This document shows, one piece after another, positions 1 through 64,000 of a stretch of 64,000 bases of DNA. Below the pieces are notes generated by a model. That model worked only from the letters and a program-made list of their open reading frames with translations. It had not been told where the DNA came from and did no database searches. The translations under genes were made by a program, and so were the position numbers. Position 1 is the first letter of the stretch, and each line of letters starts with the position of its first letter. This stretch comes from Apostichopus japonicus (lineage: Eukaryota > Echinodermata > Holothuroidea > Aspidochirotida > Stichopodidae). The DNA lies in assembly GCF_037975245.1 (NCBI RefSeq), contig NC_092573.1, positions 22,909,265 to 22,973,264 of the forward strand. Direction: 5' to 3'.

Positions 1-91
1 CTGGACGACATACATTAATCTTGGAGTGGCTCGAACTCGGGACCTTATGATTGGAAGGCACCGGCTTTAACCACTGAGCTAACACTACCTG
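1..91 (-). repeat. tRNA-derived SINE head, cut by window edge
   Basis: Read on the minus strand from about 91 downward there is an A-box-like segment (TTAGCTCAGTGGTTA) and a B-box-like segment (AGTTCGAGCC) at tRNA-like spacing. The arms do not close into a full cloverleaf and no terminator follows. The sequence runs on past the B box and leaves the window, so a SINE promoter region is more likely than a tRNA gene. Confidence 0.55.
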
Positions 92-719
92 CATATCAGC
101 AGACTTGTGATCATACCAGAGATTTGACTACCATAATGGGCATCTTATGACACCTGTGGGAACTCAAGATAAATTGATATATATTTAGCACACTTTGTGA
201 TGAAAGCCAGTGACACAGTCTGGATATATTAATCATATTTCACCCAAGTATGAGATCATTCTTCCATTGTGCAGACTTGTTCTGATTGGCTATTCAACAA
301 CTATATTACACATATGATGATAGTGCTATGCTTTCTGTTCAGAATATTAGCCCCACCCACTACTGAATATTAGTGTAGTATTTGCAAGCTAATGAAATGC
401 TAATTACTGAATGTGGGATGTCTCCTTTACCCAAGTTTCTTTTAATACAAGAGTTAGGTAAATTAATGGACTACCTGAAGTTGATTTAATATGTACGGTC
501 TCAAAGTGAGAAATTACATAATGAATTATTAAATATTTCTGAACTGCTATATTTTCCACTGTTTGTACTATTTTATGCTTACTTGACATACAAGTTGGCG
601 TGTGTTTGTGTATGTGACACCATAGCTTGTGAACACCATATCTAAAGATAGGTATTAGACCTCTGCAGTTCTCATATTTGGCATGTGCCTTCCCCATAGT
701 TATACAAGAACCACATTCT

Positions 720-1260
720 TTTGGGTGTAGGTCAAAAGGTCATTTGGGGTCATCAGAGGAGAGAATGTTGAAATCTCAAAAACGCTGTTTCTCCAGGACA
801 TGAACATCAAAGGAGCTCATATATACAAGGTAGGATAGCCTTTATGTAGTGTAAAGTTTTCATGCAATTTGGTGGTCAGAGTTAATTGAAGGTCACCAGG
901 AGTCAAAACTTTAAATCCTTGTAAACGAGGTATCTCAAGATAGGAAACTTAATTGGCGCTCATATTTTGCATGCGGCTTCTCTATGAGAACAAGAACCTT
1001 CTTGTTTTTGGTTGAGTTCAAAGGTCATTTGGGGTCATCAAAGGTCACACTCTGTAAAGCCTTGTATACACAAACCTTGTAAACACGATATGTTAGCATG
1101 TCTTTCTTACAGTGAGTACAAGAACCCTATTATTTTGGGTGGAGGTCAAAGGTCATTTGGGGTCAGCACTTGTACTAAAAAGTTTAACCTTCCACCTGCC
1201 TGTAGTTGCAAACTGTACAGGGTGGCTCGAAGAGCCAGTCAAAAGTGAGCACTTGCAAAA
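720..1260 (+). repeat. Dispersed repeat with AGGTCA direct repeats
   Basis: Three degenerate internal copies (near 725-770, 1012-1050 and 1140-1170) share the core AGGTCAAAGGTCATTTGGGG. They are joined by similar text about 'ccttgtaaac' and 'tgagctcatat'. The same core, often inverted, recurs near 10.3-10.7, 23.2-23.8, 28.8-29.0, 40.2-40.3 and 48.2 kb. It looks like an old interspersed family rather than host genes. Small reading frames inside it are not credible coding regions. Confidence 0.65.
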
Positions 1261-1299
1261 GCAAACTCTGGCTACAAGTCCAGGACTAACTCTCATAGT

Positions 1300-1675
1300 G
1301 ACAGGAATGTAGTCCAGAACTAACTCTCAGTGACGGGAATGTATTCCAGAACTAACCCTCGCAGTAACAGGAATATAGTCCAGAACTAACTCTCATAGTG
1401 ACAGGAATGTAGTCCATAACTATCTCTCAGTGACAGGAATGTATTCCAGAACTAACCCTCACAGTAACAGGAATATAGTCCAGAACTAACTCTCATAGTG
1501 ACAGGAATGTAGTCCAGAAGTTGATTTTGATAGTGACAGGAATGTAGTCCAGAACTAACTATCAGTGACAGGAATGTATTCCAGAACTAACTCTCAGTGA
1601 CAGGAATGTAGTCCAGAACTAACTCTCATAGTGACAGGAATGTAGTCCAGAAGTTGATTTTGATAGTGACACTCG
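1300..1675. repeat. Tandem minisatellite, about 30-34 bp unit
   Basis: About a dozen head-to-tail copies of a unit containing AGTCCAGAACTAACTCTCA followed by TAGTGACAGGAATGT. Short variants lack the CATAG step. The last units diverge to 'gaagttgattttgatagtgac'. Confidence 0.9.
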
Positions 1676-3249
1676 TTAGGAAGACCCAAACACAGTTCTT
1701 CCTTTGACAGTGCTTTTCAGGTGATCAATTGTAATAGTTCAAACATAAAAGTCAACACAATTCTTGACACTTTCATCTATTGGACAATAAGTGGTTAGAT
1801 TTAACAAAATTCTCTGTAATCGAATACAACCCATAAAATATTCTTACACACAGTATGAAAGATAATGAAACAATTTACTTCTTTGAAAAATTTTCAGGAT
1901 ACAGAACCACACTTAACAAACAAAAGATTTTAAGTCACAGATGTCTCGTGTGTTAATATGAATAATGATTACTGTAACACTATTTCAGAAAGCATATAAC
2001 CTGCGAGACAAACTGGTAGAATTTAATTATATTGACTACATTGAGGCATTTTATGCCGTTTGTTGTCGAAACAAGATTCATCCAAAATCACATCTTTTGA
2101 TGGGTTTTAAGACAGATAACACAGGAAATTAAATACACAAGGTATTAACCATTTTTACTCTATATTAAAATGCAATCTTAAAGGGAGACATAATTAAACC
2201 AAACCTTAAATAAACAAAAAAATGCTTAATTTTTTTTTTATTTCATTGATTTATTGTGATTAAGGAAGTGGAATAATTTGGAAGTTTGTTTGGCCTTGTT
2301 TCATGTGTGATATATTAATAATAAAAAAAATCATGGCTAGCGATTAGAAGCATAACAGATCTGTTAAGTATATTTAACTTAAACAATCACTTTGCCTGAA
2401 TGTTCCATTATCTACAGATAAAGATTATGCTCTTTAACAAACTCCTTTCTTCAGACATTATTCGGCTACCTTGCATATGAACCCCCCCCCCCCCCAAAAA
2501 AAAATCAGGACTTGTCCTGTTTTCCACTGTGGACACTAAAGTATCCTGACAGAATCTTGCCATTTGTTTTGAATTGTATCCTTAACTTTGGAAATTAAGT
2601 ACATTCCTGTTTGTGGATATGCAGTTACTATGGCAATGGTTAAACAATTGCTCACTTTTTTACAATATCAGTTTCCCTTTACAAGTGACAATGACATCAC
2701 TATATAGTATAATCCAGTACAGTTTATAGTGTGTGCAGCAGTCATTATGTATGCATCGCATTTGTAGTTAGTGAAGCTCTTACAAAAAACCATGAAATGT
2801 GTGTTCACTTATCATCTGGTTTTAACATCATGACACCAAAGATTGCTGCATACATAGGCAAGATAAACTACATATTGATGTGAGCAGATTAATCCAGTTG
2901 AACTGTTAACAAAAACTATGGCAATCCTAAACAGCACAGACCATATTTGATCAAACTTTCTTCCATTCCAAGTTTGGCATCTTCCTCATTACAAAAATTG
3001 CACTCCCACAGAAAATTATAGTACTCTTATACTAGTTTTAACCCTAAGCCCCAACCTATTGTAAAATACTTTCATATACCTTAACCTATCTTTTTCTTAT
3101 ATTTCGTCAAAGTTTTTTTTTACTGACAAATTATTAAGCACAGAAAGATACAGATTAATGCATTAACAATGTTACATGTCAGGTTCCTGTATGACTGACA
3201 CTAATAAGATTATGAGCTATAGGATATCAGCCATTTGGTATAGTCAGTA

Positions 3250-3715
3250 TTGCGAAGTTCGGAACACTGCGAAGTTCGGACACTCCAAGAAATACACGAT
3301 TTCACCATGACAACCTATAGCAACAGCCAATTTCACGAAAAACTACAAAGCAACAGTTATTTTCTCTCCAAAATGACCCGTGTGCAAGTAAGTACTTACA
3401 TATTTGTCAATAAAATGAAGGAGATCTATGAAGTCTGTTATAATTACTGAAAGAGCAACTGCGCCACCAATTTTATCACCAGCGCCACACTTTGGGCTGG
3501 GTGTCCGAACTTCGCAAAGAAATACCTGTTCCACAATCACGAAGAATCTTCTTGGAATACAACGTGAAAACAGTTTGCAGGAAAGAAAGTTTGGCCGTGT
3601 ATCGTAATATAACACAATTCTCCCACCATATCAAGTATATTTTCAGTTGATTTAGACCCGAAGATATAGTTTTGGGGTGTTTTAAGGCTTAGGTGTCCGA
3701 ACTTCGAAGTGTCCA
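3250..3715. repeat. Inverted-repeat element with GCGAAGTTCGG ends
   Basis: GCGAAGTTCGG occurs twice at the left (3253-3280). The complement, GTGTCCGAACTTCG, occurs at 3497 and again near 3690-3706. Opposed copies about 450 bp apart suggest a small inverted-repeat element or a folded-back duplication. I could not define a target-site duplication, so the limits are approximate. A 90-codon frame inside it (3343-3615, minus) resembles nothing I know. Confidence 0.45.
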
Positions 3716-5189
3716 TGCTACTAGATAAAGTTTATTTCAGTATTCAAAGTATAAATTGTAAGTAAACCTTGTTAAAGATAAAGAAGTTGGAAAGTGATTC
3801 TTTGGCTTATTTCATCCAACAGTACATTTCTTAAAATGTATCTCAATCTTCTTTGTTCCCAAACTTGATGGAAAGAAGAACAACAATTCAGTTTCACCGA
3901 GAAAAAAAAAATTGAAAGCTAATGAAAGAAAGTTAATATTTTTACCCTGCATTATCGTAAAATGACATAATTTGCAGTGCAATTAGTAAAAATTTAGTCA
4001 TCTAAAGCAGATCAACTTGAATATCACTCAAAGGGTACGGGATACTCCTCGCAGGACACGGGCACACTAAAACTCAACCCTGCAGAACCCAGGGCCTGTG
4101 ATTGGCTGGACCTGAAGACCACGTCTGGTAAAGAAAAAAGAAAGAAAAAAACTGACAACGCAGATTTGAAGAACACAAACAATTCATGAAAGTCTCAAAT
4201 TTCACATTTTCAGAGAAACTGCTGTCAAGACCCCATACAGACTCTTCATATCTCATGTGTGACTCTACATAAATCTGACCCAAACAATTGAAGAATTGCA
4301 CTTTGCCACTTACCTGTTAATGAACGACCAAAAACAAACAACTTTATATTGCAAGGCTTGTCTGGAAGTCTGAACTAAGTGGTGCACTTTCCTGCCCCGA
4401 CCCTAAAGTTCACAATAGTGGCTACTTGAGTTGAATGATATGCACTGCTGCCTATGTGATTTTAGTATAATTGCATACACATATATTCTCCATCGTTATC
4501 ATAACTCCAATGTGTGTTCTACTGTGTATAGTGTTAGAGCACATACAACTGCACTATGATTATCTTGGTCAGTGCAAGTATTTAACAATTCTCAAACTGA
4601 GGCAAACATGGCATCCATTCTCCAATCACCTTATCAATTACTATATTGGGTGACATTTTCAGGATCCTACACCCCATATATTTGGGTCTAGGGTAGATTG
4701 TTTTGCCTATTTTAATGTTACCTACTGAGAATGCAACATTTTTGCTATTCCTCCCCAAGCGCTAGACGAGGGCTATTTAACAAAGCATCAATAGAAACAA
4801 TCTTTTTTATTAAAGACATGTTCCATCGAGTGATATTTACCTGACCATACGACATCTATGTTCTGCTATTCGGATCTTAGCATCATCCAATGAAGTCACC
4901 GACTGGGGGCTCCACAACCTTTCTGATACTGCACTAGCTCTTGGCCTGAAGGAGAGAATTCAGAATACCCACATATGATAGGAGATGGTCAAACTATGCA
5001 GCTACCACCTGTAGCATGGACAAAGGGTCATACGACTGTGACCCACGGGAGTTCCCTTATCATATTCCTATCTGTCACTGTGATGGTTAGGCAAAGCAAC
5101 TGTTTTACCTGTGGCTTGGACACAAAGGCCATAAAAAAAAACATGAGGGTACCCTAGTCACATTCCTGTTTGGTGCTGTGATAGCGGCA

Positions 5190-5455
5190 ATTGTTGTTAA
5201 CACTTCAATGGCAGTGTTCCTGATGAATTGGAGCTAACACTTCGATGGCAGTATTCCTGATGGATTGGAGCTAACACTTCGATGGCAGTGTTCCTGATGG
5301 ATTGGAGCTAACACTTCGATGGCAGTGTTCCTGATGGATTGGAGCTAACACTTCGATGGCAGTGTTCCTGATGGATTGGAGCTAACACTTCGATGGCAGT
5401 ATTCCTGATTGATTGGAGCTAATACTTCGATGGCAGTATTCCTGATGGATGCTGA
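5190..5455. repeat. Tandem minisatellite, 37-bp unit
   Basis: About seven copies of a 37-bp unit containing GGAGCTAACACTTCGATGGC and then AGTGTTCCTGAT. Copies are nearly identical, so the array is young or homogenised. Confidence 0.92.
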
Positions 5456-7085
5456 TATGGTGAAGCAGGGTACCTACCATCTTAGGCCACAAGTATCACA
5501 AACAAGTATGAGAAAGTGTACTGTTTAGTGTTACGAAAGTAGAAGATGGGTACCAACCCTAACATGGGTACTAAATCTAACATGGGTCACTTCTAATCTA
5601 TGAAATATAATTATACCCACAAAAAGGAGCCAGTTTCACCTCGCCAGTGAACCTGGAAAGCAAATTAACTTTGCACAAAGAAGCAGGAAGATTACAAGTT
5701 ACCAGTATGCTTACCATAGTCTGGGTATGAGATTAGTACCATCCACAAACTCTCCCCACATGCACACTTCACCTCCAATTACCAACTTCTTCTGAGCATC
5801 AGTTCCTGTTTGAATTCAATGAAGTAAAAAAATAAAAAAGTCTAAACCAATCATAACATATTTACAGATAAAGATTATGATTTTACACTCCAGTACAAGT
5901 TACTAATTACCATTAACAATAAATACTGGAACACCAAAAAAGCAAATAAAAGAAGAATATGATATCCCTATTAAATTATATTATGTTAACTAAAAACCTT
6001 CAGCTTACAAGCCTTCCTCTTGCACTACATCATATATTTATATATGGTCAAGCCATGGTAACCTTACTACAGGTCATATTATCTTTACATTGTTATTTGA
6101 TCAGGGTTTAATATATTAATTGTTATTATAAATGAAATCATCTTCAATATATATCAAACTGAATTTAAAAAACATATTTTTACACAAAACTAGAATATTG
6201 CTGCAAGGTAACAGGAGTGATATGCACAGACGTCTAAGCAGTGAGTTATGAAGTGGAATCAATTGAAAAGTACAAACTTTATTATAAGTAGCATGAGAAG
6301 AGGGATTGGGGGGGGGGTAGAGAGGGGCAAGAGGAACAAATCCCTGACAGTCAACTCCCTTTCTCTACCCCCACCCACACAAGAATGAGAGTGACCACAA
6401 TTCCAGTGATAGAAAAGAGATAACCCCACCAAATCTCTAATCAAGAGACCCAGAAATTGCTGGAAATGTCAATTCAATCATTTGTGCCTACTTTGATATG
6501 CAGTAAATACCAATGCCTGCTACAGGGAGCCTAAAAACATTGGAGAGGTGGGAAAGGGACAGGGATAACTGCTGTACGCTATAGCCATTTATATTAATTT
6601 ATGCAAATTTATGCAACCGTTTGCCCCACCCCTTGTTCCAAGTCTCCATTTCTCTCTGCCCCTCCTCTTTCTCCAAAATAAAAAAATCGAGCTGATAATG
6701 ACATGCAAAACAAAATCCTACACATGGAGCATGATGATCAAGAAAGCAACGATGAAGAATAGAAGTGTGAGATGACAAAAAGAGTTAGTCAACGAAAGTT
6801 AATAAGCCATGCAGACTACTTGGATGCAGAGACTGTCATAGCAACACCAGCATACAGCTCGTAGAACCTTTTTTTTTTTTTTGATAATTTTTTGATAATT
6901 TTTTTTTTTAAATATCTTAACATATTTATTATAATGGGCATAAGGCACTGTGGTGTATCACATGCCCAACAAATTTCTCTGGTATCAAACCAGTAAGCTC
7001 AACTTTGTTAGAGCAACATTTTTTGCGGGCAATACTCAGTCTCTAACAATCATATTTTTATGCCACCTCACACATCCATTCTTAC

Positions 7086-7263
7086 CATTAAAATCCTGTG
7101 GATCTACACCGTAATATCCCTTCCAGTCCTGACCGTACGGACTGGCGACTCGATTCAGGTAGAAAGTAGACGTCAATAAAGTACGGTAGCCCTTAGATGT
7201 CACTTTGGCAAACTCGTTCTGCCATTTCGGCAGCCAGACCTCCACAATGGTGTCATTCTTCAC
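7086..7263 (-). CDS. Hexosaminidase alternative exon 9b
   Basis: 178 nt, the same length and phases as 9a, about 51% identical in protein (30 of 59 positions by hand count) and without stops. Key residues are [12 protein letters not shown] and [12 protein letters not shown]. The Trp before YL is Phe, but the Asn-Arg pair is like human HexA N423-R424. The acceptor GTGCACAG has a poor pyrimidine tract; the donor G/GTAAGA is good. Joined after 9a it reads G-E-E-stop at once, so the two exons should be alternatives. Confidence 0.9.
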
Positions 7264-10200
7264 CTGTGCACGATGCAATGCAGTGAGATATATAGGGCTA
7301 TGACTTCTTGGATTCGTAAAAAAAAACCAATCCAAAACTGTGTGCAAGACCATGAGCCATGTTCCCAGCATGCTGGTACAATAAGATATAGACAGAACCC
7401 TTTTTGTTTTGATGTAAAGATATCAGTAAACTTTAATTTGGAACAAGTCCAAATGGAAAACCACTAACAACAATGAAACTGGTGAAAACATTTTTTGATT
7501 TACCTTTCAACAAAATGCTACATTTTTAAGGATATCGTTTTTAAGTTATCGAGACACTGGGACCAACATGATGTACATTACAAACAGTATGCTAGGGTTG
7601 ATTTGACTATTAAACAGAGATACTGCATTGCCTGCTTTAAGCAAGGAACATGGCTACTGGCATGCCAGCAAGGACTATGAATGGATGAATGGAAATATAT
7701 CATTATCATCATCATCATACATGGAATTACCATTAAAGAGTAAAGGATCTATAGCGTAGAAGTCTTTCCAATCATTGCTGTAAGGTGATTTGAGGTAATT
7801 CAAGTACCACGGTGTCGACAGTATTGTTCTATAACCCTTCTTAGTCACGGCAGACATTTCACCTGGGTATGGAGTTTTCCATACTTCCACAACTGTGTCG
7901 CTTCTAACCTGGGATTAACCAAAGTAAAAATACTACCGAAATTATACAATAATAACAACAAAAAATAGTTAAATAGATTCATCAACCCAAAAAGCACCCA
8001 ATAATTGTTGGCATTCCTACATTTAGATCCCCCATGCCAAAAATTCTTTAACTTTTAGCAAAACTCACTTCAATCCCTTATTAAACCAAGTGCAACACCT
8101 AAATGATTCCCTAAGTGTATGTCTATGCTTTGTAAAAGTCTAATATCACTTCAGTACCAAAACTGACCTGTGGGATTATCAAATTTGCAATGCATTTTTC
8201 CAGCAAAGACATTTCTACTGAATATACCTCCAGCACGGGTCAAACACAAGTGTTTACTTTATGGAAATGATTTCATATATCCTATCTCAACCCCATAACC
8301 AACAACCTCCAGCCCACAAATCCTCCACTTTGCCCCCCCCCCCCCCACATCCCACCTTCACATCATATTTATGGCCCAGGCCATACTGTGCCTGTTGCAA
8401 ACCATCTCACCTTCACATTGTTATCTATCACCTCCTGCCAGACGGCATAACCTGAATTCAAATCGGACATTATATCCAATAGTTTCTGCTCGTAGTATTC
8501 TTCCAGCTTGGAATAATCTGAGCCAAACCCTTGAGCTTTCATGAAATCTGTAATTTGAGGGTTGCTCTGCCTAAAACAATGAAGAAAAGAAACTTATGAG
8601 AATAAATATATCGATGCAATCAAATACTGTCGTGTAATGGAGTCACTCCACGTGTGTGTGCGTGTGTGTGTGTGTTCAGTTGAGGTCAGGACAAATCAAA
8701 GGTGAGCTTATGAAGTTACGAGTGACTTCACCAACACTTACGAGCTGACTCGACTTCCTCCAGTAGGAATTTCACTATCAAGTGAATTCAACTGTTGACA
8801 TGTGAATTCAAGACATATCAAAAGTTAATTTGAGATATGGAATTTTGAACTCACCAACACTTAAAGTTGACTTCATCTCCTCCTAGGTGGATATAATGAT
8901 CTGGGAAAACCGAGGTAATTTCTTGCATAAATGATTTCAAGAAATCATAGGTGCTGTTCAGGGTGGGGTTTACCGGTCCGAAGGTACCATCGGGCTTGTC
9001 TCCGCTGTAGCATGGTGTCAGCAGGTCCTTGATTGACCCCCACGAATTGAAGGTATGGCCGGGGGTGTCAAACTCTGGCATGACCCGGATACCTCTCAAA
9101 CGAGCGTATTCTATCACCAAGGCAACGTCCTCTTGTGTGTACACATGGCTGGGGCTGTAGGCTCCCTGAAATGAATGTACACAAATACAGAGGATAGAGG
9201 ATTGCCAAGTACATGATAGCAAAAGTTTTTCAAAGATTGAGACACCATTACTAATTTGATAAATTATGCCTTTTACATTGGACGATTACAATCCTCTTAC
9301 AGTAGTACTATTAAAGTGAACTGCGATGAACTGAGTGAATGTGTAAGATACTCATCTGACTTGGTAATACGACTAATGAATATGTATCAGCAGATACTCA
9401 TCTGGCTTGGTACTATGACTAATGAATATGTATATCCTACCGATTCTGTGGTCATAGCAGATACTCATCTGACTCAGTACTATGACTAAGGAATATGTAT
9501 ATCCTACCGATTCTGTGGTCATAGCAGATACTCATCTGACTTGGTACTATAACTAATGAATACGTATATCCTACCAATTCTGTGGTCACAGCAGATACTC
9601 ATCTCATAGTGCAACCAATGCTTTCGTTTGTGCAATTTTTCACAGCCTAGGCACAACAAATAAATTGGCATTAATAATGTTCTATGGTTTTAACTAAACT
9701 CCTTTGGTCTAAGGAACATGACTTCATGGGAATTAGACTAGCGACAAGAAAAACCAACTAATCTGAACTGTATTCTGCAACCTGGCAACGTTTGCCAGTT
9801 CATACTGTATGTAGGTCCATTAAATGTGGCAAACGTTCTCCTAGTAGTCCAGATCGATGCAAGAAACAAAAGGAGCATTGGAAAAAATAAAACAGACGGA
9901 TGGATGGATGTATACATTGGCTATAGATCACATCTCATTCTGATAACTTACCGTTTCACTCAAACTGGGAAAGTTTATGCTTTCGTATGGAAAGGCCTGC
10001 ATATCCACAATGTGCCAGTGAAAGACATTGAGTTTGTTATAAGCCATTGCATCCTGAAGAAGAAGAAAAAAACCAGAAAGCCATCAGGCTTAGTGATTTC
10101 TTGACTTATAACTTTATACTGTATATGGAATCCATTGATAGAGCACAAAAAACCAATAGGGTTCTTGTACTCATTAAAGATGCCATATATGCTAGCTACT

Positions 10201-13200
10201 GCAGTTTTCTATCTGGGAATATTGTATAATTTACATAGTGTTCAACTTTTGACACCTTGTGACCTTACATGAACTCTGACCTACATCTTATTGTGTACAA
10301 ACTATACAAAACACAAGGCATATATGAGCTCCTTTGATATTCTGGTTCTGGAGATAAAGCACTTTCGATATATTCACATTTTTCCCTCTGCTGACACCAA
10401 ATGAACTTTGACCTCCACCACAAACAATAGGGTTTGCTGAACTAATTACAGGATATCCACATGCCAAAAATAAGAACTGCACAGGTGACCTTCCTTGTGG
10501 TATCATGTTTACAAGATTTTCACACTTTCTTACCTCTGTTTGCCCTCAAATGACCTTTGACATTCATGAAAAACAGTACATATCGTCTACTTACTAACAG
10601 CAAGCTACACACTAAGTTTGAACTTCCTGCAACTTCTACTTCTTGAGATACTGTGTGAACAACGTTTTTAGACTTTGACTCACATTGACCTCAAATGACC
10701 TTTGACCAATACCAACAACAATCCCAAACCAGTTCTACCTAAGGGGAACCTACATACCAAATATGAAATGAACCCCAGTTATCCTTCTGAAGTTAGAGCG
10801 TTTAGGAGCAAGTGTCACATACACACATGCCATCACCATCGCATAGATTCCTTCTGCCTTCGGCAAGGATTTAAAAATAGATTCAAACTCAAATGACAAG
10901 TTGAAATATTTGTTGTCTATATTGACTGCCACATATATAGTCTTTTAGTATTAAGTAAAAGAAGAAATCCAATCTTATAAATTCTGTGCATCAATTGTTC
11001 AAACAACAGCGACATAGAATAGGGTCAAATCCCTTCTCTGTGACATATCAATCAATTTAATTCCTTTTTCAAAATCCCTGCTAAAGGATAAGACAAGTTA
11101 CTTTCAAACACAAAAACAGTAAAAATGAAAGCTTAAATTACTGACCAGGTTTTGCAGTAGAATAGGCACTTTAATGAAATGGCGAGATGTATCAACTAAG
11201 AGACCTCGGTGCGAGAACCTGGGCGAGTCCTGAATTGTGGTTTTGTTTATTACCAGCTGCAAAAACAATTGTTGAGCAAAAAAGTTGTTGAGAATATTGC
11301 ATTTTGGAAAGCAAAGTTAACAAGCTACTGCTTGCAGGATTTTTGTATTTTTTGGCACAATTAAGGCATTTAAATTATCTTGCACAGACACAATGGGCCT
11401 GCAGCAAACCTCAAACTTCAACGGCGATTCTTATGTACATGCAAAATAAGTTACGTACTCCTGCTTTCAAAGAGTGTCAGGTGAGAGCACAGTTTTGGTG
11501 ATTTTTTTTCAGAAAACCAAATTTTCTCACAAAGATTTAAAGTTTGCTGTCAGTGGTGGCATTAACACAAAATGGTAACAAACGAAAAAAAACTCTGTTC
11601 TAGCAATCTGATTTTGAGGGAAAAAAATTCACTCCAACAATTTCGAGACTTATAAATTTAAGGACCTCGGTATTACTAAATTGCTAAACTTGTGTGAAAA
11701 CTTCAGATGACATTGAAAAGCAGTTCATTTATTACTACCGTGGGCCCAGCTTTGGCTTGCCTCCTCAAGTTTAAGTTACACTACAGGTAGTATAATAGTG
11801 ACTAAGAAGTCAAACATGAAAACTTAGGGTAGTCGGTTTCATACTTACCATACCATCATTATTGTAGTAGGTCAACTGACTAAATGTCTCCAAGCCTAAA
11901 AAGTTTTAAAAAAACAGTAATGTATTGAATAGTTAGTTGGAGGTGAGAAGATACTCAGCTGTGGCTTTAATTGACCAACTGAATCCCTCCTCATCCATGA
12001 TATGTGAAGGCAATAAACGATTTGAAACATTAAAAACTACATATTTGGCAATACAAAGCTATCAAGTCAACTTTATCACTCATTGAAAACAATAATTGTC
12101 ACAGGCTGTTTTGTTTAATTTTTTTTGCTTCTTAGATTTGAAAGTGCAACTAACTAAGTGAGATTAGAGCTCAATCCAAGGACATCATGTTTTCTACCAA
12201 CTATAGGTGGTAACCATCTACTGTAGTCCTTAGCTGCTGATAACATAACCTTTGCTGCATGGGTGCCAGCAGTCAGTACACCAAGACTAAAGACGAATGA
12301 GATGAATCATAGATAGAATCCTTTATAAGGCAATTTATACAATTTGTAAAAAGTTGTTTCAATTTCCACAACTTTCTCTACTGTTCTCTTTTAACTGAAT
12401 GGACAGAAATACAATCTTTAATACAGGTATCACAAATAGATTTATATCAATGTATTAAAAATTGAAAAAAACAACTTAAAATAGCTATTCTTTGCCAGTT
12501 CCTTCCATGGAGGAAACCTCTCTGTATCTTTTGGTCCCAATAAAAGAAATAAAGGGTCAGATCACCGTAAGATTCTTCAAACGTAGACTGTACTAACTCC
12601 CGCAGAATGAAACATTGGCACTGGACATTAACATGTTTTATGACTTGCAACTTGCAGCTAAGTCTTTTTCTTGTCATAAATTTCATTATAACTTTTTTGA
12701 CCTCCTACTCCCACTACTAAAAAATAATCCCCTCACCATCCCCCCTCTCCACCCTTTCATTCCTCCCCCCCCCCCCCCCCGTTGTACAGTAAATATGATA
12801 ACTTACCACTCAAACCACCCCAAATGGTGTTCGCAATTATTGAGGAATTCGCATCGCCGACGGCAAGTGAATCTGATTTTTTTAAACAGAGAAGTAGAAA
12901 ATTGACAAATATTACGTGGATGAAATGAAGATAATCTTCAAGGATTTGTGATGAAACAAACAAAATATTCTATAATGGATCAAAATTTGTCCATTCTTCT
13001 GTTTTGAGAAACTGTACTGCAGATGAACAAATACAATCTGTGGTCACAATGTGTCAAGAAATAACAAGTTGACAAATTTGTAAACCGCTATAGCTACTGT
13101 CACTCACATTTGGCCAAGGTTCCAGTTCCAATTCTCACATCGAGAAAACGGTTTGTAATTAGAGTACCATGATGGAGCCAATGATTTTATTGGTTTTAAC

Positions 13201-14895
13201 AATATTAGTTAAGCACATTAAACTATTGCCACTGTAAGTTACTGATCTCGGTAAATTTTGGACAGGTATAGTGTATGATAAAATCCACTTAGTTTTGAAT
13301 CTTCAAAGGTATCCTGTATTGACCCTAATTATGCCAGATTTTCAAAACATGGTCACTTTTGGTCAAAATTCTTTAACTGTTTTAGTACCACCCTGGAGGA
13401 AATTTACCTCATTGGGATATGCAGTCATTTTGTGTGTAAATTTATTAAGAATGTCTGAGAACCATTCGGAGAGTAAATACCTCCAGGAAAGTACTTTTTC
13501 TAAGATTCTAGCAATTACAGAACGCTTTAATTTGGGGCCTATACAGGCTACCTTTAACAATCAGATCCAAAACAACATTTTACTCACATGATTCATCACT
13601 CTCAAGAGACGGATATTCATTATCTTCACACTTCTTAATAGTGACTGCCACATTCTGCAGAGTACTAGAGGCCAGCAGCTTGCCAAGATGGTCATTTTTG
13701 GTTGACTTCTTCTGCCAATTTGACGATTCAGGAGTGCCGTAGAAAATTATATTCCGATAACGTTTGAAGGCAGCTTCCAAGATGTTGCAAGTATCTCCAG
13801 CGGCAATAAATCTAAGTTAACCAATTTGAGAGGGTGAGTGTAGGAAATGTACTTGAGAAATTCTACATTCATCTTACAACAATCTCAAAACTTTCATAGC
13901 TATAGCATGCTATAATTGGAGCTAATAAAGCAGATCTTTGAGCATGCACATTTTAATTTATTCTTTATAAAGTAGCCTATAGGCTAAATAGGATATTTTA
14001 TAGTATATATAAAGCCCAAGTCACATCATAGTCATATCAGTCACATCATAGTCATACCCTTTAAGCAGCAATTCAACAACCACAAAAAATCTCTCGGGCA
14101 TGAAAAGTACCAAAAAGAAACAGAACTGTCGAAGTACGTATGGAACCTGAAAAGAGTAGGAATTAGCCACAATGTAAGCTGGGAGATAGTAAAGGAATCG
14201 AACGTGCACAAACGTGACTCGGGCCAGTGCAACCTCTGCGTAGAAGAAAAGCTGGCAATCTTACGTACCAAGGACAGTTTAAACAAAAAAACAGAGCTCA
14301 TCTCAAAGTGTCTCCATTTCAACAAAACTAATATGTTAAGGTCACATACACAAATGTTTACGTCCAGTTGTCTGATGATGGCCGCACACTGCAGGCTTGA
14401 AAATTGAGTAACAACATGCTGTAAGTTACCGTTCATACTAGGTATAATATATATTATTTTATTTATATATTATTTCATGTGTGTATTCCTATGCTGGGGT
14501 TTTCTATGGTTGGGCTTTCCATCTGGGCATGTGCCCTTATTGGCCCTTTAACCTGTAATGTTATATAATGTGTTATTATGTCAGTCTGTATGATTATGAA
14601 CTAGGCCTATGAATGATGCAGTAACGTTACCCGTAATAACTTTGGATAATTACTTGCAAAGTGTATAATATTTCTACATTTCCACCAGTAATTAGTTCGT
14701 ATTAAATAATTTATATGAATAAAATATTCCTGAATACCTGAACTCTTCGGCCCCGCTCATCACCACAACTTCGTCCGTTTGTGTGAAAGACATAGGCATA
14801 GGCCATGGTGAACCGTTACTAACTGACGACCCGGAAGAAAGACCGTACATACATAACGTTAGGCCTAATATCAAAGTGGAAAAAAGAGAAAGCAT
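7086..14895 (-). CDS. HEX (HEXA/HEXB-like): Lysosomal beta-hexosaminidase subunit (HEXA/HEXB-like), C-terminus outside window
   Basis: A GH20 beta-N-acetylhexosaminidase, which removes terminal GlcNAc/GalNAc from glycoconjugates in the lysosome. The exons join in frame into about 452 residues: signal peptide (about 1-21), GH20b-type N-domain (about 30-165), then the TIM barrel. Visible catalytic or pocket residues are Arg190 (DTSRHF), Asp219 (HWHIVD), His273 (DTPGH), Asp333-Glu334 (GGDEV), Trp384 (VWQEV), Trp403, Tyr428 and Asn430. These match human HexA R178, D207, H262, D322-E323, W373, W392, Y421 and N423 as I recall them. N-glycosylation sequons occur at 169 and 306. The last part (WGEYVD and C-terminal helix) is missing from the window, so the gene is partial. 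Exon 9 exists in two tandem versions. HexA and HexB orthology cannot be separated here, since invertebrates often have one ancestral subunit. Confidence 0.95.
7264..7730 (-). other. Intron between alternative exons 9a and 9b
   Basis: 467 nt without a further coding copy. Near the 9a donor is a CAT/ATG trinucleotide run (7698-7720). Near the 9b acceptor is a T run (complement of a8 at 7319). No third copy of the exon was found here or between 8411 and 7908. Confidence 0.7.
7731..7908 (-). CDS. Hexosaminidase alternative exon 9a
   Basis: 178 nt (59 codons plus 1), matching the human exon of about 184 nt that forms the substrate pocket. Key residues are VEVW (Trp403), STPWYLNYL (Tyr428, Asn430, Tyr431) and [11 protein letters not shown]. 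The acceptor TTAATCCCAG has a T-rich tract upstream; the donor is G/GTAATT. It keeps the canonical PWYL motif. Its sister 9b lies 467 nt downstream with identical length and phases. Confidence 0.93.
8411..8570 (-). CDS. Hexosaminidase exon 8
   Basis: 160 nt, exactly the sum of the human exons 9 and 10 (87 and 73 nt, as I recall), so again fused. It completes Trp340 and encodes [19 protein letters not shown], then the AVWQEV segment with pocket Trp384. Acceptor TTTTAG/G, donor AAG/GTGAGA, ending in phase 0. Confidence 0.94.
8647..8675. repeat. GT microsatellite
   Basis: A run of GTGTGTGCGTGTGTGTGT type in the intron between hexosaminidase exons 7 and 8. Confidence 0.85.
8855..9165 (-). CDS. 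Hexosaminidase exon 7 (active-site Asp-Glu)
   Basis: 311 nt covering what is two exons (133 and 181 nt, as I recall) in the human genes. It contains [31 protein letters not shown] and [11 protein letters not shown]. His273 and the catalytic pair Asp333-Glu334 are intact. An NST sequon is at 306. Acceptor TTTCAG/GGA, donor TG/GTGAGT (phase 2). Confidence 0.96.
9353..9610. repeat. Tandem repeat, about 67-bp unit, in hexosaminidase intron 6
   Basis: About four copies of a unit starting CAGATACTCATCTG and containing ACTATGACTAATGAATATGT and CCGATTCTGTGGTCA. The first copy is shortened. Confidence 0.9.
9952..10053 (-). CDS. Hexosaminidase exon 6
   Basis: 102 nt, 34 codons, phase 0 to 0, the same length as the mammalian exon 6. 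It encodes [20 protein letters not shown] then FPYES. The first Asp of the human VDD motif is kept (Asp219); the second is Met220. Acceptor CTTCAG/GAT, donor ACG/GTAAGT. Confidence 0.95.
10255..10720 (-). repeat. Dispersed AGGTCA-type repeat, inverted copy
   Basis: TGACCTCAAATGACCTTTGA and related phrases recur here at about 10395, 10545 and 10690, joined by 'gatattctggttctggagat' and 'tgttcacaa'-like text. This is the inverse of the family at 720-1260. It lies inside hexosaminidase intron 5. Confidence 0.65.
11146..11256 (-). CDS. Hexosaminidase exon 5 (catalytic Arg)
   Basis: 111 nt, 37 codons, phase 0 to 0, the same length as the mammalian exon 5. It encodes [19 protein letters not shown], with the substrate-binding Arg of DTSRHF at residue 190, and an NKT sequon at 169. 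Acceptor CAG/CTG, donor CTG/GTCAGT. Confidence 0.95.
11849..11895 (-). CDS. Hexosaminidase exon 4
   Basis: A 47-nt exon, equal to the mammalian exon 4. Acceptor TTTAG/GC, donor ATG/GTAAGT. With the split Gly it encodes [16 protein letters not shown], aligning with human [10 protein letters not shown]. It starts after a phase-1 split and ends in phase 0. Confidence 0.93.
12765..12780. repeat. 16-base C/G homopolymer next to exon 3 donor
   Basis: Sixteen consecutive C on the plus strand. In the hexosaminidase transcript this is a G run 26 nt downstream of the exon 3 splice donor, preceded by CT-rich sequence (plus strand) from about 12700. Confidence 0.85.
12807..12872 (-). CDS. Hexosaminidase exon 3
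   Basis: A 66-nt exon, the same length as the mammalian exon 3 as I recall it. Acceptor AATCAG/AT, donor AGTG/GTAAGT. It encodes [20 protein letters not shown], matching the human TLLVKEPVAVLKANRVWGAL region. A run of 16 G (transcribed strand) begins 26 nt into the downstream intron. Confidence 0.92.
13588..13811 (-). CDS. Hexosaminidase exon 2 (N-domain)
   Basis: Acceptor TTAACTTAG/A, donor CAT/GTGAGT, 224 nt. It encodes [14 protein letters not shown], typical of the family, and ends in SLESDES before a split Tyr codon, like the human ISSDESY. It starts in phase 2 and ends in phase 1, consistent with its neighbours. Confidence 0.93.
14057..14407 (+). mobile_element. Retroelement polyprotein relic (plus strand, in hexosaminidase intron 1)
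   Basis: One open plus-strand frame contains [51 protein letters not shown] and [11 protein letters not shown] in that order. The succession NHKKS / TELSK-W-LK / SW-I / C-LC-EK / LNKR-ELISKC is one I recall from the C-terminal end of many metazoan retroelement proteins. I cannot assign the clade. Only about 90 codons survive before similarity fades after about 14335. The long minus-strand frame over the same stretch (14041-14436) is its shadow. Confidence 0.6.
14738..14895 (-). CDS. Hexosaminidase exon 1 (signal peptide)
   Basis: The ATG is at 14895-14893. The exon encodes 52 codons plus 2 nt and ends CAG/GTATTC. Residues 2-21 are hydrophobic ([20 protein letters not shown]), as expected for a lysosomal enzyme signal peptide. 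SPWPMPMSF follows, matching the LWPLPLS-type start of the mature N-domain. The split codon completes to Arg with exon 2, giving RFIAAGDTC. No in-frame upstream ATG competes. Confidence 0.9.
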
Positions 14896-15359
14896 TTTGC
14901 TTGCGACTTCCAGTTCTCCACACTTTGTCAGAATTAATGAAAAGCAATGTGGCAGTATTTTTTACGGTACTAGGGCCTAGACTAGACATAAATAGCAGCA
15001 AAATAAAAATGAGACGGGCACGGTTACTATTCACGTCAGTTTTCAATGTTACAGCATCCAGGCCTGTGCTAATACTAAGTTGTTGTTTTTGTCAAGCCTG
15101 ATGGCATCATGTGACTGTGAGTGTGATGGAAAATCATCCGGCGAGGCTGCAATTGGGTAATTCCCCAGACGGGCTTATGGCATGCCGTTTTAACTTTTAC
15201 CTTCCAATTCTTATTGAAATAGAATTCATTTTATTTTGAAATAAAATTCGACATATTTCCACTGAAGTAGAAATACCGTGGAATGGGCCTTCTGGGACAT
15301 AATTTCATAAATAAGGGGCTATGGTAAGGGTTAGGGATCGGCGACGTAGTCGCTTTTTT
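14896..15359. promoter_or_regulatory. Presumed promoter and 5' UTR of the hexosaminidase gene
   Basis: This is the interval between the start codon and the LINE relic, so the promoter should be here by position. I see no clear TATA box at a convincing distance. The segment 15100-15180 is locally richer in CpG (ATCCGGCGAGG, AGACGGG). The placement is inference only. Confidence 0.3.
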
Positions 15360-15692
15360 GACCACAAATTCTTTCGGGCGTAGATCTGATAAATTCTAGA
15401 ACTTTGGCTTCTGTTGACACGAAACCAAGTTTGACCGGGAATGGTGGGATGAACAGCCCTATAACAATCAACAAGATTATACGTGACAAGAAGATAGTCG
15501 ATCTCATCCCGAACAACAAACGCAGAACGGTTGGAAAAATTGTTTGAACGATGATGATAATGTCATTCATTACACAATTAAACTGACCCAAAATATAATA
15601 GGATTGTGACCACGTGTGTACATGTAAAGATGTCTGAAAAACTCTTTCCTTTCACTAGGAGCTTTAGGTGTATAGATGTTACATACCCGTAG
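15360..15692 (-). pseudogene. LINE endonuclease relic, frameshifted
   Basis: Minus-strand pieces in three successive frames resemble the apurinic-type endonuclease of non-LTR retrotransposons: NIYTPKAPSERKEFF (about 15680), then GQFNCVMND (about 15588, like GDFNCV), then LVDCYRAVHPTIPGQTWFR and RSQSSRI (15505 to about 15370, like LVDVWR-LHP-FTWFR-SRID). At least two frame changes show it is dead. It lies about 0.5 kb upstream of the hexosaminidase start and is unrelated to it. Confidence 0.65.
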
Positions 15693-15849
15693 AGCGCTGT
15701 TATGTAAAGCGCATAGAAAAATGCAAAGACAAGAGGTGTAGTGTCTTAATTGCGAAATGGTGTAACACAGTTTACTGCTGAAAGCAAATATCCACCCAAC
15801 TTGAGTGATGAGAAGAACTAGGGAAGAAAATGAATGGGCCACCCCATTG

Positions 15850-18100
15850 ACGTCTGAAAAAAAAATAAGAATCAGTGCTAGATGACTTATACAGTTCTTG
15901 CAGAACTGAGAATGATATCAAAATTGAAAATCTTAGCCCATTGTAAAACTTTGAACATTCTTCTTTTTTTTGTCCCGCTATAGTTCATAACTTTGAGTGA
16001 AGCAATCGATAGGTTGAGAGTAGTCGTACTGAGACATAGAAGTACAGAACAAGATGAGAGCAAATCTTTGATTCCGTTGTTCACAATTGTCAGGCATTCC
16101 TTAAGAAACTACCTGTCAAAAAAGTATGTCTCCTTTTGACTCACAAATTCTGGGTGCGATCGTCAGCCATATGCATGATCCATTCATATGGGGGGGGGGG
16201 GGGGGGCTTACACGTATTCTTACAGGACTTCATAGCACACTTTGTACTTTGAAGGTTACAACTTTGGGGTGGGCTTTGGACACGTGCTCTTTCAATACAT
16301 TATATATAGAAACGTTCTCCCGGCACCCCTTCGCATAAAACGAGTGTCATGGCTAATCTTTTAGATAAATTTGCGGTATCTTTACACTATCGTTGGGGTC
16401 TTCGATTGGGCAGCGAAGGCTTGACCTGCATGTCTCCGGTCTCTTGACTGCCTCAGGTTGAAAAGTACTTTTTCTTTTGGGTCTTAAAGAGATTGAAGAC
16501 TCACCACAAACCGCCGGTGCCGCGCTCTGAAATAGTTAACTTTCCTTTGCTTGCAAATGACGTTTTGTTCTTGTCGCTACAAAATGCAGACAGTAATGAA
16601 ACGTGATATCTTGTTATCTTTTATCTAGACTTAGCTGAGATGTCCACTCTTCTATGTACACTGTGTTGTGGGTATTGACCGTAGCTGTTTGTATTGACCG
16701 TACTCTAGTGTCTAATTACCGACGGTAGCAAGCTGTGTGTGTATTTTCTGGGATCGATGGTGGTGTCTAACACTTCTGTTACACCTAATTCGAAACTAGG
16801 ACAGAATTCCGGCATGAGACGTTTCTTTGTGCGCGAGTCTTCACACCCTTTAAGCTGAGACGGAATGAATTGTTTCCAACGCTGCCCTCTTGCAACGATA
16901 GTTTAGGTGATGGATGAGATTCACTTCTTCCACTGTTGGATACTTCCCGGGGTTCAGCTTGGAGGGGGGGGGGGGAGGTGGCCCAACTACTTGAGACAAA
17001 GACATTGACTGCATGACCTCTGTGTTCTCGAAAAAAATCGTTTGGCTGTCGTTGATGGGTTGACTCTCTTTAATATTCTGCGGGTCCTGAGTCATACCAT
17101 GGTTATCTTCCATATTGGCATTGATGTCACCATCATTTTTCCTTCAAAAGTTTAAAAAGTTGATAAAGAATTGCCTTTCCTTCACTAGAATCTTGTTCTT
17201 TAAATAACAGAGAACTAACCACTGCCCCACAGTGCACTGTAAAGAAATAATGCTCGTTTCTAATATTTCTAATAGTACAGAAGGGAAGGATAAAAAGAAC
17301 AGAAAATCAAAATGTTGTAGCTAGGGTTTGAACTCTAGACAAGGAGTTTGTCCTATTCTTTTAGTTATTTATTTATTTATTATTATTATTATTATACAGC
17401 GGAAGGACCTCCAGATACTTTTTCGACTACAACGTTCCACCATTTCGGTGAAATCATTTTGTTGTCTCTTGTACTGCGATAAAAAATCGTCCATACTGAA
17501 ACCAGTCTGGGATTTTTCTCCACACACCTTTGGAATCCAATGTACGCCACTGTGTGGATACGCCCTTCATTGTTATGTCATGATATATAGTGGCCAACAT
17601 GCCATCATGATACCCTCAGAGTGCCCATGGATACTACGGCGATATGAACGATGAACAATACACGGGCGTGGTGTCAGGATAGACACAACACCACTTAAAC
17701 ATTGTTCTGACCGCCCTCCCAATCTCAAACCTGTGTTGGGGTTCCTGAATTACCCGACTTTGTCCACAGAAAAGCAAACGAAAATCATGTCCAATTGGCT
17801 ACACCTCGTTCCAGTCTGTGAGTCAATATTACACTTAAAGAAATGCCGAGATAATCTAATTAACTATATTACATATTTTGGCTTTCTTTCGACATTATAT
17901 CCTTTATATTTATGACATTAGAAAACTTACTTGTAGAACGCTACAACATTACACACATTATTATTATGTATCCGAACCGTTCTGAAGCGCCTTCTGGCAC
18001 TACAACACGAAACTAACCTATTCTAATTTCTAACTATGTGAACTAATTAATCTATGAAATACACGTTTCCCTTCTACCACAGAAAAAGAAAGAATAAAAA
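15850..18100. other. Non-coding interval with one MITE
   Basis: Apart from the TTAA-flanked MITE I find no recognisable gene. The 87-codon minus frame at 16850-17113 begins plausibly (MEDNHGMTQDPQN), but its proline run is just a G homopolymer (about 16962-16974) and it has no family resemblance. An ATT/TTA microsatellite lies at about 17364-17395. Confidence 0.5.
16484..16853 (+). mobile_element. TTAA-flanked MITE, copy 1
   Basis: Outer TTAA at 16484-16487 and 16850-16853, enclosing 362 bp. Terminal inverted repeats read AGAGATTGAAGACTC at the left and, complemented, AGGGTGTGAAGACTCGCGC at the right. The interior is the same as copies near 51.1 and 56.9 kb (for example ACAAAATGCAGACAGTAATG and GGTAGCAAGCTGTGTGTGTA). 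TTAA duplication is the piggyBac hallmark. No transposase is encoded. Confidence 0.85.
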
Positions 18101-18103
18101 GGT

Positions 18104-18175
18104 AGGGGACACCCGGATTTGAACCAGGGACCTCTCGATCTGCAGTCGAATGCTCTACCACTGAGCTATATCCCC
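18104..18175 (-). tRNA. tRNA-Cys: tRNA-Cys (GCA)
   Basis: 72 nt on the minus strand, folding as a full cloverleaf: acceptor GGGGATA with TGTCCCC, D-arm GCTC/GAGC, anticodon stem TTCGA/TCGAG around loop CTGCAGA (anticodon GCA), and T-arm CCTGG-TTCAAAT-CCGGG. The discriminator base is T, the expected Cys identity base. CCA is not encoded. A T5 pol III terminator follows within a few bases. A and B boxes are intact and there is no intron. Nuclear gene. Confidence 0.96.
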
Positions 18176-18179
18176 ATAC

Positions 18180-21100
18180 GTTAGAGAAAGGCGAGCATGC
18201 AGTGCCTTTTGATTCTTACGTTTGTTTAAATTAGGAATTTTGTCGTCATGCATCCTGCCTTAGCACACGTCATGCTAAAGTTGACACCGACTTCCTATGC
18301 CGTTCCGCAAGAGTTGTCATATGGCACGCTCGGTATTCGTGTTCTTTTGTTCGTTTCTCCCACTTGGCTATATTAATATATTTGCCATGGTTACTTAATT
18401 AAGCATATGAAATAAAGATATTTTTAGCTAAAGAGCGAAGTACCTGACTTATGTTTTGTTTACTTCCAAAACCGAGGCTGGAAAGGACTTGTAGAAGTGG
18501 AGGACCTGTTGAAGTGCTATGTTGGATAGGGGTGCAGGTGAGGGTGAGGGTGGACGTGGGTGGGCAGTGCTCGATAAAGGCTATTCACTGATAGCTGGAT
18601 ATTCATGCAGTCTGGGAGAGATGGGGGACATTGGAACTAAATTAGACCCTATTTGTTTACACTAATTGGTGATATTAGCTAGTGATATACGTAGTTTTAT
18701 CCCAACATACGGTGTCTTTATTAACTACAGTTCATCGATTTAACTGAGCTCGAGGCATAACTCACGTCCAAAAATGAACCAATGTTCCTCAACAGCCAAC
18801 TTGCTCCTATAAATTGGATGCATTTATCACAAGACCATTTTGTGTCCACAGTGATAAATTTGATTCTGCCCTATTTCATCAGATTTACCTCACGGCCATG
18901 TGGCCTGAGCCCAGTAACCGTTATCACAGTACCTAAATTAGGAAGGCAAAACAGGGACAGCCTGTTAGAAACATATTTCCAAATAATTTTCGAAAAAAAA
19001 AATTACGTTCGAGTTGCTTCTTCACATTACTTTCTAATTATTTTCATTTTTGCATCACATCATCGGAAGATAATGTTATGAATGAAACCTTTATAATGTA
19101 GGCATTGCTTTCACGCATGATTATTTATATAGAGGTCCCTGAATGAAAATGTACACACAACGCCGGTCTTACCGCTTCAACTTGACCAGTTTGGTGGCCC
19201 CCAAATCATGATATCTGGTTCAGGGCCCTCATGGGTAAATCCTGCCTCCTGCCACTATACAAAATACGATATAACGTTAATTATTACTTCATAGTACGAT
19301 GAAGGACATCCTGAGATGGGTGATAAATTAGCCCTGTTTATTTGAAGGTACCGGTAATTGTATATAGTTTCGACGAAGTTGATGAAGCTGTCTGAAAACC
19401 ACACATACAGATAAATAACGATCTATGAAGGATGAACTCCTCAAATCGTGTGAACACTATCACCTGTTGTATAAGTCGGATCGGATTACGCCATGAACGT
19501 TCCCAGTAAGGTTGAAAGGATGTGTATCAGTTAGCCATTATCATAAATGTAAACAATACGGAGGAGCAGACGACGAAAAGAAAATATATCTAACGTTGTT
19601 ATCTATAAAAATCGACATATTCGATGTAAACAAGAAAGGAATCCTTACCGATATAAGGGAATACGTCAATATTTTCTTTATGATCGACGTGACAGTTCCT
19701 GACCTATAATTCTATCGATGCTGTTGACGTCCTTACTTGACCTGATTACCCGAGCGGCTTAATTTAAATACAATTGGAGCATTTTAACGATACTCTTGTT
19801 GTTTGCAATTCATATGCAGCCCTTATCTTTATCCAAACTTATCTGTTGATTTAATTTTCTCACAGGGCAGTCATGGTAATAACTCTACTGCCTAGAGTGA
19901 GAAGGGGTGTGTATCGATGGTGTGACGTCATAGCTGGTCACAAGCATAGCTGTCACACAGGGTACCTGCGCACGAAAGCATTTCGATCTGTAGAGAATTC
20001 AGTTACACCGAAGAAAATATCATCTAACACAAGGAATGCATGAGGTTAAACAGTTATTAGGCTAAATTATTTGTGTCCAAATTTGATGATCACGGTTTGC
20101 GAGTCAGTTTGAGAGTAATTTAGTACATGAGTAGTGGTGTTAAACGCTTTCAATTTCCTTCGACGGTTGCCTACTACGATAGAGACCAATAACGTCAGTG
20201 AGTAATATTAGTTTACTACTGTTTTATACAATCGCGTATAGTTACCCCGTTGCCAGGTAACAGACTTTTGATTCCAAACTGAATCGCTGGACGGATTACC
20301 ACATGACCCGTCATGCCATTTAAACTGCACGTGACCGTGATGATAAACTGACGACACATCATCGGTCATTACGCGCAATGCTCTTTGCATGATGCAAACT
20401 GTTCATATTTGAACAAAGAATTACACAGCTGTGTCAGACGATGACGTGATACAACAACAACAATTAACACAAAGCAAACTTCGTCATAAAAAGAGAAAAC
20501 ATAGTTTTGTGATGCTACCATGCACAGTCACCGATCTTAATTAAAATATGAATTTTGAACTGTACAGTAGGGATGGGAGAATCACTATAGCTACTAGCTG
20601 GTATAAGATCGACCGTCGCATAACATGGTAGGTTACAGAGTATACGTGTTACTTATCGTGATACGCGGACCCTGGGCTGGTGTACACACTACACAGGAGT
20701 AAGCTTTGGCAATAATTAAGCATAGCAACAATTATAAACTTTCTCAGCCTCAGTTTATGGTCCGTTTAGCTACATACATTTAATAACATTGGGACGTTGT
20801 GACCACTTTAGGCTGGCCCATACCAAATGATAATGAAGCGGTGGATCGAAGGCGCGTGTGTACGGGAGAGGGTACACCCTCTTTCTGACCCCCCCCCCCC
20901 TTGGGGGGGGGGGGGAGGGAGGACCCCACACGCCCTACACGTGAGTCAACTTCAACGACATAAGGAAAGTTCACCCTCTCCTTTTTGAAATCCAGAATTC
21001 CCTATGGTTAGCTTCTAGGTTACAAGTGTTCGCGCCAAATGTTAGCACAGAAATTGGTGAAATTTCTATTTTCTTTCTTTGACCATCCAATTAAACTTGT

Positions 21101-21955
21101 TCCCCGACATTTGAGGGTAATTATTCAGTATGTTGTGGGACAAAGCGTGGATTGTGTTTAGTAGTGTAAATCGCTATTATCACTTATATGCAGTGTTGCC
21201 CCCAGGTTTATATGTGACGCCGCGGCAACTCGCCAAACTTTCCCGCCAAATCGTATCAGTAAACGCCAAATACGAATTTGCTGTTATTTTATGGGTAGGA
21301 ATTGTGTGGATTCGCAGTTCATTGCAATTGGGGTGACTTCTTACATGAACACGAGGAAGTAAAACGTGGCCGAAAAAAATCCATTGTTTTTTACCGACGT
21401 GTGGGATTTGAGCCAGGTTTTCCTCCGGCCAATGAAAATTGAAAAACGCCAAATTTGACATATTTTGGCGTTTAAAGCGCCAAACTGGCAAAGCAATTTT
21501 ATGGAAAGTTATCCAAATACGCGACAACAAAATTCGTTGGGATTAATGCCACAATTGACCTTCCTCGCCGATTGTTATTTCATTATGAAACACTCGCTGG
21601 CTTACAGCTGAGCTTGCATGAAACACCACATTGATGGAGGCTGAATCAATGTTAACACTCCCAAAACACCCTACACTGACATTAACCCTACAATGAACCC
21701 AGATGCCGTTTACAAGCTGTTCATTTTCCAATAGTTGTTTTTCTCCTCTGACCAAAAAACAAACAATGAAACAAAGGCAACTAACTCAACGGAAGGGGAC
21801 GCTATTAAACATTTATTTTTACAGTACGATAATACTGAAAGAAATGAATCAGTGACGTGTGCATAAGAGCTTTGGATTGAAGCTGCCGTGCGATGATTAT
21901 ATGGCGCTATTTATAATTCCGACCTAGGGCATAGTACGGCAAACCGTTTTACTTT
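18180..21955. other. Non-coding interval
   Basis: I see no exon or element I can name. A C13/G14 inverted run at about 20888-20916 would fold on itself. CAGTGTTGCCCCCAGG at 21190 resembles a hAT terminal repeat, and GCCAAA-rich text follows to about 21495, but no matching right end was found. Confidence 0.4.
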
Positions 21956-21956
21956 T

Positions 21957-22065
21957 AATTTAATACTTAATGATATCAGTAATTACTTAATTAATGATAT
22001 CATAAATATCGACTGATGATATCATAAAATATTTAATGATATCGTTTATTAATGTCATATCCGAG
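21957..22065. repeat. Clustered AATGATATC palindromes
   Basis: Several copies of TTAATGATATCA or close variants occur within about 100 bp, separated by short AT-rich spacers. GATATC is a perfect palindrome. The arrangement is irregular rather than strict tandem. Confidence 0.6.
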
Positions 22066-22658
22066 GCACGAGTTGCTTCTCCTTGATGATTGACCACTTC
22101 CAAATATCATCCGGGGGCCGTATGGGTAGTATTGACAGCCTGGAGTGAGGGCGCTATAATACTGGATCAGACAGAGCCGTAGATCTCTGGGATCAGATAG
22201 AGGCAGCTCTAGGATCAGATCAGGCTACGATATCAGGCCTGAAGCAATGAACTCCTAGAGGCGCCAACGTTGCAGGGGAACATTACTCTCGACTCCTGTA
22301 ACTTGTGAAGTTAATTGTACACCGGGCCGGGGAACACTGTAACTGCAAGTGGAGGGGGAGTGAGGGAATAGGAGGGGAGCACAGCATCGTTATGCCTCGG
22401 CCTGGCTACCGGCCTCAACGAGATCCTCATCAGATGTAAAACTTCGGCGATTTTCGAAATTGTTAATTCACTTCTAAGTTGTGATCTGAAGGTATCAAAG
22501 TAATGGCGCATGTATGAAAGAGGAGGTATTTAATATCCTGCATTGCATAGTTGCACCTTACTCAGGTCAATATGGCATAAACACTTGAGTTATATTTTTA
22601 TTTCTATACTGGGATGTTTCTTTACTTTATTTTGGGCAATGTAGAAAAGAGAACAGGT

Positions 22659-22964
22659 CAGGCGCGTAGCCAAGGTGGGGGCGAAGGGGGCAGCCGCCCC
22701 CCCCTTGAGCATTTAAAAAAAAAATTGTATTAATGTTTTTATATCGCTAGTAATTTCAAGAGGAAATTTCAACATGCTACTAACAAGGCCTGGGAAGTGC
22801 CATTTCCAGCAATCTGGGTGGCATTTTCAGCCAAAATGTTCTGGTACGCTTCACGCCAACCATGGTGGCGCTACGCTTAGATAGTTTGCAATGCCGAATC
22901 TATGGCTCTGATAATTTGCCTACAGTCCTGCCCCTCCCTTAGCAAATTCCTGGCTACGCGCCTG
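22659..22964 (+). mobile_element. hAT-like MITE, complete copy
   Basis: 306 bp with terminal inverted repeats CAGGCGCGTAGCCA / TGGCTACGCGCCTG and a perfect 8-bp target duplication GAACAGGT (22651-22658 and 22965-22972). An 8-bp duplication with short terminal repeats is typical of hAT elements. It carries G/C-homopolymer stretches near one end and no coding capacity. The same family occurs at 42.36 kb. Confidence 0.93.
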
Positions 22965-23149
22965 GAACAGGTAGAGTAGTTAAGATACCAAGGTCTGCTC
23001 CACCTAAAGGGACCATTTAGGGTGAAGTCAGACCGATACAGCTGTGGCTTGATGGTACCAACCCTTCATGAAACCTGCCTTACTCAGTGAATGTCACACA
23101 TGAAACCACAGAGTTTATTACATATTTATGAGTACGAGTTAGGTTCTTG

Positions 23150-23850
23150 AGATATCATAGAGCTTCCAACTCTGGCACATCGGAAAGACATTTCAGCCCA
23201 CAGTATAAACAGTGGAGGTCTTTGACCTTTGGCCTCAATGAAACGCTGAGGTTAATATTCTTGTTGCACCTGACAACATGGCCAATCTATGTATGTCCTC
23301 ACTTTCCCCAGAGTTATGATGCCTTCAATTTTCATCTTTTCAATAACTTCACACTTGACCTCAACTGAGCATTGACCTCCACCAAATATAATAGGGGCTT
23401 CACCATTTGATGGGCAAGTTTTTTTGCCCAACTCACTCAGGCCTAATATCATCTAGTAAATCAAACATCGATTGGTTACCTTTTACCTCTGTTTGAGAAC
23501 ACAAGAGATAATCTTTTTGTATGTGCCATGTTTGCTAAAGGTCTCCTAAAATCAGAAAATCAACTTTCTGAAACGTATGTCTCTAGCTGATATATATACA
23601 TAAAACAAACTTCAGAACAACTACTATGACAAAATTCAACAAACTTTGATGAAGACCATGTCACACTAGAAAGTGCTTTCACGTTAATGTAATGAAATTA
23701 TGACATTCACCCTGGCTATCTGGCTACTGCATTAACAAAATTTGAAACAATTGATCTGTATTTGACCTCACATGACATTTGACCTCCACCCAAATTAACA
23801 CTGATTCTTACATTCACTCAGGTGGACCTATATACCAAGTATGAATTTTA
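23150..23850 (-). repeat. Dispersed AGGTCA-type repeat, inverted copy
   Basis: TTTGACCTTTGGCCTCAATG near 23220, a CTTGACCTCAACTGAGC phrase with TTGACCTCCACCAAA near 23350, and TTGACCTCACATGACATTTG near 23760. Same family as 720-1260 and 10.3-10.7 kb, in inverse orientation. Confidence 0.6.
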
Positions 23851-23899
23851 AGCAAGCTGTAGTGTTGGAATTAATTTGTGTACTAATTATGCTAAACTC

Positions 23900-26800
23900 T
23901 GACTGTCTCAAACTCAAGACTGCTCCTATGAGAGGTAAGTTTCTTTCATTATCGTAGCTTCAAGCCAAGCACCGCCATTTATCTTCAGGTCACTGATGTT
24001 GCCAAAAAATGAATTAAACAATCAAAATTTTTGTTATTTTTATATCACTTTTGTTCCAATATCAGGAGCTCTTAGTCATTTCTTTTGTAATTCGGAAAAC
24101 TATAATGAAATTTGAATAATTGATCATAACAGAGCAAGATATAGGAGTGACAATTTGGTTTTTGTTAAACCCTAGACTGGTCGAAGCTGTGATAAACTGT
24201 AAATACTTATCAAGTTGAGTTGCTCACCAAATACAGATACCAGCCAGAATATATAGTCTACATGCAATGATTTCATTAACATGATTTGTCTTGGCATCAG
24301 GTGTAATGATAACCTATAAGTTTGGCTGGTATGAATTTGGTTCCTCATTCAATAATTATTTGAAGTCATTGAAAACACGTTCAATGAAAAATACCCCCCT
24401 TCCCCTGTAACCCCCTCCCCCCTTTGTCCCACATACAAGTTTTTGTATACATTGTTCATGAATCATTTTACTAGGAGAGAAAACGACATTTCATTTATAT
24501 TTGTTATTTCGTACTGCTAATCGACATGTCTTTCTCTGCGATATTAAAACTGATTTGTTTCATCTCACACTTCCCCTGCACTTTCAGTTCCATCCATGTC
24601 ACAGTAATTTCTGTACAGTGGTTGCCTTTACTCCCGGAAGCTTGTCTTCTGTTAGAAATACAAAGCTATTACTTTCACAGACTCGGTTGGATTTCCAGTA
24701 TGAAGTAGCGCCTCCCTGCTGTTCCCGGGATGAATCTCACCGCGATGCCAAACTTCCTGTGGTTGTGTGTGAAGAGTACCATAAAATCACACTTAACACG
24801 ACAGCCACAGAAAGCGCGGCAGGCGGTACCACTAAAAGCAACATCTCACTCGCTCGGTGCATATCCCATCTCTTTGCCTCGAACGATGACTGACTTCTCT
24901 CGCTCCATAGGGTCATTTACACAAGGAAGCTTGAACGATTCAAAGATACTTTACTAGCAGAATCTAACTGGTTTTTTTTTTTTTGTACCTTCAAGGACGC
25001 TACCGTAGCCCTGATAAACATCGCTCGTTAACTGCGACGTAAAGTCTAACAGTTTCAACTTTTTCAAACCATAAAGGACTTGAACTGTGAACAAAATCAA
25101 ATTTTTGTAAAAGACACTTCAAAAATAATACTGAAATTAATTTTGACAATTTCTCATGTTTTTTGTATTTATGCTTTCTTTCTCTTTTTTGGTCTTCTTC
25201 TTCTTCTCAATATTGTCGTAGCTTAAATGTAGTCATAATGATTTGTGACACAGACAAGATAACCTCTTAAAATACCACACATTACGACGACCTGCTGCAA
25301 TGCATCCAGTTGGGACAATTCCATTTCTATACTGTACTTACATATACTGTATTTACATATTCTGCTTCAAAGCAGTTGAATATGATGTTTTAATATCAGA
25401 TAGAGGTTAGGAACTGCTCATACTGTCAGTAAGATTGCTTAGGAGCATGCTATGGAAAGACAGTATAGATTAGTATTAGCATTAGAAAACTGTCCCAACT
25501 GGCTGTGTGTAATAAAGGGTCCAATTTAATAATAGTATGCATAAATACCTTTATCTAATAAATGATTATGCATAATCAATTAACAAAGCATATGCATGTT
25601 ACATTTGATCAACTTGCAGCCAGGCAGGACAATTGGCAATCTGCTGCACATACCTGTTTAACATGAATATGCATGTTTCAGTCTTGAAAAATCTTTAAAT
25701 GTTAGACTATCTTTACAGAGGTATTTAAATTTTTAGAACTACACAGAAAACTCCTTGCAAGAAAAAAGAACACCCATCTAAGTGTCTCCATGTTTCAGAG
25801 ATTAAATGTTTGAAAATGTTCATTTATCAGTTTGGAGGCTTGAAGTCATTTATCTTTCCAGTCCAATTCCATCCTCTTCTACGAGTTACATATTTCCTCA
25901 CTATGACACACTGATCTCTATCCATTGCCTAAAATTCTAGACATTTCCAGGAATTGCTAAACACCCACAATACATTGCTACGTTTCCACGGTGACATACC
26001 TTGAGGGTGGATAACATAGTTTTCTTTCTTATTTACAATGCACCATCACCAGGGTGTACCACTGTACTGGAGGACCCCCTATGTAGAATTACAACCCTAC
26101 AAATATCATTTTTTCTTTCTGTTTAAACTATAGCAAGAATACTTGTCACAATTTCAAAATTTTACCCTTCATCATACCGCTGTGTAGTTTCTCAAAGTCT
26201 GTTATATCCGAAACCAAAATATGGGACTTTTTAACTTCTAAGGTTTTTGCTAGTAGAATTGAAACTGCCTCTAAATCAGATGACACATGCCTGTTTAGAT
26301 GACAACGGCTGGGGAGGTTTTCACAATTTTTTTGCAGCACAAGCAGAGAGAGGAAGGGGGGCACTGTTAGCTTAGAGGAAGAACCAAAAGTGACTTCTCA
26401 ATCAAAATAAATAATTGTAGAATTGAATGACGTTTGCAAAGGTAAATCTCAAAGACAATAGAGCTTGTGCTTGCCCACTGATGGGTTTACTTTACTTTAG
26501 ATATGTAAAACGTACAAAAAATGATGTAAAAGACAATGGTTGTTCCAACCAACAATTGCTTTTCCTTTTGCCTTTACAAGATTTTTTCTTTTTTTTACCC
26601 TTGATTTAATGCCTAGTGTCTGTAATAATCTGTTATGGATGTAATACTACCCACAACTCTAATTCCAATAGCCTAAGCTAGCCTAATATTACAGTAATTT
26701 TATGCCTATCTTTCCCCTTTTTTTCCCTTTTCCCTTTTCTTGTCAGCCAACGAACTTCACCTTAACTCACCAATTTTGGATGAGAAATTTTTCAAACAGT

Positions 26801-27700
26801 GGAAAAGAGGCTGGTAGGAACTACAATGATATTAAACATTTAACAGCTTTAAGGTCTCGTAAACATGAGGCCTGTAACAGGGGTTAGAAATGAGTTTATT
26901 TTTGGCTGCGTAGCCATTTTATGCGCATAAGCTTGCCGTGCTAGTGTTGAGGGTACTGGCATAGAGAATCTTCTGTGCTTTGAATGTAATGAGCACTGTA
27001 CAACCTGTTATACATCACAGCTTGCATTTGCCATGATGGTCTCCTTAGTCTAAAGCCTCGATATGCTGATGGAAACTTCTTTTTGTAGCATTTCTTTCTC
27101 TCTCTGGGAGTGGATACCCTGATCAGAAAACACAACTTATGATTTACCTCAACCTAATTGGACCATTTCTTACATAGCAATTTAAAGAGTAACACTCAAA
27201 GGGGAAGAAACCTTTTTGGGGTTTGATCTGCAATTTTAGCAAAAGCTTGACTAGAAATAACATCAAAATCGATCACACTAAAGACACACTTCCAAAGTTC
27301 TTCAACTAATGAATGTTATCAAACAAGTAATTAATGATTCTATTCCATTATCAATATTTTTGTCCCTCAGATATTGCTATTTTATTATTTCTAATAACAA
27401 GATGGCTTCCCAAGAACCAGATTTTATGCCTCCTTCGCAGCTGTCCTCCGACGTTTTGACCGTGTATGCATGTAAGATTTCCAATCACATACTAATCACC
27501 ATGGTAACTTAGAATGTGTCAAGAAAACTTAGCATGTAGAGTATGGAATTTCCTTTAACCTGACAAATGGGCTCTTGTACCGTTAGTATATACACGGTAG
27601 AACACTTCTGCCAGAGACCCCAATAATGGTGCAACAAACACCACTTGATGAGTCTCTAGATTCTGCCCATGGTTCGTTCTCCCTGTTTCTATCACCTGCC
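23900..27700. other. Non-coding interval, one CpG-richer patch
   Basis: No gene recognised. A 130-codon plus frame at 24501-24893 overlaps a second open frame in a locally GC-richer patch (24690-24920, several CG dinucleotides). Its protein resembles nothing I know, and overlapping frames suggest composition rather than coding. This patch could instead be a first exon or promoter of an unseen gene. Confidence 0.35.
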
Positions 27701-27709
27701 TCCTCCTCC

Positions 27710-27817
27710 TCATAGCCTTTTGGCCTTCCTTGGTCTACTTCCGTTATGGGGAACCGGGGTGTTGTCTGTGATGGAGATGATGTCAACTCCGCCCATCTGA
27801 ATTCCCTTGATGGAGGA
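27710..27817 (-). CDS. MRPS11 last exon
   Basis: 108 nt including the TGA stop at 27712-27710. It encodes [35 protein letters not shown]. The acceptor TTTCTTTTTAG is strong. The conserved NGCRP is NGSRP here. A 67-codon frame over the same bases in another phase is a shadow. Confidence 0.96.
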
Positions 27818-30800
27818 CTAAAAAGAAAAGGGGGGAAAGTTAGGAAAAAGTAAACAAGGTTTTAGTCGACTATACTCATGTTGTTGTCGGCTTCGGTCGA
27901 TCTATCTTTTTTTTATTCTTTTTGTTTTTATCAAACCAATCTTAGTGCTAAAAATTACCACAGAACTACTTTAGAGATAGAGAGATGTAGGTCAGAGAGT
28001 AAAGACCACCTCAGCATTAGAAATATTTCACTTCCACACTTTCTTCCATTTATTTTAGATTTAAATTCAAAACAACCTTTTTCTTTTATTTTGGTATAGA
28101 GAGAAATGTCCAACCAACAAGAAAACCCTTGGGAGATGGGGGGGGGGAGGGGAAGATATAAGAAAATAAAAATTGCTTACAGGGGAAAGAGATATGAGAG
28201 GATGATAGCCTGCTGCCTCTTAACACTGGAGAGACAAACATCATCACTACCGGATGAGAGACATCCAATTGCTGCCTGAGCATTTAGTCAAATTTGACAA
28301 GCGGCTTCATGGGAGATTTTCGAGGAAAAACTGCAAAGAAGCAACAGTAGCTTAGGAAGGGCTCGGGGCGATGTGAGAGAAATGAACGAGCCGAAAAACA
28401 GCTTTCAGGCAAGATCATGGACGACTGTTTATTCTCTTATGAGAGTGAAGAGAAATATAGGCTGGTAATGTAGCAAGTTCGATGCAATCTCGAGTCGTCG
28501 AGGGTTTAAAAGCTTGTCGAAAAAGGCATTTCCTGTGCCTCTCGCTACAGACGTTCTGCACATGATTGCTTCCAGAGGATGAACAGATATGTCAAGTTTG
28601 AAGTTAAATCCAAGCTTTTCTTTTGGAAATGTGTTTACGAGTCGTTCGACCTTTGATCTTTTTGACATCTACAAAAACGATGCCTTACTTGTACTCACTG
28701 AGGTGGATCCTCATAATTCATATGAAGTTCATATAGGTTATACATTTGGATTTGAACTGGCTACAATTTTTTTTCATACTTTTAACCTTTGTTGACCTCT
28801 AATGACCTTTGAGTTCCATGAGATACAATAAACTTCTTTTACCCCTCCAAGGTGGACCTACACATCAACTTTAAGTACAGCCCTGCTTCACTTTAGGGCG
28901 ATGTCATGTTAACAAAGTTTTCCTATTTTGATCTCTGGTGTCCTGAGATGACCTTTGAACTCCAATGACAAACAATTTGGGTACTTGTACAATACTACGA
29001 TGGTTTTACACGCCAAGAATGCGAGTAATCAAAAAATTACTTTTTTAGAGTTATCGCATTTAAAAGTCAAGGTATCATATACATACATACACTCACAATC
29101 ACACACAAACACTCTCTCCATAAAGCATGGGTTCAGTTTTGCCTTTGGCAAGGAATCAAAGCCCTGCTTTAACTCAATAACACAAGTCTTAACAGCAATG
29201 GTATGTCAATTATACAGCGATCTGAAAGGTTATAAAAGCTCGTAAATTCTATTCAAGTAAAAAGAACAAACAACCAAACCCAAAGGGTTATTCCTCACAA
29301 ACCCTTGACAGTTAAGTATAGAACTTACTCTGTCTATGTGTCCGTATATAGTAGAGGAGGGAGGTGATAAACTGACCACAACAGTAATACTTCTAGAGTA
29401 TGGACTGATAACTGGTTAGTTATGAGAATTAGGCTAAATGATCACTTTCAAATTTTTCTTCAAATCACTCTCGAGGTTTCTTAGGTCGTTTACGACCTGA
29501 ATACCTAGAAATTTGTTACATTCATTTTCTGCGGTTTTGTATAAACTGAGGACCATTCACATACACCATTTTGAAACCTAATTGTACAGTTGAGATATCA
29601 TAACACCATCAGTTCAGATAGAGCTTAACAAAGCCCATAGCTTCAAACAGAAATAAATACAGACAACATCAAGGGGAAAACAAAGAATAGCAACAATATG
29701 GACAATTCCTTGATCCATTTTTTAACATTTAAAGGCAAGATATCCCCTGCTAGCTTAGAATTTCAAAGCCAGATTTAGAAGTATGTATTGTGCTGTTAAT
29801 ACACATTCCATTCTCCATTATTAAGAAGCTAATTTCCAACGTAAAAATACCAATGACCAGTCATTGCACAATGACCAACTACAGAGTGCCGCGGCGGGAA
29901 AAAATTCTGGCTGACAGCCAAGAATGTGAGTCTTTGTAGACACAAGCACACACACACAACACATACATTGCCCAAGCAAACTGCTTTGTTTCAGCTGTGT
30001 AGTGTTGTTGATACCGAGCTTTAATAGCTAGTTTTATTATTCTTTATTTGATTTTTTTTGTGTAAAACTTGACATTGGGTGAAAAAGAATCAAAACATAC
30101 CAGGGGGGAAGTGAAGAGAGTGATACTGGTTGCTAGACAAAGGAGAGTTGATGATAATAGCTATAAAATTTAATGACTGCCTTCATCTTCTCTTGCCAAT
30201 TTCCTTCCCTCTGTGAGCTGATCATCACACAAAGGAATATGAATATTCACGCTGGCTTATTATCACACAAAGGAATATGAATATTCATGCTGACTTATTA
30301 TCACACAAAGGAATATGAATATTCACGCTGACTTATTATCACACCAAGGAATATGAATATTCACGCTGGCTTACTATCACACAAAGGAATATGAATATTC
30401 ATGCTGGCTTATTATCACACAAAGGAATATGCATATTCATGCTGACTTAATCTTGTTATATCCACTATGGTATACCCACACATGGGAATTCCTGATAACA
30501 TTAAGAAAGTATGTTCTTTGTTTACATATCTGTTTTCTTTCCCATTTTTTTTTTGGGTGGGGGGGGGGCAAGGCTGGAGATGGGGTGGAGTCAAGCATCT
30601 TTACTTTTGTAGGTCACAAGAGGAATTTCAAAGAGTACAATCTTTCAAATCCGTTGTATTTTTTAATCCTATGACGTATGTCCGCTTTCTTTGTTTACAG
30701 TAAAAGCATTGTTTTTCAAAATCGTGACCCTTGCTAAAGTACCGTCTTACTTGCGCCCCCACCCCTGTCACCATCCTTAACCCTATCCTAACCTTGCAGC

Positions 30801-33800
30801 CCTCAACAATGTGGGGTACATATTTAATTCAATACAGCAGACAACAATATCTGTGGTACCAGACACCAATCTCGGTGTTAACAGAAGCAGCAGTAACCAT
30901 CTCATGGTGTTAACAGATGGCAACACAATGGAGTTCTCAATCTCCAACTAAAGTCCTTACCTGTCTACCCGGTCCGACTCCTCTCACCAACACCCTCACC
31001 ATCTTTACGTCCTTCGCTAAGGCTTTCTGTGGATGAAGGGAAATATTTCGGGCGAGAATGAGAGAATCTGTATTCAAATTATTCAGTCACGTGTCACAGT
31101 AAATCATGTCACAACTTTTAATAAGAATTGGAAGAAAAAGAGATGATATCTCCTTCTTCTCTGTGACATCACAGGGTAAAGTAGCTTTCATACCTATTTT
31201 TGAGTTTACATCAGATTCAATAGAGTCATTTGAGACAAACATTACCTCTACGAAGTCTATCAAGATTTTGCTCTCCACCCAAAAATAAACACAAATAATA
31301 CCTGATCGTTGTTAGGTTCATCCCTAATTTATGCACCACCTTTCACATGCAAAAGTAGGCTAAGGAGGGTTACTTCTTATTGGATAATGCGGTAGGTTGT
31401 CGGCGCATTGAGATACCGATGCAACAAGTCAAACAAATTATTTCCGCTTCAGTAGCATATTACAGCTTCGATGGTGACAGAAATGAGACAAAGTATCACA
31501 ACTGGCTTCTTTAACCTCACAAAAACTTTCATTAATATAAGTGTCTTGACCCATCATCTATCCACCAATGGAGAGGCTATAACCCACATTGCATGACACT
31601 TAGATTATCAGAGAAACATTCCCCCTCCCCTATCCCCCTGACTCATTAACCCCCTAATATCCACCCACCTCTACCCACTAAATCCCTATGAGTGACATCA
31701 TCACTATAACAATGAACCAGGAATACACCAGACTCATGCAATGTTGACCATGACTTTCCCTTGTGACTACCACACGCGCTGTCCTCCCCGTCAACTCTCC
31801 GAGCTAAATCTTCTCATATTTCATTTCTATTTCTATTGCTTTCGTTTTCTATTTTTAGCCTCTGGGTCAGTCGCTAAGGAAATCCAGGCATTATAATAGG
31901 ATGTGCAGGGTTTTACAACTACACAATCCAACTGTAAATTCTTTCCTTTCTCTATGCCCTTATACGACAATTAATTTTTTTTTTACAATTTTTTTTTCTA
32001 CGGACAAACGCAGAACGCAACGTTGTGATCTGTGTTTTTGCCATGTACGTATACAGATCCTTGCACAATAAGACAAGACAGTCGATCAATATAAGCTAGA
32101 CACGCTTCCTTACAGGTTTAACAGCCTACAGGTATGTATTTAAACCCTGTACACATCCTTTCCTTTTCGGCTTTCCGGCATCTCACCTTTGGTCGACAAT
32201 CTGTGACAGAGTGGCTCTAGGGGTCATACAAGCCATCCGACAAGACTCAAGATTTAATGAACATGAAATGCTTCCTTCCCTGGAATACTTTGCAGACCCT
32301 GTCCGACCACATGAGGAGTAAACTTACAAATCATTTCAATACAATTTTTGTCTGGAAGAGGCAGCAAAATCTGATCTGTTTCTTTCCCATCTTGTCTTCT
32401 TTCGACAATTTCTCAGACCTCTTTTGTTTTTTGCAGACCACTACATTCATAGCATTATTACTCATAGATCATGCAAGTCTTCACACACTTGTAAAAATGC
32501 ACTCAGTCCATGGACTGCACTACTCTATGATAATTTGACACACGGTCGTTTTCACATAAACCGAGATGATTGTAAAAGTTAGTCTTGCACGGTTACGAGT
32601 GTTTGCATAAATATAATTCAGATTCTCAACGTTAATAACGCCGTTATAGTCACAAACACAAACAATTGCAGACCACAGACTGCGCAAGTCTGCATACTCA
32701 ATGCTCTTCTCATCAGTGCTGTTCTCACAGACCACAGATCTTATAAAACTTACTGGTTTATATATTTACGAGTGACCCACTTACCTGTCTCCCCACAACC
32801 TATGCACCGCATTCTACCGTGTCTAGAATGCCCTGGTAATCTTTTAACACTGTACACCCTCACTGGCCCTAATGGCCTTCCTTCATTTTTCTACCCACAA
32901 AGTGTCTCACTGTGTTTTTCGGAGTTAGAAAAATTTTTCGCGAAATTCGCCCGGATTACCTCACAGACCACAGATCTTAATGACTTATTCTCAAACAATG
33001 TAAAGATCTTGCAGACCATCACTAACTCACCAGATGATTCTTCTTACAGACCTCTCTCTTTTCGTAACCCACCTTTAAGCTCTTTGGCATAGAGCATATA
33101 TCTCATTCAATTACTCACCACGAATATCACTCACGCAACAAGTTTGCAGACCACGGACTGCATACGTCTATGACTTTTGTAACTGTTTGCAAAACATAGC
33201 ATGTAAATATCTATATGACTGAATGGTCACATAAATTGCTCTAACAGACACCCTCCCTCCCCCTCATTGTTGCTATGCAATCTGAAATCCTTTCGTTACA
33301 AAGATAATGGTTGCTTGTATACACCAAAGACAGTTTTCATTGCTCGCAAGACTTAAGTCTCGCAAGACTGTTTGCAGACCAAAGACTGGGCAAGTCTGCA
33401 AAACTCACTATCGTCCTGACTTTACTGTGAAAGACTTACCACGGCAGCAGCAATCCCCACTGCTTGGCCAGCGATACTTGTACTCTTCTTCGCATTCTTA
33501 AATCCTTCCGTCCCCTGCGATGAAAAAAAATCAACGGTTGATATTTAAGTTCAGAATAAAATAGAGTTAAACACTTGGTTTAGTAAAAAACTCTGTTCTG
33601 GAGTATCTTTCATTATTAATGATCCAGTATCTATCGTTTAAACTCTACGTATCATTACTGGAGAAGGAATGTCTTAACTATACTTGTAAACCAGAAACAA
33701 ATTAGATTCAAATTTCAACCTCATTTGTCTGCCTAACACAGAGTCGAACGAAAGCGGCACAGTTTTGTGCTTCTAGACAAGATAAATGCGGTTAAAATCA

Positions 33801-36800
33801 CTTGGCTGCACAGGTTTATTCCGATACAGAAAATATTGTGTCCCACGAGCTAAACAAATTATTTCGCTTCCTTTGCAAAACCTTAAAACCGATGTCATCA
33901 GTCCTGGTGTGAGCTTGCTGGATGAGAGTTACAAGGAGGGTAAGGGAAAGGGAGGGGAGAGGAAAGTGAAGAGGTTGGTAAAGGTTACTGGTGTTGCTTG
34001 AAACCTTGCGTATTGGAATCACCTGATTGCCAAAAACTTCAAAAAGAAACCCGTCTCTCAGGCTTTTTATCTTCTTGCGTGTAGTACTCTGTAAATGACT
34101 GGCGCTAAGTCAAGCTTTGTGAATGTAAAACACTTTAAGTTAGAGGTTTCCACTTCCACACTGCCAGATACCTCTTTGCAATATGTCAACTTTCTAACAG
34201 ATTTGGGTCGTCCTTGAGGCAATCAATGTCAGTCTCCTAATTCTTATATAATATGTATTTATATAAATATATATATATATATACCTGTATATATATATAT
34301 ATATATAATTGAAATCGTAATGAGTTGGAAAATCAAGAACAGTGAAAAAACTTCCAGCCTCCACCGGAATTCGAACCCGGGCCTCCCGCTCTGTGCGCTG
34401 ACACCCTAACCAACTAGGCTGTGGACGCTGATTGTATGTCCAGAGGTTCGAAACTGGTAAGGAAGGTCATAATTCCACTGTAGGCGTTTGTCACCTGTAT
34501 CGAACAATACTAGTTCTGTTTTTGATGAAATATTTTGCCTTACTCTAGAGATCAAACATGATGCTAACCAACTCGAAATCATATATATATGTGTGTAGAT
34601 GCAGTGTGACAAAAGCATATGTTGCATAAGTGAACAAAGACATATCATAGTTAACCTTGATGATATATAGAAAAAAAAACCTAGCCAGCCAGGCAGAATT
34701 AAGACTTAAACTCTTTGCCAAGAAACAAACATGTACAGTCAGTACCACTTACACTCTTCAGTGTTTATTGTCCAACAATCTTGGGCCGTGTCCAACAATT
34801 CGCCAGACATTAGGCATTCCTGGATTTTTTTACAATAATTGACTTCGCTTCTTCTCCCTTTGACAACGTATAACCTATCTGAGTCTTTTGTCCGTCTCAA
34901 GAAATTTACCACTGGAAATGTCTGAAGTGTCACATGACACATGGCATGGAATCACATGACTTTCACATACTACGGGCTGATCATTGTGCATGTAGCTATG
35001 AGCTCAGGGTATGTACTTTCTAGAGTACTTCAAATAAAGTGGAAGGAAAAAAAGAAAAAAAAAGAAAACTTAGTGGCTCTGAACAGCCTGAACGTAAACA
35101 ACGACCGTGAGTGACCGTCATATACCGGGTTTCTAAACCTTTATAATTACAGACAATTGTTGATAGCGCTGGTACGCTACAATAAAACCCTATGAATGTT
35201 AAAGGGACGGTGTCCCAAAAGAATGGGTCCATAGACTATTTGCAAAAAACTTTGTTTTGACTTTAGAAATAAAACAGTCACAAAAATTCAACTCTTGTCA
35301 TCGGGTCTAATTTCTGAGTAAATTCAACTTCAGAATGGAGAGCAAAGATATGCATATAGTTTCAAATACTTACACAAGAGGACTTCACCAGTATCTGATC
35401 TGTAGGTTAAAGAAAAAAACAGAAAAATCCATTAGAAATATCGCCTTTTGTCAAGACACGGTTTATGATTGCTGCAGTATGGCAAAACTCACTGGTGGTA
35501 TGGACTCTTTCCTGAGACACCCAGGCTGACTTTTTGTCGTAAACTAAGCTTGCAAACTACTGTGAATGTTCTTTCGGGGTGTGATTAAAAAATGAGGTAT
35601 ACCCACATCTTAAATAGTGTTTTTTCCATGGTCTATGTCCCAAAGACAATTGGAGACAGTCCAAATGAGGTGTACTCCTCAAACAACTTAACCTTTTTCC
35701 TTTGGACAAGTTGGGCTGGGTTGGGGTAGTTTGAGGGACGGAAGGAAGGAAATTACAAGAGACAGACGGGGAGCAGAGTAGGGTCACTTCGTTGCCACCC
35801 CACTCTCTAAAGTCTCGTCAATCCAACTATGAAACATACGGTTGTCACGTCTGTGAGTAGCCATATGGTTATCCTTGTTTGTGATAATAACATGTAATTG
35901 CATAGGCTATGTATACCGATTATACATCTTTGCCATTAAACTATTGCACCCTGTCAGCAGCTACAGTACAAGAAGCATCCTCCATCCTCTTCGACTTGAT
36001 CTCAAAAATCCTTTGCTTGCTTTTTTAAGAAGCCTAGCATCCAAAAAATAAGAAAATAAATTTTAAAAAACTTGCCAAGCTAGTTTATACTAGTTTTTTT
36101 ACAAGTCCCAATAATAACAATATTGTTTCTATTAATATCCACATCCAAAGCCTAATTTATGACACTCACTTCCTCAATGTTTGTTTTTTTGTTTTTGGAC
36201 AAAATTCAATTTTTTTTTTCAAACATTGATCTCTTCTGATAGATCTTCAAACACATTAAGTGAGTCGTCCAAGTTACATGACGACAGTATTTGGCAATGT
36301 TGATCAACCTAGCCATAATCTGCTTTACAAATCTGGTCAGCAATTGCTGGAGAACATTACTCATCCATAGGCAGTTGGGGAGGAGAAGGGACCATTGTGT
36401 CTATAGGTAGGTTTTTCCACGCAGGTATCAATCACAGACTGAAGCTAGTATTCTTCTCAACATTTACAGCTCACCCACCTAGGAAATCAGAAACTTTGAA
36501 CTTACTCCATTCAGCCCAAAATCTTCTACAAAGATTTGTTGAATTTATTTTAATAGCCTTGACGATTCATAAGTTGATAGAGGTCATAAATCGACAGCGA
36601 CCCCTCCCCCCCTTTCAGAATATGGACTGCACGAAAAGCTTCTCTTCTTATTTTGTTGTTAACCTATAGTGAAAATACATATCATTGGCACGCATGTCCG
36701 CTGGCTTTTTTCTTTTATGTTTAGAGCTGAAATGTAGTTTCTGGTTGGCAATCTTCCAGCTTGTGCTTTTAGATCACATGCTTTACAGTAGTAGCATCAA

Positions 36801-39329
36801 CAGGAAGATGAGTGTGTCAATCTACACTGTCGTCGTAGGAGTCGGAGATCGTCTCCCATTTTAGGAAAAGAATTTTGGCTCACGAGAGACGAGGGAGGCT
36901 TGATTGTACCAAATGGCGAAAAAGAAATCAACTATGACGCTTGAATCTGTTGTCTGATCATGAACTGGGAATATTGTTGGGGTTTTGAATGGTAACAACA
37001 ATGTCAGATGTGCTAATAGTGTACAAACTACAAAGCATACTGTCAAAGGTCATATTGTCTTGCTATTCAATGTCATACCCTGATTATTACAGAAATGTCT
37101 ATTCTGCCCCCCCCCCACCTCCCTGCCTCTCTCACTTCCGACTGGTCCATCCCGAACGACCCCCCACACGCCCCTTGTCCTTTCTCTTCGCCGCGCCCCG
37201 CCTCCTACTCACATACTACCCCTGCTGTCATGTACACGGTTGCTAGGTTACTGCTAGTAAATGTCTCATGACAGTGTGCATTTGCTCTGTAAAGTTGTTT
37301 TTGACTGCCAGATTTGTTTTGTTACACTAGCTATCAATATTCTATATAATTTACCAAAATTCCTTTGGTATTTATATAACAACACCTTACTAAATCTTTT
37401 TGTTGTTGTTGTTGCTATTTTTGGAAACCAAAACAACTTCTTGTTTGCATAAATCAACACAGCTTTAATCAGATGGCCATGCTCTGCTGATTGCTCTCAA
37501 TGAAAAGGGAAGGAGGGGGGGAATTTTTATGCAGGCCTTGGGAAAATTTGCCATTTAATAAAAATAAGTTAAAAGAAGATTTTTTGATGAATGTAGTTTA
37601 GGCTGTAGCATTCTGTTACAGATCTACAATCAATATAACAAATGAAAGAGCCATATCTTCTTCAAATGGTGGTATTTGTTTATTTATATACTGTGATGGT
37701 GTCGAGTATAATGACTGGGACACATGTACACCTATGATCAACCCTATGCCGTATGTAATATTCTAATAATAGTATCCTAATGTACAGATCATCCATACAC
37801 AGATTTTACATACATATATGTACTGTAAACTAACATGTGACTGTGACAGTACTAAACGAATGCAAGGTAAAGGTTCCTTTGAGGTTGGCAAAACACATGT
37901 AATGTTCATTTCTGAAGCATATATATCGGTTTATAGTTTCGTTTCCATGGACAAAACACTTCAGAGTATGTATCTAATCTGATGCTCGAGCATAAAGAGA
38001 TTTGGAAAGGGTCAACTACAGTGAAAAACATCGCCTCCACCAAGGGTGATGACAGAGTGCAGTTGTTGCGGAGGCCGGTAAGTGAAGCATATCACCAAGT
38101 GTGAATTTTGAGGATGCTGGCAAACCTTTATTAGTACACTATAGGTATAGAGAAGGGGAGTGGGTGGGGGATTGGGGGGGAGGGAGGGGATGGTTAGGCA
38201 TGAGGTCCAGATGAGGTGTAAGGGGGCACTGTCCATAAGATAACTAACCGAATGACTTTCACCTCATTCCACATGTGACAACAGCTTTGGTGGTCCTTAT
38301 AACAAACATAACAACAGCTTTGGTCGTTCTCATAACAAACATAACAATAGCTTTGGTCGTCCTCATAACACATGTATACATGTGACGACATTTTGGTCAT
38401 CCTTATTGCACATGTGACAACAAGTTTTGGTCATCGCCACCTATGATTCACACAAACACGAAAGTCGCTTAAAAAGTTATCAATTTTCAAACAAAGCAGC
38501 AAGCACTGTTTGACCCAAATCTCTGTCAGGATGGACTTGTAGTAGGTTGCTCGGCATTTGTTATAACGGAGGTATTTGCAGCTTGGGGTTGAAAGGTTTC
38601 GCTAGCAACTTAAGGAAAAACATGGAAAATGCAAAATAAGTGGGGAGAAAATGTGAAATAATTGGATTCTTGCATAACGGTGCAAATAAGGACCGCAATT
38701 CAACGTTATCTGTAGGATCGTTAGCTCGTCGTCGGTAACTTATTCCGGCGATACAAAATGGAGCACAACTCTAGCAACGACTCTATGTACACTAACCTGA
38801 TAGATGGTCAGTTACTGTGATGATGGTATTATTGTAAGACGCCTTGATGTGTGCAATCGGGATCTTCTCGTACGGTAATCCATTGAAGACCAGGGAGCTG
38901 TCATTTGTCGAAGAGTTCTCAGCATCTCTGTGAGACAAAGGAGGTTTATATAATTACTTGCCAACACCGAAACAAGAAATTGGTGTTGTTTTACTTCTGA
39001 TATGACCGGTGAGTTAATGAGCAAAGTAGTCAATCCCGGAACTTGCCCCATTTAGTTGTTTTCTATAAACTACAATGATATACCTGTCTCCTCTCAACAT
39101 CTGCATTCTGATTTAGCCAGCTTACAAAATGGCCCCCGATTGACCCACTTCTATATGACAGCCTACTTTCCCTTCCCTTCCAAATATATCATTTAGAAGT
39201 TTCACACCAGCTGTTTCCCAGCGAGGTTTTATTCCATCCTTCTACCCACTCCATCGTGGCCTCACCGGTGAAGTCAGTAAGACAAAGAAGCACCAAAGAA
39301 CGCAAAACTGACAGAACACAAGTTGTCAT
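27710..39329 (-). CDS. MRPS11: Mitochondrial ribosomal protein S11 (uS11m)
   Basis: Small-subunit mitoribosomal protein uS11m, which sits on the platform of the mitochondrial 28S subunit next to the mRNA exit region. Exons in order encode a short leader ([20 protein letters not shown]), the uS11 start [20 protein letters not shown], the [10 protein letters not shown] helix region, [13 protein letters not shown], and the C-terminus [19 protein letters not shown] then RPRKAKRL-stop. These match bacterial and human uS11 motifs (AHI-AS-NNT, GPGR, ITD-TP-PHNGCRP). The usual Cys before RP is Ser here. One short exon between residue 64 and GTEGF is not firmly placed. The gene covers about 11.6 kb for under 200 codons. 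The large introns hold several repeats. Confidence 0.93.
28790..29140 (-). repeat. Dispersed AGGTCA-type repeat in MRPS11 intron
   Basis: TTGACCTCTAATGACCTTTG near 28793 and GAGATGACCTTTGAACTCC near 28945, joined by 'aaggtggacctacacatcaa'. Same family and orientation as 10.3-10.7 kb. Confidence 0.6.
29250..30215. other. MRPS11 intron, nothing recognised
   Basis: AT-rich intronic sequence. A possible donor-like GTAAGT (minus, at 29326) follows a short open frame, but no family match supports an exon. Confidence 0.5.
30219..30445. repeat. Tandem repeat, 38-bp unit
   Basis: Six copies of a 38-bp unit containing TTATTATCACACAAAGGAAT and then ATGAATATTCACGCTGAC. Each has the palindrome GAATATTC. 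It lies in the MRPS11 intron between the last two exons. Confidence 0.93.
30961..31026 (-). CDS. MRPS11 exon encoding GVGPGR
   Basis: 66 nt, 22 codons, phase 0 to 0. It encodes [20 protein letters not shown] then RQ. The GPGR motif is the uS11 signature. Acceptor CCACAG, donor CAG/GTAAGG. Confidence 0.95.
32430..33420. repeat. Degenerate repeats of GCAGACCACAGACTG in MRPS11 intron
   Basis: Phrases such as TTTGCAGACCACAGACTG, CAGACCACAGATCTTA and GGGCAAGTCTGCA recur at irregular spacing (near 32437, 32665, 32728, 32965, 33012, 33150 and 33373). Several pair GCAGAC with a downstream GTCTGC, giving a 6-bp stem over a 14-nt loop. They lie just downstream of the [10 protein letters not shown] exon in transcript direction. 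Confidence 0.6.
32760..32882 (-). repeat. Donor-bearing dispersed repeat, copy a
   Basis: On the minus strand: ACAGTGTTAAAAGATTACCA, GGGCATTCTAGACACGGTAG and GGGGAGACAGGTAAGTGGG. It is close to the copy at 61078-61180 and in the sense direction of MRPS11. Confidence 0.75.
33440..33514 (-). CDS. MRPS11 exon encoding [10 protein letters not shown]
   Basis: 75 nt, 25 codons, phase 0 to 0. It encodes [20 protein letters not shown] then IAAAV, matching human [20 protein letters not shown]. Acceptor ATCGCAG after a T8 tract, donor GTG/GTAAGT. Confidence 0.95.
33738..33772 (-). CDS. MRPS11 candidate micro-exon (weak)
   Basis: The gene needs a short exon going from phase 1 to phase 0 between exon 2 and the GTEGF exon. 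This 35-nt stretch has acceptor TTGTCTAG, donor GTTAGG and the right phases, and would encode [12 protein letters not shown] ahead of GTEGF. Human has NEPLAFASC there. The match is poor and chance is a real alternative. Confidence 0.25.
33780..34250. other. MRPS11 intron, nothing recognised
   Basis: No exon, tRNA or mobile element seen. A purine-rich patch at 33936-33972 gives a false open frame on both strands. Confidence 0.5.
34250..34445 (-). repeat. tRNA-derived SINE with AT microsatellite tail
   Basis: On the minus strand from about 34440: an A box TAGTTGGTTAGGG and a B box GGGTTCGAATTCC, then about 60 nt of unique body, then an (AT)n tail at 34252-34310. The anticodon arm does not form a normal stem and there is no terminator at tRNA distance, so this is a SINE and not a tRNA gene. 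Confidence 0.75.
34450..38260. other. Long MRPS11 intron, nothing certain
   Basis: I searched the minus strand for an exon encoding an LAFASC-like strand of uS11 and found no convincing one. Otherwise AT-rich with C runs at 37108 and G runs at 38170-38190. Confidence 0.45.
38265..38430. repeat. Tandem repeat, about 33-bp unit
   Basis: About four or five copies of ACAACAGCTTTGGTCGT followed by CATAACAAACATA, decaying to the right. It is in the MRPS11 intron just downstream of exon 2. Confidence 0.85.
38797..38925 (-). CDS. MRPS11 exon 2
   Basis: 129 nt encoding [34 protein letters not shown] and TVTDHLS, the N-terminal uS11 strand. Donor TCAG/GTTAGT. The acceptor reads CTCACAGAG/AT. The first AG (exon start 38927) would not match the phase of exon 1, so the second AG is preferred. 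Confidence 0.9.
39050..39105 (-). repeat. Donor-bearing dispersed repeat, partial copy b
   Basis: Minus-strand AGAATGCAGATGTTGAGAGG then AGACAGGTATATC, a shortened relative of copy a. It lies in MRPS11 intron 1 in the sense direction. Confidence 0.5.
39266..39329 (-). CDS. MRPS11 exon 1 (probable)
   Basis: ATG at 39329-39327, 21 codons plus 1 nt, ending ACCG/GTGAGG. It encodes [21 protein letters not shown], which could serve as a mitochondrial leader although it is poor in Arg. It was chosen because its phase-1 end fits exon 2 and the donor is strong. An in-frame ATG also exists at 39395 and would add 22 residues, so the start is uncertain. Confidence 0.55.
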
Positions 39330-39884
39330 TGTTGACACATGGCTTATCCAGTTCAGGGCGGAAACCAAAATAATGCATGAACAATTGCCTGTCATAAAAA
39401 AAATACTACGGCATTATTCGTAAAAAGAAAACCAATCTGAAAAGTCGAAAAAGACAAAACAGTCGAATAATGTCTGTACTTTCAATACAAAAGGCATCTA
39501 ACATCACCACCAGAAATAAAACATTATCTTGTATAAAATTGTGTACATGTATGCCACAGGCAGTTCAAAAAGAGCCCATTTGTTACAAATTTAAAGCAAA
39601 GATATACAGTATTACACTTTGTGTTACATAAATGATTTCATTTTCCAAATTTAGGATTTAAAATAAAGTGTAGGAACACCAATAATCTTTAACGAAAGCG
39701 TAAACAGCCTTTCTTTCCCCAAAAATAATTTACAACATGTTTACCTTCTTAAAATGCAAGTTAACACTCTTAACCATTTTCAGGTCAAAATCATGTATCA
39801 TCAGACTGATAAGTCCATCTTCAGAGAACTTGATCACATTACGAATATTAATTAGTACATAATGAATAATGCATTTTGCTCTCA

Positions 39885-39990
39885 AGGAGTGGGGGCGCTG
39901 TGCTCAAACAGTCCAGTCGTGTCGTTTAGGTAGATAGGAAAGTGCAGGTAAAGACGGAGACAGGTAGGTAGGAGCGAAGCAAAGGCCTCT
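39885..39990 (+). repeat. Donor-bearing dispersed repeat, copy c
   Basis: GGGGGCGCTGTGCTCAAACA, then AAAGTGCAGGTAAAGACGG and AGACAGGTAGGTAGGAGCG. Same order of blocks as the copies at 46.1 and 61.1 kb. Confidence 0.65.
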
Positions 39991-40174
39991 TGCCACAATA
40001 ACTCTTTGCACATCTCATTGAGAGTTGCTCGTTGCACTTTCTCTGTCACTAGACTATATCAATTTTAGATTTTAGAGACAACGTTTACGGCGGATTTGGT
40101 TTCCTCCACGTAGTACCAAAGAGGTTCATCAAAGCTTTACTTTTGAAGTTATCATGTTTATTGAGGTTCACAGA

Positions 40175-40300
40175 CCCTTACACCTCTACTGACATCAAAC
40201 GAACTCTGAAGCTATATATACTGTACTTTTGGAGTGTATCATGTTTACAAGGATTTGACACTTTTTAACTTATATTGACCTCAAATGACCTCTGATCTCC
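40175..40300 (-). repeat. Dispersed AGGTCA-type repeat fragment
   Basis: ATTGACCTCAAATGACCTCT near 40275, after 'tacaaggatttgacac' as in the other copies. Confidence 0.6.
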
Positions 40301-42345
40301 ACAAAGAACAAAAAGTTCACTGTTCTCATTGCGATAGAGTTTGTACAGCTATTAGCATTGTACGATAGTTGTGAAGACCCCATAGTCTAGCAACTGATTA
40401 CTACGCCCCCCACCCACACCCCCTCCTACACTGAATGACTGATAAGCACACACAATGACTGCTTGCTGCTAATGACCAGTACTCATTAAAGTCACATGCA
40501 TATTTTCTCTCCTGTGATTGGCTACATTATCTGTTAAGACTTGTCGTGAACCGCCACCACTGTGCACCGCCCATTGCCAGTCGGGAAAATGTTATATCTT
40601 CAGTTTTCTTGATAGAAGCCGACGCGACCAAACCTGTGAAATTTCCATCAGTTTGTAGTCTTAAGCACACACACTGCCCCACTATCCACTAGTTTCCAAG
40701 TAAAGGTAATCATAAACGTCGCCGTGGGGGGGGGGGGTCGGGATCAGGTATGCAGTGTTCGGTGGGTCTTACTCTCATGCTAGGCATTGACGTGACAAAC
40801 CCCAGAGATATTGTTCAAAAATTTAGTACAATTTTTGGTTTCACTCTCAAAAGTAAACACCCCCCCCCCCAACCCTCTTCCCCATAAGTTATTCTCCATT
40901 CTTCTGGAAGTGATAATTTATTTGTTTTGATTCAAAATAAAAAATTCTAAAGAAGAAACAGATTCTCAAGATTACTTTTTAAACAAGTTTGTTGGAACTA
41001 TAGCACCCTGAAATAAACCCAAGATGCAACCCTCTATGTAGACAAATTCTAATACAAATAACTTTTAAAACAAGGAGGGCTTAAACTACGTGCACGTAGT
41101 AAATTGACATTTCACACAAAAATTACCAGATGCCATCTGGAACAAACAACACAGTGGGACAGACAGATTGACTGACTGCTAGCAATAGCTTTTCTTTTCC
41201 CTACAAGGGCCAATATAGGAGGGTGGAATGCTATACCTACCTTATCAGCAACATCTGCATTGACAAATAACACAAAGGGCCTTTTTCTATAGACAAGGGA
41301 ATATTCTTGGCAGAGTCCCCAACTTGCCCCTTTGTCTGCTGTTTGTAAGGGTAGCTCTGTTGACCCTATTTTGACCCTATGCACAGTTAAAGAAACTTTT
41401 GGACAAAGAAAGTCTAAAAAGTATGGCCAGAGGTGAGTGACTTTTACCCAAGAAGTTTGTCTCCCTCCCACCCCCCCCCCCCTTCAGTTTGATATGGACC
41501 AACAAAGAGGTAATTCAAAACCTGGGGCTGTAACTGGCAGATGGGTACCCAATTGCTAGCGTGATAAATCTGGCGCATGATATGCTGCCATTCGCCACCA
41601 ACAGCAGCCAATATGTTAACAAGGACGACACACATTTTGAAAGACATTGTGTTTGAAGTTTTGTTGAAAACAGAAACTGAATGAGTAATGATTTCCCCTT
41701 TGGGAAACATATATACTCTTTGCTTTACAGTACAAAGTCACCTGATAGGAGGAGTTCTGTTTGTCAGAAGGAACTCAATAGACTCTGCGCATTATCATCG
41801 GAGCAGTGTAGTGTTCTTCCGTCCTGCACATGATCTGACCTGCGAATAATCTTGCACTTTACAACATTTGTCCGCAAAATGTGATATTTCCGAAGACCTT
41901 GTTGGCAGGTGCTAGCAAACAGGCTTCAAAGAAACCAGTGTTTGATTACATCTAAATCAAAGGTTTGCTACTCCATCTTGGAACCTCCTATCTTGGTTTG
42001 GTTGGAATATATTCCTTGCATGTAGAACACTAAATATTATTTTGATGTTAATTGCCACATGGAATCTTTGTATCTCTTGTGAATAGTACTATTTATATGA
42101 TTGGACAAACCCATACCGTTGCACTTCACCGTTTAAAGCATGAACCCTTTCTAGTTATTTTTCACTACCAATTCACTTGTTGCAGTTTCAATTGACCGTA
42201 TGGTCTTGCTGGTGGTACCTTTGGTCTGTCAGATGGAAGTATGTGTGTACGTGGGCGTAGGTGCGTGTGTGTGTATGTATGCATGCATGTATGTATGTGT
42301 ATGCGTACATATGTTTAGATGCATATGATGCCCACCTGTGATCAA
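40300..42345. other. No recognised gene; two overlapping minus frames
   Basis: Minus frames at 41112-41471 (119 codons) and 41444-41710 (88 codons) are open but match no family I know. The first ends a possible exon at DVADK with GTAGGTAT as donor (41242), which would be consistent with an unknown exon. Frames of this length also occur by chance in this window. A GT-rich microsatellite lies at 42240-42310. Confidence 0.3.
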
Positions 42346-42572
42346 GGTACCTTCCATCAGGCGCGTAGCCAGGAATTTGCCAAGGGAGGGGCGAAACTGT
42401 AGATTCGGCATTGCAAACTATCTAAGCATAGCGCCACCATGGTTGGCGCGAAGCGTACAAGAAAATTTTGGCTAAAAATGCCTCCCAGATCGCTGGAAAT
42501 GGCACTTCCCAGGCCTTGTAAGTTGCATCTTAGCATTTTCTCTTTTGGAAATACTAGCGATATCATAAAAAC

Positions 42573-43790
42573 TAGTGTTTACACGGGTCCAAAAATCGGG
42601 AACCGGGTACCCGAGGGCCGTTACCCGTCGGGTATCCGGGTACCCGGAAAAAATTTGTTTACCCTCGTGTATCACGATTTTCAAGAAATTACATATTGGA
42701 TGCTGTAATAAATGCATTATATTCTCTACTGACAATGTTTTCATGTTCAAATACGTAGGTGTAAGATAAGGTAAAAAACCTCCCTCAATAATTTTTATTT
42801 GCTTCTGTTTCTTTCATTAACTTGTAAATAAATAAATAATTTAATTATAATTAGCATTACTACTAACATCGCACTGCCTCCGCTACTTATGCTAGCTCGT
42901 GCACGTCTATTGGATCAAACCATATAGATATCCAATTTAGCTCTTCTTCAGTTTTTCATACTACTACTATCTATTATGCAGGCCCAGGGTTCTCATTTGC
43001 CGCGAGATTGCGCGATTCGCGCAATTTGATCGCATTTGGAATAAACGATTAGTAAAAAGCCACTTGCGATTACTATTTTTTAGTTATCCCGTCTATAATC
43101 CATAAACATCGCGTATAATTCCTTGTCAGCCTTTCCTTCTTTGAAATAAACGAATGAATAAATAATAATTTCTTCCACATGGTAGCCTAACACCACACTA
43201 AGTCAATTAGAAATCTAGCTAAGCCTAACCATCTGTTATTTGCTGGAGATGTGACACAGTTATAAGACATCCATGGAATACTTTCGTAATTGCTGTTACG
43301 TTCGACCACATGGTTGCCTAACACCACACTAAGTCAATGGGGGCAGTCTAGCCTAGCCATCTGTTTATTAGCTGAAATTGTGACGCAGTTATAAGATATC
43401 TATGGAAAGCTTTCGTTATTGCTGTTATCTTCGAACACATGGTAGCTTAACAACACACTAAGTCTATGGGAAATCAGCCTAACCATCGGTTTGCACTTTT
43501 TTTTTTAAACAATCACACTTTGCGTAGGCCTATGATTCGGGTAATAAATTAGGAACCGGGTAGTATCGCGTCGAACGGGCCCCATCGTTATTGCTGTTAT
43601 CTTCTACCACATTGTAGCCTAACACCACACTAAGTCAATGGGAAATCTGCCTAACCGTCGGTTTGCCAATTTTTTTTTTTTAATTTTTTTTTAAATCACA
43701 CTTTGCTTAGGATTCGGGTAATAAATTAGGAACCGGGTAGCATCACGTCGGGCGGGTACCCGGGTACCCGGATAACCCGTGCAAACACTA
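42573..43790. mobile_element. Nested 1.2-kb hAT-like element
   Basis: 1218 bp inserted in the MITE, with target duplication ATAAAAAC (42565-42572 and 43791-43798). Terminal inverted repeats start TAGTGTTTACACGGGT at the left and, complemented, TAGTGTTTGCACGGGTTATC at the right. Subterminal GGGTACCCG palindromes lie at both ends. No transposase remains. Confidence 0.92.
43177..43670. repeat. Internal repeats of the nested hAT-like element
   Basis: Four units beginning near 43177, 43309, 43436 and 43609. Each contains CCTAACACCACACTAAGTCA (or a close variant) and then AACCATC, about 130-170 bp apart. Confidence 0.85.
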
Positions 43791-43880
43791 ATAAAAACAT
43801 TAAAAACAAATTTAAAAAATATGCTCAAGGGGGGGCGACTGCCCCCTTCGCCCCCCCTTGGCTACGCGCCTGCCTTCCAT

Positions 43881-44870
43881 ATGGATGGTTGGCCAACATA
43901 GACCAAAAGGAAGACCCTATTGTTTTTGGTTTCCATGGGGTCATTGGTCTCATACACACTCAGCAAAGATCATAAACACTTTGACCCTGTGCATACAGTA
44001 TATGTATCTAAAAGAGAAACTATCCCCTCAGTTCATCACATGGATATTTATTCCTTTATTGGTGGACGCTGTCTGAGGACCTTCTGTAGAGGTCAGAGGT
44101 CAAGTAACATCTAGAGGAAATCTTGTAGCATGAATGTCACACTTCATATGTAAGGTCCAAAGAATTTACCGAGAAGTTAGGAACCAATTCCTATCATTTC
44201 TCTCCATCCCACATGAAGTAAAGTTCGGGACTTAGGCGAGGAGAATGGGGCAAACAGTTATTACACGGATTAAGGGTTCCCTCTTTCCCCATCTCAGATG
44301 GCCGAGCCAATCCATTACTGACAAGTGTCATTGTCTGTGTTAATAAACTAGAGTGATTAATTAGCATTTTCGCTCGAACTACGAAATGTTTCCCAGCTGG
44401 AAAAGAATTGGTTTTACTCGAACCAAATTTCAGTTGACAGCAATCAAATTTGAGATGATGATTGTTTTATTTATTCTTTTTTTTCTTTCTTATTCTATTC
44501 TTCACAAGCTTCTGGTTAAAGATGATATCATTCATCATCCTCTTTCTCAGAGTCTGTTTCCTTTCAAATTCATCAAAAACATGAACAGCATGAGTGAAAC
44601 ACCTTTCCCTCGACAATTGTAAAAGTGTGGCGTGTGACTATCGTGTTCATTGGTGCTAACTACTTGTACTTGTACGTCTCATTAAGAGTAACAATTAGTA
44701 AGTTATGTTCTATTGTTACATAAATCAAACAGGGTCTTTGAAGAATTAATACACGGCCATACCGTAAACCATTAAAACCTGAACATGTTGTGTTTTCAGC
44801 GTTATAAGGTATATACTTGTAAAAGAGGCAAAGCGGGAAGTGAACGAATGGACGACAATGATGACGATTG
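43881..44870. other. No recognised gene
   Basis: Ordinary AT-rich sequence; short open frames only. Confidence 0.5.
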
Positions 44871-44875
44871 TCATA

Positions 44876-45285
44876 GTATAGTGTGTATAGTGTAGTATAG
44901 TGTAATGTAGTGTAGTATAGTCTAGTATTGTATAGTAAAGTATAGTGTAGTATAGTATCTATAGTATAGTATAGTGTGTATAGTGTAGTATAGTATAATG
45001 TAGTATAGTCTAGTGTAGTATAGTGTTATGTAGTATAGTATAGTGTAGTATAGTATAGTGTAGTATAGTGTAGTATAGTCTAGTATTGTATAGTATAGTT
45101 GAGTATAGTGTAGTATAGTATAGTATCTATAGTATAGTATAGTGTGTATATTGTAGTATAGTGTAATGTAGTGTAGTGTAGTATAGTCTAGTATTGTGTA
45201 GTATAGTATAGTAAAGTATAGTGTAGTATAGTATGGTGTAGTTTAGTACAGTGTGGTACAGTATAGTACAGTGTGAAGTATATAC
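44876..45285. repeat. TATAG/TGTAG minisatellite
   Basis: About 400 bp made almost wholly of 5-bp steps TATAG, TGTAG, TCTAG and TAAAG, with higher-order blocks (for example the block around GTATCTATAGTATAGTATAG near 44955 and again near 45125). Confidence 0.93.
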
Positions 45286-45289
45286 AACA

Positions 45290-48205
45290 AGTATACATGT
45301 TACATAGCAACAACTGTTTTAGCCTTGTGTGACCATGGGACAGTGTTACAGGTTCTTTGACATGGGAAAGCCAGAGTGTTATGGTTGTGAGTAGATATGT
45401 AAGTGAGCAAACTGACTGATTACTACAGCAGAACCATACCTCCAGAATTCATCAAAGTATAACTTGTACAGTTTCCTCGTAACCGGTATCCGGTATCGCA
45501 TGGCAGAATACTATGCAAAATGCTGTGTAAATTACTAGATGTAGAGTGCCGAGATGTTTGGCAGGTTCGTACACAGAAAACATAGTATTTTACAAAGAGA
45601 CAGAGTTCATCGCCTTCAAAAGTGCTATGCAAAATTGTTTACACTACATTCTAAATTCCCTGTAGTGTATGTTACCACAATCTCTCTATACAAAGCAGGT
45701 CATACAGTACTACATTGGAGCTGAAGCAATCCAAGTATGAAACCAAATGTTATGAAAGTAATAAAGCTGAACCCAAAAAACCAAATGTAATGAACGTCAC
45801 AGAAATAAACTGTCGGGTTCAAATTTTGAGTAGCAGTCTTGAAGGTTTCTGAACTTCTCTTCTCAAACACAACGGCTCCTACGTAAATGGCAAACACCGC
45901 AATTGATTCTATATCTCTGGACTTTGTACGTCGAAATGGCCAAAACTGACCTGTTTTGTGGATTACGAGCACTGACGATACTAACCAGTATTCGTAGTTT
46001 CAAATCCAATCATGAAAATCGTAAAAAATTACAGAAAGTAATTAAACTAAAGTTTGCTGACAAAAGTGCGGAGCATTTTTTCTGCATGGTAGATTCGGAA
46101 GGAAGTGTAAGTGGACGTTGTCCAGGGAGCGAGGGCGCAGTGCTAAAACGTTCTAATGGGTAGCTTGGTAGATTTTAAAGTGCAGATGTGGAGTGGGAGA
46201 CAGGTAAGAGAGAAGCGAATTATTATTGCCCATTATGCATAGCATTTTGCTACATATCTGATACCTGACCAGAATTTTATTCAAAATAAATATTGCAATT
46301 GACCGATCTATGGTACACCAGCCTCCTCGAATAGTAATTTGAGGCTTTTCATTGGCCCGACAGTTTACAGATTAGTAATAATAGTACAATATTCCAATCA
46401 AAATTGACTCATTGAAACTGCAAGGATGTCATCATTCTGGAAGGTGATTTTAGTCTCGACAATTTTTTTTCTTCTTCAGATTTACGTTTCCAGCGACTGT
46501 GATTAATTTTTTACTGGAATTGAAGAGTTTCATTTGGCCAGGATTATCCTTACTCCCCCACCCACCCAGTTGAAGACTATAAATCATGGTGGGAGTCCTG
46601 AATATATTCTAAGGCATTACAGCTCCTACCTGTATTACGCCCCTTGCTCATGATAAAAATTAAATCCTGCCTCTTGGATTTAATCATGTCAACATAATAA
46701 GGAGAGTGCCTCTTTTGGTCGGACACTGTGACATATATTGTACTGTACTTCTAGTACATGGGACACAGTAACAATCCAATTTTTACATGTACAGTAAGAA
46801 AACCAACTCAACCAATTTTTGACCTCAACAGATATTTAATTAAGACTTTTAATTATAAACCTCACAGCAAGTACAGTAAATCGCCTCATGTTAACACCTC
46901 TTAAAGTGATATAAATGGAGAACACATTTATGAATATACATGTATAGAAAAACAGTATGTCCATTGTTAACAAAATAATAACTTAAGATATTTATTTGAT
47001 AATATAGAATTTTTAAGGAAAGGTATGTACTGTACCATACCTTGTACACAAAATACAATCAGGCAACAAAATGTTGTAAAAGGTTAATCAGGAAATTGGT
47101 CTGACCTTCCTCTCAGGCCTCTTGAAAAGTCCCACTAAATCCATTTGGCCTGGGCAAAACATTATCACTCAATCTTTGTCATATGACTTCCAAAATCCTC
47201 AGATAGCCGGGCACTGATATCAGATATATATAGATATCGCTTGACCTTTGATTAGCTGACTATTTAGCTATATCCCTTTTTTATTGTCACTTAGAACCAA
47301 ACAAAATTTTTGATAAAGGCTTCCAACCCTTGCACCGTTAATAATTCAAAGTATATATATATATACAGGAGGCCATTAGAAGGCCTGTCAGTATCGAATC
47401 TACTGGAAAGTCAAAACAATTGGCAATCAATTAGCAATTATCAATATCTGTGATTAATCTATGAGAGTTGAAAACCTTTCAGAAAGAAGCTTGCCAAGAA
47501 GTGGAGAAGCATTTGGGGGGGAGGGGCGTTCACATTGGTGGTGTTTGTGGGTAGAGAATGTGGGGGGGGGAGGGGATGAGGGAGAAGGGCACATGCTATA
47601 GTTCTCTTTTATTTCAAAATGATCAAGATAGGTAGTTGCTCACAGCAAACTCAAACAGACGTAACCTGTAAAGTGGTCCAGTTTTAAAATACTATAGTAC
47701 TACTCTGGCAGTATAGAGAGTACCAATTGTATACTGACTGAACTTCCCCTTGAAGGTATTCAGCTTTACTTCCAAAAAATTTCATAAACAATTTACAAAG
47801 TTGAATTGTCCAATGTCCATCCAAACAAATTTGTCAGGATATGATAAAGAGTGCTATCCAAACAGTACTTCACTCTCCACATAGCTTCAACAAACAAAGA
47901 ATATATACAAAAATTGACCTTAAAACCATGCCATTATGTACTGTAACTAAGGCCTTGTTTACATTTTAAAAAGGCAGTGGGAATCAGGAACTTCTTTCCC
48001 CCCTCCCCCCCCCCGATAGTCACAGAGTAATAGAAATCACCGGGACCTACCTGAGAACTGGTGGGGGGGGGGGAGAGGTAGACATTAAACAAAGAGCAAT
48101 ATATATCATCCCAAAGATGTCACAGTAATTGACACTAAAGAGTCACAAGCACCATACTACAGTGTGCTAACTGACCACCGTTAGACTAGTTCACACTATT
48201 CAATG
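45290..48205. other. No recognised gene
   Basis: A 90-codon minus frame at 45700-45972 has a hydrophobic end (FGFSFITFITFGFILGLL) but no family match and no clear splice sites. G-rich runs lie at 47515 and 47562-47574. Confidence 0.4.
46125..46225 (+). repeat. Donor-bearing dispersed repeat, copy d
   Basis: GCGAGGGCGCAGTGCTAAAA, then AAAGTGCAGATGTGGAGTGG and GAGACAGGTAAGAGAGAAGC. Same block order as copies c and e. Confidence 0.65.
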
Positions 48206-48207
48206 CA

Positions 48208-48400
48208 GAAGTGACCTTTGACCTCCTGATCCGACAAGGGTTCATACTACAGTCTTGATTCAATCTTGCTAGGTCAGCAGCCTCCCTGAAAGGGGGTCAG
48301 CACCCTCCCTGAAAGGGGGTCAGCAGCCTCCCCGAATTGGGGGGGTCAGGAGCCTCCCTGAAAGGGGGAAGGGTCAGGAGCATTTCTGAAAGGTGGTCAT
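48208..48400. repeat. AGGTCA fragment and a tandem repeat with CAGCCTCCCTGAAAGGG
   Basis: AGTGACCTTTGACCTCC at 48210 is a perfect inverted AGGTCAAAGGTCA. From 48270 to 48400 about five copies of GGTCAGCAGCCTCCCTGAAA-type units (22-29 bp) follow. Confidence 0.75.
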
Positions 48401-51070
48401 GACTATTGAATCCTGATCCTGAATACACAAGCTTTCACAATAGCGAAATTCAATCTCATTGCCATCATCAGTTCCCCTCCCCCTCCCCCTCCCCTTCCCC
48501 TCTGGAAATTGTGTTCTCAGATGTGAAAATTTAAAGGCTTTAGGAGCAAACCGATGTGGACAACAAGGAACTTTACAAATCCATACGACTGAATGCTTAC
48601 AGTACCATCTAGAAAAACCATATATAAAACATACTGTATTATTTAAATTTCTTTTAACTTAAATCCCAACAATGTAGTAAAATAACTCCACTTATTAAAC
48701 AAAAGTAAAACTAAAATGACTTCTGTTCTAATTGTTGACTTTCCTCTCTGCAGCAGTATCCATCAATTCATCTTGTAAAAGAATCTGAAAAATTTGCCCC
48801 CAGAAACCAAATAACACGATCTTCAATACTACTTCCAAATTAATATGTAAACAAATTCGATCGCAAATGGTGATCCATCTTAAACAAGACAAAAAAAATT
48901 GTCCCAGAAGACAAACAATGGTCGACAAACATGCGTTTAATATTTAACAACTTGATATTGGAAAACAGACTTTTTGTGTACACGGCCTTTCAAAGCAAAG
49001 AGCTGAAGCCATACTCCCTCCCTTATTGAACAAAGATACACAAAACCGTTGGAATAGGTCAAGTGCTCTTTAGGTTTTCAAAATAGGTTTTTGACCACCT
49101 TTTCTTTCCATTTTCAGTTTATAATTATGTCAAATTTGCTCATTTGTTATTTTATTTCATATTTCATTGATTATTAGGGAGAAAGAAATGTTTACATGCA
49201 GCGTAGCAAGATACAGGATCTTGGTAGTTTTGACGATTTAATAAAACTAATCATATATAATATTTCATAAATTTAATAAATCTTTTAACAGTCCACTAGG
49301 TTTAGTAACAAAACTACTGCAGCACAATTTTCTTGACAAATAATAAAGATTTCTTTTTAATTTCACTGAAAATAGGATTATGTGGTCATTAGTCTTTATT
49401 CTGGTAATATTACACCTGCCCTATTTCTAATATGCAAATTAGGCAATGTTTTAATAGCGATAGCATCCAGGCTATATCAACAGTGCAATGTTAGCTTTGA
49501 AGAGGAATATGATCTTCAGTCGCAGTTTTAATTAACCACTTATTTGTGGGTGTTTATGCGGATATGGAATTCCAAAAAATTGGCGTTTTCCATGGCGGGT
49601 TATATATACAATAATACAGTCTAACTTACTGATTGCTTATAACATCTAGAGAGCTTCAAACTATTGTAGATTTTAGCCTGCATGATCTTCAATGTTCAGT
49701 GCAATAAACAGAAATTTCACCGTCTTGATTTAAAGTAGGGGCTGAATCTATGTGGAAAGGCCACCAAAGATGAATGAAAGATGCTATAAAATGTTACGGG
49801 AAAAAAATAAAACATAATGTTCATCAAATGGTGCAATCTGAGGCATATATCTAGACAATAAATTTAGTCTACAAGGTGGTGCTAATAATGAATCTTGATT
49901 TTTGTTTGTGTGTGGTTGAAAGGGGTGAGTACAACTCTAGCTGTGGTCTAATTCTTCTCCCGACTGACAATGGAAGGTGGAGGGGGGGGGAAGCATGGTC
50001 CCCCACTCCTTACCCTTTTGAGCATGTTGCCACGGATATCTTCAAATTTCTAAAGGTCATCCGTTTGCAACTGGTTGGCATTTTTACGGACCTTATGCTG
50101 GTAAATACTCACTACTCAGAGTAAGATTGTCATTGATCTAAGACCTTCTTCGAGGTTTGATCACCGAGTAAAAGTTGATGATGATGAGAATGTCACTGAT
50201 TGATTCGATTCTCAATATTTGGTCATCCAGACAAGTTTTAATATCAGTCTTAATCTTATTACTTCAATACTGACCTTTACTACATTTCTTGTACAAATGA
50301 CATTTGAAATATAAGTCAAAGGAACTGCCCGAGATTTTTCATGCATTCCTTAAGTTATCAATGAAGCATCGAAAAAGTTATCAAAAACTGACTCACGAAG
50401 GTATAATTTGAAGGATTCTAATATTAAAATGAAGTTTAAAGCTTTCATGTACAGTATTAAAATTGAGGAAGTCCATTATGCCAAAAAATCAACAAAAACA
50501 ACAACAAAAACATTGGTACATACACACCCCATCACTACAAACCACCACTGACTGGACTATATGATTTGGATCCTAAATTTAATAAAGTTGGTGAGTGAAA
50601 AAATGGTTCACATCAACAACAAAAAATTAATGCCTTGTGGTTTAATGTTTACATTTTACAGTTCCTTCTTAATTCCTAATTGAAACATGGAGCATGATTA
50701 GCATTAAATCACATCTGATGAGAGAAAATCTGGCAATCAGAATGTTTGTACAACAAAAACTTTTTTGCAGTTTATTCTAATTTGAGAAAGTGCCTAAAAG
50801 ATGACAATTTTAAGCTGTTTGGTGTAGAGTTACTACCCTGTGAGCCACCCTTCTATTCAAGAGGTCAACTTAAGATGGTGACTTACCCCATTCCATTGAT
50901 GACCCCTTATGACCTACAAACCAAAAATCCTTTTTTCACATTTTTATTTATCTTAGGGGCATAAAAAAGTTACACCACAGTGTGGAATGGTCAGGTTCTT
51001 ACTCATTAAGAACCTGGGAGTCTGTGGACTGTAGTCACTGGTGTATGCAGGAAGGCATATGGAGGAGATG
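48400..51070. other. No recognised gene
   Basis: AT-rich sequence with short chance frames. A CCCCTCCCCCT tract lies at 48474-48500. GGTTCTTA/TAAGAACC at 50993-51013 is a short perfect hairpin. Confidence 0.45.
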
Positions 51071-51074
51071 AATC

Positions 51075-51447
51075 TTAAAGGGTGTGAAGACTCGCGCAAA
51101 AAGAAAGGTCTAATGCCGGTAATCTGACCTAGTTTCGAATGAGGTGTAACAGAAGTGTTAGACATCACCATCGATCCCAGAAAATACACACACAGCTTGC
51201 TACCTTCGGTAATTAGACACTAGTGTACAGTCAGTAAATACAGCTGCGGTCAATACCCACAGCATAGTGAACAAACGATACAGCGATGGACATCTCAGGT
51301 CCAGCTAATTATAACAAGGTATCACGTTTCATTACTGTACTGTCTGCATTTTGTAGCGACACAAACAAAACGTCACTTGCAAGCAACGGAAAGTTAACTT
51401 TTTCAGATGGCTGCACGCAGTTTGGGGCGAGTCTTCAATGCCTTTAA
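51075..51447 (-). mobile_element. TTAA-flanked MITE, copy 2
   Basis: TTAA at 51075-51078 and 51444-51447 enclosing 365 bp, inverse to the copies at 16.5 and 56.9 kb. Left end AGGGTGTGAAGACTCGCGC; right end, complemented, AGGCATTGAAGACTCGCCCC. Interior similarity is continuous, including the complement of CATGAGACG-adjacent text and GGTAGCAAGCTGTGTGTGTA. Confidence 0.87.
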
Positions 51448-51449
51448 AG

Positions 51450-54400
51450 GAGACACAACCATCATTTTTAGCCTGTATTGACAGAGACCTTTGTCGTGGA
51501 GAACGACTCACTCAAATAGCTAAGAAAAATCACCTTCGGTTTGGAAGATACCACTCACCCTAGTTTTAGATGTTGTGTCTAGAAGTTGTCTTTTCCTTAT
51601 TCTGTTCAAGTGAAAGTTGTTCATGACAATGGATTTCTACTGTATCACAAAGACCGATAAGTAAGGCTGGGGTATTGTCTTTGTTAATGTTTGCTACTTG
51701 TCACACTCTACACAACTTCCACTTTCTTTGTCTTAGCATTAAAAAAACAGTTGGTGGTCAGCAAAAGTAAATTAAAATGAATACCAGTATATTACCAATA
51801 TTATTTTGTTTTGGAATGATGATCTTATAGATCTACCTTTTACTATTTAAATAAAAAAAACTATGATAATGCAACTAATCTCCAACACACAACTACTCAT
51901 TCAAAATATTATGAAAATACTGACTGGTTCATGACAAAGCTGTATGGATATCTGGATAGCAGCTCTAACAGGGAGTTATTCTATATCACAATATATATAT
52001 ATAAATAATATGGAATATGTAAATAAACATGTATACATAATATGTGGAATATATGCCATCCTTCCTGTTTCACAAAAGAACTATATTTATTTATTTATCT
52101 TACTTTTTTTTACATTTATCCCTAAATATACCAAGGCACATCTTTGATGTCATAAGTTCACAAACTTGGGAATGCATCATGGAACTGATTGAATTCCTGA
52201 AATATGTCAAAAGTTCTTCCTTACCCCTACAACTTTAATAGTATCTCCTGACTGGAGCATGTATATCTTAATGTATAGGTAGGCCCATTTTATAATCAGG
52301 GATTCTCAGCTTACTCTCATCTAATTGGGCAAGAAAAACAGAATGGTTGGAGGAAAGTGCCAGAGAGCTGTTCACACATACATACTAGAACGAGCAATCT
52401 ACAAAGTAAGTTTACTACTTGGTAGAGTGCTAAAGAGCGGGCATGCTCGATCAATGCTACACTACGCATGTGGGTCAACATTTCTTTCAGCAGTCCAAAT
52501 TTTGCCAAAGTGCCTTGGCCTATTGAGAACCCCTATATTACTCTCTTCCAAGAGAATGTTTCATTTGCTAACCAAGACATCTCATAACTTTTGCTACCTT
52601 TGATCTGTTACAAGCAGTCAACAATTTTTTAATTTGAGACTTTCTTACTTCATTCATAGCTCAACAAAGGTTCTTTTGTTTTACCGCTGGATGTCCTGAA
52701 TACATGTACAGTGACTTACTACCCAAATACTCGGCTGAAATGGGTATAAATTTATCCATCTTCACAGGGTATGTAGGTAAGAGTGCATACTGTATGTTGA
52801 GAGAAGACAGGTAAGAGGAGTCAAAAAATAAACCTTGATAGCACTTCAAAAAAAAAGTTGGCTTTCTTTAACTTCACAAGTTTCTGAACGTAGAAATAAA
52901 AACATCTATAACTAATTTTAGTGCATAAAATTTAATAAGCCTACCAGTTTTGTCTCTGCAGCGAACTCCTCATCCCACTCCCCAACCTCTCCCATTTGTA
53001 AAATGTATATTTCCAGCATTTAACTTTCAATGTAGTCACTACACTGACTGACTGTATACCACAGGCAATCATTGGCCATTGGCAAGACTGTATACATAAA
53101 CACTATATGACCACAATAACAAATACTGTATCCTAATGTAGCTGCTGCCTCATATACAAACAACCAGCTCAGTTAAGCTAATAAGTAGTAACTCACTTGA
53201 CGACCGCATCGTTCTGTTATTTTCATTTGGTACAGATTTATAAATGAATGACAGTGAATCCAAGTTCAATCAAGAATCCACATGTAGAAATCCACAGACT
53301 ACTGACACAAACAAAATCCAGCCTACTTTTCTTGCTAGTCAATAACTGTTGGGTGGGTGGACATCAATGCCGATATGAAAAGCCCACACTGCCTGTGACT
53401 TGCCACCGAAACCCTGAGAATTTTTTTTTTCTTTCCTCGCAATCTACAAGCATTCATACACAAATATACTGTACAGTGCCCAGCAAAATGCACAAGATGT
53501 AAGCTAGTTCAAGCCTAAAGCACTGTGCATAGTTGGTGAGCTGCCAATATTTGCCTGATGAAAACACACAAAAAATCTAACTTGTAAGTTGACACCTGAG
53601 AGAGGTCAAGTTCACTACCGGAGGAGGGTCCTTCAAATTTATCCACAGGTCAAGTTTAAAAACTCAAGCCAAAAAGCTGTTATAACTTTTTAGAAATTTG
53701 TTCTTTCTGTTCAGTCACACTCATTTGTGCATGGAGATAAAATTTAGCTGAATTAATAATACCAAAAGTGATAATTATAAATGATAATATTTGGGATACA
53801 TTTTGAACATAACAAAATCAACTCTTCAGAAAGAATGGGACAGAAGTTGACTGATTGGATGAATGAACGATGATTTCCACACCCCCCTGATCAGAATGGA
53901 AACATCGAGATATTGTGAGCCAATCCTGGTCAGTCTCTATTGATAGAATTTTGCTATGGGATGGCCTTATTTGACTTGGTTGGGGTTTTTGTTTTGATCA
54001 TGGAAGCTGATGATAGTAGCAGCAGAGAGATGAAAATCTAGGACAATTTTATGTTTTATTTTTTTTATTGCTCCTTCTTTTAAGCTGGAAAAGTCTGACA
54101 AAGCAATCTTCGGGTAACTATTTAGGACAGCCACTACATTCGATATAGTGTTGAAGGAAGATCTGTGAGGGATGGAGACAAAGCAATCAGGCCTCGTTTA
54201 AAAAGATTCTGCCTCATCGTTTAAACCTGCAATTTTGTGTCCAATTTGTTACTGTGGTAACGTAGTAATACATTTATAGAGTTACAGGAAAGGTAAAGTG
54301 TACATTACCACAACGTGATCTGCTTGCCTTCCTGCACTCAAAAATCGAACCGGGAATGACGACATGAGCCATATTTTTTCAAAACGTTTGCAAATAAAAC

Positions 54401-56940
54401 GATGATAAACAATATCTTCTTCTGGATTGGACATTAGGAAAGTCAGTAAATTTATGTCTGATTTAGGAATTTAGCAAAATTCTAAAATATAACCACAAAC
54501 AGTAAAGATCTCTCTTTCTCTCAGTTCGCTTTAAAACAGAAGCAAACACAACCATCCTCTTTAACTTATTTGGTAGAGATGGATTTGATGGACAACTTCA
54601 CCAAACAGATAAGAACATTCTTGGTCATGACTGGGAAACATCCTGGCTTTAAAGTCAAATCGGGGGAGGGGGGGGGGGGGGTCAGGGGCTGTCCATGTTG
54701 TCAATGTATCACGATGCAGTATCACCGGGAGGTGAAATCTCCCTTTGTTGTGTTTTGTTTTGTTTTCATGTTACCATGGTGAAATGGATGCCAATGTTAG
54801 GTAATTTTATATACCACATCATAGCAGCAATGAAGCAGCAATACGTTTAAATACCGCCCCCTATCAAAGTAACATAAATAAAGGTAACAGAACTAAAGAA
54901 AACCATTTAATATTACAACTTAAAGCACCAGTATCTGGCTCTGTGATGTAAATATTAGACTTGTCCAAGTCTCCTGCCAAGTATATGAATTATGAAGGAA
55001 CAATTACAACAAGATATTCCAAAGGGATACAGCTTATAAATCGATTCCTGTTGGAGGGGGAGGGGAAAGAGGGAGGGGGAGGGAAGGGAAAGGGGCGGAA
55101 GGGGATGAGAGTGAGAATTGCACAAAACAAGTATCTCTATCAAATAGGTCAGTGCATAACCAGTTGGTTCTCCAGTGATATGTCAATTTCATTTGAAATA
55201 GTCTGCAGGGTGCATATTGCCCGCTCAAAATTGTTCCAAAATACGATCAACATTGTTGCCAAAATTGCCAAAATTGAAAAGCAGCTTAGGCCTGAATAAA
55301 AAAGCAAAGGGTTGGGAGAAGGGTGGGGAGTCTAAGGTGAGCTTAGGATAATCAATTATTCAACATTGTATTCAAATTGATTAGGTCGTTGACTAAAGTT
55401 GGGAAGGAAATTTGATTTTTTGATTTGATTTGATTTGATTTTTCGTACTTGAATGGTAAAGTTTCGGCTTGATTCAACGGGGGTATCGCTGTGTCATTGA
55501 TGAGATACTCACTGCTGAGCGGTGCTGTGATATTAAATTGACATCCATAGGCCTAGTGCCTTAATACTTTTGACCAGAAATAACTTTCAAAGCAGGTTTA
55601 ACAGATAACGTATCTATGATATATGACTGATGAGTGACAGCCAAATTGACACCAGTGGTCCATTAGCACGGACGGACGGCACCAGGTACGTTGGAAAAAA
55701 AAGGCCGAGCAATCTGCCAATGTCTTAATTAATTAGATCTTTCCTCATGTGAGGATCTCTGGACGCTCAGTAGCATCTACGGGATGAAAATTACACATCG
55801 GAAGACAGTCGTATTGGTTTTTTTGTAGTGACCGTAGAAATCGGTAAACTGGGAAAGCAGTTTTCAGATTTTCTTTTCGTCAGTGCTTAGTAGGAAGATG
55901 AGATTTCAATATGTACATATTTATGTTTGCAGTTTTTTTTTTAGAGAGCATCGTCAGGAGGAAGAAGCCCTTGTAAAATCAAGACCGAATGATGGAGATT
56001 CTCGTTATCCAGGAATTCAAAGAAGAGAGAGAGGTAGAAGGAGAGACCTGGAAAGGGAAAGAGAGGGGCAGATGAATGGGCAGAGGGAACAGAGGTGGAG
56101 AGAGAGAGGAGGGGAGAGAGAAATAAAAGAGAGAGCAGATATGGATATCATGAATAAGTAATTAATAACATTAAAGTACAAAGCCACAGGGCTTTAGAAC
56201 CCGATCCCGGATTTGAAATTCTAGTCAAGTTTCCTATGTCGACTATTAAAGGTTACCCCTAGACTCAAGATTAGGTCTTAGTCAGCTCTCTCCTGGAAGT
56301 CGTACCTCAAGATCGCAATCTCTAGGACTTCGAGTGATTCAAATAGTTAATAGAGCTGCTTATTATTCCAGAATTTTTACATTTATTTGTGAATGTTGTT
56401 TTCTTTCACTGATTCAACAAGCAACAAAGTCGAATGTTAATAAGCAAAGGTGTAGGTTTTTATTTTCAAGAGCCGTAAAGATTACATACATGTGTACACT
56501 TACAGTACTGTATATATATATGACTCAATTTCTTTACTTGTTCATTTAATTGTTAAATAACTTGTTGTTTTGGTATTAAAGCACCTAGAGCAGCTTCTTC
56601 TCCTTTCTGATTTGGGGCAATATAACTCCACAGTCAGTGTTATCATTATTATTATTATATGTGTCACTCTACACTACTTGACCATAAATTAATATCTCTG
56701 AAACTGAAACCAAAAGAAGTAACTTTGAAGATGACAAATTTATCATTTGTATCAAGCTCCCCCCTCCACCACTCAAAATAGAAGAAGACAAAAATAAAAC
56801 AGTCTATCAAAGATCTACAGAGTTGGTAGTACTCCTGTATCTGCTTGCACTCTACAAATTTGTCATTTGTTATAAGAAATCTGTGAAAAGAAGTCCGCCA
56901 TGCTGGTATATGATACTCTACCTCCATTTTGTTTTAATCT
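51450..56940. other. No recognised gene
   Basis: Frames at 52325-52603 (plus), 54961-55299 (plus) and 55883-56161 (plus) are open but unfamiliar. The last two are driven by purine-rich repeats. A G run lies at 54669-54680, and TTTGAT repeats at 55411-55442. Confidence 0.4.
55970..56140. repeat. GA-rich purine tract
   Basis: Mostly GAGAGA, GGAGAG and GAAAG steps on the plus strand with occasional CAG. It gives a long Arg/Glu-rich frame that is probably meaningless. Confidence 0.75.
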
Positions 56941-56942
56941 AC

Positions 56943-57299
56943 TTAAAGGCATTGAAGACTCGCCCCAAACCGCGTGCCGCGCTCTGAAAAAGTTAACTTT
57001 TCGTTGCTTGCAAGTGAAGTTTTCTTCTTGTCGCTACAAAATGCAGACAGTAATGAAACGTGATACCTTGTTACCTTTTATCTAGACCTGAGATGTCCAT
57101 TGCTGCTATATACACTGTGTTGTGGGTATTGACCTTAGCTGTCCTGTACACTAGTGTCTAATTACCGATGGTAGCAAGCTGTGTGTGTATTTTCTGGGAT
57201 TGATGGTGGTGTCTAACACTTCTGTTACACCTCATTCGAAACTAGGTCAGATTACCGGCATGAGACGTTTCTTTGTGCGCGAGTCTTCACTCCCTTTAA
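56943..57299 (+). mobile_element. TTAA-flanked MITE, copy 3
   Basis: TTAA at 56943-56946 and 57296-57299 enclosing 349 bp. Ends AGGCATTGAAGACTCGCCCC and, complemented, AGGGAGTGAAGACTCGCGC. Same orientation as the copy at 16.5 kb and highly similar through its whole length apart from small deletions. Confidence 0.87.
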
Positions 57300-58395
57300 A
57301 GCCGGTGAACTTATTTAATCTGAAAACGTCAAACTGTATCTGCTTCTAGATGAAAGGTTAAGGACTGTCAGACCCACACTGACATGGACCCATGGCCCCG
57401 ACATCATGTCTCATGCTACAGACATAATGGTTACACCCCTCTACTACAATGAACTTCCTCAGCAATGGGGGGGGGGGGGAAGGAGGCGGGAAGGGACAAT
57501 TAACTGACATACAGTATTGTCACAGCCATGTGTCTTGGAAGATGTCCCCTGCAAAAGTCGTATTTGCTCCAGTCCTGGGCTCCAGAGTGGGCCTTTTGGA
57601 GGAGGGGGAGTGGGAGGGGGGTTAACAAAGGTACATCTCTTCCTGTATCTTGGTCATTTCAATGGTGAATGACAAACATCCCGGGGTCATATCGAGCAAT
57701 TTTAACCTCGATGGAAGTTGAGATTTGTATGGCACTCCTTCCTATTCAAAATACCACCTGGTTGATTGAACTGACACAACCTCAAATATGTAGAGAATGT
57801 CATGACTTTTACTTTCACATTATAACTATGCACAATAAGAAAACCTAAGGCCAAATAGACATCACAAGTTGTCATATACTTGGAATTTTTTGTTGAGCAA
57901 TCTTAAATGACAAATTGTCAGATTATAGAGCCTACCCCTGTCAGGGAGAGTAAATGCATTCTGTACAAAATTTGGGGAAATTGGAGGGAAAAACAGAAAT
58001 ATCCTGAAAATATGTCAAAAAATTAGACAATTAATCAAGTTGACGGGTAGTACACTCATGAAGCTAAAATCATTTCATGAGCCGCCTATCGTCAATCGTA
58101 TCCATGTCTTGTTTTAACTCCTGACTTCTAATGAATATGTATAGATCCCACTACAACCACCAATCGCAACTGTGTTAGTATACATACATCTGGTGTCAGC
58201 GTCGTCGCTACCATGAACACACCAAAGGCCAATTTATCACTACATTAAAATTTCCACTACGATCATGTTACCTAGTTATAATGTTTAACATTACCATTAT
58301 CAAAAGCACTGCATTCCAATTACCTGTACCTTCACTTAATTACATGACCATCACCACCACAACACTATAACCTAGATCGTTACATCATGTGAGAG
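57300..58395. other. No recognised gene
   Basis: G-rich runs at 57469-57478 and 57600-57620; otherwise ordinary AT-rich sequence. Confidence 0.5.
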
Positions 58396-58399
58396 CGTG

Positions 58400-58720
58400 G
58401 CCACCACATGAGACCGTGGTGGCCAATTGGCTAAGGCCTCGGACTCGTGATCCAAGGATAGCTGGTTTGATTCCTGCCTAGTTCATTACGTTGTGTCCTT
58501 GGGCAAGATGCTTTATCTCACTTGCCTCTCTCCACCCAGGGGTTAAATGGGTACCTATGAGGTAACTTGTCATTGGGCGCAGTATATAACTGCTGCCGAC
58601 TGGAGGGATTGTCTCTGGGACAGGTTATCATTGACCAGGGGTAATATAACGTCTGTAAAGCGCTTTGAGACCTATCGCTGGTACAGTATAAAGCGCTATA
58701 TAAAAAGCAAATATTATATT
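58400..58720 (+). repeat. tRNA-derived SINE with conserved 3' tail
   Basis: The head has A box GTGGCCAATTGGCTAAGG and B box GGTTTGATTCC. The middle has GTGTCCTTGGGCAAGATGC. The tail has TGTAAAGCGCTTTGAGACC and AAGCGCTATATAAAAAGCA. This modular layout (tRNA head, CCTTGGGCAAGA block, CGCTATATAA tail) recurs in SINEs of fishes and marine invertebrates. I cannot name the exact superfamily domain. The 77-codon minus frame over it is a shadow. Confidence 0.85.
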
Positions 58721-58724
58721 TGAT

Positions 58725-59925
58725 ATCATTATCACCATTACTGGTCTTCATTTAGCATTGCTTAGAGCATTACTTGAAACATTCTACTTAATACATTATA
58801 ACCAACCATTACATATCAAATCACAAACAACATTACATTTCAGATTGCTGCTACCTTCTATATTATTCACTGATGAAACGTTCAAACCACTTATTGTATT
58901 ACCGTCTGCTTACCGTCTTCGTTCTTAATCACTACATTTTAACGACATTACACTAGAATGGTGACATCACCTGATATGACATGTGACATTATGACTACCA
59001 TATAAATATTATACTGACTTAAGTGAATTACCACTACCACTAAAACTGACAATACTTGCCAAATTTCAAACTTGAACTTCTTTTCAAAACTAAAGTCTGG
59101 GATCAAGCATTCCTCCACAAACATGCTTCATTTGTAGCTGCACTCCCATTGGTGGATTGGTTTCTAATACCTGTTTACTTTCAAATACTAATTACCCCAA
59201 AGGGACTGTTGACTAAGTACCCTGGCAACTAAAGGTCAATGTGATATTAGCCAACCAGTCACCTCCCCTGTAAACATCTCAACTCAATACTTCAATGCTA
59301 TAATATTCTGGCGCTCAAAAATTTTCTGAACAAAATTTGAAAGATGCAAACATTTGACTACTACCCTGAAGCAATGGGCCGTGTGGAGTACTACTAGGGA
59401 CTGGTATCTTCTCTATTACCACTGTTTAATTCACAGTGGCATGCAGTACAGTGCTTTGTGTGCATGGCAAGGGCAGGGCAGGGCATGCTAGTTTAGCACA
59501 AACAAATATTTCTGCCTGGTGAAACTGACCTTTCCACCACCACCAGGTTTTGATTGAGGGGCCCTGAAAAGGGTGCGTGTACATTTGCATTTTTCAAAGT
59601 GAATAAACAGTTTTCTAACCCAGGTTGTAAAAAAGCCAGCGTACCTTTTTATTAAGATGCCAGTATATTATTTCTGTATCAATTAAGCTGAAAGCAACTT
59701 TGCATGTTAAGAAAAACTGATTTTGTAAAATGTATTTCAAGCGAAGTTGCCACCTCTTGGAGTTTCCCAAAACTGCGGGAAGCCAGCTGTGGGAACTTAT
59801 GTTTAGCATTACAGTGCATGCAACGGGCCACGAGGCAGTACAAAGCCTACAGAAATGAAGCATAGACTGCAAAACTGTCCCACTAATCAATGAAGCGACT
59901 ACCAATGGTCTCTGGACAGTCTAAA
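58725..59925. other. No recognised gene
   Basis: AT-rich. The 96-codon minus frame 59615-59905 has no familiar motif. Confidence 0.45.
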
Positions 59926-59929
59926 CAGG

Positions 59930-60960
59930 TTTCAAAGTAGAAAGTAACAGGGTTAACCGGCATAAAGTGGAAAGCAAATAGGATTATATACTGGTAGAAA
60001 GTAATAGGGTTTATTGTTAGAAAGTAGAAAGTAACAGGGTTAACCAGTAGAAAGTACCAAGGATAACTTAAAGAAAGTAATAAAATTACTGGTAGAAAGT
60101 TACAAGGATTTATGGTAGAAAGTAATAGGGTTTATTTCTAGAAAGTAGAAAGTAACAGCCCTGGTAAACACGTAGAAAGTACTGGGATTACTGGTAGAAA
60201 GTAATTGAGATTACTGGTAGAAAGTAACAGGGAGTACTAGTAGAAAGTACAAGGATTACTAGTAGAAAGTAACAAAACATTACTAGTAGAAAGTACTGGG
60301 ATTACTGGTAGAAAGTAATTGAGATTACTGGTAGAAAGTAACAGGGAGTACTAGTAGAAAGTGCAAGGATGACTAGTAGAAAGTAACAAAAATTACTGGT
60401 AGAAAGTAATAGAGATTACCGGTAGAAAGTAATAGGGATTACTGGTAGATAGTAATAGAGATTACTGGTAGAAAGTAACAAGAATTACTAGTAGAAAGTA
60501 ACAAGAATTACTGGTAGAAAGTAATAGGGATTACTGGTAGAAAGTAATAGAGCTTACTGGTAGAAAGTAACAAGAATTACAGGTAGAAAGTAACAAGAAT
60601 TACAGGTAGAAAGTAATAGGGATTACTGGTAGAAAGTAATAGAGATTACTGGTAGAAAGTAACAAGAATTACAGGTAGAAAGTAACAAGAATTACAGGTA
60701 GAAAGTAATAGGGTTTATTGTAAGACAGTAGAAAGTAACAGGGTTAACAGGTAGAAAGTACCAGGTATTACTAAGTAGAAAGTAATAGGGATTACTGGTA
60801 GAAATTAACAAGTATTACTGTTAGATAGTACAAACTTAACAGGATTTATTGTTAGAAAGTAGAAAGTAACAAGGTTAACCTGTAGAGAGTAGAAGGTAAC
60901 AAGGATTACCAGAAGAAAGTAACAGGGTTTATTGTTAAAAATGTTACAGGTTTTACTGGT
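59930..60960. repeat. Long minisatellite, about 23-bp unit
   Basis: About 45 copies of a unit around GGTAGAAAGTAATAGGGATT-ACT, with variants AACAAGAATT, AACAGGGAGT and ACAAGGATT. Higher-order duplication is visible: a block of several units near 60180-60290 is repeated near 60295-60400. TTACT and AGTAA in each unit are complementary. Confidence 0.95.
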
Positions 60961-61077
60961 AGTGTTAGGATACGGTTAACATGTCTTTTATTTGTTGCTA
61001 TCTTATATCAAACGTATGTGTAAACACTTTGGATGGTAGAATGAGAAGGAAGGGCAACGACCGGAGGAGCCGGTCGC

Positions 61078-61180
61078 TGATGGTGCACAGTGTTAAAATA
61101 TTACCAGGGCATACTAGACACGGTAAAGTGAGGTGCTAAGGTTGTGAGGAGACAGGTAAGCGAGGAACGAAGTAAATATG
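61078..61180 (+). repeat. Donor-bearing dispersed repeat, copy e
   Basis: GGTGCACAGTGTTAAAATAT, then GGGCATACTAGACACGGTAA, GGTTGTGAGGAGACAGGTAA and GCGAGGAACGAAG. It is the fullest plus-strand copy and the best match to copy a at 32760-32882. Confidence 0.75.
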
Positions 61181-61317
61181 TCCTTTATTTGTTGCTATCT
61201 TATATAAGCCTTATCTTTGTGATGGAGAATTATGATTCAAAAGCATGTAGTGAAACATCCCCATCGGTAAACCTCAGAATGATCTAAGTTAAATACAGGT
61301 TATAATGTTTCCACAGG

Positions 61318-61710
61318 AAGGCCTTTTAACCACCAAACTGTATCCTTACCTCAGAGAACTCCTTTCAGCACCCTGGCGTCCTTCACCCTCCCTCAAATCT
61401 GTCTCCTCTGCATTCAAGAACTGTCTGCTGACATGGAAAGGATGGTGGCTCTGGGTCAGTATGGGCAGAGTACGTGGATAACACCATTTCTGATGTCTGA
61501 CTATCTGACACAACTGCTGGAGAGCTCGAAGCTTTACTGCAATGGAAGAAAGAAGATACTATCAAAATGCATCTTTACAGTAACCAATTTCTTCTCAAGC
61601 TCTGGAGAAACTACATAACTAATCCTACCAAAGACACGAACAAGGCCTTGGAAATGTGGAGAATAGAGGATGGATGTCATGGTAACCGTGCTAGATTGCT
61701 AGTAGGTACC
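61318..61710 (+). other. Coding-like stretch of unknown identity
   Basis: After a possible acceptor (TTTCCACAG/GAAGG at about 61317) one frame reads LYPYLRELLSAPWRPSPSLK and SVSSAFKNCLLTWKGWWLWV to about 61483. A second frame reads ERMVALGQYGQSTW and SDYLTQLLESSKLYCNGRKK. A third reads GELEALLQWKKEDTIKMHLY, SNQFLLKLWRNYITN, TNKALEMWRIEDG. Codon character looks non-random, but I cannot join the frames with sure splice sites or name a family. It may be one or two exons, or a decayed copy. Confidence 0.3.
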
Positions 61711-61774
61711 CTCTCACATATTTCCATGGTTTTCCTGCTTGCCATATTTAAGAGCTTTTCCAAATGCCATACTA

Positions 61775-61865
61775 CCATCCCCTCCCACATACCCTACCCC
61801 TCCCACATACCCTTACCCTCCCACATACCCTATCCCTCCCACATACCTTTTGCCTCCCACATCCT
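61775..61865. repeat. CTCCCACATACCC short tandem repeat
   Basis: About six copies of CTCCCACATACCCT(A/T)CCC, 13-18 bp apart. Confidence 0.85.
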
Positions 61866-61899
61866 CTCCTTCATCCTCACGCCCATAACCTTACTCTGA

Positions 61900-62600
61900 T
61901 TAAATACACACCACACATGAGGATGAATGTAACTGCTAGTTGCTAATGAGTCTTAATCAGTGCTGTGTCTAGAATTTGATGACTGTCATTTCTAAACATG
62001 TATGCTAAAACTTGGAAGAGTTGGTTAGTACTGATGCACAACTCATGTCCAAACATTGAGGGGGAGGGGAAGGAGGAGGGGGCGGATTACGTAGATGATT
62101 AAAGGTGTCAGGGGGGCATTAAAATACTTGTTGACATTGGACAACCCAGTAACCATTATTGGACTTTCTAACATATTTTAAGGCCAACACTAAAAAAACC
62201 TTTAAATGACTGACGACCTGTAAATCCAGTCCAAACTGGATAAAAAGTAAACATTATTATGTGACATGAACCATGAATAACATACATGAATCAAACCAGT
62301 GAACTCAAATGGTCACAATCCCTGTGCTTTTTGACCAATTTCCTTCTCTTACTTTTCAAATCTGTTTGAAAAATAAACAACTTCCCGGTTTACCTTGGTT
62401 CATTTAAAAAAAAAGAAAAGATAATCTAGTTTGTTTGTACTGGGCTAATTGGTAATCTATCTACGTCAATAACCCTGGAAAAGTTTTCTTCAGTTGATGC
62501 TGACAGCCTCACTACATTTTCCCTGATCATATTCATCATCGGATCACATTCATGAATACTGACTGACTCTACAGACAGCTGTGAACCATTCAAGTCACAT
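61900..62600. other. No recognised gene
   Basis: A G-rich run lies at 62060-62083; otherwise nothing specific. Confidence 0.45.
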
Positions 62601-62614
62601 TTATTGCTTCGGCT

Positions 62615-62725
62615 TCTTTGTCTCTCATGTTTATTCATGGTGTCTTTGTCTGCCATGTTTATTCATGGTGTCTTTGTCCATGTTTATTCATGTTTCTTTG
62701 TCTCCACCATGTTTATTCATGTCTT
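62615..62725. repeat. Short tandem repeat CATGTTTATTCATG
   Basis: Four or five copies of TCTTTGTCTGCCATGTTTAT-TCATGGTG, with shortened versions at the right end. Confidence 0.8.
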
Positions 62726-62729
62726 TGAA

Positions 62730-64000
62730 GAACAAATACCAATATAGACACACTGTGAGTCACATGATTTTGAGCGCAGTCATAACAAGACTTTGTTTGG
62801 CAGCTGAAATCAAAATAAACATGACCTCTTGTGACCTCTCATTCTTTCCAAATCAGAAGCCAAAAAAAAATACCAAAAAAAAAACAACCCTTCACTAGGC
62901 TCACTCAACTTCTCTCTGGAGTCCTCTTTCCTTTGTGGAAATTGGCAGAGCAGCCCCATATTTAGTCGGTGAGTTAGCTGGCTGGCTCTAAGCTGATACT
63001 GCTGAGGGGGGGACGACACACAACAAAGTCCTGAACAAAGGAACATGACAAAGAAGTCCAGCAAACAGTAAGTGTTATTCTGGGTTTTTTGTTTCTCTAT
63101 TAGATCTCCATAAAAAAATAAATCCATGGAACAAAGAAATATCAAATATGACTTGAAAACCTGGCCTTCTTTAGGTTTTACTTTTTTCTGAAATTTTGTA
63201 CATGTGTTGTCCCATTTTCAATATTTTTTTTTTTTTTTTGAACTGAACTGCCAAGAACTTTGTTGTTGGGATGTCATGTTTGGAAAGATTCAATTTTTTT
63301 TTTTTTTAAAGAAATTCAGGTTTGATTTGATTCTTCCCTAGATAAGAAAACAGGTGAGGTAGGAGGGAACAAAGAGCAAATCGAGGATGTTGGATGGGGA
63401 AGGAAATTACATCCTTTCTTTGTACCCGTTCTTGTGCAATGTTTATTGCAACCGTCACAAACAACAAACCGGTGAAATTTCTACCCTTCCTAATAATATC
63501 TCTATAGTCTATTCTTGTAGCTTTCTTGTACAGTTACCGAAAAAATCACCCCCCCCCCTCACGGCCCCAATTACCCTACTCCCTTAACCGATTTTGCCAC
63601 CATCACACCAGCTACAATTAACAATGAGAATCTTTCAACCCCTGTGCCATCTTTCTGCAGTTATTTCTACCACCTTTCTACTTATCTGCAAGCGGTGCTA
63701 AACCACTCTGTAATGAGGAATGCCTCTCCCCCAACCTCTTTAACCACCATCTAATCTTCACAGAGGCGAGCGAGGAAGGGGAGTACGACTACAAACACAG
63801 GACAGATTTATCTAGGTTTAACTGAAGTAAATATCACATCTTAAAATGATATATGTGTCAATTTACACCTGATTAATTTTCCATAATTTCCAATTTGTTC
63901 AAGCTTAGAAAACCTGCCAGGGCTGCACCTGACTTTTTTTGGTGAACTGCATTTTTATATTATTCAAAGTACAATGGTGTTAAAAGTTACATAATTTACT
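62730..64000. other. No recognised gene
   Basis: T/A homopolymers near 63224-63239 and 63294-63307 and a C run at 63550. Frames at 62810-63145 (minus) and 63387-63587 (plus) are unfamiliar. Confidence 0.45.

Follow-up and report, generated by a model that had tools for sequence, protein, structure and literature searches.

Two candidate mutually exclusive coding exons in the only HEXA/HEXB-type hexosaminidase gene found in the sea cucumber Apostichopus japonicus

Mutually exclusive exons are a known mechanism, and the M1/M2 pair of PKM and the A/B pair of CYP4F3 are examples in which the choice between two such exons alters an enzyme. A single hexosaminidase gene has been predicted for the common ancestor of humans and flies (PMC4006722), and the data on the vertebrate HEXA/HEXB duplication have been described as consistent with a date after the tunicate split (PMC2492878). 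The site residues of HEXA, the α subunit, have been listed as R178, D207, H262, E323, D322, W373, W392, Y421, N423, R424 and E462 (PMC3377590). The hydrolysis of charged substrates has been attributed mainly to the α pair N423-R424, as opposed to D452-L453 in the β subunit HEXB, and the possible pairing partners of R424 are given as the 6-sulfate in MUGS and the sialic acid in GM2 (PMC3587417); an interaction between Arg424 and the 6-sulfate is stated in similar terms in a second source (PMC8162980). Hybrids based on the β chain but carrying N-R are reported to hydrolyse MUGS, while homodimers of two of them, H1 and H2, are reported not to hydrolyse GM2 with the human activator, contrary to an earlier report by others (PMC3587417).

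The window analysed here, a stretch of 64,000 nucleotides from A. japonicus, contains a complete hexosaminidase gene on the minus strand; its start codon is at position 14895 and its stop codon ends at position 4067 (window coordinates are used throughout). The gene has 12 exon slots, and slot 9 is occupied twice, by exons 9a and 9b; with either version, the joined open reading frame comprises 536 codons plus a stop. Exon 1 (14738–14895) opens with the start codon and encodes an N-terminus that looks signal-like by eye. It is followed, on the same strand, by exons 2 (13588–13811), 3 (12807–12872) and 4 (11849–11895). The equivalent of R178 lies in exon 5 (11146–11256) and that of D207 in exon 6 (9952–10053), while exon 7 (8855–9165) encodes the equivalents of H262 and of the catalytic pair D322-E323, as well as an α-like loop, GDKPDG. 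Exon 8 (8411–8570), with the W373 equivalent, ends in phase 0. In the order of transcription, exon 9a (7731–7908), an intron of 467 nt (7264–7730) and exon 9b (7086–7263) come next, and the gene is completed by exon 10 (5715–5805), which starts in phase 1 and carries the E462 equivalent, exon 11 (4841–4945) and exon 12 (4067–4124), which contains the stop codon.

Aligned over residues 25–533, the protein with 9a scores 615.8 bits against a human HEXB chain (wild-type β chains range from 613.9 to 615.8), and over residues 31–536 it scores 605.4 bits against a HEXA chain. The catalytic Asp-Glu is present in a GGDE motif. By this near full-length similarity and the catalytic Asp-Glu we class the gene as HEXA/HEXB-type, and a lysosomal location is predicted for its product. 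The top PDB match of the 9a protein is 5bro (624.4 bits), a HEXB chain with GSEP and Asn-Arg at the places where other HEXB chains have RQNK and Asp-Leu. We take 5bro to be an engineered chain, with which its letters in the alignment agree.

As a bacterial outgroup we used the best 80 of 110 relatives obtained from a scan of genome contigs with exon 7, all of them prokaryotic. Exon 6 encodes a Met, not an Asp, immediately after the D207 equivalent, at the position of HEXA D208, where the HWH..DD stretch has its second Asp; this column holds Asp in 70, Asn in 9 and Tyr in 1 of the 80 bacterial rows. Two introns of the gene harbour tandem arrays, one with a 37-nt unit (6.8 copies, 96% matches, 5198–5450) between exons 10 and 11 and one with a 67-nt unit (3.2 copies, 9389–9604) between exons 6 and 7. 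Other features of the window are a higher-order tandem array of 34/100 nt that lies downstream of the gene (1277–1652), a long ATAGT array (44873–45272), a 46/23-nt array (60024–60830) and predicted genes for tRNA-Cys (18104–18175, minus strand) and tRNA-Thr (58412–58484, plus strand).

The original prediction was that 9a and 9b are alternatives of which a full-length protein can use only one, and the anatomy of the locus agrees with it. Both exons are 178 nt long, are entered in phase 0 and left in phase 1, lie between intact AG and GT signals and are open, and both align with the same stretch of the human HEXA and HEXB chains. They are identical at 30 of 59 residues, in line with the figure of about 51% that had been given, and at 97 of 177 nucleotides. 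A transcript with 9a alone or 9b alone encodes 536 amino acids followed by a stop at codon 537. Inclusion of both exons (8-9a-9b-10), in contrast, reads F-N-G-E-E-stop and ends at codon 456 inside 9b, and omission of both (8-10) shifts the frame to E-L-M-L-R-R-S-W-stop, eight new codons that end at codon 402 inside exon 10. The locus thus combines homologous tandem exons of compatible length and phase, intact splice sites and a frame that breaks on double or null inclusion, and we can confirm the observation of a duplicate, frame-exclusive exon 9. Messages with both exons or with neither would carry a premature stop with two or more junctions downstream, and nonsense-mediated decay would be expected for them. 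Given the frame, only single-exon mRNAs would remain after such decay, each productive mRNA carrying exactly one of 9a and 9b.

A comparison of the two exons indicates that selection has acted on their protein sequence. The differences are distributed 25/18/37 over codon positions 1, 2 and 3. The NG86 method returned a dN of 0.46 and no finite dS, and the maximum-likelihood option a dN of 0.50 and a dS of 11.9; synonymous divergence between 9a and 9b is saturated. The exon-to-exon score was matched by none of 300 shuffles, while similarity was absent from the 150-nt intron flanks of the two exons, for which 63 and 215 of 300 shuffles scored equally well. In a neutral simulation of 4000 runs, one copy was allowed to drift unconstrained to the observed DNA distance. 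The runs retained a mean of 15.4 identical residues and 26 at best, none reached the observed 30, and a stop was gained in 3706 of the 4000 copies. From the absence of runs with 30 identities and the frequency of stops, we infer that 9b has been kept as protein.

These results bear on the reading that 9a alone is used and that 9b is a decaying copy skipped by the splicing machinery. 9b is indeed the more divergent of the two. Its identities to HEXA (26/57, versus 28/57 for 9a) and HEXB (24/57 versus 27/57) are lower, as is the mean number of identities to the 78 of 80 bacterial rows that cover the exon-9 segment (12.4 versus 16.0; L058 and L074 were dropped). It also keeps fewer of the 24 columns with at least 70% agreement among these rows (8 versus 10), and its acceptor is weaker. 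However, its frame is open and both of its splice sites are intact despite the saturated synonymous divergence, neutral drift did not once yield 30/59, and the W, G, L and Y that are invariant in the 78 rows are present in 9b as they are in 9a. We therefore regard decay as unlikely, although 9b may have been released from constraint only recently. Weighing the constraint against the divergence, 9b is, on balance, probably not a dead exon. A second reading holds that 9b is a poison exon whose double inclusion lowers enzyme levels by triggering nonsense-mediated decay, without any 9b protein being made. The stop after N-G-E-E at the 9a-9b junction fits such a role, yet a poison exon has no need of amino-acid constraint, which the pair does display, and 9b alone gives a full frame. 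This reading appears quite improbable to us.

The remaining concern, that 9b stems from a separate or truncated gene copy, was addressed by a search of the genome (671,581,487 bases, 35 contigs) with queries from four of the 12 exon slots, namely exons 5, 7, 9a, 9b and 10. Exons 5, 7 and 10 each returned a single place. The 9a query returned itself, 9b and one extra match at an E-value of 4.4, and the 9b query only itself and 9a. Two places were found with the GH20 family model, and their coordinates identify them as exons 7 and 6 of the same gene. Other animals do possess multiple hexosaminidase genes, such as the Drosophila triplet (PMC4006722). Against a similar arrangement here stand the single places in 671.58 Mb and the position of 9b between 9a and exon 10 in the same orientation. 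Against an assembly artefact stands the difference between 9a and 9b at 80 of 177 bases, which is not that of haplotypes. Either origin seems very improbable, and the five exon queries revealed no second gene copy from which 9b could have come. Within the limits of a search in which short exons and N stretches reduce sensitivity and a remote, HEXD-like GH20 could escape, the animal seems to have one HEXA/HEXB-type gene, as compared with two in vertebrates.

Three further scans were performed. A PF14845 family search of the genome gave no match, a result that carries little weight. PF02221, an ML-type domain, gave two genome matches, one of them with an internal stop, and these do not distinguish a GM2 activator from an NPC2-like protein. 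Viral contigs scanned with 9a and 9b yielded 9 and 15 pattern matches, respectively, with no relative among them.

Splice sites were scored with a consensus matrix. The two exons had been predicted to have signals of complementary strength, and the direction of this claim holds: 9a has the better acceptor (5.5 versus 2.0) and 9b the better donor (8.6 versus 6.2). However, none of the four scores falls outside the range seen at the other sites of the gene (4.3 to 10.7 for 10 donors, −1.4 to 12.4 for 10 acceptors), and for this reason the complementarity is a weak sign of regulation. Both donors read GTAA.. and look U2-like by eye. In the region of the 9b acceptor (7264–7330, minus strand), a long T-run lies about 55 nt upstream and is followed by three additional AGs that precede the true one; the nearest of these is at −34, and each would lead to a stop as judged by eye.

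No exclusion device other than the frame was seen among intron length and intron pairing; the 467-nt intron is not short, and pairing is not clearly above that of shuffles. The best duplex between the 9a-9b intron and the first 500 nt of the intron that follows 9b reached −30.7, compared with a mean of −26.0 and a best value of −30.0 for 12 shuffles, and the other two intron pairs formed duplexes within the range of their shuffles. The 9a-9b intron itself folds with a z-score of −1.88, and 5 of 100 shuffles were equally good. With one of three pairs slightly beating 12 shuffles and a fold of this z-score, we did not take intron RNA pairing as evidence of an exclusion device.

Four of the listed HEXA site residues fall within exon 9, namely W392, Y421, N423 and R424 (numbered as chain number + 22). 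Counted on the alignments, the protein matches 11 of the 11 listed residues with 9b and 10 of 11 with 9a. The equivalents of W392, Y421 and N423 are retained in both exons, and the difference lies at the R424 position, where 9b encodes Arg and 9a encodes Tyr. The α-type Asn-Arg at 423-424 is thus found in 9b only, while the Asn-Tyr of 9a also differs from the charge-repelling β-type pair, Asp-Leu. Other α-type features are lacking: HEXA E394 and the IPV segment are absent from both 9a and 9b in the alignment, and the loop reads GDKP instead of the α-type GSEP. The W420 position is Phe in 9b; the bacterial relatives have Tyr in 73 and Phe in 5 of 78 rows. The Asn-Tyr of 9a, the missing E394 and IPV and the Phe at W420 weigh against a difference in charge preference. 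The original prediction of two different pockets is strengthened by the difference at the R424 position; the other three listed exon-9 residues are the same in both forms. With 29 of 59 residues changed between the exons, a mismatch at R424 would in itself be unsurprising, and only its identity in 9b as Arg, the α residue, is suggestive.

Exon-9 choice would swap part of the active site. The role of R424 in reading charge, together with the Arg in 9b, leads to the prediction of a low MUG/MUGS ratio for the 9b form and a higher one for the 9a form. A 9b subunit would then resemble human α in accepting 6-sulfated sugars and anionic glycolipids, and a 9a subunit would act mainly on neutral substrates; we give such a charge switch an even chance. 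Alternatively, both exons could be used with a minor effect on the pocket, the swap tuning stability, dimerisation, pH or tissue expression. This possibility, which we consider unlikely but by no means negligible, draws on the finding that just one of the many differing residues is among those listed for the pocket, and on the statement, made in general terms, that one subunit contributes residues which complete the active site of its partner (PMC3587417). However, the sole listed residue to change is the one that reads charge. The exon-9 segment includes the position of HEXB Tyr456, which presumably completes the site of the partner subunit.

Over the exon-9 segment, human HEXA and HEXB are identical at 31 of 58 residues, and the divergence of α and β is here about equal to that of 9a and 9b. 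Besides the four invariant residues, a nearly invariant bacterial Tyr and Asp-Pro are also kept in both exons. The 423 position is Asp in 78 of 78 bacterial rows and Asn in both 9a and 9b, and the 424 position is Leu in 72 of 78 rows. On these counts, the β-type Asp-Leu pair looks ancestral. A two-residue insertion (Ser-Pro as aligned) is common to 9a and 9b and lacking from both human chains, which suggests that the exon duplication was probably independent of the vertebrate gene duplication. A tree of the exon-9 segment, built from 12 rows of which four were animal and eight bacterial, set the animal rows apart but gave no order among them and no date for the duplication.

Tandem homology, frame breakage, protein constraint and a search that found no second copy together support the original, mutually exclusive interpretation. 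We place the probability that 9a and 9b form a functional mutually exclusive coding pair, in the sole HEXA/HEXB-type gene found, at about 0.75. The best explanation overall, which joins this pair to a 9b form for anionic and a 9a form for neutral substrates, is likewise probable. The 9a and 9b subunits may also form mixed dimers. Sea cucumbers have highly sulfated glycans of their own. In a more far-reaching and tentative proposal, to which we give somewhat less than an even chance, exon choice in one gene would provide α-like, charge-accepting and non-α subunits that pair into HexA-, HexB- and HexS-like isozymes, and splicing would have arrived independently at the division of labour reached by duplication in vertebrates, possibly to deal with these glycans.

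If this is correct, alternative splicing would be doing the work of gene duplication, with a prediction that concerns a single residue and a standard assay (MUG versus MUGS), and the locus would offer a lead on the breakdown of sulfated glycans in sea cucumbers. It would also be a natural, single-gene counterpart of the α/β hybrid subunits that were designed with a view to treating Tay-Sachs and Sandhoff disease. The listed pocket position that differs between 9a and 9b is one that separates human α and β, two disease-linked subunits from two genes. We found no description of such a hexosaminidase exon cassette among the titles and abstract openings listed by searches of the open-access literature.

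Several known systems can be set beside this locus. The HEXB-based hybrids H1 and H2 (PMC3587417) and 5bro combine an α-type loop with N-R, as the 9b isoform does with the GDKP contributed by exon 7. The hybrids, however, are engineered and have a GSEP loop, whereas the sea cucumber loop is natural and would, if the pair is real, be combined with an N-R that is switchable by splicing. In Drosophila, hexo1, hexo2 and fdl likewise provide several subunits that go back to one ancestral gene shared with humans, but there by gene duplication (PMC4006722) and here by exon choice. Vertebrates, too, arrived at HEXA and HEXB through duplication into two genes, while the sea cucumber has one gene with two exons. 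In PKM M1/M2 and CYP4F3A/B, as proposed here, tandem homologous exons are used one per mRNA and change catalytic properties. Unlike these, the sea cucumber pair resides in a predicted lysosomal glycosidase and involves a charge-reading pocket residue, and, derived from DNA alone, it is a well-supported candidate for this class.
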